This document shows, piece after piece, positions 1-64,000 of a DNA stretch of 64,000 nucleotides. The notes under the pieces are model-generated. The model saw only the letters and a list, made by a program, of their open reading frames with translations. It searched no databases and was not told the origin of the DNA. How positions within the stretch are numbered: position 1 is the first letter of the stretch; each line of letters starts with the position of its first letter. Origin of the DNA: Apophysomyces variabilis (lineage: Eukaryota; Mucoromycota; Mucoromycetes; Mucorales; Mucoraceae); contig MZZL01000376.1 in assembly GCA_002749535.1 (NCBI GenBank), positions 1-64,000 on the forward strand. Reading direction: 5' to 3'. The translations under genes and the position numbers were made by a program.

Positions 1-106
1 GGGGCAGTGCCCGCCTTGCGGTCAGCAAGATATTTGCTGTAAGCATCTGCAGGAATCTGAACAATTCCATTAGACTGAGCAAAATATCGAGCAACACTGT
101 TGCCCA

Positions 107-178
107 GGTTGTGTAGTGTAATGGTTATCACATTGGACTTTGAATCCAATAATCCGAGTTCGATCCTCGGCACGACCT
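107..178 (+). tRNA. tRNA-Gln (anticodon TTG)
   Basis: A 72-nt cloverleaf can be folded. The acceptor arms at 107-113 and 171-177 pair with one G-T. The anticodon stem at 133-137/145-149 closes a 7-nt loop, and TTG at 140-142 reads CAA (Gln). The T-arm carries the GTTCGATC box that doubles as the internal B box. There is no intron. An 8-T run at 182-189 follows immediately and serves as the RNA polymerase III terminator. All elements were read from sequence; no covariance-model score was computed. Confidence 0.95.
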
Positions 179-181
179 TGA

Positions 182-189
182 TTTTTTTT
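182..189 (+). terminator. Pol III oligo-T terminator of tRNA-Gln
   Basis: Eight consecutive T residues begin 4 nt after the tRNA 3' end, the standard stop signal for RNA polymerase III. Confidence 0.85.
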
Positions 190-190
190 A

Positions 191-3100
191 TCTCCTACTA
201 ATTTTCGTGCGCGACGTTTTTATTGTCATCTAAATCTGCCAAATTGTCGTTTCTTTTGGTCTGAGTTTTCTTCCGAATCACTATAGCGTAGCCGATCGGT
301 CAAACTCACTAAGGATCAGGAAACGGAAAGGCGATAAAAGATTAGAGCTGAAAGAAGATGCCCTTACTTTCTAGCGATTACTTCTCTATTTATATTTAGT
401 TTTGTGCCTGAAGGACACGGTAAAATAATTCCTAATTCTAAGACCACGGAAAGAGCGCTTATTCGTTATATCCTGTTTCACTACGATATAATCTCGAACA
501 TGATCATTCTTGTGCTTCTTCCGCGTTCTTCTTTAATCCGATTTGTTCTTGAGTTTCAGGCACGACAAAAGAGACGTCCGAATACCCGAAGTTAGAGTCT
601 TGCCACGACAAAATGACAGGTAGAAGAGAAAAAAAATAGATATCCTCTATATATTGAATGGCACTATTCAATATATAGAGAATATCTTTTTTTCTAGTTT
701 TTTTGTTACTATTGCTCCTCAGTTAATCTGTTCATGCAATCATAGCAATGTTGAACATAAGGGAAAAAAAAAGGACGAGGAAGACATTGTTTATCGACAT
801 TGCTCAACATCGCGTTGCTGAAGATGTTAGTATTTCATGATGCACCGCGATGCGTTAAAGACTTGCTGTTTCCAGTTGCAGGTCCATTATGCCAGTGTTT
901 CTCATATGTCTTTGCCATCACGGTATCTTTATATCTTTTCTTTTGGTGCGTTCATTATTCTGTTCAGAATACGTAGATGCTGCAACCCGTATTCAGAACT
1001 TGAAGATAGGTAGTAACGAAGTTAGTGCAATATTAGAACATCAATAGGAGAACAACATAAACAAAGGAAACGATGTTTTATTTTTTTCATATTGTCTGGG
1101 TACCGATATGTGCCAGGTGATTTATGATCACATAATTGAAAAGGTGATGCTATATTAAAAGAAAGCTATGGTAATTAGCATGGTCCTGATCATGCACGAT
1201 CACGTACCAAAAACGATCATTCCTTGAAGATGTAGTTTTACAGATTGAGGGCCGATGCCAAAGAAAAAAAAAAAAAGAGATTGCATTGTTTCCGCATCTT
1301 GAATAGTATTGACAGAAACATTGTTAAGTATGACGTCGGCTTAGTATGAATCATTATTATCCATGTTACTCGGTAAGCCCAACTGTCGTATCCATAGCTA
1401 TAATGGATACTCTCACTACTCCGATTATGTCTAAATAGGGAAGATGGACTTTAAACACGGACTTATATAATACGGGATTAAGCAATCTTAATTCAGTTCC
1501 TTAATACAATGAACAATGCCGAGCCTCTATGATCCGCTACGGAGAAGTCTCTCCGTTATAGAAGGCAACTACAAATCACTTAATACAGAGCACAATCCAT
1601 AATCACAGTCCTGTCCATCTAGACCCACAGACATTTTAGTATAAAAGAGTAATGTTTTTATTTTAATAAACATCATCCTACATTGAGTCTCCCGTATATT
1701 GCTTGTCTCTTTTTCTCATCAGATAAAACATTACACCAACAAAAGATCAGATAGAAAGAAATATATTTCTGGTATCATGAGTTACATTTTATATCTTTTA
1801 ATTTCATAAACTATCTGGCTATAAACAGGTACAGAAGAGTCCTGAAGAGGTTAGTAGAGATTCCTTTTCTTTTGAGCTCAGGTAAATCACACCAGATGTG
1901 GTATACGTCGCTGTCGTAGTGTGACTTCCTAGTACTTGTGTTTCATTAACAGGATGATCGGAATTAACGTGTTTCCATTTACAGTGAACTTCTCTAGTTT
2001 GGAACATCGACTGCACCTCTTCTCTAAATCAGAGATCTATCACCAAGAATGAAGACAAGGTGACACTGCTTTACCGCAGTTATTACACTTAGCTAAATTA
2101 TACAGCTATCTCCGAGAAGAATGTTCACTAATTACAAATTCCGCATAAGATCAAATAATTATAAATAGGCAGACAAGTTGAATGAAATAAAGATATCCAA
2201 CAGTCTCAAAGGATTCTATCCGTCCCTTTTCTATACACATATAACACACCAGAAAAAGCTCTAATCGCCATTCTTTGAAATTGTTGGCAGAAACTACCAT
2301 AAAACGTGCGGTCTGATACATGAAAGCCTACATATAATATTTCTGAAAAGATGGGACAACATTGTCTACCTGGATCAGTATTACTACCCAAAAAAAGATT
2401 TGGGCATGAACCTATAAGGCATGTCACGTAGTTCTCCTAAGCTCTGTTTCTCTTTGTTAATGTGCTCAGCATAATGATTTCGTTACCATAGTTATGTACA
2501 CGACATTTTTCAGCCTTAGACTTTTAGTGTATTTATGGTTTTGAAAAGTTGTTGACATCAGTTTTTACTCGTGTATAGGAAGGATTCCTTTGGTTAGAGG
2601 TCAATATAACATCAGAAATGCTGGAAGACAGCTATAAAGCATTATATCTGTATTGTCTACTGAACGAGCTTTTACGCATTTCACTTTCTGATCTGCCTCG
2701 AGCAATAGAGTATAAATATACACGCACATTGGGAAATTAACATAATTCATTTTATCTATGTCAGTTGCTAGTAGTAAATCAGATTTTGCCTGTACCACCG
2801 ACCCAGGTCTGCACTGGGTAAGAAGTTGAAAGTATGTATAATATCGTCGCTATACAAGAGCTATATAGTCGATGAGTAACTGAATCATGCATTACAATAT
2901 CCAGATAGAACAGAATATCATCTCTGTTGCAAGGGCGACAATTTTTGGCCACGCTCTGCGAGTACCTATCCGTTACCTTATTAAGGTTTATCTTACTAAT
3001 AGTTAGAAAGAAAGAAAAGTATGTAGAAACTCTACATCCGGAACACACAGTACAAATGTGACAGAATATACTTCTCTTAGAACAGCAAAAGCAGCAAGCT

Positions 3101-3495
3101 TGTTGCTCTGATTACTTACTATCCTTGTGTTACCGCAAGCCCGCAGTATTTTGATACTGATTTGGTAAGACAAGCCAGCGCACGATATGTTGCGTTTTGA
3201 TGAAAAGCAGAATATAAATGGAATAAACTCGCATAATTTACTAAGCAGCAAAATTTTCCCAAAGTATAAATAGAAAAGAGACATTTAGACAAGCTAGGTT
3301 TCAATTGTTATTTTTAGTATAGTTTAATAAGCGGATTCTTCCAAGACAAAGAAAACCTAACAAAAGCTATGTACATATTCATATGCGAAAGGAAAAGGGG
3401 GTACAAGTCTGCTAGCCAGCAGAAGCTTGATAAAAAACGGAAGCACTGTAAAAGATTATAGAAGAGAAGGGGAATAATAGGAAAAAAGAAAGCAG
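191..3495. other. Gene-poor stretch
   Basis: Apart from the hairpin at 638-687, only short open frames are present. None shows a recognisable domain or splice-consistent continuation. The stretch is AT-rich with several homopolymer runs. No RNA gene or coding sequence is supported here. Confidence 0.6.
638..687. repeat. Long near-perfect hairpin (22-bp arms, 6-nt loop)
   Basis: The arm at 638-659 is the reverse complement of 666-687 with one mismatch in 22, around a 6-nt loop. Outside the arms an A-rich run on the left faces a T-rich run on the right, so the pairing extends further with a one-base bulge. It lies in gene-free DNA 450 bp after the tRNA. It could be a very short MITE-like foldback or a transcript-end hairpin; the sequence alone does not decide. 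Confidence 0.8.
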
Positions 3496-5631
3496 TTAAC
3501 TTCGTTTGAGTAAAGTTAGAACTGTTGCTGCTTCTACCGCATCCACGCCTGCTGATATTGAGATAGATGTCCTATTAACATCTAATTTCTGCGCAATAGC
3601 CATATCCGTAGTGTGTCTACGCTTATGTCGGCGTTGGGAATCTGCTGGTATAGGTGATGATTTGGATGACGTAAAATGTCCAAAGTTTGGTTCGCAAGAC
3701 CAGTCGAAAGTTTGACTCAGTTCCCCAGAAGAGACGGGGAAAACCCTGGATACTGAAGTTTGTAACTGGACAGGAGAAACCATATCTTCATCTTCCTCGT
3801 AGATGCTAAGATTCCTCGCAGCATATATATTACTTTCCATTGCTTCATCTTCAGTGGGCTCGTGCGTGTCTCTAACGTTATCCCCATTCACTATTTGAAT
3901 GCTCGTTCGTTTTTTCGTCTCCTTCACTTTAGGCCTCTTATCTTTCTTGGCCAGGCCACCCTTCTTTCTCTTTTTCTCGCTTATTACTTCACTTTTACGT
4001 TCTTTGGTTGGCGAAGTTGGCTGAACTAATGTATCTGTGTCACATAATATCTTTCCGTGCTTCCATTTCACGCCACAGGCATTACAAAGAGTTCCAGCCC
4101 CCTGGGGACCCCGGCGCCACATTGGCGTCGATTTCGAGCCGCAATAGAGACATTTTTTCGAGGAATTACTGCCATTTATCGTACGTGCAGATTGTACCTT
4201 AATGCAGTCGGATGTGACAGACACTGTGACGGATTGCGGGGATTCGGTTATCGCATTTTGCGTAACATCGACTTTCGGTGAGGAAACATTAGAAGCACTT
4301 GTTATCTGATGGTCCTCATCAACTGTATGGGGATCTGTCATTCTTAGGTTCAGCCGCAAAGTGAACGTAAAAAAAACAAATCTTACCCCCTTCGCAGCTG
4401 TTCTCTTCGCTGCTACTCCATTGATCAACGCAGGACGGGTTTCGACGACCATCGCATACGTTGTGATTTACATCCAATAACGACCTGTCAACAACGGGAA
4501 TCTCAGGCCGAAGTTGTATCTCGGCTTTCTGATATGTTATCTCTTGCGTATGGAGTCGTACCTATATACAAAATCAGGGCAAAATTGTTTCTATTGTTTT
4601 TCTACCAGCTCCGTCATTTTCTCATATACGCTTTCAAAACCAAAGACGACCTTTTTGATTGCGCTAAAAAGGTCCTTTGATACGCCTGATAGTTGCATGT
4701 TCAGAATGTGATATTCCATTTTAGAACGCTGAAAGTTTGTTTGTTGTAGGCCAGGGTCTGTAAAACGTCGCTGAGGATATATCCGTTGCGGTGAAGCCGT
4801 CGATGACAGATGGTAACTGGTGCTGCAAACAGCAGCGAACTCTTCCAGTTTCGACTTGTAGGTAGATTCTTCCGAATGGAACCCAGATGTGTAGTAACTG
4901 CAAGAACATAGCGAGTGAAGTGTACTAGTAGATGACTTTGTCCCAAGATGAAAGGAAAAGAGGACCTAGATGCACCAGAATACTTGAGAAACGGTCATCA
5001 TTAGATTCCACTTTACCTCAAGAGGTGGGTCCCGGTTGATAGCCTCGACAACTGCATCGTGAGGGAATATAAAATACTCATACTCAGAGGACAACTGCAT
5101 CTCTTCACCAGGAAGCATATGTGGGATATCAAGGCAGAAAACTACATCATAACGAACAATCTTCCGTCGTTTTCTTTTCTTCGGCGGAAGGCTTGGTAAA
5201 TACTGTTCGGAAGTAGACGTACTAACATAGGGACCATCAGTAGGTCCACAGGCCATTCCCATTTCAGACGGATCAACTTGGAATTCGGTCGTCGGTAAGA
5301 AGTTAGATTCTGAATCAGAATCCAAGATCTCATCACTTGCACACTTTTTCTCTTGGGAAGGGATCTCTGAAATTTCTGATTCTGCTATGTCGTAGAACCT
5401 GACTTTACAAAGATATTCTGATCCCAAGTGAAGAGAGGAAACACCAAGAAAGCGAGATTGAAAGCGAGGAATGTGCCCATCGAAAGGATCGACACAATCT
5501 AAGTCCCATTGGGTAGGAAATTGATAGCGCTGGAAGGCATCAGAAATCCAGGCACTAGAAAGCGCGAGAGGAAAGGGAATGTAAGGACAGGTAATTAGAG
5601 GCCACACGAGATGGGGATTTGCTTCATCCAT
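3496..5631 (-). CDS. GATA-type (Cx2Cx18Cx2C) zinc-finger protein, multi-exon
   Basis: Likely DNA-binding transcription regulator. The zinc finger at 4075-4152 has CLYC and CNAC separated by exactly 18 residues, the loop length of the type-IVb GATA fingers seen in WC-2-like and plant-type factors rather than the 17-residue AreA class. A lysine-rich patch follows the finger. Four exons join in one frame. ATG 5631 opens a 200-residue acidic exon with a KKRKRRK patch. The second exon starts near 4970. Introns follow near 4601-4550 (GT...ATAG) and 4384-4340 (GTAAGA...GACAG). Stop is at 3496. The N-terminal half matches no domain I recognise and no PAS domain was seen, so calling it WC-2 is not justified. 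An alternative is two adjacent genes, but the frame stays open across all three junctions. Confidence 0.72.
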
Positions 5632-8132
5632 TTATCCTTGACCCCACGCCCGAAGAGAAAGCGATTAGAGCATTACCCGTGTTGAGTTCTTGTTCCAGCC
5701 ATTGTTTCGCTGTTTGCCCTTAACCGCGATAAGGACGACATGTTACTTGGAAGGGAAAACCAAAATTTCAGCTCGGTCGTACTTGGGAAGTTGTGCGATC
5801 GGGAAAAGAATTGGGAGATAAGAAGTTAGATCGCTGGTTTTCATCGTGTTAGAAATGACAAACTGCTCGACGTCAGAGGTACTAGCTAGAATAATTACAT
5901 CAGTTGTCGAAATCAATCACTGAAGAGGCAACAACGGTTTGTCTCTGCTTGTTCCTGTGTTCGAGCTGAATAAGGCCCACCGTTTTAAATTTCAGTCACA
6001 TTGCAATCGAGCATTAGGCTGTCCTCCTTGAAACAACGGAAATTTTGCTATCCCGGTTGCGGCTTATATAGGTTTCTGGAAGGTAATTTCTGACACTTAA
6101 GAAGTACCTCTGCGCTGATAGCATACAAATTTCGCGCAAGCACAATGCCGTAACAAAGTGCTCGACGTTCGAAGAAAAAGGAGCTGCTCTTCTTACTACA
6201 CACCGTCCATATCCTGTTGAAATCTAAGATAAAGATAACAATAACGTAGAATCGCCACAGGGTTTGTGATAATATTCATGCAAAGACAATAAAGAAAATA
6301 GAACAATAACAATAGGCACATTATGCACTGTCACTATACTCTGACAACTTCATTGACTGACGAAGATTTTCAAATCAGTTAATAACAGTATATACACTGG
6401 TCGATGGTAGCCTATTACGATAGCCAAGACAAAAAAAGAGCGGAAACAATGTAGGTTTCGATTATTGATCGACTGACCAAAAAAAAAAATGCCGTTTCAT
6501 GCATGTAACTCACGCCAATTTAGACAGATAACCATTCCATTGGTATGTGGCATCATGGTTGGACCATAGCTCTGCTTGTTCAGACGGCGTTTCCAGTCCT
6601 CTTAGATTGCTTTTAGCTCAGCTTATTCCATGATATCAGTTGTCAACAATACCCCTATTTCCAGGAGCACAATAATGCAGTGTATCATACCATGGTGCAT
6701 TCCTCGTTGATAAGAGGATGTCTTATTCCCTTTCATCGTTTCTTTTCGTTTTATCTGTTGGCGCATCTTCCATTACGTGATCTATGGACTTTGTTAATTC
6801 GGTATAGCATAAAAGTACCTCATAAGTCAAACAGCACAGACATCACAAGGTTTATTTAACCGCATGATTCTAGTATAACCAATGAAGCATCCAAGTATGA
6901 ACTCTTACAAAAGGTAACTTTATTACTACTATAACAAATATCCTTAATTAACATTGATCTCTTCCGGAGAAGATTAGTATAATGCACGTTTCAAGAGAAA
7001 CATTGGGTAAAACAATGTACTACTAGGTTGAATGTTGTTACTATTATGCAGCCATCTCACCTCAGGTCCTTATAGACATTGAAACGACATAACTTAAACC
7101 TCTCTCATTAAATTCTCTTTTCTAGTTGTTTCGCAACAAATCTCTGTCTCTGAGAGCAAGGGCAAGATATGCATCCGGACATTCAAGACAACCTAAAATA
7201 TTGGCTCATTCCGGATACAGGCAAGACCCAACATAACGGCAAGACATCATAGGAGATTGAATACTAGTTTTTTTTTTCTGTGATCTGATGGCACAAGCAA
7301 ACGAAACATTCTTCGGTGGAAGGGTGGTTGGACATCAAAGCTGATACTAATGGACCTTCCCCGTTTATTGCTCCTCGTCACCCACGCCCACGCCCAGTCG
7401 AATTCTGGGATATCATTTGGGGGTAACTAGAAAGACATCATTCGTATCCTTCCATTTATTAACCATGAATTCTGTTCACACTAATCGAATGAATTTTATC
7501 TCCACTGGACGTCCAAGTTGATGCAAATAAAGTGTACTTCCTGCAGAACTGATTCACTAATGGCGTATATTGTCTTATTCATTGCCAGAAAGTTGGTCCT
7601 TTGATGGACCCAAAGCTTATTTTAATATAGTCCAAATTACCATTAAATTGATAGTATGATAGCTTTAGCATATGCACTCCTTTGGAGAGACCCAGTTTTG
7701 CAGAAGTTGAAACCATGAGATCTTCTTGCAAGAAAGGCACAGTGTTCTTACCTGAAGTATGTAATACTCTATGGGAAGTCTGGCATACCAGACTGTAAGG
7801 TTTCAATACGTTTTGCGTTGGCCAATGGAATCAATTTGCATTGGCTAAATATATGCCTTAGGTATCGCCTCCTATATTTAACCAATTGTGTGTTCTGGTA
7901 GAACAAGTTAAGTCAAAGTAATTAATGCCTTTTATTGACATAGGTTATCAACGTTATTTATCGAGAGTTGCTATTTATGAGGTGAAAGATCCAATGATAG
8001 TCTCACTCAGATGGGACGCTACTTTCCTCTGTCAGACTTGTAATGGGTTCTTATGAAGTGCAGTTTTAAGCTATTCAGTAACTGGAACTTCTGTATGAGA
8101 ATGTACTTTAAATGTGATATGTTACAGTGAAT
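5632..8132. other. Intergenic region dominated by duplicated DNA
   Basis: This region holds copy A of the large direct duplication (core 6514-7390, diverged flanks from about 6110 to 7640). A minus-strand open frame at 7579-7806 contains a stretch that looks vaguely like the end of a PA14-type beta domain. It has no start, no catalytic motif and no continuation, so it is at most a relic. Nothing else is supported. Confidence 0.5.
6514..7390 (+). repeat. Direct duplication, copy A (core)
   Basis: This segment matches 19741-20630 almost base for base. The clearest difference is a 13-14 nt insertion in the other copy near 20492, plus scattered substitutions. Weaker similarity continues on both sides: 6139-6170 resembles 19335-19372, and about 7505-7570 resembles 20723-20790. 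No terminal inverted repeat and no intact open frame was found inside, so it is not an obvious autonomous transposon. Confidence 0.9.
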
Positions 8133-11100
8133 TTAGTCTAATAAGTCCACCATTCCTATTTCGGATGTTAGAGAAATAAAGAAATTGTGCAAGCGTGAAG
8201 TACCTTGCAAGAGGAGCGATCCCATCATTACAGAAAGCAATACAATTGCATCGAGCTTTGCAAATGGTAGTGCACACATGGACCAAAGAATAACAGCGTT
8301 GAGAACACGTGCACCAATGATCACCTTTCCGTAAATATCTGAAATAAAGCCATCAGCATTTTGATCTTCAAGCATATTCGCTCGCTGTACCAGATATCTT
8401 CGTGTTCAATAGCTTGATCAAGGAGTTCACTACCAAGATCAAACCGCCACATATAAGAAAGGTCTTGTAAATGAATACTTTCTCGTAGTCAGATAAGTAG
8501 GAATCTTCAGCAGCACCTGCTGATCGACGAATCAGGCTATGACTATGGTTACTGCCGCTATCAATCGATTCAATCATCTGCATAGCTGAGATCGCCACTG
8601 TGCTCATGACATATTTTCCTAAGGAGAGATACCCTCCGTCATTGCTCTTACGGACTAAGTGGCTGGTATCTACAGTGACGGGTGTCCTAGTCATGGTATC
8701 CATGGAAGAGTAACCTGTTTTGTCACGATTTATAGCCTCTATTGCTTCCAAAGCTCTTTTATGAGCACTTGAACTGGGCGTATGTGAAGCTGATGAGTCC
8801 GAAGGATTGTGATTAGTATTATGATCGGTCTGGGTGTTGCCGTTGGGTGGCGCTGATGGGGCAACGTGTTCACTAGCACCAGAAGCTGGCGATGCTGAAC
8901 CGTGGCTGCTTGTAGCGGTTCCATGGTGTTCTTCCACCAGTTTCCCGTTTTCAACCATCTGTTGCTTATAGACGCGTAAACTAGCAGTAATAGAGTTAGA
9001 AAAAGACTAGATATACCTTCTTATAAATGCTTACGTGTCGATAAGAGCAATACCGAACGCTACCTGGCACAGGTGCAAAGGAAAATGAAGATAAACCCAT
9101 ATCTGGTGGTACTTATTGTGAAGGAAGACCTACTACATTGTTCATACTAAATATTTGTGGAGCGCACACTTTACCTCCTTGTTAAAGTCTTCAAAGTACA
9201 TAAAGAAGAAGCCGAAAATAATGACCACAGCCATGAAGTTTGGAAGGCTAGAGGTGCAATGAATTAGGCCTCGCACACCTTTTCAATGCTTGTGATATAT
9301 CAGAACTTACACAACGTAGATGCTTGTGCCAGCTTCTGCAACGAGTTTGACAAGGCCCATCAAATTCTCGCCTACCAAGCAAGTTAGAGCCTGGCAGTTG
9401 ATTTTGTTTTTCTCACTATTACCAAGTACAATTAATGTCAAGAGACCTAGACGTTCCGCAAGATGGCTTGCAGCCCAAGATAAAGTCTTGTCGCCACGGA
9501 CAATAATATTAACTAGGACTTCGACAAGTATACCGATATACCACAGGATACGGTGAGTGCCATGAGAGATTAAAGGAAGGGATCCAGCCCATAGTGCAAT
9601 CGAAATCAAATTGGCTCCCACATAAAAAGCCAGCGCCATCCGGGATTTCGACCGAGCCATTAGTGCCACAATGAGAACTGATTTTATGCGAGAAAAAATT
9701 AATATCTTCTCTCTTTCTTTTTAGGGAAGCTCACCAATCGAGTACTCAATAACTAATACGCCTTTGAGGGCTTTTTTGGGTAATTTGTTTTAGTAAATTG
9801 ATAGCCATAGTAGTAACCTATTTCTTTTGTCATTTCCTTACCGATATACCCGTAAATGTAGCCTTGAGAATTCAGAAAGTGCTCTGACGTCCCCGCCATG
9901 CCGACTAAAAATTTTTTGTTAGATTTCAGGATTAAATAAGGTGTCACACAGTAACACATACTGACAGCACACATTTCAATGAGTTTCCAAATGTGGTGTA
10001 CAACATCATCCCTGTGTTTCCATTTTGTTTAGCCAATAACGATCTACATATCACTTATTATCAGCAACTCACGTGTCAAATCGAGCTGTGTATCTATATC
10101 AAAAAAAGTTAGTTTGGTATGATTTCTCGTATCAGCGTGACACATACAAAGAACTGGCTGTCCAAGCCCACCAGGTAATTACAAACCAAGAAGTATACAG
10201 GCCAAGAGAATCCCAATCCTTGATGACGTGCGTATGTGTAAATTCAGTCAGCGTGGCAACGTAGAATAAATCATAAAATAATTCTAGCCATGATGCAGCT
10301 TTCTCTTCTCCAATATCCGCGCTCAAATCAGGTTCCGGGTGCCTAGGACGGCAATAAGCCATCTGCTGATGCACTTTAAGTCTCAATTACTTACTGGAAA
10401 AAAGGGCGACGAGTGACTTCTGGGGGTAACTTAGAAATGTGGTGGTGACGAGGCTTAAACTCAACGAATACATTATCACTAAATTCGATGATATGATTGT
10501 CGGGATTATGCTCCATTGAGTGATCGTGAGGTCCAGCATGTACATCGTGTCTTGCAATCTCAGCTTTATGATGTATTTTGATTGAAAACTCGCGTTTGGT
10601 TTTGTATAGAAATGCGGTGAGACCATCCGTGTCATGTACCCCGTTAAATTGGATCCGTTCCTGAGGTGTCAGATTGATCTGGAAAAAAGAATACTTTGTA
10701 AATTTTCCAGAAAGACTATATATAACAAACCTTTCTTGAAAACTCTTCGGCAGCATTATGATCCAATGCAAAGCTTTGGTTTCCTCGTAACTGACGAAAA
10801 TGAACCACTAAAAGAGGAACTATCAATATAACTTCTTATACGCCGGAGTTTGTCTTTTACCAATCACAAAATCCTCTTGTTTCGGAGCACTAAAAACAAG
10901 CAATTCATGAAAAAGAAGTTCGATAGAAATCTCCTTTTGGCAAACCTTGTGGGTAGTTGACGATGTTGGTTTTCGTTCCAAGATTGTAATTCAGCTTCAA
11001 AGTCTTCTTTTCGTTTTCTATGAGCCTGCAGCTCTGATATTGGATGGGAAAGGACGTCTCCAAATGTTTCGTCACCGTGATGGTACGTAGGTGGAGCATA

Positions 11101-11340
11101 TGTCTTCTTTTCCTCACGTATGTCAATCGATTGCATTTCAACATCATACTTTTCCCGTTCATTTCCATAATCAACGGTATCATCGTCGTCGTCGTAACTA
11201 TCTCGTCTGTTTAAAGCCTGGAATTCGTCACCATCGTATGCCTGGTTAGGTGGGAGCGATTGCCGACCAATAGGCGGGCGATAAGTGCGACCTCCTCTTA
11301 GAGTTGGGCCTCGTCGAACAGTTTGCTTACGAGAAGCCAT
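8133..11340 (-). CDS. LtrA-family integral membrane protein
   Basis: Member of the bacterial 'low temperature requirement A' family (PF06772) as found in many fungi; its transport or signalling role is not established. ATG 11340 opens a hydrophilic cytosolic domain rich in Asp, Tyr and His (about 200 residues). The LtrA signature then starts with EEKAASWLELFYDLF near 10320 and a TARFDTDD motif near 10080, followed by successive hydrophobic segments and an ERLGLLTLIVLGE motif near 9420. An HxxWVYLHFPLH helix lies near 9100. About nine short introns are needed, and each join restores the frame (for example FFQ/HPEPD at 10390/10350). A Ser/His/Pro-rich insert of about 110 residues (8690-8960) interrupts the C-terminal membrane half before the last helices. 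Stop is at 8133. Confidence 0.88.
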
Positions 11341-11824
11341 CGAAATCTAGTTTCTTTCCAAGACAACGGGAAAAACGAAAAGAGAAGAAGAAAAAGAAAA
11401 TGGAAAAAAAGGGGAAGGGGGAAAGTAACGTTCGTACAATGCTGCCACAAGTGGGTTTCTTTTTTTACGATACCCAAAAACAGAATAAATAAGCTCCTCA
11501 ACAAAACTGCCCCATGGTCCCCGATCTACTAAACAAAAAAGGTTGATCCCACAAGACAATAACTCCGATCAAATTGGTCGATCCCTGTTAGGTCACACAA
11601 ATAGACTGAGAATTCCATCTGGTTCACTGTAGATTAAATTGGCTAAAAAGAATCGACATAATCTAGCCACCCTAGTAAATAGAGAAAACCACTATAGCAA
11701 TAAAGTACGATGTACAGAACTCCTTGCATCTGGCTAAAGTTTGCCAAGTCAACGTCAATCAGGATCCCTGGTAACCCTTCCTTGCCAAATTTGGAAGATC
11801 CTTTATTAAATGACAGATTGGTTT
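11341..11824. other. Intergenic region between LtrA gene and CDC5
   Basis: This stretch carries the 5' flank of the LtrA gene and the 3' flank of CDC5, both on the minus strand. A purine-rich tract (plus strand) at 11365-11430 becomes a pyrimidine-rich leader just upstream of the LtrA ATG, as is common in fungal promoters. No gene is supported. Confidence 0.5.
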
Positions 11825-14538
<2,714 letters not shown>

Positions 14539-14672
14539 TTATTGTCAAAGTAGAATGCCAGTGTCCGCACCGCCACTGAGCTAAAAGTGACGTGACCGCT
14601 GGGTTGGCACAAAAAATTAAAGCTCAGCAATCAAAAAGGCTTCAGTGATACAATATTAACAAGTGAAGGGAT

Positions 14673-14694
14673 ACTATAGCCATTCTTCTATAGT
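14673..14694 (-). repeat. Short hairpin just past the Fanzor stop codon
   Basis: Seven-base arms (14673-14679 and 14688-14694) pair around an 8-nt loop only 2 nt beyond the Fanzor stop. In characterised TnpB/Fanzor loci the guide RNA is transcribed from the 3' end and downstream flank, so structure here is noted as a candidate part of an omega-RNA. A hairpin this small can arise by chance. Confidence 0.4.
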
Positions 14695-14696
14695 TT

Positions 14697-17637
14697 TCAA
14701 CTGGAAGTACGTGGTCGAAATTCTGGTGGTCTTTCATCCTTATTTCTCATCATGTATAAGAATACTTCTCGGATATTCATGGCAGCCATATGATCGCGGT
14801 TCCAGTATATTGCCGGGCATGATTCTTTCTGACAAACCAACACAGCAAGTATCCCTGCGCCTTCTTGACCACTTGCGTCCGGTCGTTCCTTATTTTTTTG
14901 GAGGCTTTTTTCCTTGCAACGTGGGCATGTTTGTGAAGTTAAGTATTCATCAACCATAAAGACATAGGTTGGCGACTGTCAAACAAAAAAATAGAAGTAA
15001 ATAGCATGACCTTAACATTACCTTTCTTGGTAAAAGCTTGACGTTTTAATTCTTTAACTATCGCTTTCGTTGGGGCAGCCACCCGACCATGCATTGAACC
15101 TTAAAAAGTCCCATTGCTATAAACAATTATTATAGGCCCATTTCTTTCGTCTTGCTTGTCGTTGGGGCAATGAGCAACCCATTTCTTTTCATTCGGCTTT
15201 TTTCGATTCTGAGAACTGTTCATGTTGTATTTTCTGCTATCACATAGGAGCCTCTTGGATATTTCAGCTCTTCCTTTCTGTCTGCCGATGTATGATTTGA
15301 ATTTGAGTTTGTTATACCTAGACTATCGTTACATAACAGGTGATATAACAGCAATCCTACCTCAGATCTCTACTATAGAATTCAGTAATCGTTTCGTAGT
15401 GCTGCATAACATATTTCACAGAGTCAGTGAGCTTCCGTAGCTCAGACGTTTTGAGAGACGGTATATCGCCGATCAACTTTTTGGGCTTCAGGCTCGGCAT
15501 CCATATACTGTTTTCGCCTTTGGTTTGCACGATTATAACGACAGATGGAGTAGTACTCCGTAGTTGTGCTTGTGCGAACTCGGTGCGGTGACGAAGGGTT
15601 GCCATCCGCAGCCACAAACACGCTTGAAACACCTGGATCAATGCCCCAGACGACTGCATTATCGTATTTGCCTTTCAGATTGGCCGGAGTGAGAGGTTTC
15701 TTTTTAGGGTCAAACGGTTCTACGTACTTCTTGAATACAAATTCCACGTCCACCCCGTCAGTACGGATGACGTCCCTTCAAGCACTTTAGTAATTCAACA
15801 TATGAATGCCATTGTCTTACTAGAACATTGTTCTTTCATTTTCTAGGCTTTCATAGGTAGGATAACCGAATTTGGCCGTGTCGAACAAATCAAAGTACTC
15901 ACGTCGAGTTTGCGAAGGGTTCACGGGCGTCTGATTGTCTCGTCTACCGGCTTGAAACAGAAGACGTGCCAATGCTTGAATGTCAATGGTAATGTGTCGC
16001 ATCTGAAAGCTGTAAACGGGCAGCAGTGTAAAATTCCAGGTTCCCTTTGGATCAGTATATTTTTCCGGAGCGAACGTGTTGCTTTCAATGGCATCAATTG
16101 TTTCTTTGATAAATGATTCAAGACTGGTCATTTCGGCTTCACGGAGCGGTTCAAATCTCTTTGGGGGCCGAAGCGAAGATTTTTTTCTGATTGCTTCTCG
16201 AACTGCATACTTGAGACTTGATCGAAGTCGCTTAGATAGTGGGTTTGTGTTTACCAGCTGAAAACGGGAATAGAATCAATATACCGAAACTTAAGAAACC
16301 GCAAAGTTAATTTACTTCTTCCACCGTCAGGTGAACGTATGCTGTTGAAACATGGTTTTTTGGTTTACCTTCGGTAATGGCAATTTTTTTGCTCAAATCT
16401 CTTCATGACTTGAAATAACCAGGGCAAAAACAAATGAGGTTTGGCACTCAAAATGTTCTCGTCAATGGTGGTTACACCAAGTGTAGAGCGAACCAATTTC
16501 ACCAGTGATTCGGATATGTCAATAAAGCCTTGATTTTTATCAATTGATGTAGGCCATTGACAATCAATATCGTATAGCTTATTGTACATGTACTCCGCCA
16601 TAGTATTGCGATCTTTCACTGTGGACGACTCGCAGAAGGCTTCATCGTTCTTGTCGGACATGCAAATCAACAGGTACTGCGTTGTCTTTTTCTTAAAGTT
16701 TGCGCAGACATGATTACGAATCGCCTCTTCGTATTCTTTGGCCGCACTTGAGACCACTGTCATGAATCGTTTCGATTTGAACTTGCTTTCTTGAAAATTA
16801 CCAAGGGACACCTGGAAAGTGGCAAACGCGTTTTTCAGGCTTTCATCGGCATTATGTGCTTCGCCTGCAATTAATGCAAAAAGGGTGTAGCACAGCTGAT
16901 GGGTGATCGGAGGAATCTCTTTTGATTCGGAAAGTGCTTTACGAAGTAAACGCTGGCAAAGAGAGACCCAACATATGTCACGTCTCGCACATGCTTTACG
17001 CATTCTCTGACATTTGCCAACAAAGCTTGCACTCCGGCAGGTGTTTGACAGCGAGGCTTTGGTTACTCGCGTTTGCTTAAAGTTTTTCGGAGGCTTCCTT
17101 TTTGTGGTAGGATCTTTACACAGTTTGCTTGTGCTTCTCTGATGATCGGTCCCTCCGCAAGTGGGACATCTTAATGCCTTGCCACTTGACAACTTTTCCT
17201 GTACGCTTGCTTGTTGTAACTCTGCTTTTGCTTCATATTTTGCGCTTCTCTTTTCATATGCCTTTTCAGCCTTGGTCAGAGCTTTTGACTCCTTTACGAA
17301 CGATGGACCTTCGACAACTTGTAAGCAAGATACCGGAAGCGTGGAAAAAAGCTAAATAGCTGCTTCAGGAATGCTTTCAGTGTATTTGTGAAGTGAACTC
17401 TCTGTCTCATCATCATCCTTTTGTGCGACATCGGCCGAGTCTATAACCTTTTCTTTTCCTTTCTTCTTTTTGGCAGTGGGGCCTACTTTGATCAAATCGC
17501 AATTTAGCTGCCAATATGCCACGGTCATAAAAGCATTACTGCTTACCTGAACGTGTTTTGCCTTGAATGACAATAGACGGCTGGAAGTCATCATCATCCT
17601 CTTCAATAGGTCCTTTGCGGTTTTTATGTTTATCCAT
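14697..17637 (-). pseudogene. Fanzor (eukaryotic TnpB-like OMEGA RNA-guided nuclease), decayed
   Basis: Fanzors are eukaryotic TnpB homologues that use an adjacent omega-RNA to cut DNA. ATG 17637 opens a basic N-terminus (KHKNRK and AKKKKGKEK patches, NLS-like). After intron 17486-17546 come a CPTCGG motif (about 17170-17150), a long helical region, RuvC-I GIDPG at 15631-15645, RYNKLKFKSYIGRQK near 15330-15290, VDEY (candidate displaced RuvC-II Glu) at 14943-14954, a Zn ribbon starting CPRC at 14916-14927 with a later CQKESC, and RuvC-III NRDHMAAMNI at 14772-14801. Introns also fit near 16260-16320, 15790-15830, 15320-15360 and 14960-15010. Damage: in-frame TAG at 17352-17354, frameshift at the 7-T run 16384-16390, frameshift at the 5-T run 15478-15482, in-frame TAA at 15101-15103, and a stop created across the 15.8 kb splice join. 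Catalytic motifs themselves are intact. Confidence 0.9.
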
Positions 17638-19740
17638 CGTGGGATTGAAGAAAATTAAAAAGAAGTGACAGCAAAATCTGTCCGCAGCTTTCAGATATAG
17701 ACCTCTATTTTCTTTTAACCGGTCACTCGCTGAAGAATACAATACTGATGTTAATTGTTTGACTCGTGACATTATCCCACTCCTTCCTTCTTAACACCTC
17801 TTAGTCAACGGAACACTCATACAGCGTTGGAACTTTTGCATATATTTTACTTAAACTTTTGGTGCATTCCATTAGCTAACTGTTTTGTAAATGGATATTT
17901 ATTGGAGAAAGGGCATTAAATAGACTGAAGAGGGTCAGTATCTGAAGATGACATGCCGGTGAGCCGAATATAGGCGATCTGACAGGTTAGTACAGCAACG
18001 GCTATATCTGCCTCCAGAATGAGGCATAAGTCTACAATTAATGAGCGCGTAGTATTAAAAAAAGAGAGAAATTTGAGAAGCTAGCTTACGGATAAAGCAT
18101 AACACACTGACCAACTTTGAGACACAGCTTATGAGGCTGTAGCCTACTAACATCAGCCCTGCGTTGCTCTGCCATGGCTGACATCAAGAACAATGTGATA
18201 AATTACTTGCCCGCCTTAGTTCGCCCCAAAAGATATTAGAACACGATAAACTAAATCATAACAGAGCATAGATTTCATTCTTCCTATACAACTGTCGATG
18301 TTTTGGAATATATAGGACGCCCAAGAATTCTCAGATGCATTACTCTCATCAATATCTCTGCTTAATGGCTTACAAAAACGCAGGTTTTCACTATCCTTCC
18401 TTCCAATAGACATAAAATAGGTACCAGTTACTGGCTTAGCCCTTGGGCATCATGAAAAGAAGAATGCTTACTGGCTACTGGTCTCGGCCCTTTGTGCCTC
18501 GCGTTCTAGGTAGTGGAAAGTAGCCCTCGTGTAACATACACCTCAAATTCTCATCACCCATGCAAAAGCATTTTTTGGATTCCGCAAAAACTTGAATCCC
18601 AGTTCGTAAATAAAACATAGAAACACGCAGACAAATAGGAAAAACACAGTAAATGAAGGCCTAACTAGCTATCATGGCAAATTAATCCATTATTACATTG
18701 TTCCCTATTTAATCCCGTACTCATCCACTTCAAATACGTCTTTTACAGCAAAATAAAGCATCAAAGCGTGTTTTCCATTACTCCCGTTAATTTTTGTTAT
18801 CGCTAATATTACGAATATGGAAGAAAGAGAAGCTTTTCGAGTCAAAATGAGGCTGCTTATTTTCTATGCACAACTTTCTATGACATACATGATGTAACCA
18901 TTTAATCTAGTTCAAGCTACTAACGTTAAATTTTCTGGCAGCAGAAGATGATACGCAGATGACAGATACCACAATAGTACGGGATGGTTCAAAACCTTAA
19001 AATTTGGTTATCTCAGCCAACTGGTGCACGATCGACAGCACTGACCGCTACCGTCCCTGTCATCGGCGAGATATTCACGCAACCTACTGACCCTAGTCAG
19101 TTATATCGTTGCCAGACGCGATGTCTATGTTAGTTGCTTGATTCAGAATAGTGATATTTACGTTCTCCGTTGGGAGGATCCGGTTCTCGATGCCATATCT
19201 TTTATTCGAGAAAATAGCTCACCTAAAAATCTGCGGATAGCAAACAAAAACTTATAGCTCGCGTGCTCTTCTGTTTGTTTTGTAGTGTGCTTTCTATAGT
19301 CTACTACGAACTTTGCTTTGAATGGGATTGACTTCGCACTAGTACAGTGCCGTAACAGAATGCTTAACGTTAAAAGGCAGAAGCCATGTTTTTGCTGTAT
19401 AAGAGTCGCTAAGATGTAAGACAAAAATAAGAGTAAAGTAGCATGGTCTTGCTACTTTACGACAATCTTCATTCAAAAACTACTTAAACGTAATACAATG
19501 AGAAGAACTGATGGATCCATCATTGTTATTGTATTCTTGTAACGTGCATTGACCGAGGAAGATGTTAGCATCTGTTAAGAACGATACATATGCTGGTAGA
19601 TGATGGCCTACTACGGCAGCATGGATAAATAACAGAGTAAAAAAAAGGCATAGGCTGTTGAGCATTAATGGATTAACTAAGATGTTTAACGGTAATTTGG
19701 CTGGTTTATCGTGCCTCTGCGGTACGTTCGTCTAACGCAT
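17638..19740. other. Intergenic region upstream of Fanzor
   Basis: No gene is supported. The segment holds one copy of a 74-bp dispersed repeat (18566-18639) and the diverged left flank of duplication copy B (from about 19320). I looked for terminal inverted repeats matching the other side of the Fanzor at 14585-14697 and saw none that are convincing. Confidence 0.5.
18566..18639 (+). repeat. Dispersed 74-bp repeat, copy 1
   Basis: Matches 63614-63686 in the same orientation with about four differences (one T-run length change, three short substitutions). Similarity stops abruptly on both sides. No open frame or inverted ends are visible, so the parent element is unknown. A degraded third relative may lie near 24860-24895. 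Confidence 0.85.
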
Positions 19741-20630
19741 GCCAATTCAAACAGATAATCATTCCATTGGTATGTGGCATCATGGTTGGACCATAGCTCT
19801 GCTTGTTCAGACGGCGTTTCCAGTCCTCTTAGATTGCTTTTAGCTCAGTTATTCCATGATATCAGTTGTCAACAATACCCCTATTTCCAGGAGCACAATA
19901 ATGCAGTGTATCATACCATGGTGCATTCCTCGTTGATAAGAGGATATCTTATTCCCTTTCATCGTTTCTTTTCGTTTTATCTGTTGGCGCATCTTCCATT
20001 ACGTGATCTATGGACTTTGTTAATTCGGTATAGCATAAAAGTACCTCATAAGTCAAACAGCACAGACATCACAAGGTTTATTTAACCGCATGATTCTAGT
20101 ATAACCAATGAAGCATCCAAGTATGAACTCTTACAAAAGGTAACTTTATTACTACTATAACAAATATCCTTAATTAACATTGATCTCTTCCGGAGAAGAT
20201 TAGTATAATGCACGTTTCAAGAGAAACATTGGGTAAAACAATGTACTACTAGGTTGAATGTTGTTACTATTATGCAGCCATCTCACCTCAGGTCCTTATA
20301 GACATTGAAACGACATAACTTAAACCTCTCTCATTAAATTCTCTTTTCTAGTTGTTTCGCAACAAATCTCTGTCTCTGAGAGCAAGGGCAAGATATGCAT
20401 CCGGACATTCAAGACAACCTAAAATATTGGCTCATTCCGGATACAGGCAAGACCCAACATAACGGCAAGACATCATAGGAGATTGAATACTATCATGGCT
20501 CCTAGTTTTGTTTTTTCTGTGATCTAATGGCACAAGCAAACGAAACATTCTTCGGTGGAAGGGTGGTTGGACATCAAAGCTGATACTAATGGACCTTCTC
20601 CGTTTATTGCTCTTCGTCGCCCACATCCAC
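19741..20630 (+). repeat. Direct duplication, copy B (core)
   Basis: Partner of 6514-7390, same orientation, 13.2 kb away. The open frame at 19774-20085 is not conserved as an uninterrupted frame in copy A, because a 1-2 nt difference near 19849 shifts it, so it is not called as a gene. The flanks resemble those of copy A only distantly. Confidence 0.9.
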
Positions 20631-21007
20631 CATGGATTTGTTGCGGGTTGGGCGCTTACACTGGATGAGGGATACTTATCGCAGGTAAATAGAGGTCGTC
20701 AATCATATCATTCTCATTTACTAGCCATGAATGTCAAGTTGATGCAAGTAGAATGTATTTGCCACACAAGTTATTTGCTAATGACGCATATTTATAAAAG
20801 TTGGCAAGATATCACGTTTGATATACTTTTTATGTACGTATTGACTATAAGCGCCAAGCAAAACATAAAGTGGCTTCTACTTATTATTGGTTTTGCATTT
20901 AAACCTGTACAAGCATCCTGTTATATCTAATTCTTTGTTTACTGTGTGTGATAAACATAAGCGGATTCAAACAAAGATCGTCTCATAGGTGTATTTAATT
21001 ATTTTGA
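20631..21007. other. Spacer between duplication copy B and PUF60
   Basis: Contains the diverged right flank of the duplication and the 3' side of the PUF60 gene. A plus-strand frame at 20589-20930 looks hydrophobic, but it starts inside the repeat and matches nothing recognisable; not called. Confidence 0.4.
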
Positions 21008-23485
21008 TCAAAAGGTCATATTCTTAACCTCTGCCTTTGTTAGGGTTGTGGCTTTAAGTTGTCTTCCTCCAAACCAGCGACCATTCAGTACCTTTTGGGC
21101 TTTTTCCGCAGCTACATCGAAGATAAATAACGGAAAAAAGAAATGGAAATGCTTACACTCTGTAGAACGGAATTCAACGAAAATTCTCACGTCTCCATCA
21201 CCAGGTTTGCGACCTGTCTCTTCTCCACCCAAACCAGTTATCCCAGTCTCATCCGCCGTCGTCTGAATCTTCACCCGGACAACAGCTCCAAACTTGCTAC
21301 ATTCCTCAGAAAATTCTTCTTGCAAGCTTTCGTCTACTTCTGAAACGGACACCGCATTCTGTACGAGGATAACTGGGGAAAGCTGCGCAATATATTAAGC
21401 TACACTCGCAGATTGCAAACTGCTTTACCTCTTCTCTACTAGCCGCCAGTTTCTGCATAATAACATAACGTTGGCTTGAACTAATACTCATGTTTTCTTC
21501 TTTTGCAACGGAATCGACTAATGTTCCTTGTATCCGTGCAACTTGGTCCTTCGCAATCTGTGCGATGGCAGCTCTTGTTGCGACTGCTATACCCAGTCAG
21601 CGGTAAACTACCGGATTTATACTACCTACCATTTCCTTGACTGCTTGGTACAAGTATATCTCGCTTTTTGTTTAAACCAAGGCTCTCTATGTTGGCATTA
21701 ACTTTGCTCATCACATCATTGGCAGCAGATGGCCCAGAAGAAGGAGCAGGAACCATGTCCAGAGCCTTCATACCGTCCCCTAAAGGACCACCAATGATAC
21801 ATCGTGATACACGGAGCCGCTGCCCGCCGATTTCAAAGTTATTCATGGATTGTATGGCCGTCATTGCTGCTATTTCGTCCTCAAATTCGATAAATCTACC
21901 AAGGAACCAAGGATAAGTATCCATCCAATCATAGCTGCACATGTTCCGAGTACACGCCGCCGAGAATTAACACCCGTCGCACTGTCGAACGCTGCTGAAT
22001 CGACAGAATTAATCGAAAGTTTACGTCAACGTAGATGGTCGGTGCAGCTGAAGAAGATAGATAGATATGTATAGAGAGAGATAGAGAGAGAGAAAAAAAA
22101 AAGAGAAATAGAAAAAAAAAGAAGAATAAAGAAAATGAGACCAAGAACCACCGACAAACAAATCTGCTTCATCCATACAGGATTCTACTATTATATTAGT
22201 CATGTTCATACTTTACCATAATACTTTTCAGGATGGATAGCATCGGTAATCTGATCCGTTATTCCGTGAGTGCAGAAATAGTCGAAGTAAAGTAAAGGGA
22301 AGAAGAAAGGACAATAGGGCAAGAAGAAAAAAGAAAAAAAAAATCAAACCAAAAAAAAATGTAGAGCTTGAGATAAGCCGTCTTTCCCTCGCTGGTATAA
22401 TCACTGTGGTGTCGATCCCCGTAACCCAAAACCCACACAGTTCCCAAATTTCAATACTCTGCCAATAACTCACCCATAACCCTTGTGTTTCCTTGTCAAT
22501 AGATCGGGCTTAGAGAAAACGAATCAATACCTTATACGCTGTTTCTGAATCTGCTGCTATTTACCAGAAGAATACATTTTCGAATTCCCCCAAATGCACC
22601 AAATATACTGCTCATATTGTCTTCCGTAATGAATTCATTGATGTTTGAAACGTAGACTTGACTTTTTGGCGGAGGGGGTATACCAACGGAAGACGCTGCT
22701 GTGTAGTTGTTCGGCCGTCCGACTTTAAGCTGCCTAACCGGGGCTAAATCCTGCGCGGTTTACGTTATGGCCGCCGTACCTTCCACCTAAATCAGCACCG
22801 TTCATAGTTTCTAAAGCCAAGGATGCGGCCTCGGGAGTCTCGAACTCGATAAAACAGAAGCCTTTGTGTCGCATGGTGACAGGGTCAATGGACATGCTGA
22901 CGCTCTTAATTGTCCCAAATTGACCAAAAACTGCCTTGAGATGCATCTCGTTCAGTTCAAAATTGATGCTTCCTACATAGATACGCGATAAGACTGAAAG
23001 CGTTCGAACATCAACACCAGAAGCAATATGTGGATTGGTTGCCAACAAAGCTGAAGGAATAGGGTTGTCAGGACTAGAGCCTTCCAGCCCTAATGACAGA
23101 TTCTTTTTGCTGAGCTACATTGAAAGATTTTGCGGATTGAGCGATAGTCTCTTTTCCTTTCATTCTTACCTTTGGCTTCATTTCTCGCGCATAGGCTTTA
23201 GCCTTTTCTAGTCTCGCTTTTTGATCTTCAGACAATACCATTACGGTAGGATCATGCCATCGTTTCTGCTGTACATTGGGTGTCTCTACGCAAACCGTAT
23301 ATTTCAAAAAGACTTGTATGTGGCTAAGTCTTCATACCCTCCACCAATGCAGCAGGTCTAGATCGCTTAGTACTCTCTTCAGTCACATTGTCATCCTCTG
23401 CTAATCGCTTCTTAGAAGTATTTTCCACGTTATTAGGGGATGACGTTTCAGTAATAAGCTCTTTTTCAGCTGTCGATTCGGCCAT
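21008..23485 (-). CDS. PUF60/half-pint-type poly(U)-binding splicing factor
   Basis: U2AF-related factor that helps define 3' splice sites; nuclear. ATG 23485 begins an acidic KR-containing tail with KRSRP. RRM1 contains RIYVGSINFEL and HKGFCFIEFE (22985-22830) and ends in a GGRQLKVGRP linker. RRM2 starts QVYVSNINEF and, after two introns, continues KHKGYG/FIEFEDE. The C-terminal UHM (U2AF-homology) RRM carries the diagnostic GRWFGGR ligand-binding motif near 21070. This three-part order is specific to PUF60. About eight introns are needed; an intron with a GTAAGA donor near 23172 and TGTAG acceptor near 23117 explains an apparent frame change there. The intron at 21896-22473 is 578 nt, far longer than its neighbours. 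Stop is TGA at 21008. Confidence 0.92.
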
Positions 23486-25242
23486 GCTGGGATACAAGAA
23501 ATATTTTTCGATGAAGACTTGGAAAGAGAGTCGGGGTTCTTTGCGCTCTTCACAGACACGCAATTGTTGAGGAATCCTCAATGACCAATCAATATGGCCG
23601 AATTCCAACCAATAGGAGAAGTGATGCCTTTTCCCAGATTTAAGCTGAAGACTTTTAGACCAAACTTTCTTCAATGTCCATCTTGAGCAGTTCAGCTTTG
23701 CTTGATTGCGTCGGTTTTTATTAAATATTGGAGAAAATCCCTTGGTTTTCTTGTACGAGGATCTGATATGTACGCTTTGTATGCTATCTGAAATAGCAGC
23801 CATATACATAAATCAATGCTGAATTCGGATAGGCACCTTACAAGAGCTATATTACATCAAAAATAACAATAAAGCCGTTCAATATATACCAAAGTATCAG
23901 TCTGTTGTCTGCTAGAAATAGCAATTTCTATCTACGCAGCACTAACCCATCTTATTACCGCGCAGTAGGATACCAAAACACTAATCAAGAGTTTCAAACC
24001 TGAACCTCAGTTTTTCCCCAAAGTCTTTTGTAACATGGTAATGGTGCAATTATTGAGCATTTAATCCAATCTATATCCAAACTGTGTAATAGGGAGCACT
24101 ATATTTTAAGCTTCTCATGCCTTAGAAAGGATAGCATGGTTTACCGCATATACCACCTTGAAGGAACGCTACATTTAATATTCGCCGGGAAACACCGATC
24201 TGAGGTCAAGGAATATTAACACTGCTGGTTCTGACACGACCTCAGTGTGCCTCGAAGGATAACCCGCAACGACTAACGCGTTACATAAGCTTAATTAAAC
24301 CAGACATTGTTCTTTCTAGTAAACCATTGTAACCTTTACGGATACACTTAATTCATGGAAATAGTCAAAGGTCATCCTATCTTTGTCTTACAGCAAGATC
24401 AATTGGTTACTTGGAAAGGATACAGTGCCACCTGTTAAACCAGGTGGTCACCCTACAATATCTCCATTAATGGGGTGTATTTCAGTGCAGCGATGCCATG
24501 AACAATCTCTCTATATCTTACCATTTTAATACTGTACTAGCCGTTTGGATGCCACAAAGTTTACTAAATTGATTGTTTGTTTAAAGAACCTTCCATAAAT
24601 ACGGAATATGCAAGTGGTAGTCTATGATGCACCGTCCTGTCTCTTTCCTGCAGTATTCTCTCTTTTATCAACCATTACCAACCATCCAATGTGATCTTAT
24701 TTTTCCCGTCCTTTGCATGAACTTGTCATACCTGTCTTGCATGAACAACCTTTATGGATCTAGCGAAAAAAACCAGAGCAAAATGTAAGGCATATTATTT
24801 TTGCATGTTGTTTGTCTACTTTTGTCTGTTTGAGGCTATAAACCCCTGTACTCCGGCTTGATCCGCAAAAACTCCAGTCTACGCAGACATAAATTTCTGC
24901 CAATGCCAATACCGTAGCCTACGACAAACAGCAGTTCCGTATTTATAGTTTGGAATCTATGTTTAATAAGTAATGGACACGTGGAATGATGCACAAGTGT
25001 GATGTTATCATAAACCTTTTTTCAAACGGTCAAATTTGAATCCAAATTGTATTATTGCATAAGGAGGTCTGAGGCGGAGATTTAAGCTGAATGATAAGCT
25101 GTAAAGAACAACTGACACTTCCGTCTTTCAGAGCGGGACTGTGTAACAGTGAAAGCTATGCTTATCAGTACAAAAAGATAACCGAATTACTTAGGATGGG
25201 TATTTTCATTTTGTCTCTTTTCTTTCTATTTCCATCATTGCT
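23486..25242. other. Divergent intergenic region (PUF60 / urease)
   Basis: Holds the 5' flanks of two genes transcribed away from each other. No open frame here has a domain or consistent splicing. The bases just before the urease ATG are pyrimidine-rich (25201-25240), typical of a fungal leader. No further element is recognised. Confidence 0.5.
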
Positions 25243-28224
25243 ATGCGCCTTATTCCACGCGAAATTGATAAATTATTACTTCATCAAGGTCTGACAACGC
25301 TAAATAAAAGCTTCAAATCCATTGTTAAGCTAATAGATACCTATATTAGTGGGCTATCTCGCACAAAAACGATTGGCACGTGGTGTTAAACTCAATCACA
25401 CTGAAGCAACGGCGCTCATAGCATCTCAAATTCTCGAGTTTATGCGTGATGGAATATATACTGTTGCACAGTTAATGGACCTTGGAAAACAAATGCTTGG
25501 TCGACGCCATGTTATGCCAGAAGCCCTTACTACAGTGGCTGAAGTTCAAATAGAAGGCACTTTCCCTGATGGCACGTATTTGGTCACCATTCACGATCCC
25601 ATTTGCACAGAAGACGGCAATCTCGAATTAGCACTGTACGGCAGTTTCCTGCCTATCCCAGATCCTGGTCGTTTCAAACCGTCTCCAGAAATAAGGGCAC
25701 CGGACGCCCCTGGGGCTATCATTCCCAAAAGCGGGGTCATCGAACTCAATCAAGGCCGCAAGAGAATGGCACTCACAGTCACCAATCAGGGCGACAGGCC
25801 TATCCAGGTAGGTTTTATCTGGCTTTGAATGGTGTCTTTGTGAACCAATGCGGCTTTTGCTCTTGATCAGGTAGGAAGCCATTTCCACTTTATTGAAGCC
25901 AATGCTGCTCTTCGTTTCAATCGTGCCCTTGCCTATGGCATGCGTTTGGATATTCCCGCAGGATCCGCAGTTCGCTTTGAACCTGGAGACTTCAAGACGG
26001 TCACTTTGGTGGAAATTGGTGGAAATAAAGTCATCTCTGGTGGAAACGGTCTGGCTTCAGGGCCGGTCGATATGGCCAGGTTACCGGGCATTATCCAAAG
26101 TTTGACCCGTTTAGGGTTTATGCACGACTCAGCTGCGCCTTTGTTACCTCATGAACCTTATAAGCTGGACAGATCTTATTATGTTGACCACTTTGGGCCA
26201 ACTACCGGAGATCTAGTTCGTTTGGGCGATACTGAACTTTGGGCACGTGTTGAAAAAGATTACACCGTCTATGGCGATGAATGCAAATTTGGTGGTGGCA
26301 AAGTGCTTAGAGAAGGAATGGGTCAATCCAATGGTCTTAGCGAGGAGTTTGTTTTAGATCTGGTGATCACGAATGCTCTTATTATCGACTATACGGGAAT
26401 TTACAAAGCTGATATTGGCATCAAGAATGGCATTATTGTTGGCATCGGCAAGGCAGGAAATCCGGATGTGATGGATGGTGTCACACCAGGCATGGTCGTG
26501 GGTGCATCGACTGAAGCACTAGCGGGCGAAGGCAAGATCTTCACAGCGGGGGCCATCGACACCCATGTACATTTCATCTGTCCACAATTGTGTTACGAAG
26601 TTGGTATTTTTACGGTTTTCACTTTGACTTTGTATTCACGCGTCAAACAGGCTTTAGCAAGCGGAATCACAACATTGATCGGAGGTGGTACCGGTCCCAA
26701 TACTGGAACCAATGCAACCACTTGTACACCTGGAAGTTACCACGTCGAAACAATGCTGAAAGCAACTGATGATATTCCATTGAATTTTGGCTTTACTGGC
26801 AAAGGTAACTGTGTCAACAAAGAAGCTTTGACAGAGTCTATCAAAGCCGGCTGTCTTGGTATGAAGTTGCATGAAGACTGGGGAACTACGCCTGCTGCAA
26901 TTGATGCCTGCATGCAAGTTTGTGACGAGCATGATGTACAAGTAAGTTCTTATTTTTCTTTCATCCCTTGAAACGAGAAGGGTTATGGACTAAATTATTC
27001 ACAGGTGACTATCCATACCGATACTTTAAATGAAGCTGGTTTTGTGGAGTCAACCATAGCTGCGTTTAAGGGAAGAACAATTCACACATACCACAGTGAA
27101 GGTGCTGGCGGAGGCCATGCTCCAGATAGTACGTGAACGTTGTTAACTTTGCTGTTATCATGCTGCTAAAGGATGGATCTAAAAACTAATCGTAGTTATC
27201 CGTGTCTGTGGCGAACCTAATGTACTGCCTTCGTCGACCAACCCAACTAGGCCGTTTACGACGAATACGCTGGATGAACATGTAGATATGTTGATGGTTT
27301 GTCACCATCTATCCAAAAATATCCCTGAAGATGTCGCTTTTGCCGAAAGTCGCATTCGTGCAGAGACTATTGCTGCTGAAGATGTCCTGCATGATATAGG
27401 CGCCATTAGTATGATCAGTTCGGTAAATGTGGGCTCGATCTAGCCGTATTACTACTAACGTACCATCTGCAGGATGCACTCGCTATGGGCCGTGTCGGTG
27501 AAGTAGTTCTCCGAACGTGGAAGACAGCAAGTAAGATGAAGCAACAGCGTAAGAAGCTACCCGAGGATGCAAATATGGATGGCGATAATTTCAGAATTAA
27601 ACGATATATTGCCAAATACACAATTAATCCGTAAGAAGAAATGACTATTGTTTTGAGCTCATGAAGTTAAATGTGACATTCGTTGTCAGTGCTATCGCTC
27701 ATGGTATCGGCCATCTGGTGGGGTCCATCGAAGTTGGCAAAGTGGCTGATCTTGTTGCATATACGCCTGCATTTTTCGGTTCAAAGCCTGAGCTTGTACT
27801 GAAAAGCGGCATTATTGTATGGGGTCAAATGGGTAAGTAACTATCTGTCATTGTCGGAACAATTTTTTGTTTACAGTTTTACATTATTTCTGTAGGAGAT
27901 TCCAATGGATCCATTCCTACGACTCAGCCTATTATCTCTAGACCAATGTATGGCAGCTACGCATCCAGCCTATCCAATACCTGTATGATCTTTGTGTCCC
28001 AATTGTCTATTACTTCCGGGACGATCGCCAAGTATGGTTTGCGAAAGCGTGTTGAAGCCGTCAAAGGATGCCGTTCTGTTAGTAAAATCGATATGAAACT
28101 GAATGATACCATGCCACAGATAGAGGTTGATCCGGAAACCTACAAAGTAACTGCGGATGGTGTGCAGTGTACTTGCGAGCCTGTGACATCATTACCATTA
28201 ACACAATCTGTATATTTATTCTGA
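25243..28224 (+). CDS. URE1: Urease (fused gamma-beta-alpha, nickel-dependent)
   Basis: Hydrolyses urea to ammonia and carbamate in the cytosol. The short first exon from ATG 25243 ([15 protein letters not shown]) joins [12 protein letters not shown] across an intron ending near 25348, giving the standard urease gamma N-terminus. The beta region has a VGSHFHF motif. The alpha region has THVHFICPQ (Ni ligands), MKLHEDWG (carbamylated Lys), VTIHTDT and [15 protein letters not shown] (Ni/substrate His), and MVCHHL with a downstream [13 protein letters not shown]sp. All key residues are present. About eight introns occur; that at 26600-26650 is 51 nt with no stop and would be read through if unspliced. 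The C-terminus reaches a normal length. Activity would require UreD/F/G-type accessory proteins, not encoded here. Confidence 0.96.
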
Positions 28225-28844
28225 TCTCTCTTTTGAGATCTTCTGTTATATAATAAGGTACGAATAGTCCATAGGAACTGCTATAAGCATGACATAAAGC
28301 GATATTTTAACCAAACGGGGACCGCATATCTTAAGGAAATGTTCGTTTTGATACAGCTCAAACACAACAGGTTTGATCAAACCAAGGTTTATATGCGTTG
28401 TCCAGAAAAATCCATAACCCATAGTTTATATCTAGTGGATATCTAGTTTAAGTTCTGTATCTATTACTGCTGTTTGAGAGGCATGGATATCGAACGTTAT
28501 GCGCTCAAGTTCCGAGCTGACCTCTAATGTACTAAAGAGTGGATTGTATGTAATGTGAAGGAATTATCCATGGAAGACAATGATACAATAGTTATACAGA
28601 GCTTCTTTTTCCTATTTTTATCGATCGGAAAGTCTTTTTGATCCATAGTCAGACCGATTCTTTACACGGTTAGCTGAGCGTTTCGGAAAAGGATCGACCA
28701 ACATTCAGACTCCTCTTTCCGTGGCACTGTGTCTCGGAGAATCAAGTGGCTGTTGCATCGGCTTATCGGAGTTACATCGCAATCATAAAAAAGAAAGGAT
28801 CTTTCGGTTCCAGGCCGATTCTTTGTTGTTTGTTTCTGCATATC
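28225..28844. other. Intergenic region after urease
   Basis: AT-rich spacer with no supported gene. It contains the urease 3' flank and the leader of the small gene starting at 28845. Confidence 0.5.
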
Positions 28845-29204
28845 ATGACGTCTCCTGTATCTCGTTTTACTGAGCATTTCGACGTCCTGCCACCGTTGCT
28901 GACTCCAGGCACACCAGAAACTCCCATTACACCAGCAACTGCAGGACCAGCTACACCTTCCAGCCCATTTTCGCCTCATTTCTATATGGATGATGCAAGT
29001 GACACTTATTTCAAGACAGTCGATCATGATGCATTGACCACATCCTCCTCCTGTGTATCTTTATCTTGTGATGAAACAAAGAAGCAATCGACACAACGCT
29101 TGCATAAACTCAAGAGACTTTTGTTTGGTGATAAAAAGCAAGAGACATTGCAATTGAGATTACCAGAACGAAAATTACAAGAGTCAAGCAACAAAATTCA
29201 ATAA
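28845..29204 (+). CDS. Small Pro/Thr-rich protein of unknown function
   Basis: Single-exon frame of 119 residues from ATG 28845. The first third has repeated T-P steps (LLTPGTPETPITPAT), the middle is acidic and Ser-rich, and the end is basic (RLHKLKRLLFGDKK). No signal peptide or membrane segment is seen. The composition suggests a disordered, possibly phosphorylated protein. The family is not recognised; support is the intact frame with an ATG in a plausible context and the flanking gene-free spacers. Confidence 0.5.
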   Translation: MTSPVSRFTEHFDVLPPLLTPGTPETPITPATAGPATPSSPFSPHFYMDDASDTYFKTVDHDALTTSSSCVSLSCDETKKQSTQRLHKLKRLLFGDKKQETLQLRLPERKLQESSNKIQ

Positions 29205-29971
29205 TTCTCCGTTATTCCGATATATCATTTCCTCGCAGCTCTCCTTCTTTTTAGTCTGTTCTTCTTATTGTACATAGACTTACATTATTTACCTATATAT
29301 CTTGCCCTGAATTCTTTTACTATTACCTGTCACTCCACTTATATCATATATATATATAAAGACCCGTTTCTTTTACAGCAGACGAGAAAGAGGCGATAGG
29401 GGGACCCAGGAAAAAAAGGGGAGAAGAGTTGGATTAATTTCATTCGCTCGCTTAAACTTTCTGTGCGAGTCAGGGCACCGACGCTATATCTATTTTTTAA
29501 AAATATACTTTTCTTTTGTTTCGGCGATGACTGGATGTGTTTGTGGTGGGATTGAAACAGACATTTGAAGCTGAAATGCGAGGGGTTCGTCCCACAAGAA
29601 TGTGACTGGTTATACGTGTAGTGGCTTTTGAAGGGGGGAGAAGGACAAATTCGGGTAAAAGGCATGGTTTTGTTCAAAAAAAAACAACAGAAAAAGTATA
29701 CCATAAAAAGACGGCAAAGAATAGGAAAGTAACAGTAGAAAAAAATACAACAAGTGAAATATAGGATTGAAACGTAATAACTAAGGTGTATTATTGCATT
29801 CAGAATAAAGAAAAAGAAAGAGCGATAAAGCAATAAAGTGACAGGTTTGGAAAGCCAAAGAAACTGAAAGAATTTTTTCACTTTTGGAAAGTGAGGAAAA
29901 AAATTTGAGGCGCTCCGTTGGCCTATTTTACTTTCTTCTCGTTCTTTCCTCTTTCTCGTTTAGAACTTACA
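29205..29971. other. Upstream region of Hsp110
   Basis: Gene-free. The last 60 bases before the Hsp110 ATG are strongly pyrimidine-rich. I looked for clean alternating GAA/TTC heat-shock elements and could not identify a convincing one by eye. Confidence 0.45.
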
Positions 29972-32604
29972 ATGTCGGTCGTGGTATGGACTCTGATTCA
30001 CAACACAATATAGTCTCCAGTTCAACAAACTTATTCACTTTTCGTTGCAGGGTTTTGATGTAGGCAATTTGCAAGCTGTTATCTCCGTTGCGAGAAACCG
30101 TGGTATCGACGTCATTTGCAACGAAGTTTCCAACCGTGCAACCCCGTAAGTCTACTCATCAAAACAATATACATTTCGCTCTGACATAAAGAAATACCGT
30201 CACTTTCAGATCGCTTGTCTCTTTCGGTTTCAAACAACGTTTCCTCGGTGAAGCTGCAAAGACTCAGGAGATCAGCAACTTCAAGAACACCGTTGGTTCC
30301 TTGAAGCGTTTGGCTGGCCGCACCTTCAATGACCCTGAAGTTCAAGAAACTGAAAGCGAGTTCTTGATGTGCCAACTTGCTGATGTCCAAGGCCAAGCTG
30401 GTGTCAAGGTAAACATAGAAAAAATGTTGAGAAGCGCAGGAGGAAAAAAAAAGGGAGAGAAAGAGAAAGACAGAGAGTGTATACATATATATATAGCGGG
30501 ATCCTCACGGTGCAAGTTGGTTCTGATGCTAAAATATGGATGAATTGATTGATTAGGTTAACTACCTCGGTGAAGAGCAACTTTTCTCAAACGTTCAGCT
30601 TATCGCCATGTATCTTGGCAAGTTGAAGGAAATTACCGCAAACGAGATCAAAGGACCCGTTTCGGACTGCGTCATCACTGTCCCTGGCTGGTTCACCGAA
30701 GTTCAGCGCCGCGCTGTTCTGGATGCTGCCGAAATCGCTGGTTTGAACTGTCTGCGTTTGGTCAACGATTTGACCGCCGCTGCTTTGGGTTATGGTATTA
30801 CCAAGCTTGATCTGCCGGAGGATAAGCCTCGCAACGTTGCTTTCGTTGATATTGGTCACTCCAGCTACTCCACTTCCATTGTCTCTTTCATTAAGGGCCA
30901 GTTGACTGTTCGTGGTACAGCCTATGACCAACATTTCGGTGGACGTGAATTCGATAAGGTCATCGTCGACAAACTGGCTGCTGAATTTAAGGAGAAGTAT
31001 AAGATTGATGTTCTCAGCAACAAGAAGGCCCTTCTCCGTCTTCGTGTGGCTGCCGAGCGCTGCAAGAAAGTTCTTTCCGCCAATCCTCAGGCTCCCGTTA
31101 ACATCGAATCCATCATGGAGGATCGCGATGTGTCCACTATTGTCAACCGCTCCGACTTTGAAGAGTGGGCCGCCCACTTGTTCACCCGCACTGAAGTCAC
31201 ACTGCAGAAGGCTTTGGATAACGCTGGTATGAAGGTTGAGGATATCGATGCTATCGAGATTGTGGGTGGTACCTCGCGTATCCCTGCCATCAAGACCACT
31301 ATTTCCAACTTCTTTGGTAAGGAGATCTCTACCACTCTTAACCAAGACGAGGCCGTCTCTCGTGGTGCTGCCCTTCAGTGCGCCATGTTGTCGCCCGTTT
31401 TCAAGGTCCGTGACTTCCGTGTCAACGATATCTGCAGCTACCCTATCAAGTTGCAATGGGCCCCCACCCCTGAAGAAGAAGAGACCGAGATTGTTGTATT
31501 CGACAATAACAACTCCATCCCCTCCACCAAGATCTTGACCTTCTACCGTCGTGAACCCTTCACTCTGGAGGCTGTGTATGCTCATCCTGAGCAACTGCCC
31601 CGCGGTATCAATCCCTGGATCGGCCAGTTCACTATCAAGAACGTTGAGGCTGTGAACGGTGAACCTGCCCAAGTCAAGGTTAAGGTCAGACTTAATATTC
31701 ACGGTATTATGTCCGTCGAGTCCGCCTACACTGTGGAACAAAAGGAGGTTGAGGAAGAAGTTACCAACAAGGACGGCGAAAAGGAGGTTAAGAAGACTAA
31801 GAAGCTGGTCAAGAAGGCCGACCTTCCCGTTGTTTCTGGCAACACTTCCATTTCTCGTGAATTGATCAACCAATACATTGAGAAGGAAAGCCAGATGGCT
31901 GCCAATGACAAGTTGATTGCCGCCACTGAGGCCGCCAAGAACTCCTTGGAAGAATATGGCTATGATATGCGTGATAAAGTCTTGGGTCCTTATGCTGAGT
32001 ACATTGATCCTTCCGTAAGTTTCTCTTTTTTTGTCTTCCGTTAGAATAGGTAGCTAATAATAACTTTTTATAGATTAAGAGCACATTCGCCGACGATCTT
32101 AATGCAGTTGTTGACTGGATCTACGATGAAGGTGACGATGCTCCTAAATCTGTCTATGTCGAGAAACTGGAAGCTCTTAAGAGGATCGGCAACCCCGTAG
32201 TGGAACGTTACCGTGAAGCCGAGGAACGTCCTCGCGCCGAACGTGCCCTTCGTGCTACCTTGGAGCGTTTGACTGCTGAAGCTTTGAGCAGCGATGAGAA
32301 GTACTCCCATATTCCTCCCCATGAAAAGCAGGATATTGTGGACCGCTGCGACCGCGCTCGTCGCTGGTTGGAGGAGCAGTTGGCTAAGCAAGCCAACATT
32401 CCCAAGCACGAGACTCCTGTTCTCTTTTCGCGCGATATTCTCAAGGAAGAAGAGGCCGTGGTGTTCTTCGCCAACCCTATCTTGAACAAGCCTAAGCCTG
32501 CTCCCAAGCCTGAACCTGAAACCGAAGCTGCTCCTGCTGCTGGCGCCGATACCCCAATGGAAGAGCAGCCCGCAGAAAAGAAGGATGACATGGACATCGA
32601 CTAA
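29972..32604 (+). CDS. SSE1: Hsp110/Sse1-type chaperone (Hsp70 nucleotide-exchange factor)
   Basis: Cytosolic Hsp110 that releases ADP from Hsp70 and holds unfolded clients. Exon 1 is tiny (MSVV, ATG 29972); exon 2 continues [20 protein letters not shown], the Hsp110 version of the ATPase phosphate-binding start. Further motifs are [45 protein letters not shown] and the ATPase motif [14 protein letters not shown], then a beta domain and a long charged insertion ([17 protein letters not shown]) typical of Hsp110 rather than Hsp70. The helical C-terminus ends with the acidic DDMDID tail, without the EEVD of cytosolic Hsp70. Four introns occur; the last is at about 32013-32073. Codon use is strongly biased, consistent with high expression. 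Confidence 0.96.
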
Positions 32605-33842
32605 ACGATAAACATATAGAAAGAGGTGGCCTTAAAAACGACGCATTTTTTTTAATCATACTATTTGTTTAAGTGAAGAAGAACGGATCACACACAGTCT
32701 GTACATAACAAAAGCCACATAAAATGAAAGCGGTTTGTTTGCAAAAATGAAAATTAAAAAGAGGAACTTGTTACATCTTTTTCTTTGATTTGTGAAGCGA
32801 CCGAAACAATATCTGAAAGTGTTGTATTGTTTTCATCTTCCATCAGTGTATCACGCATAGTAACGCCTAAAAAGACGGTGAAGCTGATGCGACACTTTGG
32901 TCTTATGACCGGATAGACAGATGCCACACGCCTAAAGTTGTAGAAGCAAGATAGATCTACAAACTGCGGTTGCTTTTTATGACGATTTGCAACGGATTCT
33001 TTCGGTCGCAGTCAAAAACACAAAAGTTCGGCAATACCAAGTTATCCATAGGCTTCGCTTAGTATGAAATTGATAGATACTGTGAAGTTATTATACAATT
33101 TCCTACATTAGTAAAGACAAGTCCATAACATAAACTTTTGTTTTTCAAAAGATTCTGAGCGAATCGATCAATATTCAAAACCGCATGGCTCCTGCTCGTT
33201 ATATATCCACACTAGACTAGCACTTATAGTCAACCAACGTATGCATCGATAATTTAACTGATGTAAAACTTTATCTTCTTTGTCAATGAAACATGTTTGT
33301 AGCAGATGCACGTAGACGTTCTAAAACTTGGCTATATTGATACCAGTGAATGATGTTTTAGGTATCCCACGCTAAACGGAGGCTCTTTTCCAGAAAGGTG
33401 TTTTCACTCTCCGCAACAGCGGCCTAGTGAGCGTAGTGTGATAGACAATGCAATTGCATGTCCTTAGGCGCATATTAATTCTTTTCCATGCGGTCGACCG
33501 AGTTTTATACCGGATCTTTTCGCACATTAGAACTTGAATAGTTGACTTTCCCCGATATACATGTACACAATGATCGTATGACCATGTCGTGCAACGTATT
33601 CTATAACCCTAAGAAGTTATTGAAAGGGAAGTAAAATGAGGTAACACGCATCTACGCTTTCCATTTCTTATGCTTCATGCAGCCTTCCGTTTTCTTACAT
33701 ATCGCTTATTTAAATGCATTCACGCAAAATTCGTAACAGGATATCTTTCAAAGCAGAAGGCCATTGAAGCCTTTATTTCAATGCAAACAGAAGAACAAAC
33801 TATATATGCTTGCCCCCAAAAAAAGGTGAGGGGATAATTAGC
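32605..33842. other. Convergent 3' spacer
   Basis: Lies between the 3' ends of Hsp110 (plus) and the minus-strand membrane protein. AT-rich with T-runs. No gene, RNA or repeat is supported. Confidence 0.5.
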
Positions 33843-34987
33843 CTATTGCGTCAGAAAAGGGCGTTTTTCTTCATCAGCGGGAGAAGCGACCTTCTTCTCT
33901 TCCCAGATAACTTCATTCACTGGCTTGGCATCTTCATGCACACTGACAGGCTCATAATCGCCGATGGTCACCAATTGACGTACGAAGTAAACGATGCTGA
34001 ACAAGACAGAAACAATCAGAGCGATAATGCCAAAGTGAACAGCATTGTTCTGGCTGTGCCACCATTGAAGGATAGGTTCAACCAAAAATGCGCCAGCGCA
34101 ACTTGTTGTTTGTTCATCCGATGCAAGGAGAGCATCTGTAAGGACATTTATTAAAATCAAAAGTTAATCGCGTCGTTTCATTCTTACCTTTAGTGGAGAT
34201 GGAATCAGGGAGTAAGAAACCTGTCATAGGATCGACAGCCCATCTGTAGGTTGTGCCATCTTCAAATACATCCAAGATTTGCTGACCAGCCTCAGTTTGA
34301 ACGACTTCCTTGCCATTAATTTCGGTGATTTTTTCTTGGACAGAGATACGGCGGAAAGTCATTCCGTCCTCGGTCTTTTGTTCATCCATAATGGCTGCTG
34401 TGACTTCAACTGTGGCTAAACCGACATCGAAGGTATCCTGAAGCAATGCTGCATCTTCTTCCGTAGTAACTGACAGTTTGTCGGGGTTGGCGGCAATTTG
34501 GGCTTCTACTTGAATGTTCGACACACCGATTTGGACTGGCACACCATTACAATGCAACTAGCATTTTTTTTCTTTCCTGTTAGTCATTTCCACATATATT
34601 ACGATAAAGGAGGAAAGGGGAGGGGAGGGGAAACGGAAAAGCTATCCACCTGATTTTCGATGACATCAAATGTAACTTGAACAGTCATCACACGTTCCGC
34701 CAGTAACGATCCATCATCGTCCATCAAATCATCAACGCGGGTTACTGTCACATAAAGATGTTCATCGCCTTTCCCATTGATTGGACGCTCAGATAAATCG
34801 ACTGAAGTAACCGATGAGTCCTTCAAAGGCGCAGCAGAAACTGTCCAAACTGTGTTATCAAAGAATGAGAATATGTCTCTCTCGAACGGAAGAAATACAA
34901 AGCGAAAGCCAGATTTCTTTTTTCTCTTTACTTGCCAACTGCTAAAAGAAGAAATGTTGTGTAAAGTGATGAAATGGACAACTTCAT
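33843..34987 (-). CDS. Secreted/ER type I membrane protein, unknown family
   Basis: ATG 34987 gives a signal peptide (MKLSISSLYTTFLLLAV) that joins VSAAPLKDSSVTSVDL only if a GC-AG intron (34841-34935, donor GCAAGT) is removed. The lumenal domain of about 250 residues includes VRVDDLMDDD-like acidic and beta-rich segments over three exons; an intron near 34560-34655 separates ENQ from LHCNGVPV. One membrane helix (FGIIALIVSVLFSIVYFV, near 34020-33970) precedes a short acidic/basic cytosolic tail ending at 33843. The topology (signal, one C-terminal helix) is clear. I do not recognise the family. Confidence 0.75.
34841..34935 (-). other. GC-AG intron in the signal-peptide exon
   Basis: No GT donor fits. 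The GCAAGT donor after codon 17 plus one base restores the frame into the mature protein, giving an uninterrupted signal peptide and small-residue cleavage region. GCAAGT is the usual donor of the minor GC-AG class. Confidence 0.65.
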
Positions 34988-37867
34988 TTTGAAATGAATG
35001 AAGAAGGAAAAAAGAGGTGCTGGGTTCTTGCAGGTTTTGGGAAACAAAATTTCTACCGGCTCTAGTAAGGCTCGCAACGTCATAAGAGGTTCTGATTGGC
35101 TGGCAGGAGGTGGTCGTCATGCGATTTTGCAGTGCAATTCACACACCCTTCGCCAGCACGTGGGTTTAGCGCAAAATGCTCGGTGAAAACGCATCTGTTT
35201 CAGAAAACAAATAAAATTAAGAGATTAAGACAGCACTTTATACTATAACTGACAAAGACTTTTTGCTTCATGAATGTTGGATTAAACAACGTTTGGATTG
35301 CCTAGATGAGTTCGAAAATAATAGGAGCTAAAATTAGAAATGGTTGATCTCACATCGGCATGGTGATCTACCAAAGAATTCCTTGGCGTTTATCTTTAGT
35401 CACCCTTAACTGGAAGATGTAGATAGAATAGACAGCAGCAGAAATCGCATCTCTAAGAGTACGATAAATCCTGTATGAAAGACTTACTTTTTCCAAAAGC
35501 TTTTATTACTAAGATAACCAATGGCTAAAATTGATTAGAAACCATACGAAAAACATTCTATATTTGAACATCTCAACATGACAAAACAGTACTGGATGGC
35601 AACACATGAACAGACTAACCATCCTTTTCTTTTTCTCCCATGGCGATCATATACTGCAAGGGATAACAAGTCATTTAGCTGTGGACATTAACTGCCAAAA
35701 CAGTTTCAAATTTTTCACTGGTGCCTGTGGCTGAAACAAATGCCGATATTTCAAGTCCACTGCCTGATTTGTTGGCTATGCAGATATTACATTCAATCCT
35801 TGCTCTATCTGCTGGAAGACGATCGTAATAAAGATATATATCATCCCCTATAAATTTAGAAATGACGGTCGATAAAATCTCCCATTAATTCTGTGAGACT
35901 GTCGGAGTCAGTATGAAAGTATGTATGCTGTGATCTTCTGCGATTTATTAATAGCGAATTTCTAAGAAATTTCTCGAAGCTATGCTGTTGCTAAAACAAA
36001 GACGATATCCTCAGAACAGCAGCGAAGGACAAAGAGGGAGGGGAGATGGGTCATACAGCCTTCCATAGTGACTCCTCTGGCCTAACAAGGAATAGTTGCA
36101 CATACAATGTTTCTATCATTTCGTGATTATAAGTTTAATATTGTATAAATTACAGATATCCTGTGTATCTAGTGTGCGATTAGGTAGAATTATCCATGAG
36201 GCAACCCTTGGATGCATTATCATGGGAGTCATTTTTATAGCATTCGTTCTTGTGATCCACGTAGGGAAAAAAAATTCTTGAGCGGCTGGCAAGAGAATGG
36301 CGTAGCCAAATAGCTTGATGCAAGTATCAAGTAGTACAATGGTGGGTGATGAAATTGCAAATGAATCTGTCGCAACTGGCTGGTCAAGTTAAACAGCTCT
36401 AGGTGTCTTGCCTTGATATCCTTCGAAAGATTCTTGCACTTTTTCCTAGCTTCCACGATGGATGTAGACTCGTATTGTTTTGGATCGGAAAACCTGCTCT
36501 GCTTGTGGTTGGTTCAACTTTGAGCTCTTCTTTGATGTCTAGGCGTATGGTGGAGTTGATCTATGGCGTTCATTGTTTGAGTTGAGGTAATCAATCTTTC
36601 GCATCACTACTGCTCAACAGACAGAACCAGACATTCTCTTAATATAACGTTAGAGGTGGAATAGATACTTGATGGTTAGACAGCTCAGGGTGAATATCTA
36701 CATTGACAAAATCAGAGGTGGAAGGGTCCCTTCCCTTATAAAACAGAAAAAAATTAAGTGCCTGGTAGGTCTGGCGAGCTTTAAAAAGTTGTTAGCTTTG
36801 TTGCTTTCACAGTTTCCTTTCAGTCTGACCTGGTGCTTTCTAGTTGCCAAAACTATTTGAGCAATATGAAGGCAAGAAACAGTCTTTCTTCGGTTGAAGA
36901 TCGGTAATTGTTTCATGTAGAAAAAAAAAAAAGAAAAGAATGAATTAAAACCAACTTTGTGCCTTTTACCTTTTGTTGATTGTCTCGTATCTTCGTCGGT
37001 TGGAATTAGCAAAAATACTTCAGTTGTTGATAATCATTAATAATTATTGAGAGGGCTCTTCCATCTTTTGAGAACAGAAGCACAGTCCCCTTCAGTGCAA
37101 GGAAAAAAAGGAAGAAGCAAGCTCTCTATTCATTGCAACTAATATTGCAAAAAAAAAAGAGTTTCCAGGTTGATAAATCACTTGTACAGACTGGCTGGTT
37201 CCCAAGCGCATGACCATGGACGGCCTCTTATCAACGGTGAGTGAAAGTCTGGTTCATCAACAAACACACAATTTCTTGAAAGTAGAGACCGGCAGCTTTT
37301 CGCTGACTAACGATATTGAAGCGCAGCTTAATAGTTCTTAGGACATCGCGCTTTAAAATGTACTTATTTGTCTGCTTCAACAAGATCGTGCACTTTCCCA
37401 AATATGCCTCTGAAAACCAGTAATAGAGATTTCAACCCTTCAAAATGTTTAGAGAGCTTTCCTTTTGCTTCCTTAAGAATAACTGATGGATTATGGCCAA
37501 ATAGCTTAATCGAAGAAGCCGAATCCTCAGGAAACAGGTTTTTGTTTGGCTCACGCTTAGGTCGCTTCGTTACTCTTCCAGAAATAACTATTCCAGGATC
37601 AGTGTCAGCAAACTTTATTGAATGAAGTCCAATAAATTGCTTAACTGTCTGAAGAAAACGAAGTGCGTGTCAGAAAAAAAAAATAGACTCCTCTAAACAG
37701 AAAGGTGGGTTCGTCTCAAAAAATCTTGCACTCTAAAAGGATATCACGATGAGGCCTTTTCAGGACAGTAAAGTAGGTAATATAGATGCAGAGGTGTACA
37801 AATACACTGCCCTTTTCATCAGGGTAAATCCGTAATAGCCAATCTCTTTGTAGGTTAGAATAGCTGT
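34988..37867. other. Intergenic region with transposase debris
   Basis: No intact gene. Minus-strand pieces are seen at 37180-37280 (DDE_3-like), 37370-37652 (86 open codons behind a good 3' splice site, including a DTDPGIV stretch of unknown family) and 36390-36500 (lysine-rich open frame). They lie in changing frames with stops between them, as expected of decayed mobile DNA. Confidence 0.45.
37180..37280 (-). pseudogene. DDE_3 (Tc1/mariner-type) transposase fragment
   Basis: The short minus-strand frame reads NCVFVDEPDFHSPLIRGR with PWS following, the pattern around the first catalytic Asp of DDE_3 transposases (CVFVDExxF...RxRxWS). It ends at a stop after about 33 codons, and no second or third catalytic motif follows nearby. 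A remnant only. Confidence 0.5.
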
Positions 37868-39578
37868 TTATGCCAACGAATGCAGACAGTATGCGAAGTC
37901 AAGCACCATAATGCGTCTATCTTGACTAGCACTGAAAGACAAACAAAAGAAAAAAAGAAGATTCATAAACATCAGTCATTATTTCTGTCTCGGTGATGGC
38001 ATCTATTTACCTGATAATGCGGATATTACTCATTAAGACGTTAAAGATCCAGCTTGAATGACCACTCTGGCAGCGCATAAGACATTCACCCGTTTTTGCG
38101 TCCCATACTCGCAACGTACGGTCATAACTGCCACTGACAATCTTGTCCTGTAAAAAAGAAGAAAAAACGGAACAAAAGATGGAGATACAAGTTAACAAAA
38201 AGCAAGCACATTTGTCGTTTTTGCCTTTCTCAGTCATGGGGTGCATAGATTTACAAATACATACTCCATAACAGTCGATCGTCCGAATGAGATCAGTGTG
38301 GCCTCCGAGAGTGATAAGACACTCGCCCGTTTCAGCATCCCATACACGGATACCGTCCTGACCGCCGCTATAGATCCATTTGCCATTATACTTCACACAA
38401 GCAAGGCCCCGTGTGTGACCGACGAATGTACGTAGACATTGCCCTGCTGCCACATCCCAAAGCTTCAGCGTGGTGTCGCCAGAAGCAGAGATCACCTTTG
38501 ACCCATATGCCTCCAAAGCGTTGACAGGGCCGGAATGACCCACAAGACGTCTTTGTTCTTGTCCGCTCTCCTGATCCCAAACACGAATGGTCGAATCCCG
38601 CGAGGAAGTAACGATCCGTCCATCTACAACACAAAGATCAAGAACCCCCCCTGTGTGGCCTTCCAGACGCCGGAGGGGACGACAGTCAGGTAAACTCCAG
38701 ATAAGGCAGGTTGTATCAGAAGATCCAGAAATCAGGTACCGATCGGTCGCATGGAGACACAGAACACTGCCTTGGTGCTGTCGTTCGGTCTTGATACAAT
38801 GACCTGGTTTCCGCAGATCCCATAGCTTAATGGTCTTATCGCGGCTGCCACTGACAATATGATGAGGACCAACCCATGCCAGACAATACACACTGTCCGT
38901 ATGCCCCGTAAGATAACTTGTCCTCGCCTCCCCAGCACGCCAGCGCCTATTGAGTTCATGATGTTCAACGTAAGATTGATACGGATCCTCTAGGTTGTGT
39001 ATCAATGGAAAAAAATCACGAGAGAATAATGCTCGCCACACATCATGATTCTCCCGGCCACAAAGTCGGTCAAATTGACGAGAAACAGTCCGCATTGTCA
39101 AAAGACTGCGAAGATCAAGAAAATAGAATATATGGTGTAGAAGTTCCAGAGGCAGATATTGTAACTTATCTGAAAGAAACAAAAATTCGCCCCACATAGG
39201 TTAATGCATTTTGACCTACATCGCTAGATTGGATAAACTTTTTTTACTTGTTTTACCAGGTATGCCCTTTCTGGCGGAGAGAGGTGCGTTGCAGCGGGAT
39301 ACAGTACGTTTGTTGTTGTGAAAATTAGGAAGCTGGAATATCAAGCGTCGTTTGTTTGGAGGTATAGGTAATAAAAGAGTAGAAGAGGACGAGGCTCGTC
39401 GTCGTCGTGGCGTCCGATCCGGTTGAGCTGAATAGATACACTTGGTTGTTGGTGTACCATCCTTCCGTATGACGATTGAAATACAAGTTAAAGCATCTTC
39501 TGACGATTTTTTCTTGTTTGGGGTAAGATAACTGAATAATCTGGATGGAGTAGAAGCAGCAACGACAAAAAGAGCCAT
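37868..39578 (-). CDS. F-box / WD40-repeat protein (SCF substrate receptor type)
   Basis: Probable substrate adaptor of an SCF ubiquitin ligase. ATG 39578 opens a basic, Ser-rich N-terminus (TPRRRRASSSS). An intron (about 39175-39259) joins GIP to DKLQYLPLELLHHIFYFLDL, the F-box. Seven WD repeats follow, each with GHT...D..V.SGS.D.T...WD patterns (SGSRDKTIKLWD, SSRDSTIRVWD, SASGDTTLKLWD, SGSYDRTLRVWD). A 117-nt stop-free intron at 38148-38264 interrupts the last-but-one blade. A final exon after an intron at about 37935-38008 adds SASQDRRIMVLDFAY and stops at 37868. Layout resembles Cdc4/Met30/Pof1-type proteins, but the exact orthologue cannot be fixed by eye. Confidence 0.9.
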
Positions 39579-42500
39579 GAAAACGAAGAAGGAAGGTGTG
39601 AACGAAAAAAGTGTGGATCAAACGGTTTTCCCCGCAATTTCAGTGACACAAAAGAGTCGCGGCAGAAAAAAGGCCTGTTCCCTTGACGATGGTACAGTCG
39701 GACTACCATGTGACGCCAAAGAAAAAAAAACCTGGGTCGATTTTCTCAAAATCCATGATATGATGCCAAGCCTCGGTGATAGAACTCGTCCTCGACTATT
39801 TAGGTGCAAATAATTAACGTAAGTCTTTAATGGTGCAAATAAAGTTATTCATGGATGACCGTAAGTTCTTGCTTTTATTTTTTCTTTTTGAGGGTCTCCA
39901 GGGCCCCTTTGTGGGGTAAAAAGCTGGAAAATCATCTGAGTGTAACGTACGGAAAACAAATTAGCTAAGTGGAGCGGTTTAAGAAAGAACCGACTTTTTC
40001 TGACCAAAAAGCTTATGACACTGTTAGGCCGGAATGGTGAGTGGTACCTCTTTGCAGAGGCAAATCATAAAAAAGTGCGAATAACATACACATGCGTTTA
40101 AGCAAACATGTTTGCTGTGATCCTGTGTTTATATCATCCTGCTTTGTTGCTTATAGATATGTTCCCGACGGTACAAGTCGGTATGGAGGACTCATTATCC
40201 AATGAATAACAGAAGAGATCATGATTTATTCAATCTAGACACTGCTAAGTATACCACATGCTATATAGTTTGTATATTTTATTCCTTCTTTTAGCTCGTT
40301 GGAAATCGTCAGAAAAACGAAATGCACATGTTTCGGCAGCAGAAAGAGTAATACGCAACAGTTCTCTTCGGGCAAAACATTAAGCTAAATTCCCCGCGGA
40401 AAAAATGCGTGAGTCCCGAGGATGTAACAACGCTTTTCAGTACTGAAAATTTGCCTATAGTTTACCGAATACCAATGCAAAGTTTCGTTATAACGGTACT
40501 AATACAGTTTTCAATCCAGAGCACAATACTTTGTTATAGATCGAGACAGTATAAGCCACATATAAAAGCTAAAAATTCGATCAGCTATGTTTGTTCCTAG
40601 ACGACAGGCGGTAATGAAACAGGGTAAGCGTGGTTTTCAGGTTCATACCTATTGGGAAAAGCTGAAGAAACAAGAAAGAAGGGAAGAGTTAAATATAACA
40701 ACAGTTGATGCATTTTACAACTCGCAGAAGCAATGACAGAAAAAATGCAGTAGCAAGAAACATGAGCACCTGTGGATAAATGGAGCTTTAACGTAGCTTT
40801 GTTATCTCATTTGCTATAGGCCGGTAAATTGTTGGCATGGACCATTGTCAAAAATACACTGCCAATGGCAGGACCATCTTGTGGCAAGAATAACCCGAAT
40901 CATGCCGTAGCAAGAGAAGCGCCAAATAAACAGCCAAAAAGTATGCAGAGAGGGATAGCTTATTTTTCCTCTTGTCGTTTTTCCTTTGTTCAGATACACC
41001 TTGGCATGGATTACCAATCGTTAGTGACCGTACACAAGGAGGAAAGCTAGGTTTCGGTGCGCTGTTGGAATCAAGCAAATCAAAGGAGCGTACCATTGCT
41101 TGCTATCGTGCAGCCTTGCCATGCTCATAGCAATCTTCTATAACTTTCAGCGTATACCCATTGTATCATATGAAAGGCAAGAGTGTAGGAACTAATACCA
41201 GTAGCATAGCCTCGTCGCTAACATGAACTGTAATACGTCTATGATGTTAGGGATATCTTTGCCTCAGTTGGTATCTTAGCTTCTTTCGAATGTCTGATAC
41301 GGCATACATATCCAGTGAAAGTTTGGAAAGAAAAAGTGCCTGGATCTTATTTGCTAAGAAATCATGTTAGGAAAAAGCTAGTTCGTTATTACTTACCTAT
41401 GAAGATATATCCAAGCATTGTTAAATTGCGAATGAGGCTCTTTGCGCTCGCCGCGCTATTTAGTGTACCAAACAGCATATCCTTGAAAAGATTCGGTACT
41501 TTTAATATCTTTTTCATCCATAAATTTCGAACTTTTGGCTGCAATCGTTCGGCTAGCCTCTCCACATCCGAGTGAAAGGTCGCTTTTTGTTCTTTCGCGA
41601 TGCTGTTGCTTGAGAACGTGATCAATCTCTTCGGTATTGCCAATGTTGCATATTAACAAAGGAATATGAAGTACTACACAAAGTAGTAGTACAGTCCATA
41701 TTGACAGATTTGGTAGCAACTGTCAACCACGTTCCACATATTAACCATGATCCGTAATTCCAGTTTGTCATGTAAGTTGCAAAAATTATCCAGCCTATAC
41801 GCTCTTATATACTGGGTAAGGGCAAGAAAAGCCTGTTCTTGGTCATTGTCAAAGTAATAGTTTGCTCATGTCTGGATTTCGATCCTGAGCGAGTCAAGGA
41901 ATTCCATGCATCCTTCCCTTCGGGAGCTTTCAACGTAGTCTCATTGTACGTTTCGATCTCCTTTAGCTTTACATTTGTGAATACTTACTGATCCAACCAA
42001 ACTGGGTTCCACGGATCTATAATGAAAGAGTGTGCTGCTGCAATAATGCGACATTTATACGTAGTTGATCTAAGAACTGACGACTCAAACTGGATACTTT
42101 CCATGCCTATCGGACGGCTTTTGGCAAGAGCATGCAGAGTATCTTCGTCACTCCCCAGCGCAAGCGTATCTTCACTTTTTTTCCTTTCTTCAAATTGCTT
42201 GTAAGCCTGATAGAACGCTTCCATTTACTTTGGCTCCTTGGTTCTGGGGGTTTCCCCATCATTTATCAACAGAAGCCCTCCCTACTCATTAATGAACTCT
42301 CCCAATCCAGTCCTCATTGACAACATGTTTGTTTAGCTTTGATGCCTGTCGATGGAACTCGGCAAAACGCCACGAGGCAATTTTTTACTCTCGATGACCG
42401 TGATGCTGCTTAGAAAAATTGCAAGGTATGCTTCATGTTCGTTGAGGAAGCACTGCAATTTCACCGCCCAATTAGCACTTGTCTACGTGACTGGGTTTTC

Positions 42501-42973
42501 CAAGATCAAACCCAGCTGTGAAAAAATTTTTGCAGGAAGGAAATGGTATAAATAAGAAAGCTTTTGGTTAGTTTTATCTTTTGCTTATTGCAATTCTTAG
42601 GTAAATATTGCTTGTTTCATATCGTCTTGTCATCGTGATAGCTGGAGATTTGTTATCGAATGATGAGTTACAAGCTGGCACCAGTCCGAACAAACAGACT
42701 GAAGGACAAACCCTTTTGCTCGGATGCCTCTTATACGCAACTTGGGCATCCCTGACTCGATAACAAATCTTCGCTTTTCTTGGGTTGGAGAAATTGGGAA
42801 AGGAAGAAAAGAACAAGATTGTTTTAACACGCGTCTTTCTTTCATCTTTAGATTGTTCGCCGGATAACCTTTTTTTTGGTCGGTCGCTAAAAGAAAAAAA
42901 ATGTATATAAAAAATAAACGTACTATAAAAGAAATGAAGGGAGCCACAGCTTTTCTGTTCTTTTTTGTTTCTG
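39579..42973. other. Gene-poor stretch with possible decayed gene
   Basis: No recognisable gene. Minus-strand frames at 41985-42224 (starting MEAFYQAYKQFEERKKSED) and 41389-41719 look protein-like but have no domain. They can be joined only partly by plausible introns, and stops break them. They may be a relic of a mobile or lineage-specific gene. A TATA box precedes the next gene at 42904-42911. Confidence 0.4.
42904..42911 (+). promoter_or_regulatory. TATA box of the DUF1308 gene
   Basis: TATATAAA lies 63 bp upstream of ATG 42974 and is followed by a pyrimidine-rich patch, consistent with a fungal core promoter. Position and sequence only; no start-site data. Confidence 0.45.
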
Positions 42974-44372
42974 ATGTTGGATGATAACGAAGGGGCTGAG
43001 GCCGAACTTCTTCTAGCTGTTAAAGAATTGTATGATCGCTGCCAGGCAATATTACATGCTTGTCGACGACAAGACCCACCAATCGAAGGGTTATATCGGT
43101 TCCAACAATGCCTCAAGGCAGAAATAAGTTTTCTTCATAGCGTAAGTAAATCAGCCTTGAGCGAATGCTCATGTTCATCGCAAAGCATCGCAGCTTCTAG
43201 AAAACCCATCGCAAATCAAGAAGGAATATGTTCAGAGTACAAACCTGAGTTATCTGGAAGCGATTTTTGAAGCCATGGAGTGTGCGAAACCCATCGAAGA
43301 GATCATGCGCCTTGTGCCTGTTCCACCTTCATCGGGTGTATGGAAACCACTAGCCACCATGATGCAAGAGCATCACATCAAACTCGATCTGGTTGTTGAA
43401 CGAGGTCTGGTATGGATTAAGGTGTTTGCTCGCAATGCCAAAGCATTACGTCATGATATGGCAGGCTTAGAAATGGAAGAGACCGACAGTTCGGAAGAAG
43501 AAGAACAAGAAGAAGAACAAGCAGCGAGTGCGGACGGATTTGAACAGTTGCCGATTTTTAAAAAGGCACGGGAATATTTACGTAGTGCACATGCGCATCA
43601 AGTGCATTTCCGAACACCTGTGGTTGTCTTTGCCTTTATGCGTATCAGGCGAAACGAGGATGAGTTTGTTCAACGTATTATGGATAAGTTACAGGAGATG
43701 GGCGTGATCATTCATCTCCAGGACGGCGACCTCCGGTCAAGTTATACCCATCTGATCGATTCCAAGAACCTGACAACCAGGCGCCTTAACCTGGACGTGA
43801 GTACCGTGTTGGCCCTGATCTCAGAGATGTCGCACCACGTGTGTCTACCGGAGCAGGTGACAGGTGAGCCACTCAAGGTCCAAGCTGCTCGTGAGGCGGA
43901 GGTGCCAGTGTTACCGAGCTTGCGAGAGATCTTGCACAATAAGGAATTGTGTATTGTTCAGAGCGCCTATGATCGACTAGAAAGCATTGTAAACATTGTG
44001 GGTGGATCGAATGAGAAGGCCCGCTTTGCGTATTTGTTTCGGCAACAACAGCCTATGGCATTTGATAAAGCGTTATGGACGACGATGCCATCCATGGAGA
44101 TACAAGTCATTCCCGATGCGACGTCGGAACGCTTCCGTAAGCTGTTGGAACCACCTAGTGCTCAGCGTGCCAAGTTAAACAACGGGCGGAAGATCCGCAG
44201 TCGGTTTTCGCCGTTCCACGCCATCATTTTTGGAAGTGGAGACCACTATCAGATGACTACTGTAACTGCCATCCAATGGATGCAAACCGCTCTCACGGAT
44301 GCAGGTGTGACAGGTGTAGCCATCGTATGCCACGAACCGCGCTCGTTGGCAGAGCAAAAAATGCAGACGTAA
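42974..44372 (+). CDS. DUF1308 / UPF0415 (C7orf25-like) protein
   Basis: Conserved eukaryotic family of unknown biochemical role whose C-terminal half resembles PIN-like nucleases. ATG 42974 begins LDDNEGAEAELLLAVKELYDRC. An intron at about 43142-43190 joins FLHS to LLENPSQIKKEYVQS, matching the family's helical N-terminus (YLEAIFEAME). An acidic Glu-rich linker (near 43490-43530) precedes VVVFAFMRI and LNLDVSTVLALISEMSHH, the family's Asp-containing core, and a VGGSNEKARFAYLF segment. The frame is complete to 44372, about 450 residues, as expected. Confidence 0.85.
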
Positions 44373-45036
44373 TAGATAATTTTGTTGAAACTCTTTTTTT
44401 GTGGAGTATGAAATTTCTACTTTGTGTTTTAGTGTATGACAGAAGAAAAACGTTATGTCAATGTAAACAATTTCTCTATCTCATATCTATAGCTTTTTGG
44501 GAAATACGTGTCTTCTCTTTTTCTCTATCAAGTTTTTCATTATTTTTGTACTGCAGGTCATGACGTGATTCGAGACTCAGGTACCCTGACCAAGCAGAAA
44601 TTAAAGTCTTGATTGAAATTGACCAACATAGAATGAAACATTTATTTGTACTATTCCCAGAGGGAGAAATTTCATGTAGATCCAAAAATTGTTAGAGCCA
44701 GTCATTGCCAAAACAAAAACGCTAAACAAAAATAGTATATATAAATCACAAGGGATAAAAAGGGGGGAACAGAGAGAGACAGAGAGAAAGAAAGAAAGAG
44801 GAAGACCGGGGATAAGAGGGGAAAAAGAGCAAGGGGAAAAAAGTTCACGTTACATAAAAGCACGCCTAACGTAATTGGAGAAGAACTAAAAAAGATAATA
44901 TATGAGAAGAGACGCAAGCAGAAAGGATGAAAACGAAATAAAGGTAGCCTATGATACATTATGTATAGAAAGGTATAATCGAGTTTGGGTTGCATATATA
45001 AAACGAGAAGAAAGATAAGTGATGAAAACGTAGTTG
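44373..45036. other. Spacer with GA-rich microsatellite
   Basis: Contains a purine-only GA/GAAA tract at about 44763-44835 and no supported gene. Confidence 0.5.
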
Positions 45037-45328
45037 TCAAGGTGATGAATCTTCGAGATCATCGTGATGCATAAGCTCCTCTTCTTGTTCTTCTTCCCAC
45101 GAACAGATGGATGCTATCGTCCATTGCGAAGGATGAACCCCATTTCGAGGGCAGGATTCCTATTTCCCATAGAGCAAAGAAAGATGGAGTGTGAGTATAA
45201 ATAATCAAAGAAGATTTAACTTTCTTTTTTTCTTTTTCTGTTTTGTGATCTGCTCGTACCTGATGTTGAGGAAGCCAGCTTCCACATAATTCACATGTGG
45301 CAGGTACAGTTAATGCTTGTGGATACAT
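45037..45328 (-). CDS. Small CxxC protein of unknown function (two exons)
   Basis: ATG 45328 reads MYPQALTVPATCELCGSW to a GTACGA donor near 45258. After an ATAG acceptor near 45162 the frame continues ESCPRNGVHPSQWTI and an acidic tail (EEEQEEEL, DDLEDSSP), stopping at 45037. The product of about 63 residues has CxxC plus a third Cys and His residues compatible with metal binding. The intron keeps frame exactly, which argues for a real gene. No family is recognised. Confidence 0.5.
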
Positions 45329-47009
45329 TGAGATGAATCGAAGTAAGAGAAAGTGAGAAAAAGGAAAAGAAAAGAAGAAGAATGGAAAAGTTCGTGAGGA
45401 AAGAAGAAAACGTGTGAGTGTGATGAAGCTGGGCTTTTTAAAAAGGTCTTGTCAATGTCAATTTTGGGCCGTATCACAACTTAAAAAAATATTCATGTGG
45501 CCTGTATCTCTCTTTTTCTCTCCCTTGTTTAATACATCTTTTGTACGGATCAATGCTTGAATAGACAGGACATGAATGTTGCTGCTATTCATTAGCATTC
45601 AATCCAGAAGATATAACTAAACGCGCACTTCTCGATCGAGGTTGCCTTTCGTATATAGAAGGAGGATAGGGTGATAACCAAGTGAGAACGAGTGCCTTAC
45701 GCAAGCTTGGTAAACTTTTGTGTTCACTCTGTGACCTAGGTTACACACACGAGACATCAAGCTAAAAAAAACAATCTTTTCTCATTCACAGGGAATAAAC
45801 AGCACTGATTTTTTTTGGCTCATGACGAGATTTGTTTGTATTTGTTCAAATGGGTCATCACCTGAACGGTGTATTGTATAGTAGCTTTTGAACGTTCTTA
45901 AACAGCATGACCATGGTATCACATGAGGATATGACAACGCAAGAGTAAAGGAAGAATAGCAAGTCAACGTGAGGAATGGCATGGTACGTCAAGAGACAAG
46001 TATCAGATATTGTTTCTTATTTCCAGAATCCCTGGATTCTAATCCAGAGCTAGTTTATTTTGTTATAAGAAAAGTCAAAAAGAAAAAGAATTCCTCTTCT
46101 CTTACGAAAAGTGAAGGAAAGAAAGTGAAGGAAAGAAAAGAAGGATGATGTAACGGCGCATACAGATTTAAGTGAGAAATAAAAAGTTGCTGACGCCACG
46201 TTTTTATGGGAATCAAAAATGAACCTGATTTTTTTCCCTTTCCTTCCGAACAAGACAAACTTATGACATTTTTTTTTACCTCCTTCCAATGTGGTACACA
46301 TATTGCATATAAGTGGAAAGGTAGACAAACGGTATCGCGACTCAATGTTTGAGCGCAGATCCAACGTTGACTGTACCCGTTACACATTCACATAGAGCAC
46401 GTTGATCAGCTTCACGAGTTCACAGTGAACTAGGGATTAGACTGCTGAATACATGGATAAACCAAAACATCAAGGAGGAAAAAGGTAAAGCCGATAACTA
46501 CTTAGTTAAAGATGATTAGGAATGATTAACGGGGAGAACGTCCGAGATATCCGGAAGAAATAGGTAAGAGCAATAACGTATATCGTAGCTTACAGGAGGA
46601 AAAGGGAACATCGGGTTGATAAGCTTTGATATTCCATTACAGATCAGCCATACTATGCTGCATGAATCCCATGAGTAAGAAAAAACACATATCAATGACG
46701 ACATGTCTCTCTTCTATCATTCCCGAAGATCAGTTTAAGATTGAGTAAGCTTCAAACGTATGAAACTCTAGAGCACGGATGGAGTGACTAAAAGCAGAAA
46801 TGCGCACAAACCCAAAGCATTTAATCTCAGTTTCCATGTTAGAGAAATTCACATGGCCAGCGCTTTCCACCTTTCTGATCTACTTCCTATATATACGTGC
46901 CAGAGCAGTAGCATTCTTTCCATTGTATTATTGTGTAGATCAACGTAGGCTGATAATTTTCTTCTTTTTTGTTTGCTCTTCAAGTTCCCCTTCCTTTTTC
47001 TCTCTTTCA
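45329..47009. other. Divergent intergenic region
   Basis: 5' flanks of the small CxxC gene and of the acyl-CoA synthetase gene. Purine/pyrimidine tracts at 45355-45415 and 46960-47005; no gene supported. The frame open from 46800 into the synthetase is treated as leader, not coding. Confidence 0.45.
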
Positions 47010-49387
47010 ATGAAAAACTTTAGTATCGAAGTTGGGCCTGAACAGCCTACGGGCGGACGTATCCGAAGATCAGCTCTAGTGGAGGAAGAAGGATTGGTGC
47101 GCGTTCCCGATCGAAACGTGCACACATTGTATGAAGTTCTTCAGCACAGTGCTAAAAAGTATGGCGATAATCCAGCTTTTGGATACCGTGATGTTGAAAA
47201 AATTGTCGAAGAGGAGAAAGAAGTGACCAAGTTCGTGGACGGAGTGGAAACAAAGCAAAAGAAAGTGTGGAAATATTTCCAGTTATCAGGATACAAGTAC
47301 ATTACTTATGCCGAAGCCTCCAAACGAGCCCATGCCATTGGCGCTGGTTTTGCTCGACTTGGATTAAAGGAAAAGGCTAAGATCGAGATCTTTGCCGCAA
47401 CAAAGTAAAGGAGAAGGAAGAGCTTTGTGGCACATCATAGACTAAAAATACCTGAAACTTTAGTATGCATTGGCTATTAACGACGCATGGTCTGTTTACT
47501 CAGAATATGACAATTGTTACGGCGTACGAGACCTTGGGTGAAGACGGTCTCCTGCATTCCATGAATGAAACGGAGGTCGAAGCTATCTTCACCTCAGCCG
47601 ATCTACTACCTGTGGTTATCAAGATCATCAACCGGTGTCCATCCCTCCGATATGTTGTCTATACTGGTGATGCAAAGCCGGAAGTTGTAGCACAGGCAAG
47701 AACTGGCTGGGTTAGTAATGTTCTTTCGTTGGATGAACTGGTGCAAATTGGCTACGACAACCCAAGAGAACCACGATGTCCAGAACCAGAAGATCTTTGC
47801 TGCATTATGTATACATCTGGTAGCACAGGAAATCCTAAAGGGGTCATGCTATCTCATAAGAATCTGGTGGCAGCAGGTAACGTTATAGAATGGCAGCTTC
47901 CAAACCATACTCTTGGATACTGAACGCAAAAACAAAAATCAATAGTTGCATCGGCTTCAACAATGATCCAACGATACTTAACCACGGACGACAGTATGCT
48001 GGCCTATCTGCCTCTCGCACATGTCTTGGAGTTTATAGTGGAAAATGCTTGTGTCTATTGGGGTGTTTGTTTGGGTTATGCATCCCCTCGAACATTAATG
48101 GACGTTTCCGTGCGAAACTGCCAAGGCGATCTGAAAGAGTTCCGACCGACTTTGATGTCAGGCGTACCTGCTGTGTGGGAGTCTATCCGCAAGGGAGTGT
48201 TGGCCAAAGTCAACCAAACTTCGCCTCGCGCACAAAAACTTTTCCATACCGCGTTCGCAACAAAAGCGTGGCTCTACGAACACGGCCTACCTTCTCCTGT
48301 CTTGGACCGAACGGTATTCAATAAGATCAAAGAACAGGTGGGTGGTCGTCTACGGTTTGCTATCTCTGGTGGTGCGCCCTTGTCTGTCGAGACGCAGAAG
48401 TTCTTGACCGTCACCATAGCACCTATCATGGTCGGCTTCGGCATGACAGAAAGTAAGTTTGAACGAGGATATAGTTACAATATATCTGTTCTGTATCGCT
48501 TATCTCAAGATGTCCTTTCTTACTGTCCCATTTGTTACTAGGTTGCGGGTATGTAATCTATGAGCTTTCCATCGGTAAAAGAAAATAGGACTCATCTGCT
48601 TTTTGTTTTGTTTTGGCGGGATGGTAGCATGTGTACACTGAGTACACCAGAACAATACGGCTATGGTCATGTTGGTGCGCCTATGCCATGTTGTGAGATC
48701 AAGCTTGTCGACGTTCCGGAAGCCAACTATTTATCAAGCAATCCTAAACCTCAAGGTGAAGTATGGGTGCGAGGGCCATCTGTGACACAAGGGTACTGGA
48801 AACGCGAAGATATTACAAAAGAAACCATCACCGAGGATGGCTGGCTCCAGACGGGTGATATTGCGGAAATTAACGAAGATGGCACCTATACAATCATTGA
48901 CAGGAAAAAGAATCTTGTGAAATTGAGCAACGGCGAGTATATCGCGCTTGAGAAGCTGGAATCGATCTACAAAGCCTGCTTATGTGTCAGTAACTTATGC
49001 ATTTATGCGGACTCTTTGCTGTCCAGGCCTGTGGCGTTGGTGGTGCCTTCGGAACCTGCCCTGCGGAAGCTTGCCATTGAGAAAGGAGTAACAGAAAAGG
49101 ACTGGGAACGACTCTGTCTGGATGCCACAGTCAAGAAAGCCGTATTGGCTGCTTTACTGGAAGTAGGCAAAGAAGCTCAACTGAAACCTGCAGAGACTCT
49201 CTTCGATATCTATCTCTGCTCAGAAGAATGGACTATGGAAGCGGTAAGATGATGCTGCCTTAGGCGCTTCTTCCTTTGGCTCCAAGACTAAACTTAACTT
49301 TCTTAAAAGGGCCTATTAACCGCAGCGCAAAAGATTAAGCGACAGGATATTGTTAAGCGGTACCGTCAACAACTAGACAACATGTAA
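47010..49387 (+). CDS. Long-chain acyl-CoA synthetase (fatty-acid CoA ligase)
   Basis: Activates long-chain fatty acids to acyl-CoA using ATP. ATG 47010 is preceded by a pyrimidine-rich leader. Motifs in order are the family's TIVTAYETLGEDGLLHSLNE-like region (here HSMNE), the AMP-binding P-loop YTSGSTGNPKG, AYLPLAHVLE, GGRLRFAISGGAPLS, GFGMTES(CG), GWLQTGDIAEI and DRKKNLVKLSNGEYIALEKLE. Six exons give 671 codons, the normal length: 47010-47404, 47464-47876, 47946-48452, 48542-48548 (7 nt), 48628-49243 and 49310-49387. The C-terminus lacks a clear PTS1, so a peroxisomal location is not indicated. Closest in kind to Faa/ACSL enzymes of fungi. Confidence 0.94.
48542..48548 (+). other. 7-nt microexon in the acyl-CoA synthetase gene
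   Basis: GTTGCGG lies between TTACTAG (acceptor) and GTATGT (donor). Skipping it puts a stop a few codons downstream, while including it completes the conserved T-E-S-C-G-M-C stretch in frame. Confidence 0.85.
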
Positions 49388-49799
49388 GAGTTTCTGAAAA
49401 ATATAAATGGGACTCTAACCACATACGACCTTGCTTTGACCATTTTAGGAATGCTCGACAATCGGCCTAATCCTAATCTGCTATTACTGCTTCATTTTTC
49501 GCTTGGTCATCTCATTCATTCATAATCAGACAACCTACTTTTTCTGCTTTAGATTTCTGTTTCTTTTTGCTGTTAACATAGTTGGGGTATATTCCCTCGG
49601 TTTCTTATTTGAATAAGCAGTAAACATAAGACGTTTCAACCTTCTTGCCACTAGCTTCCTTTTTTTTGTGATTTTTTTATTGTGTATTACAGCTGCTTCT
49701 GTTGGTACGACATTTAATTTAGACCATGTGAAATACTTTAAGCTTCCCCAATGAACGATGTGATCTTCCTTTTCCTCCCCCTTTTTCCCCTCTAATGTC
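49388..49799. other. Short intergenic spacer
   Basis: 3' flank of the synthetase gene and leader of the surface protein; T-rich, with no gene supported. Confidence 0.5.
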
Positions 49800-50836
49800 A
49801 TGAAGCTAATACTTCTGTTACTACTTCATCAAGTCCTGCTCATTTTTTCGGTCGCTACGTTCTCTATAGGACTTCCATTACCTCATACACCTGTTTTCGC
49901 AAACACACATGTTTTGGTAACCTGGTCAGGTGTGCCAGCCACAGTGAAAACGCTTAGCATACAACTTGCGAGAGGAGAAAGTGAAAATGCTCTGACTAGC
50001 TTGATGACCCTAGCGCAGGGTCTAGACGCATCGCAGTCATCGACCATGGCATTCTTACCTAAAGATGCGCCTAGTGGATCTGGCTCTTACATCGTCCTTC
50101 AAGGCGACGACAACCCACCGTCCAGAGCTTCAGTGCCTATCTACATCATGTTTGGATCCCGAAGCACGGCAATGACAACAACAGCAGCAGCTACATCGAC
50201 AACGACCTTAACACCGTCTCCATCCCATAACACTACCCTTACTACTACATCGTTCAGCACAACAACCCCACCTAGACCCACTAGCACCTCCCAAACAGAA
50301 TCGAGTTCATCTTCTCCAATCACGCCGTCCTCTAGTTCTTTTTCAACGCCTGCATCTACAACACTAGCATCTGCAGGAGGGGACGTGTCCTCTTTAGGCA
50401 CAGCGCAAGTTGCAGGCATTGCGGTTGGCGGTGCAGCTGCTATGGGATTGGTAAGGATTGATTTCCTTTGCACGTAATGTACTGAAGTTTGAAATCTTAG
50501 ATTCTCGGGGCAGCTTGTCTGATGCGAAGGAGAAGGCGCGAAGATAAGAACGAGCGCAGAGTATCTCACGATATGTTTGCTGATCCAGCGCTCCATCACT
50601 ATCATCGGGACAGCCGTCAGTCACAGTATGAAAATGCATATCCTTCACCGACCTACTACCAAAGAACACCATCCCAAAGGGTCGCACCTCCAGCTGCCAA
50701 CTACCCAATGACAGCACTTGCGCCCGCCATGTCGATGTCGGGTTCAAAGATCGAGGAATCCTATGGAAGAAAAGCGACTTATGGAGTTCAACCTGAAAAT
50801 TACTCGTATGTTGAAGAAAAGCCGCATACACAGTGA
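49800..50836 (+). CDS. Ser/Thr-rich cell-surface type I membrane protein with Kre9/Knh-like N-terminus
   Basis: ATG 49800 starts a signal peptide (MKLILLLLLHQVLLIFSVAT). The mature N-terminus has a beta-sandwich pattern (HVLVTWSG, YIVLQGD, VPIYIMFG) like the Ig-like domain of Kre9/Knh1-type, GPI-linked wall proteins. A Thr/Ser/Pro-rich O-glycosylation stalk covers about residues 120-200. One membrane helix (AGIAVGGAAAMG / LILGAACLM) is split by an intron at about 50453-50501 and followed by RRRRR and a Tyr-rich cytosolic tail. Probably a plasma-membrane wall sensor-like protein; the function is inferred from architecture only. Confidence 0.82.
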
Positions 50837-51429
50837 GAACGAAAAAAAAACTTTTGAGTCCCTTTTTGCTTCTAATTCCTCTAGAAAGAAGAAACGTAAC
50901 TATATCCATTATCCTAGCATGCTGTAATTATCCTATCAACTTCGCTATCCTATGCTTCTAGAGAATGGGGACAAGATATACAATCCAGTTTTAGTTCGTT
51001 ATGATTGGACTTTTCTGAAACGATCAAAAGATGATCTTGTGTGCACAGACCACTGTGATGTTGCTTTGAAGATCACCAGGATAGTGAAACAAACAAGATC
51101 AGTTGGTGTTCTCATGACGTTTTCTCTCTCATGTGCTCTTGTGGTTTTCCTTTTAGATACAGCGGTACTATTATTTGTTTTTATTGGGATGAGGAAAGTA
51201 AAATGATTACAATCTTCATTTAAATCTATTTACAAAATCGCAAAGATCTCTGAGTTGACATCTTGACCCAGATATATGAGGGAGAGAAAATACAAACAAT
51301 CAGAAAACAAGCAAAAAATAATCAATTCTATCTAACCCCATATAAAATCGGGGAAAAAGAACAAATTACAATATGAAAAAAAGGGAAAGAAGACGTGGTG
51401 AGAGAGAGAAAGAAAAAAGGTATCGGTTT
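50837..51429. other. Convergent 3' spacer
   Basis: Between the surface-protein gene (plus) and the transporter gene (minus). A short hydrophobic plus frame at 50952-51206 has no support. Purine-rich tract at 51360-51420. Confidence 0.45.
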
Positions 51430-52894
51430 CTAATGGTCATTCTGGAAAGCAGAGATCAATCCTCTAACAGCATCGATCGTGCCGTAAACGCAGCCAACGA
51501 GACCTAAGACGATGGTCAGAGCGCAGAAGGCCAATTCATAGTAAGGCTTGTTTCTCCAGCCGGTCAACTTCAGATAGCAGAAGACGGGCAAGAGGAAGAC
51601 AAGGCCACAGTTAGACAAAGCACCGATCAGGGCCATGAAATAGTTGAAGTGCTTAACATAAATAGCCAGAATGACCAAGACAGCCATGGTAGCAGATCGA
51701 ATAACAGCGCGTGCAAGCCATCCTCCGAATCGACCGAATCTTTCGTCGTTGACATGGGCGAATTTTTCAAACTCGAGAGAGAAGGAGGTGGTGTAAATGG
51801 GAACAGCAAGTACAACGTGAATCGTCATGACAATGATGGCAATCAATCGTCCGGTACGGTTAGGGTAGTCAGGAAGGGAGTCGTAGATGGGTGATGCGGT
51901 CTCGCGTCCATAGGCCCAATAACCAGGAACAGCGGTCATAAAGTACAAAATGGTACAGGTACCCAGACCAGCGGCAAGAGCCCATTTCCATTGATGAGGC
52001 TTTCTCAAAGCGTGTTCGACGTCTAAAGAAGAAAAGCCAAATACGTTTAGGATTGGGAGAACAGAAAGAGCTGCTTTACAACTTACGAGGATAAGTGTTG
52101 ATACCACCATAAGAGAAGGCAATGGTAGCCAAGGCAGTGGGAAAGCCAGACCAGACAACGCCATCGGTAATAACAACGCGCTCAGGGTGAGCGTTGCGGT
52201 CCATAGGCGCTTGGATCAAAACGATGAAGACAGCAATGGCAGTACAAATCGCACCGATGGCAGAGACAGCAGTAACTTCACGGAGGGTTCTCATGGAGAT
52301 GGCAGGCAGAAGCAAAGCCACGCCGAAAATGATGACCCACAAGGGATAGGTTAATTCAGCAGGCTAGTATTAGGATTATGATTAGATCGATGAACTGGAG
52401 GAGACGGGAAAAAAACTTACAGTGTTCTTGCAAAGGTAGATCATGTTCTGACCGGCCAACACCAAGTAAAGACCGGGACAACCGAACAAATTAAGATAGT
52501 GAAGGGTGGTTGCGATACCGTAACCATACCAGCCAAAGGCGGCTTTACCGACTTCTTTGTAATCGTGTAAACGATGACCAGGCTTATAGTACAAACAGCG
52601 GATAATGACGATACCACTGTATACAGCCATGAAGAAGGCGAGCATCATGATCAGGATACCGAGCCAGCCACCTTGGGCGAATGCTTGGGGCAGACCCAGA
52701 GTGCCTGTACCGGCAACAATACAGACGACGTTGAAATAGGCGGTCATAAAGCCACCTTTGCCGTGACCGAATTCGTTTGTGACACTTGAACGTGCATCGT
52801 CTTCAATGTAATTGTCAATGACAGTTTCTTCGACCTTGAAGCTTTCCACGGGTGGTGAGGAGACAGGAGCTGGATGGTATTCTTCAACGGCCAT
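51430..52894 (-). CDS. Amino-acid transporter (Aa_trans/AAAP family)
   Basis: Multi-pass transporter for amino acids, vacuolar or plasma membrane. ATG 52894 begins a 50-residue cytosolic tail. TM1 carries the family signature IVAGTGTLGLPQAFAQGGW, followed by about ten further hydrophobic segments including AISMRTLREVTAVSAIG and TALATIAFSYGGINTYP, then VEHALRKPHQWKWAL and TAVPGYWAYG. Two short introns (about 52363-52421 and 52023-52084) keep frame. Complete to the stop at 51430, about 450 residues. Substrate and location cannot be read from sequence; AVT-type vacuolar carriers are the nearest in architecture. Confidence 0.93.
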
Positions 52895-54351
52895 TCAAAT
52901 GATGATTAAAAGATAAAATATATATTGTTTGTTTTAGGTCTATGAATTATAAGAGAGAAGAGGTGTTGAACCGCGTCAAAAAGAAAGAGAAAGAGAGTTT
53001 GGAAAGTTAGGTGGCGAGTTACCAGGAGTTATCAGTCGATAATTTATAGTCTTTTTTTTTCTTTTCAGCTGAAAATTTTTTTTATATTTTTTGAAACCTA
53101 CCGTTAAGCAATTGAGAAGATAAGATTGGTTAGTGAAATGTGAAGGAATCTCCGTCAAAAATCCGCTATACAACAAATGGTCCATTTCATCTCGTCGAAT
53201 TGCGGAGGTCAAAACACATAAAAAAGAAGTTGCAAGGCGACGGTAAAAGGAAAGCACCGCCGGATGTTTATATCCCAGCAATTGCCATATACGATACAAG
53301 AGAAATAAGGGAGCGAGAATAGAGGAATCTTATTTTACATGGTCAATAAATGGATTGAACAATAAAGGATCTTTTTGATAGAAGAAAGATCCATCGATTT
53401 ACGTTGTATAGATTTCGTATCTATAACTATTTGTCTTTCTATGGTAAAATAGCGATACTGTTTCCAAGATATGCTTTAACTTTCGCACGATCTATGTTTC
53501 ACTGTGCCAATATCCACGGTTGCACAGACTTCGGTCTTTTCGTTGTTTTCCCACATTCTGAACCTCTCCCATTTCAACAAATCCCCGTTCCCACCCTCAA
53601 AGCCAATCACAACTCTACCGTATCCAGCCGACATCTTCCACTATGGCTTGCTCTTTTCTCACGCTACGTTGACTACATGGTGTCGGGTACCTGACCCGAT
53701 CTGCCATCGTGTTGTGGAGTCAGAAAAAACCCACATAGAAAGCATGTCGTACAACAGAACGTGGATATTGTCCCGCCTATCGATAGATTCCCTTTTTCTC
53801 TTCCCATTCATCCCCTATCTTATCAGCGGGCCACGATTACCATTTTTAGCATATCATTTGGGATTCTGTAAGTTGAGAGGTTCGGCTGACCTTCTTGCTG
53901 TTATGAACGAACATTCATTGGAGCGGCGAACTATCTGAGTGAATCGACCCGTTTTCTTAATGTTCAGTCAACCTTGGTTACGAACGAAATTGATCTCAGC
54001 TTTGTGTTCACTTAACAAACGAAGGCCTTCTGTCGTCATGCGCATCATCTGACGCCTTGTCGGAATGAACCCTTGCTAAACTTAGTTTAGCTACCCCACA
54101 AAATGAACAGCTGATGGCCAAAAAGAAAAAAGAAAGATAATGGCATCGAATCAAAACACGAAGTATTGAGGTCTTCAATTGATTAGATTTTAATGGCCAA
54201 CAGGGAAAAAGGAAAATACCATTGTTATCGCAACCGCCCTTCACATAGAAAAATATTCCGACTTTCTATTGTATTTCCTTTACGAGAGATTTGATTCATG
54301 TGCCCTCTCTTTGTGTACCTTTTTTTTTTTTTTGATTACCAGGAAAAAAAA
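52895..54351. other. Divergent intergenic region (transporter / protease)
   Basis: 5' flanks of two divergent genes. Plus-strand frames at 53404-53938 overlap in different phases and lack domains, and they are not called. A T-rich leader (54318-54333) precedes the protease start. Confidence 0.45.
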
Positions 54352-57300
54352 ATGATCATTCGATTTATTCTCGTGTTTATCTTTATCACGGTTCAAGTAA
54401 TTGTCATTGCTGCTCAGCGTTATACTATCCAATTCCATTCTCGTCCTGGTAACCGTGAGGCTGCCATTAAAGATCAGGATGCTTTTCTTAATTTCCTCAG
54501 AGGAAACAACGTGAACTTCAAGCTACGGTATAGGTATACTGATGTCATGAATGCCGTTTCAATCGAATTACTGCCGCCTGAGGTTGTTTCATATGATGAA
54601 AGTCACGTCAATAGCACCATGAAACCCACGATGTTTATGGCAGAGACCATTATCTCCTGCCCTTATGTCCATCGTTATTGGCCTGGCAAACGCTATGCAC
54701 GCCCGAAAATAGTCATGACCCCAGAAGACTTGGAGATAGGCATTCCCAACTTAGAATCGGCCCACAAATTCACCTCTGTTGCACAAGCAAGAGAAAATCA
54801 ACTCGATGGCCAGGGCATCAAAATTGCTATACTCGATACCGGCATTGATTATACTCATCCAGCTTTAGGAGGGTGTTTTGGGGTAAAAAAAGAAAACGTT
54901 CCTAAACTGAACAACGCAAAGAAAAAAAATCTGTATGCTCTGTAATTAACGAGCTTTAGCATGGATGCCTAGTTAGCGAAGGCTATGACCTTGTGGGGGA
55001 TCGCTACGGTGGTATAAACAGTTTATATTCATTCTGCGAAATCATCAACTGAAGTCTGTTATGATATCTTTGTTCATTAGATGACATTCAGCCTAACCCA
55101 GACAATGATCCCATGTAAGTGGTAAACAGCAAGAAAGCAAAATTTTATGTGATTCTTTTTTTTTATCATATGAAGGGATACGTGTGATGGCCATGGCACT
55201 CACGTTGCTGGAATCAGTAAGTTTGGAAAATTGCAAAAGAATCTTAGGGCCTCGTTTCGATAAAATCGCCTTACTTTTTTTTTCCCTTTTCTTTGGGGAT
55301 TAGTCATAGCAAACGATACCTATAAGGTGGTAGGACGGCATAGGGTTTAAAGATTTACACATGTAATTTGTTGATAGGGATTTCAAGGCGTTGCACCAAA
55401 GGCTCAATTGAGCGTCTGGCGGTAAAATTAGCTAATAGCCTTTTGACTACCTTCTTATTTACATTGTTTCTATTTCTTTTTGGCAGTATCTTTGGTTGCG
55501 ACGGTGATACAGACGATGACATTATTCTCCAAGCTGCGTAAGTTTATCTGCATGGAAGGCTCTTGTATTCTCCTCTTACCATTGAATGTGGAGCCTAGAG
55601 AATTGGCTGTGAAATCTGGTGTAGATATTATAAACTTATCGCTTGGAGGAGGTCTAAGCGCATGGCAGGAGGTGCGTACAAAGATAAAGATGGATACGTA
55701 GAAAAGTGGGCGAAGAAACAAGATGAACGAAGAATTGGTTGCATACAGAGAGAGGCTGTTTCAATGAACTTTATACGATTAGGATGCACTTGCAGTAGCG
55801 TTGTCCAACCTTGTGGATACCGGGATTGTGGTCATTGTTGCGCAAGGCAATGAAGGGCGAGATGGTAACTAAGAAGAAATTAGCCTGTCAACCAAAAAAA
55901 AAAAAAAAAAAAAAAGGAGACCNNNNNNNNNNNNNNNNNNNNNNNNNNNNNNNNNNNNNNNNNNNNNNNNNNNNNNNNNNNNNNNNNNNNNNNNNNNNNN
56001 NNNNNNNNNNNNNNNNNNNNNNNNNNNNNNNNNNNNNNNNNNNNNNNNNNNNNNNNNNNNNNNNNNNNNNNNNNNNNNNNNNNNNNNNNNNNNNNNNNNN
56101 NNNNNNNNNNNNNNNNNNNNNNNNNNNNNNNNNNNNNNNNNNNNNNNNNNNNNNNNNNNNNNNNNNNNNNNNNNNNNNNNNNNNNNNNNNNNNNNNNNNN
56201 NNNNNNNNNNNNNNNNNNNNNNNNNNNNNNNNNNNNNNNNNNNNNNNNNNNNNNNNNNNNNNNNNNNNNNNNNNNNNNNNNNNNNNNNNNNNNNNNNNNN
56301 NNNNNNNNNNNNNNNNNNNNNNNNNNNNNNNNNNNNNNNNNNNNNNNNNNNNNNNNNNNNNNNNNNNNNNNNNNNNNNNNNNNNNNNNNNNNNNNNNNNN
56401 NNNNNNNNNNNNNNNNNNNNNNNNNNNNNNNNNNNNNNNNNNNNNNNNNNNNNNNNNNNNNNNNNNNNNNNNNNNNNNNNNNNNNNNNNNNNNNNNNNNN
56501 NNNNNNNNNNNNNNNNNNNNNNNNNNNNNNNNNNNNNNNNNNNNNNNNNNNNNNNNNNNNNNNNNNNNNNNNNNNNNNNNNNNNNNNNNNNNNNNNNNNN
56601 NNNNNNNNNNNNNNNNNNNNNNNNNNNNNNNNNNNNNNNNNNNNNNNNNNNNNNNNNNNNNNNNNNNNNNNNNNNNNNNNNNNNNNNNNNNNNNNNNNNN
56701 NNNNNNNNNNNNNNNNNNNNNNNNNNNNNNNNNNNNNNNNNNNNNNNNNNNNNNNNNNNNNNNNNNNNNNNNNNNNNNNNNNNNNNNNNNNNNNNNNNNN
56801 NNNNNNNNNNNNNNNNNNNNNNNNNNNNNNNNNNNNNNNNNNNNNNNNNNNNNNNNNNNNNNNNNNNNNNNNNNNNNNNNNNNNNNNNNNNNNNNNNNNN
56901 NNAAAAAAAAAAAAAAAAAAAAAAAAGGAGACCACTTTATTTACGTCTTTCTTATTCGTATGGAAGGCGTTGCTAGAACGCCTTCTCCATCGACAGGTCG
57001 GCATGTTCTTACAGTAGCATCAGTGGACAATACAGAGAGAATTGCTCACGTGCTGCACGTCATGAATGGGACGCAGATCCAGACAAGCTTAGGTACCAAC
57101 AGAAAAAGAAAACCCTAGTTACCATCTGAGACTCAATCTTTGCGACCTTTTTTTTTTTTTTAGAATACACGCTTTCGGATGACGAGCAATATACTTTGCC
57201 TAAACTCACTAATCTGAGCTCAATCCCAACGCGTGTTGCTTGTAACCCTATAAGGGAAGACCTTGCTGGTCGAATGGTATTGGTTCCCACACGAGGTATA

Positions 57301-59210
57301 TGCACGCTGCGACGCAAAGCCTCATATATCCAAGAAGCGGGGGCGATTGGGATTCTTGCAGTCGACTCAGATGATGATGAGGATATTTCATCCAAAGACG
57401 TTCAGCTTCCAGTGGTCTACCTAAATGAAGAAGATATCGCCCCCTTGTCGGAACTTCTATCTCAAGCTGATACTATAACCTTATCGTTCCCAAGCAAACC
57501 ACTTCGTATCCATGCATCCGATATGGTGCCTTCCGCGTAAGTCAAACAAGACACAAAAAAGAGAGAGACAAGGAAAGGGAGGGAAGGAATTTAAATGGAA
57601 TGGCTTGACACTGACAAATATCGAACCATCTTGGAAAAAAAAGCTTTTCTACCTGGGGTTCCGACGCCGAAGTATAGCGAACAAAAAAAAAGATTGTTTG
57701 GATTTTCTAACAAAGCGGTACCAGTTACATCTCAAACCAGATATTGCTGCCGTTGGAGGTTACGTGTTTTCGACGTATCCTGTAAGACTAGGCAAGTTAG
57801 ACAAATTTGTTTTCCTTCCAAGTGTATGCTAAATTAACCTGGGATGTGTAGGTAGTTATATGACCATGAGTGGTACAAGTATGGCTACGGTAACGGGAGA
57901 AGCTGGGAGGATGGGTAAGAACTTCTTTCATTGAACCCTTTTACAACATAGCCCTATTTGTCTGGCTGTATTGCTCTCTATATGCAAGCACGAGGACACC
58001 GTTCGCCACGTCATATTTACAGGTCCCTAGCGAATCATGCCCGTCCGCTTAGTCATAGTTCATTGCCTTCACTCTTAGAATCACCCATCAAGCAAGGCGC
58101 AGGTCTTGTTCAAGTAAGGAAAAGCAATAGACGTGTCATTTGGAAAGAAAGAAAAGCAGGCAGGCTTTGTTTAACCTTCGCACGCCATAGATCTATGATA
58201 CCGTTCTGAGTACGACCGAAGTCGATCCATTTCGGTTGGCTTTGAATGACACTGAACATTTCAGAGGAAAACGAACTCTACGTATTAAGAATCACGCAAA
58301 ATATCCACAGACTTACCGGATCGCTCATCGTCCAGCTATCGCCGTTTCTGGTATGAAAAAGAACTTTTTTATTCCATTTGGCTTGTTATGTTCGGAGAAA
58401 TATTGAGCCCTTACTTTTATCCATATGCAGGCTATCATCTTGAAAAGACCGCTGTTCCTACAAGAAGACCAGTTTACCTCAATGTGAGTGCTTTTGTCCA
58501 TTTTGAACCTGAAACGATTGTCCTTGAGGGCGGACAAACAGGAAAAATCCATGTGACATTTCAGCCTCCTTCGTTGGTTACGCAAGACAATCATTTTTTA
58601 TATGGAGGGTATCTACAAGTGAATGCCTCCTCTGACATAAATGGTACTAGACACGAAACTCTCCATGTTCCTTATTTTGGTGCCGTGGGGAACCAACGTG
58701 ATCTACCTATTTTTGACCAAAAGGTCCGTGAGTGGTGAATGTATTTGTTACAATGACGCTTAAGTATGCTGTATTATTTTCAATTTTCAGCAAGGCTATC
58801 CATATATTGGCAATGAGAAGGGAGTTCCCCTTTCAGGACATCTGACGTATCAATTCCACCGAGATACTCTCTATTTATATACGAGAATCGGCAGTCCTAC
58901 TTCCATTTTGAAGACAGAACTCCTCGATCACACAAATGCCACTGTGGGAGAACTTCCTTCAGCCACTGAAAAATGGGTGTCTCGTAACGATCACAGCCAA
59001 GAGAACTACGATTATATGTTCGATTGGCGGGGTAACATGGATACTAGTAATCAGCATCATCATCGCCGTCATAGCGATCATCGCCATGCTGGTGTGGTCC
59101 ACCCAGGAAAATATCGGATCAAAATGTCTGCTTTGCGAATGCTGGGTGATCCCCGACATACCAACGACTGGGACGTCTGGTATTCGCCACTGTTTGATGT
59201 TATTGCTTAA
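54352..59210 (+). CDS. Secreted subtilisin-like serine protease (S8, PA domain, Vpr-like)
   Basis: ATG 54352 starts a signal peptide followed by an inhibitor-I9-type propeptide. The catalytic triad is intact: Asp in AILDTGIDYTHPALGG, His in DGHGTHVAGI (about 55180-55216), Ser in MSGTSMAT (57866-57889). A PA domain sits between His and Ser (EYTLSDDEQY to about 57520). Then come SFSTWG, LKPDIAAVGG, a C-terminal Fn3-like domain (TLRIKNHA, PETIVLEGGQTGKIHVTF) and a His-rich patch near 59050-59090. Around sixteen introns are needed; all joins keep frame, one by a GC-AG intron (57792-57851). The run of 980 N (55923-56902) lies in an intron: the frame reads AQGNEGRDG straight into VARTPSPSTG. Likely an extracellular nutrient or host-interface protease. 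Confidence 0.9.
55923..56902. other. Assembly gap (980 N), probably spurious in size
   Basis: The 29 bases left of the gap (A22 then GGAGACC, 55894-55922) recur on the right (A24 then GGAGACC, 56903-56933). Coding sequence is continuous across it. The two contig ends therefore most likely overlap. Confidence 0.85.
57792..57851 (+). other. GC-AG intron in the protease gene
   Basis: Donor GCAAGT, acceptor GTGTAG, 60 nt. Its removal joins YPVRLG to SYMTMSGTSMAT. The nearby GT at 57782 would lead to a stop after four codons. Confidence 0.8.
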
Positions 59211-59874
59211 AAACAACGATTCCATATGACGTAATAGAAAGGGTTGATGATGCTCATCATTATAATCATTGACCTCTTTAGCCCGAAAGGCCTACGCGTG
59301 GTCTATTTGAACCTTATGCACACGGGGTCCAAGTTTATAAATTACAGGGAGGCATCGTTTTTTATTTTCCGCTTTGCAACAAACTGGATAGATTTTATTT
59401 TTATTAAACCTCTCTAGAATTGTGAAAGAGTGTTATAGGCGACAAGATATTAGATGTGTAAGCTTTATTGATGAACTTTATGCATTTCGACTGTTTGTAC
59501 GACTTTGTTCTTGTAGTGAAAGTCGGTAAAATAGTTAGGAATTGATGATGCATTATGGGATGATCTCTCAGCTTGTCAGTATTAGCTTAACTGTTCCACT
59601 GCATATTTGGTGCCAAGACTCGGCAGTAGCAGGTTGACTTAAGAGAAGGTTTACTTCCGTTGCGAGACGCTACTTGTGTAACTGTTCGCTAACTAACCGT
59701 GCATACAAAAGATAAGTAACAGTACACAAGCCAGGAGCCCAAGATTTTACTTTGTTTGTTTCTTCTCGTTTCTTTTCTTCTTTTCTTTTTCTCTTTTGCT
59801 TTTTCTATCTTGTATTTGCTCTTCCCTATCACTTTTCTCCTTTTCTTAATGTTTTGTCTTATGACGCACAATCG
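59211..59874. other. Intergenic spacer
   Basis: 3' flank of the protease and a pyrimidine-rich leader (59745-59850) of the membrane-protein gene. The open frame from 59752 uses no ATG before 59875 and is not counted as coding. Confidence 0.5.
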
Positions 59875-61470
59875 ATGATTACATTATCAGATTATGGGAA
59901 ACGGGTCATGGACCGAATTAGTATGATTGGGATGTGGATCGCTGTTTTAGTTTGTATTCGGAACTTTTTTGTTTGCCTTCGACAATATCGACGCACACGT
60001 GGAAAGATGTAAGACATTGCTTCATGACCAAAGTCTTTTATCCTGGACATTCTTAGTCACCTGGTCAACCTGGCGCAAGTTGTGGTCTTCTTTATACATC
60101 GTTTACTATATGGCTTGATACCTTTATTTGAAATACAAACTTGCGCTTATTTTCCATTACTGGTTTCGTGAGTTGTTTTTTCTTAATATAAACGTTTTCC
60201 GTTAGTTGTCGTTGCTCATTGGATATTATTGTTTTGCTTTTTAGGCTGTGGCATTTAGGTAACGTTCCAGCCATGTGACGAACGATAAGACTGAATCTAA
60301 TCGTGGAAACTTAGACTACCTCCTTTTCTATGTTGTGATGTTTATGCGACTTCTCATTCTTGAACCAGACAGAAATTCATGGATTAAGATCGTTGGCGTC
60401 TTATTGATCACTTTACGGTTTTCAGACTGGCCATATGAGTTGACGTTCCATTCTATCCAGCAAAATATTATGAACCAAAAGGTGCCAACCGGCGCCACTT
60501 GCTGGGCTCTGTGGTATGCCATCAAATAAGAAAAAAGAATGCACATATAATCAACTTAGCCATATCTAATGCATACGACTCAAACTCAAAAAAAAAGGGG
60601 CCATGGTGTTATCATACTCAACTTTATTGCAGATTCTCTTGCAAATCTCTTCCTAAGCGGCATGTTTGTTAGGAGGTAAGCGAAAGAAAACAAAGAGAAA
60701 ATGCAACGTATCTTGATTACTAAAGAAGAAAGTAGACTGTATATTCATATCCGCATGTCAAAATCTTTAATGAGCCGTCAGAACCGTTTGATTGCCCATA
60801 TTGCCAGGAAATCCTTAATCTGCTTAGCGTTAACGTTTGTGGTTAATTTTGTCATGAATTTGCTGAAAGTTACAAGATTCATCGGTGACAGATCCGATGT
60901 AAGGTTTTCTATTTATTGATTCAATAACAATATCGCTTACAAGAAAAAACATTTAGGCTTTTACGGTTTACTTTGAGCTAGTCGAATCCACATTGCTAGT
61001 CGAAGCTTTACGTATAGATCAAGATGGAACAAATGTCCAATTCTACTGCGAACATTGTGGCACGGTGAGGCGATTCATATGAGTTAATATAATGAAAACT
61101 AATGACAAAGAAGACAATGAGGTACGGTGTTGATCGAAGTCGTACCGGCCGACCAGACAGCGACAGAAAATATTTTGCGTTTGACTTGACCCATTTCAGC
61201 AAAAAAAGGGCTGCAAGTACGCCTACAGATGATCCTAAAGACGGGGAGCAGATTATCAACCCAACGGAAACAAGCTCTCAGCCTGCTCGAAGATCTTCTG
61301 AACCGTCGATCAGAGAAACCATATCAGCTCCGGTTTTTGGACTTAACAATCGTCCCGTTTCACCGATAAAGTCGCCAGTAATTGATCCCTCTGTGGGGCT
61401 AGGTCCATCCGATCCTCAGCCGTTGGCGAGGAGACCTGAGTGGAAAAATAACGATTATCGCATGTTTTAA
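59875..61470 (+). CDS. Multi-pass membrane protein, unknown family, with apparent frameshift
   Basis: ATG 59875 opens with MITLSDYGKR and a first helix (MIGMWIAVLVCIRNFFVCL). The frame then meets a stop at 60010, but one frame over reads WKDVRHCFMTKVFILDILSHL without a break, implying one lost base between 59990 and 60003. Further helices: LVNLAQVVVFFIHRLLYGLI, LLFYVVMFMRLLIL, WIKIVGVLLITLRF, GVIILNFIADSLANLFLSGM, LICLALTFVVNFVMNLL and FTVYFELVESTLLVEAL, giving about seven in total. Four introns are consistent (for example 60172-60271 and 60513-60599). A Ser/Pro-rich cytosolic tail ends at 61470. Possibly receptor-like; no family can be named. The frameshift may be an assembly error or early decay. 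Confidence 0.68.
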
Positions 61471-63210
61471 TCAAACAAAGAATGGAAACCAATCGTCTGG
61501 TTCCTCATATATAGCTGGTCTGTATAAATTTAGTGTGTACATAATGAAGGAAAAGAGAGCATTGCCGTTTTCGCTTTAAGTAAGAAGCCTAAATTTATTG
61601 TTGTTCTCCCATTGTATCACCAATATTTAACGATAGTTATAGATATATTGTTCATAATGGGTTATTTGAAATGCAATGTCTTTGAAGGTTATTAAGTTCC
61701 TAGCATTATTTCTCACCATGTATCGGCGTGGTTTTGTCAAACCATCGTTGTGGCAGGGTGTTACGATTAAATTGTTTATACGCCATCTTACGTTACAGTA
61801 ACGAAGAAGAAAAACAATAATACCATACAGCATGGAAGGCTCTGCGGAGCTAATTCGAGAATCGGTTATGTTCAAGTTGAATAAGCGCATTTCCAACTAT
61901 ATACGTTTCTTTTCGGCTTGGCTGACATATTATAAGAGCAGACAACTCATTTAACTAGCTGGTTACAGATTGTTTACCGCAGCAAGCACTATGGATGTGG
62001 CACAGAGAATAATTTCCCTTGGTTTTGTGTTCCAGAAAAAAATGCATTGCTGCAACTAGACCAACAATCCTAATAGAAATGGGGTAGTTAATACTACCCG
62101 AAATAATGCATTTCTTCTTGCATCATCTCATTTGATCGGAAGACTACAATACGTATCTTTATGATTGGACCACAATTATTTGTGTATACGTTATTTCTTG
62201 TTTGCCATACTGTTTATTGAACAATTTTTTACGCTACTCTAAATAAATTTTGCGCCCATGCAAGGATCAAGTTTGCGCTAAAATGGATAGAAATATGCGT
62301 TATTAGTAAATGGATTATGCGGGAAATACATTTTGCTTACCTCAACTTGGTCCTCCAGTGGACACAAAATTTATTCGAGCAGTGTAAAAGAATGTTCATG
62401 GTTAGTACATGGAAGGATAGCTTGACATCTTTTTTTTCTTAGTTACCCCCGAAGGGTAATCCTATCCAAAGGTGGGGGCGGTGAGAGAGAGGCACGGCTT
62501 CCATGAGCGGCCGATTTGTGTGTAACGCACTGCAGAGGACTTGAAGCGATGCAACACCTGGCGAGGACTTGGAAGCAGAAGATAATGAATGACACTGTGC
62601 ATAAACAGACAAGATTTCTTTTTCACTTACCTAGTGGAGTGCAGGGAGCTTACTCACACAACCAAGGTGGTTCGGGACAGAGGTCATGCAGGCTAAAGGT
62701 TACAGAAGAGGGATATCACTCATTCTGTACATATGATCAATGCGAAGTACATACCGGGGATGTTTTTGGAGAACAGAGCCAAAGAGCCAAAAAGATGTCG
62801 TCCCTTCGCTTTTAAATAGTATGTGATTACTGAAACCAAAAACGCAGCCATGGATAAGAAAATCAATGGATGTCTTATGGATGACAACAATTCAGAGATA
62901 AGACAACAATTTTCCCAAGAGTAAAAATGGATTCAATCTGATAGAAGGTGTGGAACATCTGTAGAGGAAATGAACCCTCTTCGTTTGTTTCTATACGTCA
63001 TTGATTATATCATTTTCGTTTCTGTCAGTTATGGTATCAGAAGCTGTCAGGGCAGTGGTACCCAATTCCGGTTCTGCTCAATTGTATTGCCTTATATTCC
63101 ACTTTTATTTTCCCTGAATGTAGTAACGTTCTCCTTTTCTTCTGTTATATCTTAAACTTTGTCTATTAGGCAATCACAAAAGATTGGATTGCCACAGAAT
63201 GAACGGTTAG
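61471..63210. other. Gene-poor stretch
   Basis: AT-rich DNA with short, unrelated open frames (61627-61896 minus, 62516-62815 plus). None has a domain or consistent splicing. A plus frame just before 63211 is broken by stops and may be older transposase sequence. Confidence 0.45.
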
Positions 63211-63465
63211 TATCTTGTCATAGATAATGTGCCCATCCATACACCGGTCAAGGTTAAGCAGTTGGTCGAAAAAAGAGGATACAAATGTCTCTATCTTCCT
63301 CCCGATTCTCCCTTTCTTAACCCAATAAAAGAGTTTTGGGTCAAAGTGAAGGCTGGGGTAAGAAGGGAGCCCTTACAAGTTGACGATAACCTTCAAGAGC
63401 GTATATGTTCAAGCAGCGCGAAAAGTAAAACGCTCAGACTGTCAAAGATGGATCAGACACTCTGA
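63211..63465 (+). pseudogene. DDE_3 (Tc1/mariner-type) transposase C-terminal fragment, catalytically dead
   Basis: The frame reads YLVIDNVPIHTP (second catalytic Asp, 63222-63224) followed by CLYLPPDSPFLNPIKEFW, the third-acid region of DDE_3 endonucleases. The residue after NPI is normally the catalytic Glu; here it is Lys (AAA). No upstream N-terminal DNA-binding domain or first Asp is joined to it, and a stop precedes the fragment. It ends at 63465. A dead remnant of a cut-and-paste element. Confidence 0.75.
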
Positions 63466-64000
63466 GAGCTTTTTCGTTAGATGCAAAAAATACAGAACCA
63501 GTTCTTTAAATGAACTCGTCTTGCTGTGGTTTGATCAGTAAATAGTGAACATGGACACGACTGTACGCAAAGAAGGGTAGTCTGACCGCAAATATTTCAT
63601 CCAATAATGCAATAAGCATTTTTGGATTCCGCAAAAACTTGAATCCCAGTCCGCAAATAAAAGATAGAAACACGCAGACAAATAGGTAAATCCTGGCTGG
63701 GTTACTCCCAGGAAAATAAATTGCATGGAACTTCGCTTTTCGTAACCAAACAGTAAAGCCAATAGCAAGCTTATAATTGAAAACTGCAGCAGAACAGTAG
63801 ACTCAACTGCAAGATACAACAAGTGGATTGTGGAATTAAGTAGTTTGCAAGTTATCTATCTCTCTTTTTTTCCGGCAGAAACATAGAATATGTTAACATG
63901 CTAATCGCTACTATAAATGTGCCCATTATTGCATGGCATTATATGATAAGGAGACCCAATGCATCATGTGAAAAAGATGTTAGATACAACGACTTTTCTC
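63466..64000. other. Terminal spacer with dispersed repeat
   Basis: Only the 74-bp repeat copy (63614-63686) is identifiable. The minus-strand frame at 63535-63822 runs across that repeat and is not called. Confidence 0.5.
63614..63686 (+). repeat. Dispersed 74-bp repeat, copy 2
   Basis: Partner of 18566-18639, about 45 kb away in direct orientation, lying about 150 bp after a dead DDE_3 transposase fragment. Its neighbours share nothing with the first copy's neighbours. Confidence 0.85.

Follow-up and report, generated by a model that had tools for sequence, protein, structure and literature searches.

The 64,000-nt stretch of Apophysomyces variabilis DNA analyzed here (contig MZZL01000376.1; hereafter, the window) carries at 14697..17637 what is very probably one copy, now dead, of a Mucorales-type fungal Fanzor1 element that would have been omega-RNA-guided when intact. 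Taken by itself, this copy is an unremarkable, defunct representative of an established kind, whose function we infer from sequence. The gene, which has spliceosomal introns, sits in a repeated eukaryotic element and not in IS607. What is new beyond the preliminary description of this DNA is the 3' end of the element, comprising a hairpin and a tail. The features of the element are collected in Table 1.

Table 1 Features of the Fanzor1 element in the window and its 3' flank
Feature	Position	Strand	Basis or remark
Repeated subfamily A element with dead Fanzor1 gene	14657..18559	-	Similarity between copies breaks off abruptly at both ends
5'-terminal module	18516..18559	-	Nine other places carry 33-42 nt of the first 44, continued by other DNA
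Fanzor1 pseudogene, ATG to stop	14697..17637	-	Reading frames, Pfam, alignments with solved structures and relatives
Exon 1 (MDKHKNRK...)	17547..17637	-	GT donor at 17546, kept in copies covering the site
Exon 2, KKKKGKEK run; first base ambiguous (17507 or 17485)	17360..17485	-	
Intron 2, donor lost	17318..17359	-	Comparison with other copies
Exon 3, REC-side region with CPTC...H...C knuckle; three one-base indels (~17018, ~16936, ~16390)	16316..17317	-	
Exon 4; nonsense codon at the exon 5 junction	15821..16257	-	
Exon 5, RuvC-I GIDPG (codons from ~15645); one-base indel ~15485	15361..15775	-	
Exon 6, KLKFKSYIGRQKGRAEISKRLL region; nonsense codon near 15098	15022..15317	-	
Exon 7, alternative RuvC-II glutamate (VDEY), CPRC...CQKESC zinc ribbon, RuvC-III NRD	14697..14975	-	PF07282, PDB 9cf0/8gkh/9cer
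3'-terminal hairpin, 7-bp stem, begins two bases after the stop codon	14673..14694	-	Pairing kept across subfamilies
17-nt tail ending GTTA: element 3' end, predicted end of the omega-RNA scaffold	14657..14673	-	One mismatch to the tail pattern
3' flank, predicted former guide stretch	14637..14656	-	Role inferred

A Fanzor1 gene on the minus strand

The gene spans 17637 to 14697 on the minus strand, from an ATG at 17637 to a TGA stop codon at 14699-14697, and the interval given in the preliminary description matches these coding limits exactly; all Fanzor motifs lie on this strand, which had not been named. Its proposed identity as a Fanzor relic is supported by PF07282, by solved Fanzors, by full-length relatives and by residues aligned with RuvC. 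Specifically, in the profile search that had been suggested as a check, the piece corresponding to the last exon matched PF07282 (TNB), described in Pfam as the Cas12f1-like TNB domain, at 4.7e-8 and with 33.5 bits against a curated cut-off of 26.3 bits, while the remaining six of the seven gene pieces matched no Pfam family above its cut-off. The same exon matches the solved Fanzor1 proteins of Parasitella, Spizellomyces and Guillardia (9cf0, E 1.3e-4; 8gkh, 0.0069; 9cer, 0.0091), and L050, a relative from the same genome, matches 8gkh (3.7e-7) and 9cer (7.3e-5). The top solved match of the window exon, PpFz1 of Parasitella parasitica (9cf0), is likewise a Mucorales Fanzor1, but its sequence is distant, failing to reach E 1 with L050, and it carries an FRI cyclophilin-binding insertion (PMC11423790). 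The gene pieces also align over the full length with the Fanzor/TnpB-type protein P0001 and with P0002-P0004 from the Mucorales Helicostylum pulchrum, Mucor flavus and Thamnidium elegans, which are named as hypothetical, uncharacterized or TNB-domain proteins. The window gene pieces are 50-57% identical to L050, which in turn is 35-37% identical to P0001-P0004. PF07282 scores above its cut-off in P0001, P0002 and P0005 and slightly under it in P0004; the AlphaFold model of P0001 is poor, with a pLDDT of 43.

The catalytic motifs GIDPG, VDEYLTSQTCPRC and NRDHMAAMNI occur in the order previously described. RuvC-I GIDPG in exon 5 aligns with GVDPG of the relatives, whereas the zinc ribbon and RuvC-III lie together in exon 7 (CPRC...CQKESC...NRD), with the glutamate of VDEY six residues before CPRC (E-YLTSQT-CPRC). 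A DPG motif and a glutamate six residues before CxxC are reported as molecular fingerprints of Fanzors (PMC10711439), and both are present in the window gene, as is a basic KKKKGKEK run in exon 2. In SpuFz1 of Spizellomyces punctatus, D383, E541 and D606 are reported to hold metal ions (PMC10432273). Using these residue numbers together with a derived constant chain offset of 394, which fits all three residues, we found in HMMER alignments that the E of VDEY corresponds to E541 and the D of NRD to D606; the D of DPG corresponds to D383 (five-relative profile), where the match is weak on its own at 9.0 bits but in order with the strong one. The absence of a profile match, or acidic motifs lying off the RuvC sites, had been named in advance as arguments against a Fanzor; both were tested, and the motifs align to the RuvC triad, D383 weakly. 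The profile, solved-structure and full-length matches rule out that the motifs arose by chance.

The Fanzor family in the genome

Searching the A. variabilis genome with the last exon gave 102 matches at E<=1, of which 81 at E<=1e-3 merge into 71 places; at 45 of these, E is below 1e-10. Subfamily A comprises 11 close copies including that of the window, which is 90-95% identical to nine of the ten others and 82% identical to the tenth; subfamilies B and C are 53% identical to A in the last exon. The expectation that close intact relatives exist elsewhere was therefore borne out in part: there are 71 places and one uninterrupted copy, but this copy, L050, belongs to another subfamily (C). It is uninterrupted over 825 codons, counted from exon 4 of its model onward. 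Stops are also present in several B and C copies. A more distant match at C30:22069-22302, only 32% identical in the last exon, keeps an exact 17-nt tail (C30:21991-22007).

Introns and lesions of the window copy

Subfamily A genes have six short introns of ~40-60 nt, and GT...AG is kept at five of these six positions in the window copy, in agreement with the "about five" introns counted before. At intron 2, the GT donor is lost in the window copy while it is kept in all nine other copies covering it, and reading through this intron leads to an in-frame stop (17352-17354). We considered this stop to be a plain nonsense codon but dropped this reading because the other copies point to a lost splice donor. 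Calling lesions against the majority of the ten other subfamily A copies, we found four one-base exon indels, two nonsense codons and the lost donor, which substantiates that the gene is interrupted; a fifth indel lies in intron 6. The window copy is dead and broken in at least seven places. That the gene is in fact intact and the lesions are assembly errors could be argued from four of them being one-base indels, one within an A run; however, the two nonsense codons and the lost donor are substitutions unshared by the copies covering those sites, and all ten other copies carry 1 to 16 indel events each relative to the majority (same span, introns counted), pointing to general decay in the family. 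We regard assembly errors as scarcely credible.

Four intron positions are common, by eye, to the window copy and L050. Because they are shared with a subfamily only 53% identical in the last exon, these introns are older than the spread of the family. The preliminary description had the gene domesticated to fungal splicing; it is intron-bearing with spliceosomal introns, as claimed, but it is an old intron-bearing gene rather than the result of domestication. Moreover, the introns retained in the copies suggest that the element spread as DNA and not via spliced mRNA. The shared intron positions, together with a fungal-type CDC5/CEF1 neighbor and the repeats across the assembly, also rule out contamination by a prokaryotic TnpB.

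A modular 5' end

The element is 3.9 kb long, with its 5' end at 18559 and its 3' end at 14657, with ~920 bp upstream of the ATG and 40 bp downstream of the stop codon; no frame of >= 80 codons lies wholly inside the 5' 920 bp. A CDC5/CEF1 splicing-factor gene adjoins the element at 12695-14538. The 5' end of the element is modular: besides the recurrence of the terminal module (Table 1), a stretch 81% identical to bases 10-137 of the 5' end of subfamily A is present at C66, where a degenerate Helitron gene lies behind it, consisting of a Helitron_like_N match with RepHel-like frames ~2 kb downstream.

Several other repeats were observed around such 5' ends. At 18547-18655 in the window, a SINE- or MITE-like repeat of ~110 nt, scored at no fewer than 40 places among 199 candidates, abuts the 5' end of the element. 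At L062 (C90:419000-427800), inverted and tandem repeats of a 5'-end module that is common with the Fanzor element surround ORFs, one of which matches DUF6729 under its cut-off. Finally, a palindrome-like motif, GCGAGGCCCAAAGGGCCGAG, recurs at module borders in the 5' regions of L038, L041, L042, L045 and L047; possibly, it is a recombination point of the mosaic 5' ends.

A hairpin follows the stop codon

In subfamilies A, B and C alike, a hairpin is located just after the stop codon, with the stop codon within the hairpin in B, and its stem ends 16 nt from the end of the element. The sequence of the stem differs between subfamilies, and the pairing is kept. We compared 20 of 30 ends, omitting the repeats or near-repeats L005, L008, L010, L018, L022, L023 and L030 as well as the altered ends L006, L007 and L025. 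Across these 20 distinct ends, the stem was paired in 95.7% of cells, and three of the seven pairs changed on both sides. The covariation score was 0.462 compared to 0.156 in shuffles, none of 500 of which reached it, and to at most 0.134 for slid partners; of note, this score is inflated by related rows and in effect reflects one three-pair switch between A and B/C. Neither the count of pairs with double changes (reached by 463 of 500 shuffles) nor the number of pair types (287 of 500) exceeded the shuffles. The exceptions among the ends were L025, in which the hairpin is missing, L006, whose tail is incomplete, and two copies with ends of another kind, L007 and L026.

As read from the sequences, pairing of the hairpin at the DNA level and at the RNA level would leave the same signal, and the two cannot be told apart. 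A 200-nt fold of the window 3' end was no better than shuffles (z -0.68), and Rfam gave no match in 14000-19000. We also considered that an omega-RNA overlaps the end of the coding sequence and imposes synonymous constraint there. Between B and C, 15 of 27 fourfold sites were alike in the last exon versus 56 of 187 in four other exon pieces, while the last exon had 5 of 17 alike for A versus C and 8 of 17 for A versus B; the excess, which favors such an overlap, occurs in B versus C only and so does not establish it.

Elsewhere in the window, Rfam RF02514 (5' ureB sRNA) matches 26306-26597 on the minus strand with 115.9 bits, antisense to an apparent urease gene (25844-26971, plus strand; by eye); this match probably reflects shared coding sequence and not an sRNA. 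The window also contains a run of N at ~55920-56900.

The 17-nt tail is bound to Fanzor genes

The hairpin is followed by a 17-nt tail, which ends in GTTA in 26 of 30 copies compared. A search of 38.7 Mb for its pattern, TATNYCWTAACTTGTTA, gave 18 exact matches, each located 44-123 nt 3' of a same-strand match to a Fanzor exon. Eleven of these matches come from copies used to design the pattern; the other seven are independent and include the C30 locus with its last-exon identity of only 32%. Of 13 further matches with one mismatch, 8 are at Fanzor ends, the window copy included, and 5 elsewhere; a reversed control pattern had 20 matches at <= one mismatch. A B-type tail gave 11 matches (10 exact, one with a mismatch), all 11 at Fanzor places by eye, compared to none for its control. 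Altogether, 37 Fanzor ends are marked by either tail. The test covered 94 of the 102 last-exon match rows, the other eight being second rows of the same places. In a limited survey of the Fanzor literature, which extended to Mucorales and Helitrons, we found no account of the 17-nt tail. We suggest that hairpin and tail are probably the end of a guide-RNA scaffold and, at the same time, the right end of the transposon, with the flank as the guide.

The 3' flank as a candidate guide

In Spizellomyces, small-RNA sequencing revealed a conserved RNA that covers the sequence between the stop codon and the right end and continues into a variable guide of 14-15 nt (PMC10432273). Because the window 3' end has the same layout, the same use is suggested by analogy. 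As reported there, Spu-1 and its SpuFz1 gene resemble the element described here in the Fanzor1 triad at aligned positions, the many copies, and a conserved right end directly past the stop codon with variable DNA beyond it (PMC10432273). They differ in that SpuFz1 is a single ORF whereas the window gene has introns, and in that no inverted repeats were seen by eye in the window element, unlike in Spu-1 (PMC10432273). Moreover, 134 ghost loci without the gene are described for Spizellomyces (PMC10432273), whereas here none of the 18 exact tail matches (exact pattern only) lacks a Fanzor exon.

The DNA after the tail is unrelated between copies: the best of 378 pairs agreed at 12 of 20 positions, as expected at random. 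This comparison included 28 of 30 ends, with L007 and L026 unparsed, L025 wrongly placed and L006 having a shortened tail. The first flank base was A or G in 23 of 28 ends, a possible site preference. The flank of the window copy, 14637..14656, has no second match in the genome when up to two mismatches are allowed. An unmatched guide region fits a target that is the empty allele, and a random 20-mer would behave alike.

Our working model for an intact copy is as follows: a transcript across the 3' end would give rise to an omega-RNA with a scaffold ending at GTTA and with the next ~15 bases of host DNA past GTTA as the guide. Loaded with this omega-RNA, Fanzor would cleave the corresponding empty site beside a short TAM, be it on the sister or homologous chromosome or at the site left by excision, and repair would restore the element or copy it back into the cut site. 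A transposase supplied from elsewhere would move the element to new sites. We saw no TAM consensus by eye in the few complete 5' flanks.

Which machinery moves the element?

Because the flanks share no similarity above random, new sites are not chosen by the old guide, and the plain reading is that some transposase must act. A target duplication abutting the element was absent from all 17 copies considered, several 5' limits in B and C being block starts rather than proven ends; L046 has 7 bases common to both flanks that do not abut.

One candidate route is that of a non-autonomous Helitron (or Helitron2), in which the Fanzor is cargo and the 3' hairpin a rolling-circle terminator instead of an RNA scaffold. 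The modular 5' end and its link to a Helitron at C66, with 81% identity over bases 10-137 near a Helitron_like_N match, make a Helitron-like route possible. The genome has 28 Helitron_like_N matches, the hairpin is close to the 3' end of the element, the 17 copies lack a target duplication, and L032 and L033 have lost the 5' part and kept the 3' end. A like pattern is described for Fanzor1 in Chlamydomonas Helitron2 (PMC3627910): CRe-1, CRe-2 and CRe-3 are, as here, multi-exon Fanzor1 elements with a hairpin near the 3' end, and their 3' ends are kept while 5' ends are often lost (PMC3627910). However, both ends of the CRe elements are Helitron-like, and many CRe copies have target duplications of 7-19 bp (PMC3627910), whereas here no such duplications were seen and neither of the two Helitron 3' ends that we read matches that of the Fanzor element. 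A Helitron route predicts a common 3' end, which is absent from these two, the RepHel copies L066 and L067, as they end in another hairpin and CTAG, then T. Also, the exact Fanzor tail lies beside Fanzor exons only (18 of 18). Overall, we consider the Helitron route somewhat unlikely.

As an observation on the RepHel copies themselves, the 3' ends of L066 and L067 (C73 and C95) have a common GC-rich hairpin, CAGCCGCGTGCGGCTG, ending in GGCTAG then T. Separately, a Helitron-type Pif1 helicase fragment, X, is present upstream of some B copies. We dropped the idea that X makes B an autonomous Helitron because the 5' blocks form a mosaic that varies from copy to copy, and the region upstream of L063 holds host-like genes (by eye).

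Fanzor1 was described from Rhizopus, Phycomyces and Mucor as early as 2013 (PMC3627910), and elements reported for these genera raise the alternative of a MuDR-type transposon with Fanzor1 cargo, 9-bp target duplications and TIRs. In its favor, the protein relatives are from the same fungal group, and nine bases (GGGTGATGA or GGTTCCTAT) precede the shared GAATTTGAGG; yet they also turn up at unrelated sites and lack a counterpart on the 3' side, and a terminal inverted repeat was not found by eye, making a MuDR-type element highly improbable.

Finally, Fanzor and omega-RNA could themselves be the main means of spread, by one-ended copying after an RNA-guided break: the break would be repaired into the 3' end of the element, and the 5' end would be set where copying stops. 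At the ends of the elements, we found only the Fanzor 3' hairpin with its tail to be kept in all three subfamilies. One-ended copying would fit this, as well as the exact tail not being found apart from the gene, the element having no transposase that we could see, and no target duplication being left. Because the flanks of the copies share no guide-like similarity, which argues against it, we judge this to be very improbable.

Implications

To our knowledge, the role of Fanzors for their hosts or transposons is hardly known. It is the genome, rather than the window copy, that is worth following up, in view of the 71 places, the uninterrupted relative and the 3' end bound to Fanzor genes. The precisely mapped 3' end yields omega-RNA and guide predictions for some 37 loci, and the A. 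variabilis genome may serve as a system for asking what Fanzor does for its transposon.
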